From: Nitrospira sp. | GTDB taxonomy: Bacteria > Nitrospirota > Nitrospiria > Nitrospirales > Nitrospiraceae | Length of the DNA: 37,622 nucleotides | Assembly: GCA_019636815.1 (NCBI GenBank) | Contig: JAHBWT010000040.1 | Span: forward strand, 1-37,622 | Reading direction: 5' to 3' | Shown here: positions 1 to 37,622 of the stretch, one piece after another | Position numbering within the stretch: the first letter of the stretch is position 1 | How the letters are laid out: every line of letters begins with the position of its first letter | The notes under the pieces: model-generated | Told to the model about the DNA's origin: nothing | What the model saw: only the letters and a program-made list of their open reading frames with translations | Database searches by the model: none | Translations under genes and position numbers: made by a program

Positions 1-11
1 CCCTACACCTC

Positions 12-36
12 GCTCCCGACTGGTTCGGGGGCCTTT
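12..36 (+). terminator. Hairpin before rpsF, possible terminator of the upstream gene
   Basis: An 8-bp stem (12-19 with 25-32, one G.T pair) encloses a 5-nt loop and is followed by CTTTGT. It lies just before the rpsF ribosome binding site, so it probably ends the transcript of a gene left of the window or forms part of the rpsF leader. The short T-run makes the terminator reading weak. Confidence 0.3.
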
Positions 37-54
37 GTCCAGGAGGATTGCTGC

Positions 55-402
55 ATGGAGCTCTACGAGTCTCTGTTTATCATTCGTCCGTCCGTTTCTG
101 ATGAGGAGACAAAATCCCTCATTGACAAGATGAAAAGCGTCGCCGACAAGACCGGTGCCGAGTTCATCAAAGCCGAGAATTTAGGGAAGAAGAGGCTTGC
201 CTACGAAGTGCGTCGCGAACGGAAGGGCACCTACGCCTATTTCTATTTTAAGGCCCCGAACAACACCGTGGGGGAATTGGAACGGGCCTACCGCTTGGAA
301 GACAATATCATCAAGTTTCTGACGGTGCACCACGAGAAACCGTTGATGGAGCGGCGCCCGGTAGAAGCCTCAACACAGGGGTCCGACGGTGGCCGGATTT
401 AA
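55..402 (+). CDS. rpsF: 30S ribosomal protein S6
   Basis: Ribosomal protein S6, which binds with S18 to the central domain of 16S rRNA in the small subunit. The 115-residue product starts MELYESLFIIRPS, the usual S6 opening, and carries the conserved region around KAENLGKKRLAYEV (about residues 40-53) that precedes the second half of the ferredoxin-like fold. Length fits the family. The ATG is preceded by a perfect AGGAGG at 41-46, 8 nt away. The gene is followed by ssb and rpsR, the classic rpsF-ssb-rpsR order, and its last 14 bases overlap the start of ssb. The C-terminal tail after about residue 100 is polar and probably disordered. Confidence 0.97.
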   Translation: MELYESLFIIRPSVSDEETKSLIDKMKSVADKTGAEFIKAENLGKKRLAYEVRRERKGTYAYFYFKAPNNTVGELERAYRLEDNIIKFLTVHHEKPLMERRPVEASTQGSDGGRI

Positions 403-787
403 TAAAGTCATCTTGATGGGGAACCTCACCCGGAACCCCGAGCTTCGGTACACGCCGAGTGGGACACCAGTGGCGAGTTTCGGCCTGGCGGTGAGCCGTC
501 GGTTTAAACAGGGTGAAGACCTGAAGGAAGAGGTGTGTTTTGTCGATATCGTGGTGTTCGGAAGACAGGCGGAACATTGCGGACAGTACTTGAGTAAAGG
601 GAACGGGGCGATCATCGAAGGTCGATTGCAGCAGCGCCGATGGGAAACCGAAGATGGCCAAAAACGTAGCAAGCATGAAGTGGTCGCGCAAACGGTCACG
701 TTCATGCCGAAGCGTCAAGGTGGCGACATGGGCACCGACCCTCCGATGCACGACGACCCGGGCTATGACATAAGCGAAGAAGGTTAA
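389..787 (+). CDS. ssb: Single-stranded DNA-binding protein
   Basis: SSB coats single-stranded DNA during replication, repair and recombination. The 132-residue protein opens with an OB-fold core, FNKVILMGNLTRNPELRYTPSG (residues 4-25), followed by VASFGLAVSRRF and the WETEDGQKRSKHEVVA strand near residues 88-103, all typical of bacterial SSB. Start is GTG at 389, inside the end of rpsF, so translation is probably coupled. Odd point: the tail is very short and ends DISEEG instead of the DDIPF-like acidic tip that recruits SSB partner proteins. The tail is acidic, but the terminal Pro-Phe is missing. Another SSB elsewhere in the genome is possible; the sequence here cannot tell. Confidence 0.95.
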   Translation: MAGFNKVILMGNLTRNPELRYTPSGTPVASFGLAVSRRFKQGEDLKEEVCFVDIVVFGRQAEHCGQYLSKGNGAIIEGRLQQRRWETEDGQKRSKHEVVAQTVTFMPKRQGGDMGTDPPMHDDPGYDISEEG

Positions 788-810
788 TGCCAAGCGCATG
801 AGGAGGCAGT

Positions 811-1062
811 ATGGATCGAGGTGACAGCGAACGTGGAGGCGGGGGTCGGTTATTTCAGCGAAGACGCCCCTGTCGATTTTGCCTGGATAAAGCGCCGATC
901 GATTTCAAGGATGCCGGTTTGCTCAGGAACTTTTTGACTGAGCGGGGGCGTATCGTTCCGCGTCGCATTTCCGGGAATTGCATGCGGCATCAGCGTGAAT
1001 TGACGGTGGCCGTCAAGCGGGCTCGGCATATCGCCATCATCAGTTTTGCTGAGGAGAGATGA
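811..1062 (+). CDS. rpsR: 30S ribosomal protein S18
   Basis: S18 pairs with S6 on the 16S rRNA platform. The 83-residue product has the family core: [21 protein letters not shown] (about residues 32-52), then the basic C-terminal helix [11 protein letters not shown]. It keeps CRFC at residues 21-24 plus C57 and H60, the arrangement of zinc-binding (C+) S18 forms, so metal binding is likely. AGGAGG at 801-806 sits 4 nt before ATG 811. The stop overlaps the next gene start as ATGA. The Gly/Arg-rich N-terminus (residues 1-20) is a normal disordered extension. Confidence 0.95.
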
Positions 1063-1718
1063 AGAGCGTGCTCGTCGATTTCGATGTATCGAGGTGGGGC
1101 GGTAATGCGTTGTCGCGGATGACCATGGATATCTTGACACCGAAAATCGTGGACATCACAGCGGAAGGTCTTTCGTTGTCGGCGGACCTTACGGGCGAAG
1201 AGTTGGGAGTGGCCGATGCGGATGTGTCCATTCGCGGAACGGTGGCGGTGGGACTGGATCTTCGAGCGATCGAGCATACCATCTATGTGGTTGGAGTTGT
1301 GGAAGGGACGGCCATTCGTCAATGTGTGCGGTGTCTTAAGGATTTCGATGATCCTTTGGCATTTTCGTTGCGCGTCGTGTATGAGCGGGAAGCGAAAGCG
1401 ACGGCGTCTGCTTCAAAACGCGATGACATACGAAAGAAAAAGGCGACGACACTTCCTGAGGTTGAGCAGGAAAAGCAGGACGACGATCTGTACTACTTTA
1501 CGGGTGATCATCTGGAGCTGGCCCCGATGCTGCGCGAACAAGTGATTCTCGCATCTCCGATGCACCCTCTCTGTTCCGATGCATGCCTCGGGTTGTGCCC
1601 TCGTTGTGGGAAAAACTTGAACGAGGGGCCCTGCCAGTGTGCCGCAGAGCCGATGGAAGGTCCATTTCAAGTGTTGCGTACGATCAAGGAAAAACTGCGA
1701 GAGCCCGGTGATCGCTGA
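1059..1718 (+). CDS. yceD: YceD/DUF177 family protein, Cys-rich C-terminus
   Basis: A DUF177 (YceD) family protein of 219 residues. Members are tied to 23S rRNA accumulation and large-subunit assembly and are very often encoded directly before rpmF, as here (35-bp gap). Visible features are CVRC at 89-92, the conserved family position, and a second Cys cluster C172, C176, C180, C183, C192 and C194, which includes [15 protein letters not shown] and likely binds zinc. A charged, low-complexity linker (about 112-145) separates the halves. The ATG overlaps the rpsR stop codon (ATGA), indicating coupling. Function in this organism is inferred from the family and position only. Confidence 0.88.
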
Positions 1719-1753
1719 ACGACGTTCAGGGTCCAGCGGAAGAAGGAGTCACC

Positions 1754-1939
1754 ATGCCCAACCCAAAACATAAACATTCACGGGCGAGACGCGATAAGCG
1801 CCGTACCCAAAAGCTGCGCATGACCCCACCAGGAATGGCCGTGTGTCCGCAGTGCCATGAGTTAAAGCTGCCGCATTATACGTGTTTGAATTGCGGCACC
1901 TACAAAGGCAAGGCCGTTATTCAGGTCGAGGAAGCGTAA
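1754..1939 (+). CDS. rpmF: 50S ribosomal protein L32
   Basis: Ribosomal protein L32 of the large subunit. The 61 residues start MPNPKHKHSRARRDKRR, the standard L32 opening, and carry two CxxC pairs (CPQC and CLNC) spaced as in zinc-binding L32. AAGGAG at 1743-1748 lies 5 nt before the ATG. It sits between yceD and plsX, the common yceD-rpmF-plsX-fab order that links ribosome production with fatty acid synthesis. Confidence 0.97.
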   Translation: MPNPKHKHSRARRDKRRTQKLRMTPPGMAVCPQCHELKLPHYTCLNCGTYKGKAVIQVEEA

Positions 1940-2121
1940 GCGAAATGTCGAATATCCGCCAGCGTGCCGAGACGCCAAGCGTTGACGCGGCAAGGCGCGT
2001 TATTGGCGGTGCTGTTGAAGATCGCTCGGCAGACACATCGGTCCGCTCCATTGGAATTCCAGCGCGTCCGTTGTGAAGCAAAGGGGCGACGCATGGTCAG
2101 CCACTCTTTCCGACGCCATCT

Positions 2122-3159
2122 GTGAGCACACCATCTCGTATGAAGATTGCGCTTGATGCAGTGGGGGGCGATCATGGTCCCACGCCGTGTGTCGAGGGCG
2201 CTTTTCAGGCCGCGAAAGAACTCGACGTCGAGATTATTCTCGTTGGCGATGAAACGACGCTCAAGCTGGAATGTGAACGTCTTGCCTGTCGCGATTCCCG
2301 CGTGTCTATTCGACATGCTTCCCAGGTCGTTGAGATGCATGAATCGCCTGCCGCAGTCGCTCGGAAGAAGCGGGACTCATCCATCTGGGTCGGAACGGAG
2401 CTCGTGAAGAACGGTCAGGCTGATGCGATTGTGAGTCCCGGCAATACCGGAGCCAGCATGGTCGCGTCGTTCTTCTTGTTAGGATTGGCCAAGGGGGTTG
2501 AACGACCGGCCATTGCGGCCAGCCTGCCGACGCTGAGCGGGGAAGCGATCATGCTGGATGTGGGAGCGAATGTCGACTGCACCGCGATGCACCTTGAGCA
2601 ATTCGCGTTGATGGGGAACGAATATGGAAAGCATCTGCTTGGGAAGCCGAATCCCCGTATCGGTCTGCTGAGTATCGGAGAGGAAGACACCAAGGGCAAC
2701 GAAGTCACCAAAGAGGCGTTTAAGCTGCTCAAGGGCAGTTCGATGAATTTCGTCGGGAATGTTGAAGGGCGCGATGTGTACAGTGGAATCGCCGATATCG
2801 TTGTGTGCGACGGATTCATCGGAAATGTCGCGCTGAAGATTTCCGAAGGAGTTGCCGCGATGATCAAGCGGCTTTTGCTCAAGGAAATCTCGGGCCATTT
2901 TCTGGGCCGGCTCGCGTACCCCTTCATCTCAGGTCCGTTGCAGAATCTCAAGCGGAAAATCGACTATGCTGAGTTCGGTGGCGCTCCGCTCCTTGGAGTC
3001 AACGGGATTACGATGATTTGTCATGGGCGATCGTCGGCCAAAGCCATTAAGAATGCGATTCGACGAGCCAAAGGAATGGCCGAGGGCGGGGTCCGAGAGC
3101 TGATCCAGCGAAATATTGGAGCCAGTCATTCCCACTCTCCGGTGGAACTCGAAACATGA
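2122..3159 (+). CDS. plsX: Phosphate acyltransferase PlsX
   Basis: PlsX converts acyl-ACP and phosphate to acyl-phosphate, the first committed donor for PlsY-dependent phospholipid synthesis, and acts at the inner face of the membrane. The protein (345 residues from GTG 2122) has the family signature IALDAVGGDHGP near the N-terminus, IVSPGNTGASM (about 94-104), MLDVGANVDC (about 145-154), LLSIGEEDTKGNE (about 183-195) and VCDGFIGNVALKISEG (about 228-243). The start is uncertain: ATG 2140 would give MKIALDAVGG, closer to most homologues, and neither codon has a clear Shine-Dalgarno. The 182 bases before it (1940-2121) show nothing recognisable. The stop overlaps fabH as ATGA. Confidence 0.95.
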   Translation: MSTPSRMKIALDAVGGDHGPTPCVEGAFQAAKELDVEIILVGDETTLKLECERLACRDSRVSIRHASQVVEMHESPAAVARKKRDSSIWVGTELVKNGQADAIVSPGNTGASMVASFFLLGLAKGVERPAIAASLPTLSGEAIMLDVGANVDCTAMHLEQFALMGNEYGKHLLGKPNPRIGLLSIGEEDTKGNEVTKEAFKLLKGSSMNFVGNVEGRDVYSGIADIVVCDGFIGNVALKISEGVAAMIKRLLLKEISGHFLGRLAYPFISGPLQNLKRKIDYAEFGGAPLLGVNGITMICHGRSSAKAIKNAIRRAKGMAEGGVRELIQRNIGASHSHSPVELET

Positions 3160-4130
3160 AAGCGCGCATCGCCGGAACCGGTTCCTATGCCCCCAGCAGG
3201 GTGTTGACCAATGCGGATCTCGAACAGATGGTCGCCACATCCGATGAGTGGATTCGAGAGCGGACCGGTATCCGTGAACGTCGAATCGCGGCGACTGGAG
3301 AAGCCTGTTCAGATTTGGCGGTTCAAGCCGGGAAGCGGGCCCTCGCGGCAGCCGGTGTGGCGGCAACCGATCTCGACATGATTTTGGTGGCGACGTGCAC
3401 GGGTGACTTCCCTCTTCCCGCCACCGCGTGCCTTGTGCAGCATCAACTTGGCGCCACGAAAGCAGGGGCGTGTGACCTTTCCGCGGCGTGCTGCGGGTTT
3501 GTCTATGCGTTGTCCGTCGCAGATGCCTACATCAAGACGGGGATGCGCCATGTCTTGGTGATCGGATCGGAAGTGATGTCCGCCATTACCGATTGGACCG
3601 ATCGGAATACCTGCGTGCTATTCGGGGATGGAGCGGGGGCGGTTGTCCTCAGTGCGAGCGACGGTGAAAGGGGGATTCTCTCCACCGACCTCCGCTCCGA
3701 CGGAACTCTCTGCGAGCTGATTATGGTGCCAGGAGGAGGCTCGCGGACTCCGCCGTCTGAAAAAGTGATCACCGAGCGTCTGCACTATATCAAGATGAAA
3801 GGAAACGAGACATTCAAAGTCGCGGTGCGCACGCTGGAAGAAATTGCTCGGGCGACCCTTTCCGCCAATCACGTACGGGTGGAGGATCTCGATCTGTATG
3901 TTCCGCATCAGGCCAATGTGCGGATTCTCAAGGCGGTGATGGATCGGCTCGGTCTTCCGATCGAAAAAGTGCTCCTCAATCTTGATCGGTATGGAAATAC
4001 GTCAGCCGCATCCATTCCGATCGCCCTGGATGAAGCGGTTCGCGAGGGGCGCATCAAGGAGGGGTCCTTGGTGATGCTTGGGGCGTTTGGGGCTGGATTA
4101 ACGTGGGCCTCTGCGATGATCCGGTGGTAA
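3156..4130 (+). CDS. fabH: 3-oxoacyl-ACP synthase III (FabH)
   Basis: KAS III condenses acetyl-CoA with malonyl-ACP to start fatty acid chains. In the 324-residue protein the catalytic triad is visible: C112 in SAACCGF, H251 in VPHQAN and N281 in YGNTSAAS, at nearly the same positions as the E. coli enzyme. The substrate-gate region with DEWIRERTGIRERR (residues 30-43) is also intact. It overlaps plsX by four bases and is followed by fabD after a 126-bp gap, forming a complete initiation/elongation set with fabDG-acpP-fabF. Confidence 0.97.
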   Translation: MKARIAGTGSYAPSRVLTNADLEQMVATSDEWIRERTGIRERRIAATGEACSDLAVQAGKRALAAAGVAATDLDMILVATCTGDFPLPATACLVQHQLGATKAGACDLSAACCGFVYALSVADAYIKTGMRHVLVIGSEVMSAITDWTDRNTCVLFGDGAGAVVLSASDGERGILSTDLRSDGTLCELIMVPGGGSRTPPSEKVITERLHYIKMKGNETFKVAVRTLEEIARATLSANHVRVEDLDLYVPHQANVRILKAVMDRLGLPIEKVLLNLDRYGNTSAASIPIALDEAVREGRIKEGSLVMLGAFGAGLTWASAMIRW

Positions 4131-4256
4131 GTGACCGTTCAGCGCGAATCAAGCAGAATGTTCGGTGTGAGGCCATTCTGGTTGTTAACGAGAAGGTGGG
4201 ATGTGAAAACTTTTCCCGTTGACTTTGCACGGTATTTCTAAGATATCTAACCCCCC

Positions 4257-5192
4257 ATGGCTTTAGGAATCGGGTTTGTTTTTCCAGGACAGGGGTCCCA
4301 ATCGGTTGGAATGGGGAAGCTGCTCTATGACGCGTATCCCTCGGTGACGTCCGTCTACGATGAGGCGTCCTCGGTTTTGGGGTATGATGTCGCTGCATTG
4401 TGTTTTGCTGGACCTGCGGAGCGTCTCAATCTCACGGAGTTCACCCAGCCGGCTCTATTGGTCAGCAGCATGGCGGCATTCACACTCTTGGAACCGGTTG
4501 GGATCAAGCCGGTTGCGGTAGCAGGTCATAGCCTCGGCGAGTACTCGGCGTTGGTTGCGGCAGGCGGGCTCGGATTTCGTGATGCGGTCGGCCTGGTTCA
4601 AAAACGAGGACGCTATATGTCTGAAGCCGTGGCTCCAGGAACTGGTCTGGTGGCGGCGTTGTTGGGTTTGACGGCTGAGGTTGTGAAGGATGTTTGCCGC
4701 CGTGCATCGCCTGTCGGGATTGTTGCGGCGGCCAATTTTAACTCACCTGGACAGGTCGTCATTGCGGGCGAGAAAGCCGCGGTAGAACGGGCGATCGAAT
4801 TGGCCAAGGCGCAAGGTTGTAAAAAATCCATTCCTCTCCCGGTGAGTGTGCCGGTCCATACTCCGTTAATGCGACAAGCCGCCGATCGGTTGGCGCAGGA
4901 TTTGGCCGAGGTTCGGTGGTCGGATCTTCAGGCACCTCTTGTGAACAATGCCGAAGCGAAGGCGATCAGCCGTGCGACTGAGATTCAAGCGTCGCTGATC
5001 CGCCAGTTGCCGTCTTCTGTATTGTGGGAGGATACTGTACGCACCATGGGGTCGATGGGTGTCACGACGTTCGTCGAGGTCGGCCCGGGGAACGTGTTAA
5101 CCGGATTGATCAAGCGAACTCTTCCAGATGCGAGATTGTTGAATGTCAACGACCCCAAGTCGCTGGACGCGACGCTCACGGCGATGGCCTAA
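4257..5192 (+). CDS. fabD: Malonyl-CoA:ACP transacylase (FabD)
   Basis: FabD moves malonyl groups from CoA to ACP. The 311-residue protein shows FVFPGQGSQSVGMG (8-21), the nucleophile elbow GHSLGEYSAL with S92 preceded by H91, and the catalytic histidine H201 in PVHTPLM. Length is normal. There is no Shine-Dalgarno before ATG 4257 (the preceding bases are a C-run). TTGACT at 4219-4224 followed by an AT-rich GATATC/TATCTA stretch at 4242-4249 could be a weak promoter in the gap after fabH, which might allow a very short leader. That promoter reading is tentative; the gene call is firm. Confidence 0.97.
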   Translation: MALGIGFVFPGQGSQSVGMGKLLYDAYPSVTSVYDEASSVLGYDVAALCFAGPAERLNLTEFTQPALLVSSMAAFTLLEPVGIKPVAVAGHSLGEYSALVAAGGLGFRDAVGLVQKRGRYMSEAVAPGTGLVAALLGLTAEVVKDVCRRASPVGIVAAANFNSPGQVVIAGEKAAVERAIELAKAQGCKKSIPLPVSVPVHTPLMRQAADRLAQDLAEVRWSDLQAPLVNNAEAKAISRATEIQASLIRQLPSSVLWEDTVRTMGSMGVTTFVEVGPGNVLTGLIKRTLPDARLLNVNDPKSLDATLTAMA

Positions 5193-5270
5193 GCCTTGAT
5201 TGACCTCAGAAGGAAAACCAGATGACGAACTCTCTGTAGGCCTGTTAACGTATCGCCTGAAAGGTATCTC

Positions 5271-6014
5271 ATGTCACTCCAAGGAAAGACCGCGATTGTC
5301 ACCGGCGCTGCCCAAGGTATCGGTCGGGCCATTGCTGAAAGCCTCGCTCAAGCTGGTGCTGATATCGCCGTAGCTGATCTCGATCCTGGGCGTTCGTTGG
5401 AAACGATCGGAGCTGTCGAGAAGCTCGGGAGAAAGGCCTTAAACCTGAAAGTCAACGTTGCCGACAGCAACGATGCCAAAGCGATGGTTGAGCAGGTTGT
5501 GAAGGCATGGGGAAAGATCGACATCCTGGTGAACAATGCCGGGATTACTCGCGATGGGCTGCTCTTGCGGATGAAAGAGGAAGATTGGAATCTAGTGCTC
5601 CAGATCAACTTGAACGGCACCTTTCATTGCACGAAGGCGGTGTTGCAGCCGATGACCAAGCAACGGTATGGTCGCATCGTGAATATCGCCTCGATCGTCG
5701 GGGTCATCGGGAACGCCGGCCAGGCGAATTACTCTGCGTCGAAGGCCGCCGTCATCGGGTTCACAAAGACGGTTGGGCGGGAATATGCCAGTCGCAACGT
5801 GACGGTGAATGCGGTGGCGCCTGGGTTTATCGATACGGCTATGACTCACGGTCTTCCCGCCGATGTGAAGGACACGTTGCTGAAACAAATTCCGCTGGGT
5901 CGGTTGGGGACGCCGGGGGATGTGGCTGCCGCCGTGCGGTTCCTCGTGTCCGAGGAGGCGGCGTACATTACCGGTCATGTCCTTCACGTGAACGGCGGGA
6001 TGTTGATGGTCTAG
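5271..6014 (+). CDS. fabG: 3-oxoacyl-ACP reductase (FabG)
   Basis: Short-chain dehydrogenase that reduces 3-oxoacyl-ACP with NADPH in each elongation round. The 247 residues contain the Rossmann motif TGAAQGIGRA (11-20), NNAG (88-91), and the catalytic set N113, S141, Y154 and K158 (YSASK). The C-terminal GHVLHVNGGMLM is the usual FabG ending. AAAGGT precedes the ATG. Its position between fabD and acpP makes the specific FabG assignment secure among many similar dehydrogenases. Confidence 0.96.
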   Translation: MSLQGKTAIVTGAAQGIGRAIAESLAQAGADIAVADLDPGRSLETIGAVEKLGRKALNLKVNVADSNDAKAMVEQVVKAWGKIDILVNNAGITRDGLLLRMKEEDWNLVLQINLNGTFHCTKAVLQPMTKQRYGRIVNIASIVGVIGNAGQANYSASKAAVIGFTKTVGREYASRNVTVNAVAPGFIDTAMTHGLPADVKDTLLKQIPLGRLGTPGDVAAAVRFLVSEEAAYITGHVLHVNGGMLMV

Positions 6015-6040
6015 AAGCATAGGATTGTATCGGCGTACGG

Positions 6041-6064
6041 CCGTCTCAGATCCCCATGAGACGG
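6041..6064 (+). other. Perfect hairpin between fabG and acpP
   Basis: CCGTCTCA at 6041-6048 pairs perfectly with TGAGACGG at 6057-6064 across an 8-nt loop. It lies in the 90-bp gap before acpP and is not followed by a T-run, so it is more likely an mRNA-stabilising or processing stem than a terminator. Such a site could raise acpP transcript over its neighbours, since ACP is needed in excess. Function is inferred. Confidence 0.5.
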
Positions 6065-6104
6065 TGGAGAGGGAGTCATGTTGGGGAAGGAGGTAGTCAT
6101 AGCG

Positions 6105-6338
6105 ATGGCAACTGTCGAAGAGCGAGTCAAGAAGATTATTGCTGAGCAACTCGGTGTGGAAGAAGATGAGGTGACGCCGGAGGCCTCCTTCGTCGAAGAT
6201 CTTGGCGCTGATTCGCTCGATACCGTCGAGCTTGTGATGGCGCTCGAAGAAGAATTCTCGATCGAAATTCCCGATGAGGATGCCGAGAAAATTTTGACTG
6301 TCGGGAAGGCATTGGACTACATCAAGGAAAAATCCTAG
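6105..6338 (+). CDS. acpP: Acyl carrier protein
   Basis: ACP carries growing acyl chains on a 4'-phosphopantetheine arm. Translation from ATG 6105 gives 77 residues starting [17 protein letters not shown], with the prosthetic-group serine S37 in [10 protein letters not shown] and a strongly acidic helix II ([15 protein letters not shown]). This start has AAGGAGG at 6087-6093 about 11 nt upstream. An in-frame ATG at 6078 would add nine residues not found in the family and would place the ribosome binding site inside the gene, so I reject it. The fabF start follows after only 2 bp. Confidence 0.96.
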
Positions 6339-6340
6339 GC

Positions 6341-7603
6341 ATGTCACAAGAAGTGTCCAATCCTGCCGGGCGACGTGTTGTGATAACCGGTCTTGGGTTG
6401 GTGACCCCGCTAGGCACGGGTGTTGAGAAGGCCTGGAAGGCGATCTGTGCCGGTGAGTCCGGGATCGCCCGAATCACCAGGTTTGATCCAACGGGATACG
6501 ACGCTCAGATTGCGGGCGAGGTCAAGGATTTTGATCCGGCTCGGTTCATCGAGAAGAAAGAAATTAAGAAGATGGATACGTTCATCCACTATGCCGTGGG
6601 GGCCGCCCAGTTGGCCGTGGATGACGCCGGTTTAAAAGTAAAGCCGGAGGAAGCCACCAAGGTGGGGGTGTATATCGGTTCCGGGATCGGCGGGCTTGGG
6701 TCGATTGAACACTATCATGATGTGCTCAAAGACAAGGGTCCCGGTCGAGTCTCACCGTTTTTCATCCCCATGACCATCATCAATCTTGCCTCCGGGCAAG
6801 TGGCGATTCGGATCGGTGCGAAAGGTCCAAACTCTTGTGCCGTGACGGCCTGTGCCACAGGCAACCATTGCATCGGAGATGCCTACCGCCTGATCCAGCG
6901 AGGTGATGCCGATGTCATGGTCGCAGGAGGCGCCGAAGCAGCGGTGACCCCACTCGGTGTCGCAGGGTTCGCATCGGCCAAGGCGTTGTCGTTCCGGAAC
7001 GACGAGCCGACGAAAGCGAGCCGCCCGTTCGATAAGGATCGAGATGGCTTTGTGCTAGGCGAAGGGGCTGGTGTGGTGGTTATCGAAGAGCTGACTCACG
7101 CCCTTCGGCGCGGGGTGAGAATTTATGGCGAGATCATCGGGTATGGGATGAACAGCGACGCCTATCATATTACGGCCCCGCCGGAGGAAGGCGAGGGAGC
7201 TGTTCGTTGCATGGAATTGGCGCTCGACGATGCGGGCATTCAACGCAACCAGATCGGCTACATCAATGCGCATGGGACCTCGACAATGGCCGATGCCATT
7301 GAAACTCGAGCCATCAAGCAGGTGTTCGGTGAACAAGCCTTTCGTATTCCTGTCAGCTCAACCAAATCTATGACCGGGCATTTGCTCGGAGCCGCAGGTG
7401 GGATCGAAGCCGTTTTCACCGTCCTGGCGCTATATCATGGGATTCTTCCGCCTACGATCAATTTCGACCATCCTGATCCGGTCTGCGATTTGGATTACGT
7501 TCCTAACACGGCACGGCCTGCTGCCATACAAATGGCGCTGTCGAACTCTTTCGGATTCGGTGGAGTCAACGCCTGTTTGATCTTCAAAAGACTGGACACA
7601 TAA
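6341..7603 (+). CDS. fabF: 3-oxoacyl-ACP synthase II (FabF)
   Basis: KAS II elongates acyl-ACP with malonyl-ACP. The 420-residue protein has the Cys-His-His triad: C171 in VTACATGNHC, H311 in NAHGTSTMAD and H347 in SMTGHLLGAAG, and the C-terminal NSFGFGGVNACLIF. Its ribosome binding site (AAGGAAA near 6324) lies inside the end of acpP, and the two are almost certainly co-translated. Residue positions and length match FabF rather than FabB-like or polyketide KS proteins. Confidence 0.97.
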   Translation: MSQEVSNPAGRRVVITGLGLVTPLGTGVEKAWKAICAGESGIARITRFDPTGYDAQIAGEVKDFDPARFIEKKEIKKMDTFIHYAVGAAQLAVDDAGLKVKPEEATKVGVYIGSGIGGLGSIEHYHDVLKDKGPGRVSPFFIPMTIINLASGQVAIRIGAKGPNSCAVTACATGNHCIGDAYRLIQRGDADVMVAGGAEAAVTPLGVAGFASAKALSFRNDEPTKASRPFDKDRDGFVLGEGAGVVVIEELTHALRRGVRIYGEIIGYGMNSDAYHITAPPEEGEGAVRCMELALDDAGIQRNQIGYINAHGTSTMADAIETRAIKQVFGEQAFRIPVSSTKSMTGHLLGAAGGIEAVFTVLALYHGILPPTINFDHPDPVCDLDYVPNTARPAAIQMALSNSFGFGGVNACLIFKRLDT

Positions 7604-7617
7604 GCACGCGTGCCACA

Positions 7618-8343
7618 ATGAAACCGGCTTCTTCAGCCGATTCTCTTCCTGCCATATCAAAATATCGATTTGCGAACTCGGGTTTATTGAACGAAGCTCT
7701 GACGCACAAGTCCTATGTCAATGAGCGACGAGCTTCGGGTCAAAACCACAATGAACGGCTTGAATTTCTGGGCGATGCGGTCCTGTCCCTCATTGTCAGC
7801 GATTATCTTGCGCGTCGATACCCTGAATTGAGCGAGGGTGCCCTCTCGCAGCTCAAAGCTGGATTGGTGAGCGAAGCTCCTTTAGCCAAGGCCGCCGGGC
7901 GTCTCGATCTTGGAGCGAAGTTGAGACTTGGTCGCGGTGAAGAACTCTCGAAAGGGCGGGAAAAACCCTCGCTGCTTGCCGATGCCTTGGAGGCTGTCAT
8001 CGCAGCGATCTATCTTGATGGAGGTCTTGAGGCGAGTCGCAGTTTTACGATTGATGTCTTGGGTGAAGAACTACGGCATATCGACGAGCTGCAAGCGAGG
8101 CCTGGTGGAGGTGACTACAAGACACGCTTTCAGGAGTGGTGTCAGAAGCACCATGATGTGTTACCACGGTACGTGATCGCGCGGGAAACCGGACCTGATC
8201 ACCAAAAGTTGTTTGAGGTGGAAGTATGCCTGCATGATACGGTCTGTGGTCTTGGTCGAGGGTCCAGCAAGAAAGAGGCGGAGCAGCAGGCAGCGCAGCG
8301 GGCACTTGAGCAGGTTGAGCGTGGAGATGCGTTTCCAGTATGA
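7618..8343 (+). CDS. rnc: Ribonuclease III
   Basis: RNase III cleaves double-stranded RNA, including rRNA precursors and structured mRNAs. The 241-residue protein has the signature ERLEFLGDAVL with metal/catalytic residues E46, E49 and D53, and the second pair D122 and E125 in LLADALEAVIAAIYLDGG. A C-terminal double-stranded RNA-binding domain spans about 165-235 (GDYKTRFQEW ... GRGSSKKEAEQQAAQRAL). It is placed 14 bp after fabF, a frequent arrangement in bacteria. No clear Shine-Dalgarno precedes ATG 7618. Confidence 0.97.
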   Translation: MKPASSADSLPAISKYRFANSGLLNEALTHKSYVNERRASGQNHNERLEFLGDAVLSLIVSDYLARRYPELSEGALSQLKAGLVSEAPLAKAAGRLDLGAKLRLGRGEELSKGREKPSLLADALEAVIAAIYLDGGLEASRSFTIDVLGEELRHIDELQARPGGGDYKTRFQEWCQKHHDVLPRYVIARETGPDHQKLFEVEVCLHDTVCGLGRGSSKKEAEQQAAQRALEQVERGDAFPV

Positions 8344-8383
8344 TGACCGATCTCGGTCATATATGCGGTAGGGGAGGGCAAGA

Positions 8384-8968
8384 ATGCTGAAGCGAGCAAG
8401 ATGGCGAGTATTTATTGGGCTGTTGGCATGGGTGACGTTTTCAGCCTCCAGCATCGAGCCGGTCATGGCGGCTGATACGGCACTGAAAGCGTCGCGGGCG
8501 ATCATCAAAACAAAATTCGGCGATATCGAAATTGAGTTCTATCCAGGTGTTGCGCCAAAACATGTGGAGAATTTTATTAAGCTCGCCAAGGACGGGTTTT
8601 ACAATGGAACGATTTTTCACCGCGTCATTCCTGGTTTTATGATTCAAGGCGGCGACCCTCATACGAAGGATACCCTCAACAAGGAGAAGTATGGACAGGG
8701 TGGGCCTGGTTACACGGTCAAGGCGGAGTTCAACGATATTCCGCACAAGCGCGGGATCGTCTCTATGGCCAGGGCGGCTGACCCGGATTCGGCAGGTTCT
8801 CAGTTCTTTATCGTCGTAGAAGACTCACGATTCCTGGATCATAAATATTCTGTATTTGGCCACGTGAAAAAGGGAATTGGGGTGGCCGACAAGATCGTCA
8901 ATTTGCCACGTGACGAGCGGGATAATCCAAAAGAACGTGTGGAGATGACGGTGACCATTGTGGAGTAG
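8384..8968 (+). CDS. Exported cyclophilin-type peptidyl-prolyl isomerase
   Basis: Cyclophilin that catalyses cis-trans isomerisation of prolyl bonds, probably in the periplasm. The 194 residues start with a signal peptide: basic KRARWR, a hydrophobic stretch VFIGLLAWVTFSAS, and a likely cut after VMA (about residue 29). The enzyme domain begins RAIIKTKFGDIEIEFYP and includes the active-site strand FHRVIPGFMIQGGDP and SAGSQFFI. The conserved Trp that binds cyclosporin is absent, as in many bacterial forms. AGGGGAGGG lies just before the ATG. It is 40 bp after rnc and may be the last gene of that operon or separately transcribed. Confidence 0.92.
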   Translation: MLKRARWRVFIGLLAWVTFSASSIEPVMAADTALKASRAIIKTKFGDIEIEFYPGVAPKHVENFIKLAKDGFYNGTIFHRVIPGFMIQGGDPHTKDTLNKEKYGQGGPGYTVKAEFNDIPHKRGIVSMARAADPDSAGSQFFIVVEDSRFLDHKYSVFGHVKKGIGVADKIVNLPRDERDNPKERVEMTVTIVE

Positions 8969-9165
8969 TAACGACTCGAGCACCGTGCAGTAGCGCACTG
9001 GTTCCTCCGGGCATCGCCCGATGGTGTCTTCTCCCGCCTCTTCCTGATTCCTTCCGTATTCTTGAAACTCCCTACTTTTGAGGAGTGGCTTTTGTGGGGT
9101 TTCCCACGAACCTGTTTGGCCGCTATCCTTAGCGTCACGTTCTTCGTTTCCTCAAAGGAGGGCTC

Positions 9166-9507
9166 ATGAACCTCATTGCGACGCGCCGCATGTATCGTCG
9201 AGTCTCAGCCGATTATCCAAGTTACTATCTCATGGGCCAGGTGCTGAAACGGTCGGTTATACGGGATATCTCCTTAAATGGAGTCCGTATTCAGTGCTGT
9301 TCGGATCCTCCATGCAACTCTTTGGTGATGGTGCGGCTCTGGTTGCCAGGTCAGGAAAACAGCCTCGATGTTGATCAGGCGATAGTGCGATGGGTGCGAG
9401 GGCAGGAATGTGGTGTCCAGTTTGTCTCTCTTTCAAACGAGGCAGATTTTCGTCTGGCTGTTCATATCGAACGGGTCTTACAACAGCAGCTCACGATTGC
9501 AGTCTAA
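9166..9507 (+). CDS. PilZ domain protein
   Basis: A single-domain PilZ protein of 113 residues, likely a cyclic-di-GMP receptor. The ligand motifs are present: two overlapping RxxxR sets within RRMYRR (residues 7-12) and DxSxxG as DISLNG (34-39). A beta-barrel pattern follows, ending GVQFVSL near residue 82. AAAGGAGGG lies about 8 nt before the ATG. The 197 bases before it (8969-9165) hold only a short stem GTGGG/CCCAC at 9094-9107 and no gene. The partner or output is unknown, since neighbours give no pilus, flagellar or polysaccharide context. Confidence 0.85.
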   Translation: MNLIATRRMYRRVSADYPSYYLMGQVLKRSVIRDISLNGVRIQCCSDPPCNSLVMVRLWLPGQENSLDVDQAIVRWVRGQECGVQFVSLSNEADFRLAVHIERVLQQQLTIAV

Positions 9508-9526
9508 CCTGCCGTAAAAACGCCGG

Positions 9527-10225
9527 TTAATGATGGTGCTTGCAGTCGGGGCCATGGGTGTGAACTTCAGTCGCTGGAGGCGGCAAGAAAGATTGCCCAG
9601 GTAGAAGGATGTGCCCCGGTTCATGCTTCTTCTTCAGATACGCCGCGATATCCGGATGCATCATCTTGACATAACCGATCAGCCCTCCCAGAAACCGGCT
9701 TGATTGAAAAGCATGCTCCGAAAATTCGGAGACAAACCGAGCCGCACGATCTAGGACTTCCAGCGCCTCCGATGATTCAGCAATTTGGTCGGGATTCTGC
9801 TTGTGAAACGCCTCGTACTCTTTCTTGAGGTGCTCGGCAAACACCGGCATGGGTGCAGCGGGGATATGCAGCGGACTCAGTGCGCGACGGAGCGCTTGCA
9901 GTGCCGCTATGATCTCAGTGTCCTGCCCATCCTTACGCCCTTCAAAGTAGCCGAAGGTGACGACTTCGATCAGGTTGAATAGGGCGACCGCTTTACGGCT
10001 TCCCGATTGGTCCAGCTCCAGATAAAAATTCCGCCGAACAGGCATGAATTGCGTGGCAAGTCGTTTTTGCTGATAATCGCTTCCACTATCAAGGTAGGTA
10101 CAATCGGCCGGACATGAGATCCTTGCCATTCTGTGCTCGCCACAGCAGGGGCTGCAGATCAACCCGTCGAGAGCCGGACACGGACGTTTGCCCTTTCGAT
10201 CGTGACAATGCGCACATGATCTCAT
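9527..10225 (-). CDS. Hypothetical protein with Cys-rich N-terminus and His-rich tail
   Basis: A 232-residue protein I do not recognise by name. The first 45 residues contain CAHC, CPAL, CSPCC and CPADC, a dense Cys pattern that suggests a zinc-binding head. The middle (about 55-205) is a soluble, mainly helical region with no motif I know. The end, HTHGPDCKHHH, is a short His-rich metal-binding-like tail. The ATG at 10225 overlaps the stop of the upstream beta-propeller gene by 4 bases, so both are one transcription unit. It converges on the PilZ gene with 19 bp between stops. Function unknown. Confidence 0.82.
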   Translation of the reverse strand: MRSCAHCHDRKGKRPCPALDGLICSPCCGEHRMARISCPADCTYLDSGSDYQQKRLATQFMPVRRNFYLELDQSGSRKAVALFNLIEVVTFGYFEGRKDGQDTEIIAALQALRRALSPLHIPAAPMPVFAEHLKKEYEAFHKQNPDQIAESSEALEVLDRAARFVSEFSEHAFQSSRFLGGLIGYVKMMHPDIAAYLKKKHEPGHILLPGQSFLPPPATEVHTHGPDCKHHH

Positions 10226-11205
10226 TTGTTGGCCCCTTCGGCTCCTGGTTTTGGAGGCGGAGGGATGAATCCATAGTCGGCGAGTGTGCGTTTCTCACCT
10301 TTAGATTTTGCCGAGGATGGAGTCTCCAATCCATTCATCTCGGCTGCATGCATGTAGTGATAGGGGACCAATATCAGGTTGTTCGCACGGTCGATGCCGA
10401 TATCGGCCGGGGCGGGGAGATGCTCGGCAATCACTTGGAATCGATGATCTCTGGTCATGCGCCACACTTTACCTTTTGTGAAATCCGACACATACATGTT
10501 GCCCCATCGATCGAAATCCACGCCACTCAGGTTTTGAAAGCGGCTGGTAAAAAACCCGTTTGGTTCCAATTCGGTCAGGTGTCCATCCTGGGTGATTTCA
10601 AGGATTTTACCTTTCTCCCAACTCACGGTAATAAGGTGGTTTGTCTTGGGGTGGATTGCAATCCCCGCAGGACCTGCCAGCCTGTCGTCATGAATCAGTA
10701 GGTCGACTCGATGATTGTCTGTCGGGGTGACGCGGTAGATTGAATTGGCCGTCTGATCCGAGACGTAGAGGAGACCGGTCGATGAAGCCGCCACGTCGGT
10801 CAGCGACACCTGAGCCTGGGAACGGGACGAGAATGACACTGTGGCGACGAGTTCTCCTGTCGTCTTATCGAAACCTTTCAATTGATCAAGGTCTGCAACA
10901 TAGAGTAGCCCTCCTGCGAGAGCCATCCCTTTGGGAGCATGCAAGGAAACTTCTGAGACACCGCCTTGTATGAACTTGAGGCTGGTGACCTTCCCCTCGG
11001 CATTCAGTTTTGTAATGAAGCCGTTGTTATCTCGGGCATCCGGTTCGCCATTGATGTTGGAGATGAAATATTCGCTGCCGGATGGGTCGCCCACGAAGCT
11101 ATTGGGAGACGCCAAGCCTGTGATCTGTGTTGCCTCGACGGGCAAAGCAAGGCTCGGCGTTAGTACCAAGAAGAGGAAAACTCGGTATGGGAAATGAAAA
11201 GGCAA
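10222..11205 (-). CDS. Secreted SMP-30/NHL-like beta-propeller protein
   Basis: A predicted exported beta-propeller of about 327 residues. Repeated blade-like units occur at roughly 40-45 residue steps: LTDVAASSTGLLYVSDQTAN, AGIAIHPKTNHLITVSWEKG, SGVDFDRWGNMYVSDFTKG and ADIGIDRANNLILVPYHY, as in SMP-30/gluconolactonase and NHL proteins. The N-terminus YRVFLFLVLTPSLALPVEA is a signal peptide. Start choice: TTG 11205 is preferred because a promoter-like element (11237-11266) overlaps the longer TTG start at 11247, and GAGGG lies about 10 nt before 11205. The longer form would add 14 residues. Substrate or ligand is unknown. Confidence 0.78.
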   Translation of the reverse strand: MPFHFPYRVFLFLVLTPSLALPVEATQITGLASPNSFVGDPSGSEYFISNINGEPDARDNNGFITKLNAEGKVTSLKFIQGGVSEVSLHAPKGMALAGGLLYVADLDQLKGFDKTTGELVATVSFSSRSQAQVSLTDVAASSTGLLYVSDQTANSIYRVTPTDNHRVDLLIHDDRLAGPAGIAIHPKTNHLITVSWEKGKILEITQDGHLTELEPNGFFTSRFQNLSGVDFDRWGNMYVSDFTKGKVWRMTRDHRFQVIAEHLPAPADIGIDRANNLILVPYHYMHAAEMNGLETPSSAKSKGEKRTLADYGFIPPPPKPGAEGANK

Positions 11206-11236
11206 CGAAGGGATACCCTCAATTGGACTGGACGCT

Positions 11237-11266
11237 ATCGTATCCAAGGGGTAAAGAGGCTGTCAA
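11237..11266 (-). promoter_or_regulatory. Sigma70-like promoter for the minus-strand propeller operon
   Basis: On the minus strand a perfect TTGACA (11261-11266) and TACGAT (11237-11242) are separated by 18 bp. The predicted transcription start near 11230 lies downstream of the TTG at 11247, which supports the shorter start of the beta-propeller gene at 11205. Confidence 0.45.
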
Positions 11267-11398
11267 GAAAGGATGGACAAGGGCAAGTTCCTGACGTCCG
11301 GCGCCCGAGATGTCGAGGGATCGAACGACGTTGACTTACCTAAAATTCCCCTGTTAAGTTGCGACATTTTTACTGGCCCATTGTGAATGGAGGACATT

Positions 11399-12259
11399 GT
11401 GTCCGCAAAACTCATCGATGGAAAAGCACTTGCCCAACAAGTCCGTGATCGATTGGCAAGGGAATCTGCTGAGCTGTTCGCTCAAAAATCAATTCGGCCT
11501 GGTCTTGCGACCATTTTGGTTGGAGACGATCCCGCCTCGCATGTGTACGTTCGGAACAAGCAAAAGGCTTGTGAAGTGGCAGGAATCCATGTCGACGATC
11601 ACAAGCTCCCCGCAAGCACGACGCAGGTCGAGTTGCTCGCGCTCATTGAGAAAAAAAACGCCGATCCCAAGATCCATGGGATCCTGGTTCAACTCCCCCT
11701 GCCGAAACACATAGACAGCAAAGTCATTCTGGAAGCCGTCTCGCCACTCAAAGACGCGGATGGGTTTCATCCGTACAATTTCGGGCGTCTCGTGGAAGGA
11801 CATCCCGTGTTCGAAGCCTGTACTCCGAAAGGCGTCATCAAGATGATTGAGTCTGCCGGAGTGACGATTGAAGGCAAGCGAGCGGTTGTGGTCGGTCGGA
11901 GTAATATCGTCGGAAAGCCGTTGGCGCTCATGCTTCTCCAGAGAAATGCAACGGTCACGATTTGTCATTCGAAAACGAAGGACCTCCCCGCAGTGTGCCG
12001 TGAAGCGGACGTGCTTCTTGTCGCGATCGGAAGGGCTAAATTTGTGACCGCTGATATGGTGCGTGAAGGGGCAGTTGTTATCGACGTGGGCACGAACAAA
12101 ACGCCGGAGGGCAAATTATGCGGCGATGTGGATTTCGACGCGGTCAGTCAGAAGGCCGGCTGGATTAGTCCCGTTCCCGGTGGAGTTGGTCCTATGACGA
12201 TTGCGATGTTGCTCGAGAATACCGTGGAATCCGCCAAACGGACAGCAGGAATGAAGTGA
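11399..12259 (+). CDS. folD: Bifunctional methylene-THF dehydrogenase/cyclohydrolase (FolD)
   Basis: FolD interconverts 5,10-methylene-THF, methenyl-THF and 10-formyl-THF with NADP. From GTG 11399 the 286-residue product begins MSAKLIDGKALAQQV, which lines up with E. coli MAAKIIDGKTIAQQV and places the catalytic lysine at K54, the same number as in E. coli. GGAGG at 11389-11393 sits 5 nt before it. The in-frame ATG at 11387 has no ribosome binding site. Other motifs are GILVQLPLPKH, the Rossmann motif VVGRSNIVGKP and PVPGGVGPMTIAMLL. It is followed by metF and panB, all using methylene-THF. Confidence 0.96.
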   Translation: MSAKLIDGKALAQQVRDRLARESAELFAQKSIRPGLATILVGDDPASHVYVRNKQKACEVAGIHVDDHKLPASTTQVELLALIEKKNADPKIHGILVQLPLPKHIDSKVILEAVSPLKDADGFHPYNFGRLVEGHPVFEACTPKGVIKMIESAGVTIEGKRAVVVGRSNIVGKPLALMLLQRNATVTICHSKTKDLPAVCREADVLLVAIGRAKFVTADMVREGAVVIDVGTNKTPEGKLCGDVDFDAVSQKAGWISPVPGGVGPMTIAMLLENTVESAKRTAGMK

Positions 12260-12269
12260 GGGATCGGTC

Positions 12270-13157
12270 ATGAGCCGAGAGCCACAGCGCCTAATCAATG
12301 TTCTCAACCGAGGGACGTTCGCGGTCACAGTTGAATATAACCCTCCCAAGGGGACGAACATCTCCTCCGTTCTGGAAAATGCCAAACAGTTGGTGGGGCG
12401 TGTCCATGGAGTCAATGTCACCGACAATACCGCCGCCGTGGTTCGTGCTGGGTCGCTCCCGGTCTGTCGCTTGCTGTATGAATTAGGCCATGACCCAGTG
12501 ATGCAGCTGACGTGCCGTGACCGCAATCGGATCGCGATGCAGTCGGATTTGATGGGCGCGCACATGTTGGGGATCAGGAATATCCTATGCCTCACGGGTG
12601 ATTATCCGACGATCGGTGATCATAAGGAGGCCAAGCCGGTCTACGACCTTGATTCGGTACAGGTCATGCAGCTCGTGCAGGGGCTGAACAACGGCCATGA
12701 TATGGCCGGGCACAAACTGGACGGCGCCACGGCGTTCACGATCGGTGCGGCCGTCACGCCGGAGGCTGATCTGGTGGGACCGGTGTTGGCGAAGTTCGAA
12801 GTGAAAGTGAAAGCCGGCGCCCAGTTTTTCCAGACCCAAGCGATTTATAATCCGGAAGTCTTCGCCAGTTTCATGAAACAGGTGCGGCCGTTCAAGGTGA
12901 AGGTGCTTGCCGGGATATTGGTGTTGCGAAACCATAAGATGGCGGAATTCATGAATGCCAACATCCCCGGTATGTCGGTGCCGAAAGAGATGATCGATGA
13001 ACTCAAGGCTGCCGGAGATCGGGCTGAAGATGTCGGAGTCGAGATCGCAGTGCGATCGATCAAGGCGGTGCGACCTCATTGTGACGGGGTACATATCATG
13101 GCGATCAAAGCCACCCATCGCTTGGCCGAGATCATCACCAAGGCGGAATTAGGCTGA
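12270..13157 (+). CDS. metF: Methylenetetrahydrofolate reductase, catalytic domain (MetF)
   Basis: Flavoprotein that reduces 5,10-methylene-THF to 5-methyl-THF. The 295-residue TIM-barrel protein has the N-terminal strand FAVTVEYNPPKG (E22 corresponds to the catalytic Glu), HGVNVTDN (about 46-53), the folate/FAD strand IRNILCLTGDYP (about 107-118) and GAQFFQTQAIYN (about 182-193). GAGGGAT precedes the ATG and folD ends 10 bp upstream. No C-terminal zinc/Cys domain is fused to it. Such a domain occurs as a separate small gene at 16153-16437 on the other strand, which suggests a MetF-MetV type two-part enzyme (inference). Its stop overlaps panB by one base. Confidence 0.93.
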   Translation: MSREPQRLINVLNRGTFAVTVEYNPPKGTNISSVLENAKQLVGRVHGVNVTDNTAAVVRAGSLPVCRLLYELGHDPVMQLTCRDRNRIAMQSDLMGAHMLGIRNILCLTGDYPTIGDHKEAKPVYDLDSVQVMQLVQGLNNGHDMAGHKLDGATAFTIGAAVTPEADLVGPVLAKFEVKVKAGAQFFQTQAIYNPEVFASFMKQVRPFKVKVLAGILVLRNHKMAEFMNANIPGMSVPKEMIDELKAAGDRAEDVGVEIAVRSIKAVRPHCDGVHIMAIKATHRLAEIITKAELG

Positions 13158-13945
13158 TGACGGTTCTCGAATTTCAGCAATATAAGAAAGACCGGAAGAA
13201 GCTCGTCGTGGTAACGGCCTACGATGCGCTCTTCGCTCGCATCGTCGAGCAAGCAGGAATTCGGGTGATCTTGGTGGGGGATTCTCTAGGAGTCGTTGTA
13301 CAAGGAAATCTCAATACGCTGACCGTGACGATAGAGGACATGCTGTACCACACCAAGCTCGTGACTGGTGCCGTGCAGCGTTCTCTGGTGATTGCTGACA
13401 TGCCATTTATGTCCTATCAGGCGAGTACGGAAGATGCTGTGCGAAATGCGGGTCGTTTGTTACAGGCCGGAGCTGCCGCAGTGAAGCTCGAAGGTGGCGC
13501 CGTGATGGCCGATCGAATCAAGGCCATGACGAGCATCGGGATTCCTGTCATGGGCCATCTCGGTATGACACCACAATCAGTCCATGCGCTAGGCGGCTAC
13601 AAGGTCCAAGGCAAAGTCGAAGATCACGCGTCGAAGTTATTGGAAGATGCGAAGGTTCTTGAAGCGGCTGGGGCCTTCGCGCTCGTGTTGGAGGCGGTGC
13701 CCGCCGATCTGGCAAGGAAAATTACTCAAGCTCTTTCGATTTCCACTATCGGTATCGGAGCGGGCCCGCATTGTGATGGGCAAGTCCTGGTGATTTATGA
13801 TTTGTTGGGACTTTTTGACTCGTTCGTCCCCAAGTTTGTGAAGACCTACGCCCACCTGAAGGCCGATGCGCTTCAAGCGCTCGGACGTTATAAAGAAGAA
13901 GTCGAACAGGGAAAATTTCCCTCGGATTCAGAAAGCTACCATTAG
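13157..13945 (+). CDS. panB: Ketopantoate hydroxymethyltransferase (PanB)
   Basis: PanB transfers the one-carbon unit of methylene-THF to 2-oxoisovalerate, the first step of pantothenate and CoA synthesis. The 262-residue protein shows VVTAYDALFARI, the metal-binding positions D42 (GDSLG), D81 (ADMPF) and E112 (KLEGG), and catalytic E179 (LVLEAVP). HLGMTPQSVHALGGYKVQG (134-152) is a strong family signature. Start ATG shares one base with the metF stop (TGATG). The folD-metF-panB order groups three users of methylene-THF. Confidence 0.96.
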   Translation: MTVLEFQQYKKDRKKLVVVTAYDALFARIVEQAGIRVILVGDSLGVVVQGNLNTLTVTIEDMLYHTKLVTGAVQRSLVIADMPFMSYQASTEDAVRNAGRLLQAGAAAVKLEGGAVMADRIKAMTSIGIPVMGHLGMTPQSVHALGGYKVQGKVEDHASKLLEDAKVLEAAGAFALVLEAVPADLARKITQALSISTIGIGAGPHCDGQVLVIYDLLGLFDSFVPKFVKTYAHLKADALQALGRYKEEVEQGKFPSDSESYH

Positions 13946-14026
13946 GCTGATTTCATCGGTCCTTCCGACGTTGTTTCTCCCTAGTCAAGGTAGGCCTCCC
14001 GAATGGTCGTGGTGTTGCACCACCAA

Positions 14027-14055
14027 AAGCGGGGGAGACAGGTTTGCCTCCGCTT
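14027..14055 (+). other. Hairpin after panB
   Basis: AAGCGGGGG (14027-14035) pairs with CCTCCGCTT (14047-14055), 8 of 9 matching, across an 11-nt loop. A smaller perfect stem GTGGTG/CACCAC occupies 14009-14023. Together they fill much of the 148-bp gap between panB and the next gene. There is no T-run behind them, so intrinsic termination is not well supported. Confidence 0.3.
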
Positions 14056-14093
14056 GGTAGAGTCACCGGAATGCCTCGTAGGCTGAAACACTG

Positions 14094-14870
14094 ATGGACT
14101 GGCTTGAGTGGCTGTTGAGCAGAGAATTGCGCCAGGTCGTGCTACAGCACGACTTGTTCATTCCACTGCTGTTTATCGTGAGAGTCCTGGCAATGACGGC
14201 GCTGGAGTGGGTCGTTCCGGCTCGGGAAGTGCCCTATCGAACACTGCTTGCCCTGGATATAGTCGGAGCCGCGCTGGTCGGCTATTTGATGATCCCTGCC
14301 GCTCGCTATCTCAGTGAGATGATCGTGATTCACCCGGTTCTTCCGGAAGCCGTCCTCACCTTGCCAACGGCGATGCTATTTGCTTTCTATTACCTCGTGG
14401 GCGATTTTGGGGCCTACTGGGTTCATCGGCTCTTGCATCTCACTCCCTTCTGGAGAATGCATAAGTGGCACCATTCTCCGACCACCATGTACTGGTTGGC
14501 CGGCTATCGCACATCGCTTACCCAGTTGGTCTTCTTCAACCTGCCATGGATGTTTGCGTCCTCTTTATTCGGTATGGCTCCTTGGTGGATGTATGTGCTG
14601 GCGTTGTCCTCCCATATGGTGCTGAACGACTGGATGCACATGAACCTGACCTGGCGTTCGAATTGGTTGGAGTGGATATTGGTGACACCGCGCTATCACC
14701 ATATTCATCATAGTTGTGATCTGGCCCTCTCCGACACCAACTTCGGCGTAACATTCAGCATATGGGATCGGTTGTTCGGAACCTATACCGATCCGGACCA
14801 GGTAAAGGAACCTCTCTCGTTCGGGATTGGCGAAAAGGTTCCGTTGATCCGTCTCGTTGCGGGATTCTAA
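14094..14870 (+). CDS. Fatty acid hydroxylase/sterol desaturase family membrane protein
   Basis: A 258-residue integral membrane di-iron enzyme of the fatty acid hydroxylase superfamily. Hydrophobic segments lie near 21-40, 50-70, 88-108 and 142-175. The three histidine boxes are H111/H115 (HRLLH), H123/H126/H127 (HKWHH) and H202/H203/H205/H206 (HHIHH), with extra H174 and H182. This set binds the di-iron centre that hydroxylates or desaturates lipids with O2. The substrate (fatty acid, hopanoid/sterol or carotenoid) cannot be told. ATG 14094 has only a weak ribosome binding site. It converges on apaH with 12 bp between the stops. Confidence 0.85.
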   Translation: MDWLEWLLSRELRQVVLQHDLFIPLLFIVRVLAMTALEWVVPAREVPYRTLLALDIVGAALVGYLMIPAARYLSEMIVIHPVLPEAVLTLPTAMLFAFYYLVGDFGAYWVHRLLHLTPFWRMHKWHHSPTTMYWLAGYRTSLTQLVFFNLPWMFASSLFGMAPWWMYVLALSSHMVLNDWMHMNLTWRSNWLEWILVTPRYHHIHHSCDLALSDTNFGVTFSIWDRLFGTYTDPDQVKEPLSFGIGEKVPLIRLVAGF

Positions 14871-14882
14871 CCGGTCGAAGCA

Positions 14883-15689
14883 TCAGCACCTCGAATATCC
14901 GTTCACCTGAAAAACGGCACGATCCTCCAGGCGAACGGCTGTCAATTGCCGACCCCAGACACAGCCGCTATCGATAGCGAGCAGGTTTGGCTCGATATGC
15001 AAGCCGAGTGCTGCCCAGTGGCCGGTGATGATTGTGGCGTCGGCGTTGCGGCGGCCGGGGATCCGAAACCAGGGGGTGAATCCTGAGGGGGCATTCTCCG
15101 GTGTCCCGGAAAAATTCGACATCTTTCCGGTCGGTGTGCAAGTTCTGAGTCTGGTCAACACATGCGCGATGCTTACCAGCCGGTCCATTCCTGTGAGCGA
15201 AGGCCTCCACGGTGGAATCGGATTCTGAAAGATTGCCCGGAGTAAGGCTCGATAGTCGGGCCCTGACAGCGCAGTTTCCACGTCTCGCGTAAATTGCACC
15301 GTGTCTGTTATCGTCCATTGTGGGAGCAGTCCTGCATGGACCATGAAGAACCCATTCTCGTGGTGATGCAGCGGCTGTTGTCTGAGCCAAACGAGTAACT
15401 CGTTCCGGTCAGGAGCCACCAGCACATCCTGAATCGTATCTTTCGGTCGTGGTGGCACGATACCTTCTGCAACGGCCAACAGAAACAAATCGTGGTTCCC
15501 GAGCACAACCTGTACGGCCGGTTCAATCTGCCTGAGATAACGAAGGACGCTGAGAGATTCGGGGCCTCGGTTGACGAGGTCGCCGACGAACCAGAGCCGA
15601 TCGATGCGAGGTTGGAATGTGATGCGGTCGAGTAAGTTGCGGAGAGAGTTGAAGCATCCTTGAATGTCGCCGATTGCGTACGTGGACAT
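14883..15689 (-). CDS. apaH: Symmetrical diadenosine tetraphosphatase (ApaH)
   Basis: Metallophosphatase that hydrolyses Ap4A to two ADP and can remove Np4 caps from RNA. The 268-residue protein starts MSTYAIGDIQGCFNSL, with GDIQG as the first metal motif, then FVGDLVNRGPESLSVLRYL (about 34-52) and VLGNHDLFLLA (about 62-72), and a late ITGHWAALGLH. The Gln in GDIQG, instead of His, is common in this family. It lies 27 bp after queF on the same strand and is the last gene of a queF-containing unit. Confidence 0.93.
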   Translation of the reverse strand: MSTYAIGDIQGCFNSLRNLLDRITFQPRIDRLWFVGDLVNRGPESLSVLRYLRQIEPAVQVVLGNHDLFLLAVAEGIVPPRPKDTIQDVLVAPDRNELLVWLRQQPLHHHENGFFMVHAGLLPQWTITDTVQFTRDVETALSGPDYRALLRAIFQNPIPPWRPSLTGMDRLVSIAHVLTRLRTCTPTGKMSNFSGTPENAPSGFTPWFRIPGRRNADATIITGHWAALGLHIEPNLLAIDSGCVWGRQLTAVRLEDRAVFQVNGYSRC

Positions 15690-15716
15690 GTTCCGGAGCG
15701 AGACAGGAAAAGCCAG

Positions 15717-16133
15717 TCATGGATACTTTGCTTCGATCTTGCTCGACAACCCGCCTCGCGCCGTAAATGTGCCCGTGACTTTTGCCCAGACAGGCTGGCA
15801 GGCTTGTACGACATCCTGGAGGATGCGATTCACGGCGTTCTCGTAGAAGATACCCAGATTGCGATAGGCGTGGATGTACATTTTGAGTGCCTTCAGTTCA
15901 AGGCATTCTGTATCGGGCATGTAGTGCAGCGTAATGGTCCCGAAGTCAGGTAAATTGGTCTTGGGGCAGATCGCTGTGTATTCTGGAATCTCGATCGTGA
16001 TCTCATAGCCCTTGTACTGATTCGGGAATGTCTCAATCTCAGGTAACGGAGCCGTGATTCCGCTCTTTGCATGCGCATGGTTATAGCCAAGTTTTGTTGT
16101 CCGGAATCTCCTGTTCGACGTCTTACCGTTCAT
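15717..16133 (-). CDS. queF: NADPH-dependent preQ0 reductase (QueF, short form)
   Basis: QueF reduces the nitrile of 7-cyano-7-deazaguanine (preQ0) to preQ1 for queuosine in tRNA. The 138-residue single-domain (YkvM-like) form has the nucleophile C56 and D63 in EYTAICPKTNLPDFG and the NADPH-binding motif ELKALK (79-84). At the position of the usual FHE motif this protein reads FYEN (Y97, E98), so the conserved His is a Tyr; variants like this occur, but the effect here is untested. It is followed by apaH and preceded 19 bp upstream by the MetV-like gene. Confidence 0.93.
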   Translation of the reverse strand: MNGKTSNRRFRTTKLGYNHAHAKSGITAPLPEIETFPNQYKGYEITIEIPEYTAICPKTNLPDFGTITLHYMPDTECLELKALKMYIHAYRNLGIFYENAVNRILQDVVQACQPVWAKVTGTFTARGGLSSKIEAKYP

Positions 16134-16152
16134 GTCTGATCCGCCTGACTCT

Positions 16153-16437
16153 CTAGAGTTGTTTCATCCATTCCGTTTGACCAATCTTCTCCAATTCAAT
16201 GTAAAGCGAGACCCATGGGCATTGCATCTCGGGATAGACTTCGCAGAAACCACCTCTGCGGATACCGCCACAAGGGCCGTGTGCCATAAATTTTGGACAC
16301 TCGGCCTTGAGTGAATCGTTGGGAATCGGCGGACGCTTGTGAACTCCGCCGACGTGGGCACCGGTATCATCTTCGCCTGGGATGAGAACACGTCGTGGCA
16401 TGAGTTGCAGTGTAAACGGAATGTGGTTGATCGGCAA
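16153..16437 (-). CDS. Stand-alone MTHFR C-terminal domain protein (MetV-like)
   Basis: A very small protein (94 residues from TTG 16437, or 82 from ATG 16401; neither has a clear ribosome binding site). Its core ECPKFMAHGPCGG followed by CEVYPEMQCPWV matches the Cys-rich domain found at the C-terminus of some methylenetetrahydrofolate reductases and in MetV, the MetF partner of acetogens. The four cysteines C47, C56, C65 and C73 are intact and could bind zinc or an Fe-S cluster. The metF catalytic gene is 3 kb away on the other strand without this domain, so a two-part MetFV enzyme is a reasonable inference. It probably shares a transcript with queF and apaH. Confidence 0.75.
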   Translation of the reverse strand: MPINHIPFTLQLMPRRVLIPGEDDTGAHVGGVHKRPPIPNDSLKAECPKFMAHGPCGGIRRGGFCEVYPEMQCPWVSLYIELEKIGQTEWMKQL

Positions 16438-16687
16438 TCTCTAAACATGAATTGTTATGAGAGATTGAGACGGTTTCGTGAAGGGCTCGCATTTTTGCTA
16501 ATAACTTGGTTGGGGCGAATGGCCTATTTCACTATTTTTGATCTAGGCCTTCTTTCGGATACCTTGGGCCCTCTTTGAAGTTGCTTTGATTTTCCTGGCG
16601 TTATACTATCTTAACAGTGCTTGAGCGAAATTTGTGATAGAGGTGAGGAGTATTGAGTTACGGGTAAGAGGAAGGACTAAGCAAAGA

Positions 16688-16717
16688 TTGACAGTCTTTT
16701 TTCGGCTTTGCTAGGAT
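16688..16717 (+). promoter_or_regulatory. Sigma70-like promoter for the oxidoreductase operon
   Basis: TTGACA (16688-16693, perfect -35) is followed after 18 bp by TAGGAT (16712-16717, 4 of 6 with the key A and final T). It predicts a start near 16724 and a leader of about 135 nt. The alternative TTGCTT/TATACT at 16581-16607 has a short 15-bp spacer and a longer leader. Confidence 0.45.
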
Positions 16718-16815
16718 GCCCGATGTTCAGTGATCAAGGGATAGTGGTTCGATTATTCAAATCCTCACGTCCTCACGTTGTCTTCGATGCATGTCAGTGG
16801 TGTGAAGAAAATATC

Positions 16816-16835
16816 AGCAACGGTCTGCCGTTGCT
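16816..16835 (+). other. Leader hairpin upstream of the beta subunit gene
   Basis: AGCAACGG and CCGTTGCT form a perfect 8-bp stem with a TCTG loop. It ends about 10 nt before the ribosome binding site (AAGGGAGG), so it leaves that site free and may protect the 5' end of the mRNA. A regulatory role is inferred only. Confidence 0.5.
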
Positions 16836-16857
16836 CACGATATAAGGGAGGTGCCTA

Positions 16858-17751
16858 ATGAGCCTTGATTATGTCAAGTTTTCCAATGGATTTGAGAAGT
16901 TTATGCCAAAGGAATATCGGGATATGGTGGAGCATGGACCTTTTGGGAAAAAGGTGAGTGTTTCACAGGTGGGGAGTTTTAAGGAGGTACTGGAAGAGCA
17001 TCCTATGTGTGCCGGCTGTGCCATGACGCTTTTTATTCGACTTGCCATGGTCGCGTTCCCAAACCCTGAAGACACAATTACTGTTGGAACGGCCGGATGT
17101 GGTCGCCTAGCTATTTCTCAGGCTGCGATACCCTTTGTGTATGGCAACTATGGCGATCAAAACGGAGTCGCGAGCGGGCTGTCAAGAGGTCTCCGTCTTC
17201 GTTTCGGCGACAAGCCGAAAGATGTGGTGGTGATGGCCGGAGACGGCGGTACGGCGGACATCGGTTTTCAACAGGTTCTGCATTCATGGTTCCGTAAGGA
17301 GCGATTTACGACCATTATGTTGGATAACGAAGTGTACGGGAATACCGGAGGTCAGGAAAGCGGGATGACGAACAGGGGCGCCGTGTTAAAAATGGCTCCA
17401 CTCGGTAAGAAGTTTGAGAAGATGGATATGGTGCAGATGGCGAAGGTTGCGGGTTGCGCCTATGTTGCCACGGTTGTTCCGAATAATCCGCGCCGCGTCG
17501 AAAGCGTGATCAAGAAGGCGGTTTTGATCGCGCGCGAAGTCGGCTCCACCTATATTCAAGCATATACGTCTTGCAATATTGAGTACGCGATTCCGACCGA
17601 CAAGGTCATGGAAGATGCCAAGGCAGTCGAAAACGATCGGTATCAGTTCACGGAATACGTCAGTGAAGAAGCGAAGCAATACTTGACCGAGCGTTACGGC
17701 TACAAGGAATTCCTTGCCAAGCCGGCTGCTGCGATTCCCAACAAGGCCTAA
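16858..17751 (+). CDS. porB: 2-oxoacid:ferredoxin oxidoreductase, beta (TPP) subunit
   Basis: TPP-binding subunit of a pyruvate or 2-oxoglutarate:ferredoxin oxidoreductase, run in the CO2-fixing direction in the reductive TCA cycle. In 297 residues the TPP/Mg motif GDGGTADIGFQ (128-138) and LDNEVYGNTGGQ (155-166) are clear. C51, C54 (CAGC), C81 and C239 are placed like the four ligands of the proximal [4Fe-4S] cluster. A good AAGGGAGG precedes the ATG. It is first of five co-directed genes (beta, gamma, ferredoxin, epsilon-like, alpha). Substrate specificity cannot be decided from sequence reading, so the por symbol is provisional (for- would apply to the 2-oxoglutarate enzyme). Confidence 0.9.
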   Translation: MSLDYVKFSNGFEKFMPKEYRDMVEHGPFGKKVSVSQVGSFKEVLEEHPMCAGCAMTLFIRLAMVAFPNPEDTITVGTAGCGRLAISQAAIPFVYGNYGDQNGVASGLSRGLRLRFGDKPKDVVVMAGDGGTADIGFQQVLHSWFRKERFTTIMLDNEVYGNTGGQESGMTNRGAVLKMAPLGKKFEKMDMVQMAKVAGCAYVATVVPNNPRRVESVIKKAVLIAREVGSTYIQAYTSCNIEYAIPTDKVMEDAKAVENDRYQFTEYVSEEAKQYLTERYGYKEFLAKPAAAIPNKA

Positions 17752-17780
17752 AAGCCTAAGCGATCGAAGGAGATTTCACG

Positions 17781-18503
17781 ATGGCGAAACGCTTCAACAT
17801 TCGAATGGCAGGGGTCGGCGGACAAGGCGTCGTGACCGGGTCTCATATTCTGAGCACAGCCGTCATCAATGCCGGCGGTGAAAGCACCATTGTGCCGTTC
17901 TACGGGTCGGAAAAGCGAATGGCGCCCGTCGAAAGCTATGTCCGGGTGTCGGATGAGCCGATTTATGAAATCGGCGAAATCACGTTTCCGCACATCATCA
18001 TCATTTTTCACCCGCAGGTCATCACCCACGGTAAGTCGTATACGATGCCGTTCTACTTCGGCCTGAAGGAAGACGGTGTGGCCCTGATCAACAATGATGG
18101 GCCGATGAATCTCCATAGGGATCAAGCAGCTGAGCTGGAGAAGCTTCGGGCGAAGCTCTATTACTTTCCTGCGACGAAGATCTCCCTGGAAGTGGCGGGC
18201 ATGGATCTCGCCACCAATATGGCACTGATGGGTTGTATCGGTGCAATTACGGGGTTGACGAGCATGGCGGGGCTGGATCAGGCCGTAAAGGACCGGTTCC
18301 TAGGGAAAGGCTTTGTGGTATCTGGCGGTACCGCCGCTCTTGACAGTGTCGTTGAACGGAAGTTCAAGAAGAAGCAGGAGCTGATCGAGAAAAACGTCGC
18401 CGTGATGCGGGCAGGGTGGAATTACGCGGTCGACCACGATTGGGCTGCAGCCGATATCAAACGCGTCGAGGAGCCAGTGGCAGCGGCCGCTGCCACTGCG
18501 TAG
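17781..18503 (+). CDS. porG: 2-oxoacid:ferredoxin oxidoreductase, gamma subunit
   Basis: Gamma domain of the ferredoxin-dependent 2-oxoacid oxidoreductase, which binds CoA-side surfaces and bridges the alpha-beta core. The 240 residues begin NIRMAGVGGQGVVTGSHILS (6-25), the family glycine motif, followed by VPFYGSEKRMAPVESYVRVSD-like sequence matching the gamma signature around the conserved Gly-Ser-x-x-Arg. AAGGAGA precedes ATG 17781. Its last codons encode an alanine run and contain a perfect 24-bp palindrome (18475-18498). The next gene follows after 21 bp. Confidence 0.9.
   Translation: MAKRFNIRMAGVGGQGVVTGSHILSTAVINAGGESTIVPFYGSEKRMAPVESYVRVSDEPIYEIGEITFPHIIIIFHPQVITHGKSYTMPFYFGLKEDGVALINNDGPMNLHRDQAAELEKLRAKLYYFPATKISLEVAGMDLATNMALMGCIGAITGLTSMAGLDQAVKDRFLGKGFVVSGGTAALDSVVERKFKKKQELIEKNVAVMRAGWNYAVDHDWAAADIKRVEEPVAAAAATA
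18475..18498. repeat. Perfect 24-bp palindrome at the 3' end of the gamma gene
   Basis: A continuous self-complementary sequence with half-site CAGTGGCAGCGG, centred between 18486 and 18487, ending 2 bases before the stop codon. It encodes PVAAAAAT. As RNA it can fold only with a few central bases unpaired, giving a strong GC stem just before the ferredoxin gene. It may mark an RNA-processing or partial-termination point. Confidence 0.85.
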
Positions 18504-18524
18504 GGGAGCCGCAAAGGAGTCTTC

Positions 18525-18848
18525 ATGTACCTTGTAGCTGATATCAACGTTGAAATTTGTGCTGCGAAGAGTTGTAAGTTGTGCACGCAGTATTGCCCAG
18601 AAGCCAACACGATTCTCTACAGCGACGAGATGGGCAAAGATCAAGGCTTCAAGTATGGTTCAGCTTATGTCGCGGTGGACCGTTGTAAAGGGTGTGCGCA
18701 GTGTGTGTGGGTCTGTGACAACATGGCCAAAAACAACGCCATTAAGATGATCATGATCGATCAGCTGCCGAAAGCGGCGTTGACGGACAACATTACATAC
18801 GGCGAAAAGAGCACAACGGCCGTTTTGGCCAGTCCGGTTGTCGGATAA
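18525..18848 (+). CDS. porD: 2-oxoacid:ferredoxin oxidoreductase, delta (2[4Fe-4S] ferredoxin) subunit
   Basis: Small 107-residue ferredoxin-like subunit that passes electrons between external ferredoxin and the catalytic core. Two cysteine sets are present: C12, C17, C20, C24 (C-x4-C-x2-C-x3-C-P, two residues wider than the standard first gap) and C54, C57, C60, C64 (CKGCAQCVWVCD, lacking the usual following Pro). Both keep enough ligands for [4Fe-4S] clusters. AAAGGAG precedes the ATG. It lies between the gamma and epsilon-like genes. Confidence 0.87.
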   Translation: MYLVADINVEICAAKSCKLCTQYCPEANTILYSDEMGKDQGFKYGSAYVAVDRCKGCAQCVWVCDNMAKNNAIKMIMIDQLPKAALTDNITYGEKSTTAVLASPVVG

Positions 18849-18870
18849 GAGCGAGGAAAGGGGAAAGGGC

Positions 18871-19635
18871 GTGGCAACAACACAGGATACGAGAGAGCGC
18901 ATCATTGTGCCGGGACCTGCGGGTTTTCATCCTCCATCAGCTGCACAGTTGGGTGTGTCGCTGCCGGACCCCGGGCAAGGTTTGTTCTACGGATTACTCG
19001 AGCCGAATGAGGAAGTGGTCATTGAAGAGATGGCTCGTAAGATGCTGACGAGCCCGAACGCGACTCTGTTCCCCGGTCCGTTGCTGCTCTGGGCCTGGAA
19101 CGATCATGCGGTGGAAAAAGCAAAGGCGACGCTGGAGATTGCCGCGCAGATTCCTGAAGTTATGATCATTCCGATGCCGGATTATCGCCCGAAGTATCCG
19201 AAAATCGATCCAGAAGAAGTCATCAACCCCAATCACCCCAATCTCACCATCTGGGGCAATAAAATCGAAGCCTGCATCTTCATCGGGGTGCATTGCCACT
19301 ATGCGAATCTGACCCTCAAGATGATCCGGGCGGGGACGAATTGCTGCACAATGGCGGTTTGTGCCGAGCAGGGCCATGAAGACGCCATGCTCACCATCCG
19401 CGACTCGGATACGGTGAAGTTGAAGCATGTTGCCCAGATCTTCAAGCGGGTGCGCGAAGAAATGGGCATCAAACTGCCGGAGAACGGCGAGAACGTGCGT
19501 TTTACCGGAACGCAATCGAAGGTGCATGGGGGGAAGACCCACACCAATCCGATGGCGTTTGCACCAACCCCGGGAGGGGCAGGGAGTGCGGCGATCTTCG
19601 GTCACTCGGCAGAACAGATGAAGCGAGAGGGATAG
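18871..19635 (+). CDS. Probable epsilon subunit of the five-subunit oxidoreductase
   Basis: A 254-residue protein without a motif I can name, identified mainly by position within the oxidoreductase operon; five-subunit enzymes of Hydrogenobacter and Nitrospira include such an extra subunit. Sequence marks are GFHPPSAAQLGVSLPDPGQG near the N-terminus, LLLWAWNDHAVEKAKATLE, a possible metal-binding patch GVHCHYANLTLK, CCTMAVC and GKTHTNPM near the end. Start: GTG 18871 is preferred, with a purine-rich GAGGAAAGGGG just upstream; TTG 18838 is in frame but would overlap the ferredoxin gene. It could instead be an assembly or regulatory protein. Confidence 0.72.
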   Translation: MATTQDTRERIIVPGPAGFHPPSAAQLGVSLPDPGQGLFYGLLEPNEEVVIEEMARKMLTSPNATLFPGPLLLWAWNDHAVEKAKATLEIAAQIPEVMIIPMPDYRPKYPKIDPEEVINPNHPNLTIWGNKIEACIFIGVHCHYANLTLKMIRAGTNCCTMAVCAEQGHEDAMLTIRDSDTVKLKHVAQIFKRVREEMGIKLPENGENVRFTGTQSKVHGGKTHTNPMAFAPTPGGAGSAAIFGHSAEQMKREG

Positions 19636-19672
19636 GCTGAGCGAACAGCTCACCATCTTATAGAGGTGCAAC

Positions 19673-21007
19673 ATGAGCGAAACCGAAGTCAAAACCAATC
19701 CACAAGGCGATCCGATCACCAGTGTGGCGGTGCCTAAGTCGGATGGAAAAAAAGATCCCCATGGGGAGGCGAAAAGACAGAAGGTCGTCACCCCTGAATA
19801 TATGTTCCTTGAGGCTCCGCGGACGAAGGAATTCATCACCGGGAGCGAAGCAGCCAAGGAAGCGGTCCGCCGCTCGAACGTGGATTTGGCCATCGCCTAT
19901 CCGATCACCCCACAGAGCGAAACCATGCAGCTGGTGGGCGTGCTCTACGGTGAAGGCTATGTGAAAGAGTATTACCGTGGGGAAGAGGAAGTTGGCGTCA
20001 TGGCCGCCATTGCCGGTGGGTCACGCGCGGGTGTTCGGTGTTATACCGCGACAGCCGGTCCAGGCACGCTGCGTGGCCTCGAAGGCATTGCTTCTTGGCC
20101 AGGCCATCGTCTTCCGGTCGTGGCGATGTTCACATGCCGCGTCGTCAACGCGCCTTTGGCTATTCAACCGGATAACATCGAAGTGGCGTACCTGCTGAAC
20201 TGCGGCATGATCGTGTTCCATGCTGAAAATCAGCAAGACATGTTCGATTTCACGATGGCCGGTTTCACGATCAGCGAAAAGAATGATGTCACCTTGCCGG
20301 TGGGCGTCTGTTGCGATGGATTTTTCGTCACGCACGCGCGCGGGTATGTGCGTATGCAGGATCGTGGCATCAAGCTGCCGCCGCGCGAAGCTTGGCGCGG
20401 GGCCGTTCCTGTGCTCGATGCCGAGAATCCTCCCGCTCGTCTGTCTCGTGATGCTCCGGTCCAGAAGTCGAACTTCATGGCGTATAACATTCATGCCGTC
20501 TGGCAACAGGAAGTGTGGGCAGCTGTTGAGCGGTCTCGTAAGTACATCAATAAGTACATGGGCGGCTTGCTGACGGCGGAAAACGTCGAAGGCGCGGAAG
20601 CCATCATCATCGCTTCCGGAAGCGCCGCGGCACAGTCGCGTGAAGCGGTACGGCTTTGCAAGGACAAAGGCCTCAACGTCGGATTGATCAAGGTTCGTTC
20701 GCTCCGTCCGTTCCCGACGAAAGAGTTGCGCGAATTGTGCAAGACCGCGAAGTTGATCGTTGTGCCGGAATTCAACTACGTCGGTTGGCTGGCCAAGGAA
20801 GTGGCGACGGCAATCTATGGATACTCCAAAGCCAAGATCATCGGTGGGCCTCGTGTGTATGGTGGTCAGTCGATGCCGGTGGAATTGATCGTAGATGAAG
20901 TCGAATCCGGTCTGACCGGAAAAAAGTCGACGAACGTCGCGATGTCACAGGTCATGGGCGGAGTCGTCAATTCCGATGAAGTCGCCCACTTCATGCGCAG
21001 CATCTAA
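19673..21007 (+). CDS. porA: 2-oxoacid:ferredoxin oxidoreductase, alpha subunit
   Basis: Alpha subunit carrying the pyrimidine-binding side of TPP and the 2-oxoacid site. In the 444 residues the family start FITGSEAAKEAVRRSNVDLAIAYPITPQS (54-82) is clear, followed by EEEVGVMAAIAGGSRAGVRCYTATAGPG (104-131) and, in the C-terminal half, IIIASGSAAAQSREAV, a transketolase C-domain-like strand. Residues 1-45 are a charged extension not seen in most alpha subunits. In the active-site loop it reads AGPGTLRGLEG rather than the TSSQGL type of many pyruvate enzymes; that may bear on substrate choice but is not decisive. It ends the operon before a strong terminator. Confidence 0.9.
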   Translation: MSETEVKTNPQGDPITSVAVPKSDGKKDPHGEAKRQKVVTPEYMFLEAPRTKEFITGSEAAKEAVRRSNVDLAIAYPITPQSETMQLVGVLYGEGYVKEYYRGEEEVGVMAAIAGGSRAGVRCYTATAGPGTLRGLEGIASWPGHRLPVVAMFTCRVVNAPLAIQPDNIEVAYLLNCGMIVFHAENQQDMFDFTMAGFTISEKNDVTLPVGVCCDGFFVTHARGYVRMQDRGIKLPPREAWRGAVPVLDAENPPARLSRDAPVQKSNFMAYNIHAVWQQEVWAAVERSRKYINKYMGGLLTAENVEGAEAIIIASGSAAAQSREAVRLCKDKGLNVGLIKVRSLRPFPTKELRELCKTAKLIVVPEFNYVGWLAKEVATAIYGYSKAKIIGGPRVYGGQSMPVELIVDEVESGLTGKKSTNVAMSQVMGGVVNSDEVAHFMRSI

Positions 21008-21011
21008 TAAG

Positions 21012-21084
21012 CGGCGTACGAAAGGGAAGCAAAAGAGCCTGTCCGGAAACCCCCGGACAGGCTCTTTTGCTTTTCCGTACGCCG
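21012..21084 (+). terminator. Very strong inverted-repeat terminator after the oxidoreductase operon
   Basis: Left arm 21012-21046 and right arm 21053-21084 match almost completely (a 3-nt bulge near the base) around a 6-nt loop. The inner stem contains AGAGCCTGTCCGG/CCGGACAGGCTCT with A-rich and T-rich flanks (AAAAG, CTTTTGC), so it can act in both directions, ending the oxidoreductase mRNA and any leftward transcript. Confidence 0.85.
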
Positions 21085-21160
21085 TGTCTCTGTCGTTCGT
21101 GAAGCGTGAAGCGCCCGAAAAGGGAAACCAAACATGCTTCACAAGGACGCGAACGACGAG

Positions 21161-21409
21161 TTAACTTTGTATCTCATCCTCGACCATCTCTTCACTGGAC
21201 GGCATGCCGTAGGCGACGTACTTTGCATAAGAGAGATAGATTGCCGCGCTGTCCGTCATGGCTTTTGATCCAGCGGTCAACCGCACAACCTTATCAGATC
21301 CGGGCGGTTCCACGTTCTGTAGCATCGTGACGTGGTCGTGTAGGAGCCTGATATAGCGTTCCACAGCTGATTCGACGTCTTTATAGGCCTTCAAGATGTC
21401 ATCCGTCAT
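21161..21409 (-). CDS. Small hypothetical protein
   Basis: An 82-residue, soluble, mostly helical protein starting MTDDILKAYKDVESAVERYI. I do not recognise the family. Start ATG 21409 is chosen because GGAGG lies about 7 nt upstream on this strand; the longer frame to 21436 adds nine residues without a ribosome binding site. The acidic C-terminus (EEMVEDEIQ) and the spacing of charged and hydrophobic residues suggest a helical bundle. It is divergent from the Rsm22-like gene with 38 bp between the starts. Confidence 0.6.
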   Translation of the reverse strand: MTDDILKAYKDVESAVERYIRLLHDHVTMLQNVEPPGSDKVVRLTAGSKAMTDSAAIYLSYAKYVAYGMPSSEEMVEDEIQS

Positions 21410-21447
21410 AGTTGTCCTCCGTAATAGGCTGAGCATACACTACGCTC

Positions 21448-22626
21448 ATGCGACGCCTCAACGCTACGGTTTCTCCGATCCTTCAAGCAGCCATTGGCCC
21501 ACTCGTTGAGACCGAGGGTATTACCCCAAGGAAATTGGCAGAGGCCGTCTCTGACCTCTCTCGTCTCTTTACCAAGGACCGGAGCCGATTGAGCCAAAGC
21601 TATTTGGACGATAAGGTTCTCCGGTCTGCGTATCTGCAATATTTCATGCCGGTGAACCTCGCCAAGATCCAGGTGCTGCTCAATGAGATGCCGACGCCTG
21701 AGCCAGGGAAGTGCTGTTCGGTCTTAGACCTCGGCTCAGGTCCTGGCACCGGGGCGTTGGCCATCCTCGATTGGTGGCAACAGCGTGGATTGACCCATGC
21801 CCTGTCAGTTACCGCTGTCGATGGATCAATGGCAGCTCTCAAACAAGCCAGACAACTGTGGGATCGGTACTGCCAGGCGACTGGTGTTGAAGAAGTCAGC
21901 TTACAGGCGTATGCGGAGGATTTAGAGCGTGGAGCCTGGGTGGATCAAGTTAGACAGAAAGGACCGTTTAATCTCATCATCATCGCCAACTGTTTAAATG
22001 AGATCTATGCAGAGGCACAAGATTCAATCGAGAGGCGAGCCGGCTTGGTGGAGGAGACTTTATCGCTCTTGGCTCCCAACGGTACGATGATGATCGTCGA
22101 ACCGGCCTTACGAGAAACCTCCCGCGGGCTGCATCAAGTGCGAGACCGACTCCTCCAAGAAAGACGGTGCAGTATCTATAGCCCATGTCTCCATGAGCAG
22201 AGTTGTCCAGCCTTAGGGAAGCCCGATGATTGGTGCCATGAAGAACGGGCATGGGAACCGCCTGGGATCATTCAAGAAATCGATCAGCAAGTCGGCTTCA
22301 TCAAGGACGCGCTGAAGTTTTCGTATCTGTTGTTGCGCAAAGACGGCAAGACGATCGTCGAGCGGGGGCCTGATGTGTATCGAGTCGTGAGCGAGCTCCG
22401 TCACCTCAAGGGAGAGAAGCGAGCGTGGTTGTGCAATGAGCAAGGTCGACAGGAAGTTGGTCGGCAGGATCGTCTCACCTCTCCTCCAAACCAAGTGCTC
22501 GATCAGTGGCATCGTGGGGCGATCGTGCGGATCGAAAAGATCGTTCACAAGGAACGAAGGGATAAGGTGTCGTCGCTAGGACGGATCGAACGAGATGCGG
22601 CTGTACAAATCGTGAGGTCAGTCTGA
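21448..22626 (+). CDS. Rsm22/METTL17-like methyltransferase-fold protein
   Basis: A 392-residue protein of the small-ribosomal-subunit Rsm22 family, which has an S-adenosylmethionine methyltransferase fold and helps mature the small subunit. The SAM-site motif is VLDLGSGPGTGALAIL (92-107), with VTAVDGSMAAL (121-131) next and IIIANCLNEI (177-186) after. C247, C253 and C263 lie in SPCLHEQSCPALGKPDDWCHEE, a family hallmark; with C329 (WLCNEQ) they resemble the four ligands of the [4Fe-4S] cluster of mitochondrial METTL17. Cluster binding here is inferred. There is no clear Shine-Dalgarno before ATG 21448. The 177 bases after it show no gene. Confidence 0.82.
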   Translation: MRRLNATVSPILQAAIGPLVETEGITPRKLAEAVSDLSRLFTKDRSRLSQSYLDDKVLRSAYLQYFMPVNLAKIQVLLNEMPTPEPGKCCSVLDLGSGPGTGALAILDWWQQRGLTHALSVTAVDGSMAALKQARQLWDRYCQATGVEEVSLQAYAEDLERGAWVDQVRQKGPFNLIIIANCLNEIYAEAQDSIERRAGLVEETLSLLAPNGTMMIVEPALRETSRGLHQVRDRLLQERRCSIYSPCLHEQSCPALGKPDDWCHEERAWEPPGIIQEIDQQVGFIKDALKFSYLLLRKDGKTIVERGPDVYRVVSELRHLKGEKRAWLCNEQGRQEVGRQDRLTSPPNQVLDQWHRGAIVRIEKIVHKERRDKVSSLGRIERDAAVQIVRSV

Positions 22627-22803
22627 CTCTAAAGGGATGAAGGCGAAACTAGGTGTAGGCGGAATGGACGCACGTTTCGGTTGCTGAAGCTGATACGATG
22701 CCACATTGCGGACTGTAGCCACGGGAACTCAAGAAGGATTGCACCGAGTTGTGTAGAGCCAGGAAGGTCCACTTGCTGATGGTTTCTGAAAACCTTTGAG
22801 AAG

Positions 22804-22977
22804 CTAATCCGCTTCCGGTTCCGAGCTGCCGTGCTGGTGGGACACCTTGTCTTCTTCGAAGAGCTCCGCCATTTCTTCCGCCATCACATCAGCATCATCC
22901 TGAATGGCGATCAGAGGGATTTCTTTTCTCGCCTTGGGAGCTTCTTCAGAATCAGGCTTCTTAGGGTCGTCGTTCAT
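22804..22977 (-). CDS. Small acidic hypothetical protein
   Basis: A 57-residue highly charged protein starting MNDDPKKPDSEEAPKARKE with a C-terminal AEEMAELFEEDK helix and a His/Glu tail. I do not recognise a family. ATG 22977 is preferred; GTG 22995 in the same frame would add six residues, and neither has a clear ribosome binding site. It follows the zinc-ribbon gene on the same strand, 36 bp away, so both may share a transcript. Low-complexity acidic composition makes the call moderate. Confidence 0.45.
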   Translation of the reverse strand: MNDDPKKPDSEEAPKARKEIPLIAIQDDADVMAEEMAELFEEDKVSHQHGSSEPEAD

Positions 22978-23013
22978 AGGAGCAGTATACACCACGGGAT
23001 GGTGAAAAGGGCG

Positions 23014-23373
23014 CTATTCAAAGGCTTCCAGCGACGATTTCTCCGGGAACTGCCGCTTGCAGTTCTGGCAGGTCACAAAGTAATACGCGTCCCGTACGGA
23101 CAGGGTGGCGCGTAAATCAAGATTGACCCCTTGGTGGTTACAGGCCGTGCAGGAAATCTCTTTCAATCGAAGCGGCACATCGGGCTGCGTGCGAAGGTAA
23201 AACTCCATGTCGGTATGCACGGGGAAGGTGTAGAAGCATTTCTTGCAGATGCCGCGCCAGTCACCGTCGGACCCCATAAACCGTTCATCGATGGCGAAGT
23301 CGGACTGTTTGCACACGGCGCATTGGACCGTATTCAGCCGTCGTTCCACTTCCTGTTGCGTTAAGGTAACCAT
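23014..23373 (-). CDS. Double zinc-ribbon hypothetical protein
   Basis: A 119-residue soluble protein with four CxxC knuckles: C18/C21, C43/C46, C75/C78 and C102/C105. The spacing suggests two zinc ribbons in series, one (residues 15-50) with CAVC/CKKC and one (72-108) with CTAC/CQNC. No catalytic motif is visible, so an adaptor, RNA- or protein-binding role is possible but unproven. A small acidic gene lies just downstream. Confidence 0.75.
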   Translation of the reverse strand: MVTLTQQEVERRLNTVQCAVCKQSDFAIDERFMGSDGDWRGICKKCFYTFPVHTDMEFYLRTQPDVPLRLKEISCTACNHQGVNLDLRATLSVRDAYYFVTCQNCKRQFPEKSSLEAFE

Positions 23374-23497
23374 AGAAATTCAGCCCCGGTTGCTATCATG
23401 GTCAGTATAACGGGCAAAGAAATGAAATCGCAACCACACCACAGTCCAAGCCCGGAATACTTGACGCGCATCACGATGGAGCTATACTGGCTAGGCG

Positions 23498-23929
23498 ATG
23501 CACATGATTACCGAAAATCTGTTGGTGGGAGGCATCGACGATGCGCAGGAGCCTCCTACTGTGGTCGGTACCCTTCTGCTCGTCGCTGAAGAGTTTACGA
23601 TCATGCCGGCTGAATGGGTTGACTATCATCGGATTCCCTTTCGGGAATTTGCCAAGGTCGATCCTGCTAAGCTGATGGAAGCCATCCAATGGCTTGAATC
23701 GCGAGCCCCTAAAGGTAGGACGCTGGTCTGCTGTCGAGCAGGGATGGGCCGTTCTGTTTCAGTAGTCATGGCCTATCTCTGCTGCGTGGAGGGTCGAGCC
23801 TATGATGATGTATTGAAATTGGTCATGGCTCGGCGGCCTGGCGCCATGCCGCTGCCGAATCTTCAAGTCGCCATTCAACAGGTTCGCCAACTTCGGTGCG
23901 CCGGTAAATCCGTGCCCTCCGGTTCATAA
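23498..23929 (+). CDS. Dual-specificity/tyrosine phosphatase family protein
   Basis: A compact 143-residue phosphatase with the CX5R loop: VCCRAGMGRSVSV, catalytic C79 and R85 followed by S86. The His that usually precedes the nucleophile is replaced by C78, giving two adjacent cysteines that could form a redox switch (inference). Upstream YHRIPFREFAKVDPAKLMEA resembles the region before the P-loop in dual-specificity phosphatases, but the general-acid Asp is not certain from reading. Start ATG 23498 or 23504; both have weak ribosome binding sites. Substrate unknown. mutM follows after 81 bp. Confidence 0.8.
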   Translation: MHMITENLLVGGIDDAQEPPTVVGTLLLVAEEFTIMPAEWVDYHRIPFREFAKVDPAKLMEAIQWLESRAPKGRTLVCCRAGMGRSVSVVMAYLCCVEGRAYDDVLKLVMARRPGAMPLPNLQVAIQQVRQLRCAGKSVPSGS

Positions 23930-24010
23930 TTCATTTTCCTCTTCTCTAGCGTCTTGCCTTTCCGTCGTCCTCATGGCGTAATACGGCCTTCTCGCGAAGG
24001 TGGTTGAGTT

Positions 24011-24841
24011 ATGCCCGAGCTTCCAGAAGCAGAAGTCGTCGTCCGACAGGTCCGTACTCGGCTCCTCGGAGCGCGGTTGAGCGAGGTGTGGGTCGGACGT
24101 GCGGATATCGTACGGGAAGGCTTCGGCAGCGTACCGTGGTATCGCGATCGCATTCTACAGTCCGTCCAACGATTCGGGAAAAGTGTGGTCTTGGGTTTTG
24201 TGAATGAACAAGCCTGCCGCTATGTGGTAGCAGAGCTCGGGATGACCGGACTCCTTTTGTTCCGGTCTGTACCGACGAAATACCCACAACACGTTCATGT
24301 CAGGCTGTCGTTCGAGGGTGTGAGCGAGCCTGAGTTGCGGTACTGGAACCCCCGTCGGTTCGGACGGCTTTCCCTGCTGGACAAGACCGGGCTTGAACGA
24401 TATCTCGCGCGCCGTTTTGGGGCAGATCCTCTTCTTGTCTCAAAGCAGGACTTTGTGAGAATTCTGCGAGAGCGGCGCGGTCGGTTGAAGCCGCTCCTGA
24501 TGCATCAACAGATCATCGCCGGGATCGGCAACATTTACGCGAACGAGATTCTCTTCAGGGCCGGACTCCACCCGAACATGCAGGTCGGCCGCCTTTCCGT
24601 GCAGAAGATCGAACGTCTCTACACAATCATGCGTGAGGTTCTTGAGGAGGCGATTCTCGCAGGAGGGTCGAGCGTCCGCGATTTTTTTGCTCCCGATGGA
24701 ACTGAGGGACAATACAAACGTCGGCATCGGGTGTATGGAAAAGAGGGGCAACCTTGTCCAAACCGGTGTGGGCACGTTATTCAACGTCTCCAAAGTGAGC
24801 GAAGCTCATTCGTCTGCCGAACGTGCCAAGTGGCTCGATGA
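24011..24841 (+). CDS. mutM: Formamidopyrimidine-DNA glycosylase (MutM/Fpg)
   Basis: Base-excision repair enzyme that removes 8-oxoguanine and formamidopyrimidines and nicks the abasic site. The 276-residue protein begins MPELPEAEVV (P2 nucleophile, E3), has K57 in RFGKSVVL, the H2TH signature IIAGIGNIYANEILFRAGLHP (about 168-188) and a C-terminal zinc finger. The finger reads C-x3-C (CPNRC) then C-x2-C (CRTC), one residue wider than the usual first CxxC. Length is typical. Start ATG 24011 follows AAGGTGG. It is followed by a stem-loop and a gene-poor gap. Confidence 0.95.
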   Translation: MPELPEAEVVVRQVRTRLLGARLSEVWVGRADIVREGFGSVPWYRDRILQSVQRFGKSVVLGFVNEQACRYVVAELGMTGLLLFRSVPTKYPQHVHVRLSFEGVSEPELRYWNPRRFGRLSLLDKTGLERYLARRFGADPLLVSKQDFVRILRERRGRLKPLLMHQQIIAGIGNIYANEILFRAGLHPNMQVGRLSVQKIERLYTIMREVLEEAILAGGSSVRDFFAPDGTEGQYKRRHRVYGKEGQPCPNRCGHVIQRLQSERSSFVCRTCQVAR

Positions 24842-24845
24842 TGAG

Positions 24846-24892
24846 CTGTAGAAAGGCGAGCATGGCTCAAGTAAGCCAAGGGTCTTCTACAG
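24846..24892 (+). terminator. Compound stem-loop after mutM
   Basis: CTGTAGAA (24846-24853) pairs with TTCTACAG (24885-24892), and inside it TGGCT (24863-24867) pairs with AGCCA (24874-24878). It starts 4 bp after the mutM stop. A long T-run is missing, so termination may be partial or factor-aided. Confidence 0.45.
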
Positions 24893-25298
24893 TGACGAGC
24901 GAGACTTGCGCGGCATCAGTAGTTGAGGTTCCGCGTGAACGATGCCGGGAATGGCTTTGAGTTGATGAAAGTTCTTCAGGCTGGAAGCCATGTCGTCTTC
25001 TAGCGGGCGCACACCTGTGAAATGTTATGGCGGTGATCCCGACTCGATTGAGCGCCAGAAGAATTTTCGAAGTGGGCGAAGGATATTGCCACAGACCTAA
25101 TGGACCGGATCCGCGGCACTGATAGGGGAAACTTGTTCTAGGTTTTCACTTGGTTAGGTGTGTCCGTCGGCAATCAATTTTCCCCTAGGCCTTTTGAGCC
25201 CTCTCGGTTTAGTTCCTCTGGTGTCTTGAGACATCCTGTTACTTTCCGCTAGAATCCATCTCCCCGATCGACTGACTTCACGACGAAGGAGAATTTGC
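24893..25298. other. Gap without an intact gene; possible decayed coding remnants
   Basis: About 400 bp between mutM and aclB. On the minus strand 24890-25024 is an open stretch whose translation ends EDDMASSLKNFHQLKAIPG then IVHAEPQLLMPRKSRSSL and a stop at 24887-24889; it looks protein-like but is cut by a stop at 25025-25027. On the plus strand 24990-25138 shows MSSSSGRTPVKCYGGDPDS in one frame and EEFSKWAKDIATDLMDRIRG in another, as if frameshifted. I cannot tell which, if either, was a gene. The right end holds the aclB promoter. Confidence 0.35.
25226..25255 (+). promoter_or_regulatory. Sigma70-like promoter of the rTCA operon
   Basis: TTGAGA (25226-25231, 5 of 6) and TAGAAT (25250-25255, 5 of 6) are 18 bp apart. 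The predicted start near 25262 gives a leader of about 37 nt with a GAAGGAGAA ribosome binding site before aclB. A CTAGGCCTT word at 25185-25193 lies about 33 bp upstream and also occurs before the ferredoxin oxidoreductase operon. Confidence 0.62.
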
Positions 25299-26495
25299 AT
25301 GGCTAAGGTGTTGGAGGGCCCCGGCATGGGGCTGATGAAGAAGTGGGGCATCCACGTTCCCCACTACGTGGTCGTCACGTCCGCGGACGAACTGGCTAAG
25401 CTCGGACAGGCCAATGATTGGATGAAAACCTCCAAGTTGGTGGCGAAGGCGCATGAGGCGCTTGGGTCCCGGTTCAAGCTCGGCCTCGTGAAGGTCGGCT
25501 TGGATCTCAAGGGCGCCGTGGCGGCGACCAAGGAAATGATCGGACGTCAGGTCGGCAGCATTATGGTGACGCAAGTCATCGTCTCGGAAATGGTCTCCCA
25601 CAAGGAAGAGTATTATTGTGCCGTGAAGTCCACCCGCGAAGGCAGCGAGATCCTTGTCGCCAATTGTGGCGGGATTGAAGTTGAGTCAAACTGGGATCGT
25701 GTCAAGCGCCTGTGCCTTGAAGTCGGACAGGCACCTTCTCCCGATGCGCTTGAAACACTCTCGAAGGATGCCGGTTTTACCGGTGCCCTCACGAAGAAGA
25801 TGGCCGATTTCGCAGGCAAGATGTTCACCTGTTTCGACAACGAGGATGCACAGTATCTCGAGGTGAACCCGGTCGTTGTGCGCGAGAGCGACGGCGAATT
25901 GGTCGCACTCGATGCCGTGACGCTCCTCGACGGTGACGCGAAATTCCGCCATCCGGATTGGAACTTCCAGTTTGCGGCAGAATTCGGGCGCGCTTATAGT
26001 AAAGACGAAATGGAAGTCATGGCGGTTGACAGTAAAATCAAGGGATCGGTTAAGTTCATCGAGATTCCAGGTGGAGATACGGCCATGCTGCCGGCCGGCG
26101 GCGGCGCCAGCGTGTACTACTCGGATGCGGTCGTGGCCCGTGGTGGGAAGTTGGCGAACTATGCCGAATACTCCGGCGATCCTCCCGATTGGGCGGTGGA
26201 AGTGCTCACGGAGAAAGTGTGTTCGTTGCCGGGCATCAAGAACATCATCGTCGGCGGTGCGATCGCGAATTTTACCGACGTCAAGAAGACGTTCGGCGGG
26301 ATCATCAACGGATTTCGCAAGGCAAAGAGCGACGGAAAATTGAAAGGCGTCAAGATTTGGGTCCGGCGCGGAGGGCCACGTGAAAAGGAAGGCCTTGACG
26401 CGATGCGCGCGCTGAAGGACGAGGGCTTTAACATCAACGTCTTCGATCGTAACACCCCGCTGACGGACATCGTCGACAAGGCGCTACAGAAGTAA
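25299..26495 (+). CDS. aclB: ATP-citrate lyase, small subunit (AclB)
   Basis: Small, succinyl-CoA-synthetase-beta-like subunit of ATP-citrate lyase, which splits citrate with ATP and CoA into acetyl-CoA and oxaloacetate, the key step of the reductive TCA cycle. At 398 residues it equals the size of the Chlorobium-type AclB. The ATP-grasp half includes MVTQVIVSEMVSHKEEYYC (about 89-107) and YLEVNPVVVRESDGELVALD (about 186-205), where metal ligands lie. The second half has IPAGGGAS-like LPAGGGASVYYSDAVVARGG and NIIVGGAIANFTDVKKTFGG (about 313-332). It opens the rTCA operon behind a clear promoter and a GAAGGAG ribosome binding site. Confidence 0.94.
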   Translation: MAKVLEGPGMGLMKKWGIHVPHYVVVTSADELAKLGQANDWMKTSKLVAKAHEALGSRFKLGLVKVGLDLKGAVAATKEMIGRQVGSIMVTQVIVSEMVSHKEEYYCAVKSTREGSEILVANCGGIEVESNWDRVKRLCLEVGQAPSPDALETLSKDAGFTGALTKKMADFAGKMFTCFDNEDAQYLEVNPVVVRESDGELVALDAVTLLDGDAKFRHPDWNFQFAAEFGRAYSKDEMEVMAVDSKIKGSVKFIEIPGGDTAMLPAGGGASVYYSDAVVARGGKLANYAEYSGDPPDWAVEVLTEKVCSLPGIKNIIVGGAIANFTDVKKTFGGIINGFRKAKSDGKLKGVKIWVRRGGPREKEGLDAMRALKDEGFNINVFDRNTPLTDIVDKALQK

Positions 26496-26496
26496 G

Positions 26497-26544
26497 TGAA
26501 GAGTGTTGCGCGTTCCGACTGTTTCGCAGCGCCGCTGCTCTTCA
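26497..26544. repeat. Inverted repeat between aclB and aclA
   Basis: TGAAGAG (26497-26503) pairs with CTCTTCA (26538-26544), with further partial pairing inside (TTGCGC against GCGCCGC). It lies within the 99-bp gap between the two subunit genes, which should be made in equal amounts. No T-run follows. Confidence 0.45.
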
Positions 26545-26594
26545 GCTCGCTTACGTACTCAAGGCTTGGACATTGAGAACAGAGGGAGATTCCG

Positions 26595-28415
26595 ATGAGT
26601 ATTCTGGCTAACAAAGACACCCACGTGGTGATTCAAGGAGGAGCCGCCGGTGTAAACGCGGCCCGCCGCATGGCGGAGTTCTGCTACTTGATCAAGCGTC
26701 CGCTTAACGTCGAAGCGTTCGTTTATCCGCCGGATGCGGGCAAAACCAACGAAATCCCATACGGCAGCGGGTTGATCGCCATTCCTGTGTACAAGACGGT
26801 TGCCGAAGCGACAAAGAACCATCCGACGATCAATACCAGTCTTGTCTATATCGGGGCCGATCGTGCGATGAAGGGCGCGATGGAGGCGCTGGATGATTCT
26901 CATATTAAAGTCGCGTCGATGATCACAGAAGGCGTGCCGGAAAAGGATGCCAAGCTGCTCGGCGCCCATGCGCGAAAGCTCGGCAAGGTATTCAATGGTC
27001 CGTCCTCTATCGGAATCATTTCCGCCGGAGCCTGCCGGTTGGGCGTGATCGGCGGGGCCTTTGACAATTTGGTTCTCTCCAAGCTGTATCGCGAAGGGTC
27101 ATTCGGTGTCATCACGAAGTCAGGCGGATTATCCAACGAAATCATTTGGATCTGTTCTCAATTTGCAGACGGCATCACGACGGCCATCGGCATCGGCGGT
27201 GATGCCTATCCCGGCACGGACTATGTGAGCTACCTCGAAATGTTCGAAAACGATCCGCAGACCAAGGCCGTCGTCATCGTCGGCGAAATGGGCGGGGATC
27301 TCGAGGAGCGGGCGGCGGAGTGGTACGGCGCCAAGAAGCGTCGGGTTAAGTTGATCGGGGTCGTGTCGGGCTTCTGTCAAGAGAGTTTGCCGAAAGGCAT
27401 GAAGTTCGGCCATGCCGGCGCTAAAGAAGGGATGAAAGGTGAAGGGTCGGCTCGTTCCAAGTCCGACGCACTCAAGAAGTCCGGTGCGATCGTCCCGGCG
27501 ACGTTCGGTGCATTGGGACCTGCCATCAAAGAAACCTATCAAGAGCTGCTCAAGTCCGGTCAAGTAAAAGAGCCGGTCGAGCCGGCTGTTCTGCCAAAGT
27601 TGCCGAAGTCCGTCGAAGAAGCGATGAGGGCGGACGAAGTCATGGTGGCGCCACTGATTCGGACGACCATCAGTGACGACCGTGGCGACGAGCCGTGCTA
27701 CGACGGCTATCCGGCCTCCGAACTCATCAACAAAGGTTACGAAATCCCTCATGTCATCGGGTTATTGTGGGACAAACGGTTGATTTCGAAACAGGAAGCC
27801 GAAATCATCAAGCGAATCATGATGCTATCGGCCGACCATGGCCCCTGTGTGAGTGGAGCCTATGCGACCATCCTCGCGGCCTGTGCCGGCATCGGTATGT
27901 CACAAGCGGTCGCCGCCGGATTGATCATGATCGGACCGCGCTTCGGCGGTGCTGTGACGGACGCGGGACGCTGGTTTAAGTACGCAGTCGACAACAAGAT
28001 GAACGTCGATGAGTTCCTGGCCTACATGAAGAAGAACGTGGGGCCCGTGCCTGGAATCGGTCACCGTGTCAAGAGCTTGCGCAATCCGGACAAGCGGGTG
28101 AAGGAGCTCGTCGGGTATGTGAAGAGTTTGAACATCAAGACACCGTGCCTCGATTTCGCGCTACAAGTAGAGCAGGTGACGGCAGCGAAGAAAGATAATC
28201 TCATTCTCAATGTCGATGGGACGATGGCGGCTGTTCTGGTTGACCTAGGATTCCCGGTCGATAGTTTGAACGGGTTCTTCATCCTGTCTCGTACGATCGG
28301 CTTGATCGGCCATTGGGTCGATCAGAAACGGCAAGACAGCCGTTTGATTCGGTTGTTCGATTACCTGGTGAACTACGCGGCGCCGAAGCGACGGGAAGTT
28401 CCACCGTTAAAGTAG
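26595..28415 (+). CDS. aclA: ATP-citrate lyase, large subunit (AclA)
   Basis: Large catalytic subunit of ATP-citrate lyase, a fusion of a succinyl-CoA-synthetase-alpha-like part and a citrate-synthase-like part. In 606 residues, the first part has VIQGGAAGVNAARRMAEF (11-28), GPSSIGIISAGACRLGVIGG (about 135-154) and the phosphohistidine H273 in KFGHAGAKEG. The second part (about 340-600) has LSADHGPCVSGAYATILAAC and GIGHRVKSLRNPDKRV with H490, as in citrate synthase. Its N-terminus MSILANKDTHVVIQGG closely resembles that of the SucD in this operon. GAGGGAGA precedes the ATG. Degenerate copies of its last codons follow the stop. Confidence 0.95.
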   Translation: MSILANKDTHVVIQGGAAGVNAARRMAEFCYLIKRPLNVEAFVYPPDAGKTNEIPYGSGLIAIPVYKTVAEATKNHPTINTSLVYIGADRAMKGAMEALDDSHIKVASMITEGVPEKDAKLLGAHARKLGKVFNGPSSIGIISAGACRLGVIGGAFDNLVLSKLYREGSFGVITKSGGLSNEIIWICSQFADGITTAIGIGGDAYPGTDYVSYLEMFENDPQTKAVVIVGEMGGDLEERAAEWYGAKKRRVKLIGVVSGFCQESLPKGMKFGHAGAKEGMKGEGSARSKSDALKKSGAIVPATFGALGPAIKETYQELLKSGQVKEPVEPAVLPKLPKSVEEAMRADEVMVAPLIRTTISDDRGDEPCYDGYPASELINKGYEIPHVIGLLWDKRLISKQEAEIIKRIMMLSADHGPCVSGAYATILAACAGIGMSQAVAAGLIMIGPRFGGAVTDAGRWFKYAVDNKMNVDEFLAYMKKNVGPVPGIGHRVKSLRNPDKRVKELVGYVKSLNIKTPCLDFALQVEQVTAAKKDNLILNVDGTMAAVLVDLGFPVDSLNGFFILSRTIGLIGHWVDQKRQDSRLIRLFDYLVNYAAPKRREVPPLK

Positions 28416-28468
28416 GCACGGGAAGTGCCACCGCTGAAATATAATTGCGGGAGGTTCCGCTGCTCAAC
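28392..28468 (+). repeat. Degenerate triplication of the aclA 3' end
   Basis: The last aclA codons CGGGAAGTTCCACCGTTAAA (28392-28411) recur at 28419-28438 (CGGGAAGTGCCACCGCTGAA, 27 bp later, same frame) and more loosely at 28448-28467 (CGGGAGGTTCCGCTGCTCAA, 29 bp later). Copies 2 and 3 lie after the stop codon in the 164-bp gap before aconitase. They look like an old tandem duplication. Confidence 0.7.
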
Positions 28469-28579
28469 GAGTGGTGGGGCATGCCGCCCTAACCCAAGGC
28501 TGGTAATGGAGTGTGGCTGGGGAGCGCAACTCCCTGGTTTCTGGTTCCAAGTTCTCAGCCCATTTGTAAGGAGAGCGCA

Positions 28580-33075
<4,496 letters not shown>

Positions 33076-33165
33076 CAGGACTGAGTCGTAAGGACTGAGA
33101 GCTGAGGTGCTGAGAGGGAGCGTCCATTCTCCACTTCAGCTCTCAGCACTCAATCCTCAGTCCTG
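33076..33165. repeat. Large inverted repeat of degenerate heptads between icd and frdB
   Basis: Arms 33076-33109 and 33132-33165 (34 nt each) pair at 27 of 34 positions with a 22-nt loop. Each arm is built of 7-bp units ending CTGAG (for example GACTGAG, AGCTGAG). It begins right after the icd stop and ends 11 bp before frdB, which has no clear Shine-Dalgarno. It resembles an extragenic palindromic element. Confidence 0.8.
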
Positions 33166-33176
33166 AGCAACAAGCT

Positions 33177-33893
33177 ATGACGGCTGAAAATGACAAAGAG
33201 AATGTGATCGATCAGCCTGAGGTGATGACGCCTCGGATGGTCACGATCGAGATTGCCGGCAAGAAAGTCGAAGTGCCGGAAGGCATTACGGTTGTCCGTG
33301 CGATGTGGTACGCGGGCATCGACGTTGTCCGTGGCATCGGATGTCTCGGCGGCTTCTGCGGCGCCTGCGCGACCTACTACCGGACGAAAGACGATCCAAA
33401 AGTCAGGACCTGTCTGGCTTGCCAGATGGCCGTGCAGGACGGCATGTCATTTACGATGATGCCGCCCTTTCCAGCCAGAAAAGCCACCTACGAAATTCAA
33501 AATCTCCAAGATCCCAAACAAGATCTCTTCAATCTGTATCCCGAAGCCCCGCTCTGCCGAAATTGTAACGCCTGCACCGAGGCCTGTCCGCAGAAGATCG
33601 ATGTGCGTGAGGGCGTTTGGAAAGCCGTCTTTGGCGATTTCAAGAGCGTCTCCGAGATGTTCATGGACTGCGTCATGTGCGGTATGTGCACGCCGGTCTG
33701 CATCGCAGATATCGCCCCAAATCTCGTGGCGCTCTACGTGAGCCGTGCGCAGGGGGCGCATTTTTCCGAAAAGCCGGTTGGACTCGAGACTCGTATCAAA
33801 GAAATCCAAGATGGCCGGTTCAATGATGACTGGAATAAGGTTCTGAAGATGAACGAGAAGGAATTAGCGGACTACTGTGCGTCGGTAAAGTGA
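33177..33893 (+). CDS. frdB: Fumarate reductase iron-sulfur subunit
   Basis: Electron-transfer partner of the flavoprotein encoded 22 bp downstream, together reducing fumarate to succinate. The 238 residues hold a [2Fe-2S] domain (about 21-95) with C56, C61, C64 and C79, then two ferredoxin motifs: C127, C130, C133, C137 (CRNCNACTEACP) and C165, C168, C171, C175 (CVMCGMCTPVC). The N-terminal fold pattern (VEVPEGITVVRAMWYAGIDV, CLGGFCGAC) is more like NuoG/HoxU than classical SdhB, and both later motifs are complete 4-Cys sets. No membrane segment is present and no anchor gene follows, so a soluble enzyme is likely. The physiological donor is unknown. Confidence 0.85.
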   Translation: MTAENDKENVIDQPEVMTPRMVTIEIAGKKVEVPEGITVVRAMWYAGIDVVRGIGCLGGFCGACATYYRTKDDPKVRTCLACQMAVQDGMSFTMMPPFPARKATYEIQNLQDPKQDLFNLYPEAPLCRNCNACTEACPQKIDVREGVWKAVFGDFKSVSEMFMDCVMCGMCTPVCIADIAPNLVALYVSRAQGAHFSEKPVGLETRIKEIQDGRFNDDWNKVLKMNEKELADYCASVK

Positions 33894-33915
33894 CTGTTCT
33901 GTAAAGGCGCCCGAG

Positions 33916-35499
33916 ATGGATATCCACGCACTCCAGCAAATCGTGCACAAGACTCGGGATGCTCGTCGGAAGCAGACCATCCAAAAGTTTTCTTCCGCCG
34001 ACCGCGATCAACTGATTCACAAGTACCATCCCGATTTCCGGGCCAGCGCCTATCGACCGATCCGGTTTGGTCCGAATGAAGGCGATAGGACCGTCGTCGA
34101 ATTGGCCACATTGCTCGAAGGCGACAGCCCGATTCAGAACCATGCTGACCTGACGCCGCACTATACGACCGATGTGTTGGTGATCGGCGGCGGAGGCGCG
34201 GGCTGCGCGGCAGCCTTGCATGCGCATGGAGCCGGCGCCAAAACCATCCTCGCGACGAAGTTGCGCTTGGGCGACTCCAACAGTGTGATGGCGCAGGGAG
34301 GCATGCAGATCTCCGTCGCGCCGGAAGACTCTCCCGTGACTCATTTCATCGATACGCTCAAGGGCGGCCACATGGAGAATGACCACGATTTGCTGAAGGT
34401 GATGGTCGAGGAGGGTCCTTCCATTGCCAAATGGCTCATCGAGCTCGGAGTGTTGTTTGACCGCCAAGCCGACGGCAATCTCCACGTCAAGAAGGGAGGC
34501 GGGAGCTCTAAGCCTCGTCTTCTCACCTGTTCGGACTATACCGGCCTCGAAATCATGCGGGTGCTCAAGGACGAAGTCATTAATCAAAAGATTCATTTGC
34601 TGGAATTTGCCGCGGCTATCGAGCTGTTGAGCGACGAGCATGGCGCCTGTACCGGAGCCATTTTTAGGGACCTCGACAATCAACGCCACATCGTCGTGGC
34701 GGCGAAATCCGTCATCCTGGCGACGGGTGGCATCGGCCGGCTCCATATTCAGGGATTCCCGACCAGTAATCACTATGGGGCGACCGGGGATGGGCTCTGT
34801 TTGTCCTACCGCATGGGTTCCAATCTGGCGCACATCGATACCTTTCAGTACCACCCGTCAGGGGCGGTGTATCCGGAGCAATTGATCGGCGCGCTGGTGA
34901 CGGAAGGAATCCGCTCGGAAGGCGGCCATCTTGTCAACGCCAAGGGCGAGCGCTTTGTGAACGAGCTCGACACCCGCGATGTCGTGTCGTCCTCGATCAT
35001 CCGAGAATGCGAGGAGGGCCGTGGCATCAGGACAATGTCGGGTCGTGTCGGAGTCTGGCTGGATACGCCGTTATTGGACGCCGAACATGGTCCGGGTACG
35101 GTCGAAAAGCATTTCCCCGCGATGATGATGCAATTCGAGCGGTTTGGAATCGATATCAGTAAGGATCCGGTCCTGATCTATCCGACCCTGCATTATCAGA
35201 ACGGCGGGGTGAAGATCGATACGAACGCAGAAACTAACGTCAAGAATCTTTTCGTGGCCGGCGAGGCCTCCGGCGGCCTGCATGGTCGGAATCGGTTGAT
35301 GGGCAACTCATTGCTCGATCTTATGGTGTTCGGCAAGCGCTCAGGGTTGACCGCAGCCGGACGGGTCGGGACGATGAATCAAGGGAAATTGACGCTGAAG
35401 CATCTCGATCGGTTCCGGGCTGACGCGAAGAAACATGGCAATGCCAGTGGTGTCATCTCTCCGATGATCCTGCCGGCGTATACCAGAAAAGTAGGCTGA
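33916..35499 (+). CDS. frdA: Fumarate reductase flavoprotein subunit
   Basis: FAD subunit of a fumarate reductase/succinate dehydrogenase-type enzyme, 527 residues. The dinucleotide motif DVLVIGGGGAGCAAALHA starts near residue 86, after an N-terminal extension of about 85 residues that most FrdA/SdhA proteins lack. Then come DSNSVMAQGGMQIS (about 119-132), ILATGGIGRL, the substrate loop QYHPSGAVYPEQLIGALVTE (HPSG for the usual HPTG) and the C-terminal FVAGEASGGLHGRNRLMGNS. AAAGGCG precedes the ATG. It lies between frdB and sucC, so its product succinate feeds the next enzyme. Other flavoproteins of the family (aspartate oxidase, adenylylsulfate reductase) are less likely in this context. Confidence 0.9.
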   Translation: MDIHALQQIVHKTRDARRKQTIQKFSSADRDQLIHKYHPDFRASAYRPIRFGPNEGDRTVVELATLLEGDSPIQNHADLTPHYTTDVLVIGGGGAGCAAALHAHGAGAKTILATKLRLGDSNSVMAQGGMQISVAPEDSPVTHFIDTLKGGHMENDHDLLKVMVEEGPSIAKWLIELGVLFDRQADGNLHVKKGGGSSKPRLLTCSDYTGLEIMRVLKDEVINQKIHLLEFAAAIELLSDEHGACTGAIFRDLDNQRHIVVAAKSVILATGGIGRLHIQGFPTSNHYGATGDGLCLSYRMGSNLAHIDTFQYHPSGAVYPEQLIGALVTEGIRSEGGHLVNAKGERFVNELDTRDVVSSSIIRECEEGRGIRTMSGRVGVWLDTPLLDAEHGPGTVEKHFPAMMMQFERFGIDISKDPVLIYPTLHYQNGGVKIDTNAETNVKNLFVAGEASGGLHGRNRLMGNSLLDLMVFGKRSGLTAAGRVGTMNQGKLTLKHLDRFRADAKKHGNASGVISPMILPAYTRKVG

Positions 35500-35572
35500 G
35501 GCGAAGGTCAAGGCCGAGTAGGGAAGGAGCAGCGAATGCTTTTTCTCCTCAGCCTGAGCCTCAACCTTAACC
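35494..35572. repeat. Hexad-based imperfect inverted repeat between frdA and sucC
   Basis: Arms 35494-35518 and 35548-35572 (25 nt each) match at 16 positions in a period-6 pattern of conserved AGG triplets, and overlap the frdA stop codon. The loop holds GGAG...CTCC and a short AGCA/TGCT stem followed by TTTTTCT. The sucC ribosome binding site (AAAGGA) follows directly. Confidence 0.6.
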
Positions 35573-35585
35573 TGAAAGGACTCAG

Positions 35586-36764
35586 ATGAACGTTCACGAG
35601 TTCCAAGCAAAGCAACTCTTCGCCCAGTTCGGCGTGCCAGTGCCGCGCGGCAAGGAAATCACTTCGCCGGAAAGTGCGACCACATGGGCCGACGAATTGA
35701 ACACGCCGGTGTTCGTCGTCAAGGCGCAGATCCATGCCGGCGGCCGAGGCAAGGCCGGTGGCGTCAAGATCACGAAAGACAAGGCTGCTGTAGCCGGCTT
35801 GGCAAAAGAGCTGATCGGCAAGACACTCGTCACCCATCAGACAGGTCTCAAGGGCCGTAAGGTCCATCGCCTGCTCATGGAAGAAGGCGCAAACATCTCG
35901 AAGGAGCTGTACCTGTCGCTTCTGGTCGATCGTGAGACAGGGTGGCCGACGTTTATCGCCAGTACGGAAGGCGGCATGGAAATCGAAGAAGTCGCCGCCC
36001 ATACCCCGGAAAAGATCATCAAGGAACCGATCGACCCCGCCGTTGGATTTCAAGGCTACAATGGGCGGAATCTCGCCTTTGCGCTTGGGTTACAGAACAT
36101 CGAACCGGCGGTCGTCGGTCCCTTCGTCAAGATGGTGGGAAACCTCTACCGTCTCTTCATGGAGAAGAACTGCGCCCTCGTTGAAATCAACCCGCTGATC
36201 ATTACCAAAGAAAAGACCGTCGTGGCGTTGGACGGGAAGGTATCTTTCGACGACAACGGGCTCTTCAAGCACGAAGACGTGCAAAAGATGCGGGACTTGA
36301 ACGAAGAAGAGCCGCTGGAAATCGAGGCAACAGCCAACAATCTGAATTATGTGAAGCTGGATGGGAACATCGGCTGCATGGTGAACGGCGCGGGTTTGGC
36401 CATGGCGACGATGGACGTGATCAAGCTGGCGGGCAGCGAGCCGGCGAACTTCTTGGATGTCGGCGGCGGCGCGACGAAAGAGACGGTCGCGGCCGGTTTT
36501 CGCATTCTGCTCAAAGATCCGAACGTCAAAGGCATCTTCATCAACATTTTTGGCGGCATCGTCCGTTGCGAGCGAATTGCGCAGGGTGTCATTGATGCAG
36601 CAAAGGAAGTGAAGATTGGAGTGCCTTTGGTGGTGCGATTGCAGGGGACGAATGCCGAAGAAGGGCGCAAGCTGTTGGCCGAGTCCGGCCTGAAGCTGGA
36701 TGTCGCCGACGACCTCTGGGAAGCGGCACAGAAGATTGTGAAACTGACCGGTAAAGCAGCGTGA
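35586..36764 (+). CDS. sucC: Succinyl-CoA ligase, beta subunit
   Basis: Beta subunit of succinyl-CoA synthetase, forming succinyl-CoA from succinate, CoA and ATP/GTP in the reductive direction. The 392-residue protein has MNVHEFQAKQLFAQFGVPVP, the ATP-grasp motif VKAQIHAGGRGKAGGVKI (46-63), LVEINPLIITKEKTVVALDGK (about 199-219) and the C-terminal GIFINIFGGIVRCERIAQG (about 318-336). Length is typical. AAAGGACT lies before the ATG. It is separated from sucD by an unusually long, structured 154-bp gap. Confidence 0.97.
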   Translation: MNVHEFQAKQLFAQFGVPVPRGKEITSPESATTWADELNTPVFVVKAQIHAGGRGKAGGVKITKDKAAVAGLAKELIGKTLVTHQTGLKGRKVHRLLMEEGANISKELYLSLLVDRETGWPTFIASTEGGMEIEEVAAHTPEKIIKEPIDPAVGFQGYNGRNLAFALGLQNIEPAVVGPFVKMVGNLYRLFMEKNCALVEINPLIITKEKTVVALDGKVSFDDNGLFKHEDVQKMRDLNEEEPLEIEATANNLNYVKLDGNIGCMVNGAGLAMATMDVIKLAGSEPANFLDVGGGATKETVAAGFRILLKDPNVKGIFINIFGGIVRCERIAQGVIDAAKEVKIGVPLVVRLQGTNAEEGRKLLAESGLKLDVADDLWEAAQKIVKLTGKAA

Positions 36765-36765
36765 G

Positions 36766-36888
36766 AGAAGGTGCGCCGGGTCGGCTCTCAGTGCTCCCAC
36801 CGCGCACACAAGATCAATCAAATGACGATCAATAGGGGCGGTGCTCGGTGGATGCGCGCAGTATGAGACCCGACCCGGCGCACCTTCT
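36766..36888. repeat. Compound inverted repeat between sucC and sucD
   Basis: Outer arms 36766-36790 and 36864-36888 (25 nt) pair with a single mismatch; the first 19 bases are perfect. Inside, CCACCGCGCAC (36797-36807) pairs with GTGCTCGGTGG (36841-36851) with one mismatch. The loop contains GATCAAT twice. The left arm starts 2 bp after the sucC stop. The result is a 123-nt folded element inside an operon. Confidence 0.85.
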
Positions 36889-36918
36889 GAAAAAGAAGGT
36901 TAGGAAACGAGGTTTATC

Positions 36919-37622
36919 GTGAGCATTTTAGTCAACAAGAATACCCGAGTCGTGGTGCAAGGGATCACCGGTAAAGAAGGCTCGTTCCATGCGACGCAGT
37001 GCAAAGCCTATGGGACGAAGGTCGTGGCCGGGGTGACTCCGGGTAAGGCTGGGCAGGAGGTTGAAGGGATTCCGGTCTTCAATACGGTGCGCGATGCGGT
37101 GAAGAAGGAGCAGGTCGATACCTCGCTGATCTTCGTGCCACCACCGTTCTGCGCCGATGCAATCCTTGAGGCGGCCGATGCCGGTGTGAAGTTGATCATC
37201 TGCATCACCGAAGGCATCCCCGTCAACGACATGGTGAGGGTCAAGCGGGCGCTGCGCGGTCGAGACGTGAGGCTGATAGGACCCAATTGCCCAGGCGTCA
37301 TCACAGTCGATGAAGCGAAGATCGGTATCATGCCGGGCTTCATTCACAAGAAGGGGGTGGTCGGAGTGGTCTCTCGCAGCGGCACCCTCACCTATGAAGC
37401 CGTCCATCAACTCTCGACCTTAGGGTTGGGCGAGACGACCTGCGTCGGGATCGGCGGCGATCCGGTGAATGGCACGGGATTCGTGGATGTCCTGCCGTTG
37501 TTTGAAAAAGACCCGGAGACCCAGGCCATCGTCATGATCGGCGAGATCGGGGGCGACGCCGAAGAAAAAGCCGCCGAGTTTATCAAGAAGAATGTGAAGA
37601 AACCGGTCATCAGCTTCATCGC
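36919..37622 (+). CDS. sucD: Succinyl-CoA ligase, alpha subunit (cut by the window end)
   Basis: Alpha subunit of succinyl-CoA synthetase, open from GTG 36919 to the right edge with no stop, 234 complete codons. It starts [20 protein letters not shown], the CoA-binding Rossmann motif, and continues with VFVPPPF-like [30 protein letters not shown] and [21 protein letters not shown]. The phosphohistidine motif should lie just beyond the end. GAGGT is 8 nt before the GTG. About 55 residues are missing compared with full-length SucD (about 290). Confidence 0.95.

Follow-up and report, generated by a model that had tools for sequence, protein, structure and literature searches.

The closest described relative of the small protein reported here is MetV, the partner of the methylene-tetrahydrofolate reductase MetF in acetogens such as Clostridium ljungdahlii (L111). 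According to the available part of one report, acetogen MetV strongly stimulates MetF and has been described as zinc-containing as well as Fe-S, while both the working of MetV in acetogens and the use of ferredoxin as the MetVF donor in the cell are disputed (PMC8760232). The C. ljungdahlii MetVF contains approximately 7.4 Fe and used reduced ferredoxin in vitro, as given in the accessible portion of a second report (PMC8515935). Full MetV proteins, from the phylum of our locus and from other phyla, have about 220 residues, in which an N-terminal alpha/beta domain is followed by a CxxCGxC...C group and then by four Cys residues. No solved MetV structure was found by sequence or profile search. 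In the mostly non-subscription literature on MetV, PF12225 and Nitrospira MTHFR, a short MetV is not named in any title or abstract opening, and the available parts of PMC11094777, PMC11327836 and PMC5736913 hold nothing that alters the reading given below.

The DNA analysed, hereafter called the window, is a stretch of 37,622 nucleotides from Nitrospira sp. (assembly GCA_019636815.1, contig JAHBWT010000040.1). Nitrospira is a genus of nitrite oxidisers or comammox bacteria. The initial annotation had placed a stand-alone MetV-like reading frame at 16153-16437 on the minus strand, and had named a search with the PF12225 model as its check and the lack of a hit as evidence to the contrary. The frame is present, and the search gave 46.5 bits (E 2.9e-12; curated cut-off 23), the match covering positions 40-87 of the 95 in the profile and, in the 94-codon frame, residues 45-93; this is the sole above-cut-off PF12225 match in the window's genome. 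The protein shares the C-terminal four-Cys module, the GPCGG motif and the CE...C.W signature with acetogen MetV. However, it has 82 residues instead of about 220 and lacks both the N-terminal domain and the upstream CxxCGxC...C group, corresponding to just the final third of a full-length MetV. It also differs in that its gene, in the window's family (f1), is not located beside metF, and in that the genome holds no acetyl-CoA synthase. The single site left consists of C35, C44, C53 and C61 (82-aa numbering). The GPCGG motif and the four Cys are invariant in all 81 aligned MetV-domain rows, with HGPCGG in place of NGPCGG in the 20 rows of the window's family.

AlphaFold2 modelled a full MetV (L008) with a pLDDT of 84.8, the N-terminal alpha/beta domain being predicted in it, and the short protein only weakly overall (pLDDT 64.7), with ten-residue blocks over residues 41-80 averaging 71-89. 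The predicted secondary structures agree over the shared part, where the helices at 62-72 and 76-80 of the short protein correspond to those at 177-188 and 191-195 of full MetV. Foldseek returned no match in the PDB for the short-protein model, which says nothing about the novelty of its fold. The VIA table for the full MetV is confined to the N-terminal part; over residues 4-146 of the L008 model, the N-terminal domain aligns with Dph2 (6q2d, Z 10.6, rmsd 2.5, 99 residues), a match that is tied with many periplasmic binding proteins.

The size of the protein had initially been put at 82-94 residues, of which the lower figure stood and the upper, derived from a TTG start at 16437, did not. We assign the gene, short metV, to 16153..16401 on the minus strand (82 aa, coordinates including the stop), since the ATG at 16401 is invariant in all 20 rows of the alignment (the window gene and 19 homologues) and since an in-frame stop is found three codons 5' of it in three of the 19 homologues. 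The TTG at 16437 instead opens the hexamer TTGCCG of a promoter-like element, TTGCCG-17-TACACT (16409..16437, minus strand), which ends 7 nt before the ATG. A pattern of the form TTG...-(17)-TA[CG]ACT, located 6-8 nt before the ATG, recurs in 18 of the 20 rows. The consensus promoter scan of the window does not list the element at 16409..16437 because its hexamers match the consensus at just 8 of 12 bases, which is under the scan cut-off. Judged from the DNA, the short metV transcript is probably leaderless. An Rfam search of the window gave no match. A Shine-Dalgarno-like motif was seen within 20 bases upstream of the ATG in just one of the 20 rows.

That the reading frame is not a product of chance follows from its homologues in 19 other genomes of the family, which align without gaps save for one 3-residue insertion and keep the four Cys invariant, and from dN/dS values against the window gene of 0.04-0.08 in all comparisons with unsaturated dS. 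The same data bear on the idea that short metV is a decaying remnant with no function. Its length, far below that of full MetV, is what one would expect of such a remnant, but the low dN/dS wherever computable, together with the invariance of the ATG and the four Cys in 20/20 rows and of the promoter-like element in 18/20, means that this reading, which we hold to be very improbable, is already contradicted.

With regard to MetF, the folD-metF-panB group had been placed 3 kb away and described as without the MetV domain; it lies 3.0 kb from short metV and carries no PF12225 domain. It begins with folD (11387..12259, plus strand; PF02882 and PF00763), followed by metF (12270..13157, plus strand; PF02219, 150.9 bits), which encodes an acetogen/YitJ-like methylene-THF reductase, and panB (13157..13945, plus strand; PF02548). 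The genome has no PF02219 match besides this metF and also has a MetH; the enzyme therefore probably serves methionine synthesis. Although the window MetF and the E. coli-type enzyme (TIGR00676) belong to the common PF02219 superfamily, the former scored only 79.7 bits against TIGR00676, well below the cut-off of 293.7; its best NCBIfam model was PRK08645, at 260.6 bits and under that model's cut-off of 453. The PF02219 scores in our draw of genomes from the phylum form two bands, one at about 295-346 bits and one below 170 bits, which we call E. coli-type and acetogen-type, respectively. In a MetF tree of 65 rows, the two high-band rows tested were split from all 63 others (100/100) and the window MetF fell outside the E. 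coli-type branch, making it the same broad kind of MetF as that of acetogen MetVF. The acetogen-type MetFs of the window's family and of its sister family f2 group at 100/99, while the wider grouping of these with G119, G139 and L080 is weak, with a support of 90/54. Named records among the rows of the window's phylum identify that phylum as Nitrospirota. In a comparison that left out L068 and both E. coli-type rows, few MetF columns separate genomes with MetV from those without. Only residue 279 is striking, being I in 41 of 47 sequences with MetV and in 1 of 15 without, a weak signal since the two groups are also clades.

The draw comprised 148 genomes of the phylum, each searched with PF12225, PF02219 and PF03598 (acetyl-CoA synthase), which were found in 92, 131 and 65 genomes, respectively; MetV and MetF classes were sorted by hand from the family match lists and then counted. 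Full-length MetV was present in 59 genomes; of these, 58 also have PF03598, the exception being G084, which is 74% complete. The short form occurred in 33, namely the 32 genomes of the window's family and G139, a member of the window's class. None of these 33 has PF03598, in agreement with the proposal that the organism does not use the acetyl-CoA pathway, and none has an E. coli-type MetF; seven genomes carry PF03598 without PF12225. All 92 genomes with PF12225 have an acetogen-type MetF, as do all 33 with the short form, and no genome with the small gene but without metF, the case that was to speak against a pairing, was encountered among these 33. In the window's family, all 32 members have short MetV only, and their MetF is of the acetogen type, the E. 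coli type being absent. The acetogen-type enzyme is consequently the only one found that could feed the MetH of the window's genome. The 56 genomes without PF12225 have an acetogen-type MetF only (21), both types (4), the E. coli-type only (14) or neither (17). The first group includes G119 and G131 of the window's class, and its 21 genomes, in which PF12225 and an E. coli-type MetF are both absent, show that acetogen-type MetFs do not always need a partner. The two-part methylene-THF reductase that had been suggested is therefore likely, in view of the domain identity and the co-occurrence with acetogen-type MetF, but these same 21 genomes leave it short of proof. In genomes without PF12225, matches to a DNA pattern of C-x8-C plus GPCGG were at the level of the reversed control, among the matches listed, and so carry no information. 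An A1-profile match in G137 (0.0099) fell in a frame antisense to a long ORF, read as proA, and was rejected as MetV.

The surroundings of short metV are constant within the window's family. As had been noted, the domain is encoded with queF (15717..16133, minus strand; TIGR03139, 132.8 bits), the next gene downstream, and apaH (14883..15689, minus strand; above the cut-offs of NF001204 and TIGR00668), both on the same strand as short metV. Upstream and divergent from it is a five-gene cluster (16858..21007, plus strand) named from its translations as 2-oxoacid:ferredoxin oxidoreductase-like. Among the 19 family loci fetched, drawn from the 32 family genomes, queF adjoins short metV on the same strand in all, and the oxidoreductase-like cluster is upstream and divergent in all, within about 0.5 kb in 17. 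Short metV and metF share a contig in 26 of the 32 family genomes, 2.5-20.7 kb apart and on opposite strands in all 26. Two other genes of the window may be mentioned: a fatty-acid-hydroxylase-like gene between panB and apaH (14094-14870, plus strand), which tblastn finds, of the 19 family loci, in L037 alone, and, at 23498-23929 (plus strand), a gene whose small product shows a CX5R phosphatase-like motif (VCCRAGMGRS) spotted by eye.

That short metV of the family is transcribed apart from metF, from the opposite strand and adjoining queF, counts against a partnership with MetF, as do the 21 genomes with an acetogen-type MetF alone, the small number of MetF columns that track MetV, and the weak model of the short protein. 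The fragment might instead have left MetF for a new job, for instance with QueF, as its unbroken association with queF in 19/19 loci and the existence of acetogen-type MetFs without PF12225 could suggest. We nevertheless consider this quite improbable, as the MetV domain keeps its signature residues in full, all five f2 genomes have queF yet no PF12225, and a short metV sits next to metF outside the family. In the two of the five f2 loci that were read, queF and a TPP-enzyme-like gene are neighbours and nothing small is encoded between them. The short forms outside the family are those of G139, where no queF match was found at E<=1e-10, and L080 (Nitrospirota bacterium OFTM211). Like the window protein they lack the N-terminal domain (about 115 residues) and have the same four Cys, but they are about 92-93 aa long, keep part of the upstream Cys region (TGGIC), all of which is absent throughout the window's family, and lie in the order folD-short metV-metF-panB, the short metV match in G139 ending 78 bp from that of metF. 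This position between folD and metF ties the fragment to MetF.

Among the best 80 of 551 confirmed stretches, to which our named scan was confined, L080 is the only locus whose sole MetV is short; in L096, from a Methanophagales archaeon, a second copy of 165 codons adjoins a full MetV. The two consecutive PF12225-like genes of L096 (2583-3848; 262 and 165 codons) have two MetF genes around them. Shorter PF12225 frames were also seen in L123 (150 codons) and L139 (169 codons, at a contig end), and L136 (2529-4554) and L145 (1728-3225) have MetV modules within longer frames of 675 and 499 codons, possibly fusions. In a draw of 118 genomes from another phylum, PF12225 was found in at least 96, and since the weakest genome still had a best E-value of 7e-24, none looks short-only among the matches listed. 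The simplest story consistent with these distributions is that metV was shortened early, left the operon in f1 and was lost in f2, which has the E. coli-type MetF in 5/5 genomes and an acetogen-type metF also in 4/5.

The domain had further been proposed to select an electron donor such as ferredoxin or NADH. This proposal is weakened, as the parts where electrons would be expected to enter, namely the N-terminal domain and the Cys group upstream, are missing. A more specific version, modelled on what has been proposed for MetVF of acetogens, holds that the retained four-Cys site carries a [4Fe-4S] cluster through which reduced ferredoxin passes electrons to the flavin of MetF. The iron content and ferredoxin use of the C. 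ljungdahlii enzyme (in the part of PMC8515935 available), the invariance of the four Cys in 81/81 rows and the divergent position of short metV relative to the ferredoxin-dependent oxidoreductase-like cluster in 19/19 loci, a candidate source or user of reduced ferredoxin, all agree with it. We still judge it unlikely, given the loss of the N-terminal domain and of the upstream Cys residues, which in full MetV lie near C131, C137 and C146, and given that MetV has been described with zinc besides Fe-S (available part of PMC8760232), so that the remaining site could be that of the zinc. A broader form, which is possible but doubtful, is that the acetogen MetF was kept while its electron-input subunit was cut to one metal site, giving a minimal two-part enzyme that would run on ferredoxin or another low-potential donor in probably aerobic bacteria that, judging by the genomes sampled, lack acetyl-CoA synthase; gene content likewise suggests Nitrospira itself, and so an aerobic life, for the window organism.

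Donor selection is, we think, a less likely role than that of a module supporting MetF. With the N-terminal domain lost, and the upstream Cys residues as well, we take the module that is left to be what MetF needs. The explanation we favour, with some confidence, is that a MetV trimmed to its C-terminal four-Cys module acts as a small accessory subunit that docks onto MetF and keeps the enzyme active. The short protein would bind MetF physically and would stabilise or activate it rather than take in electrons, its four Cys presumably holding either Zn or one [4Fe-4S], and MetF kept active in this way would supply methyl-THF for methionine. A natural MetV of one four-Cys module, paired with the genome's only MetF, offers a minimal system for asking which part of MetV is needed by MetF, and the pair bears on which donor supplies the electrons for methionine synthesis in these bacteria. 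From its genomes, a group related to nitrite oxidisers appears to have retained the fragment as the partner of its only enzyme making methyl-folate.
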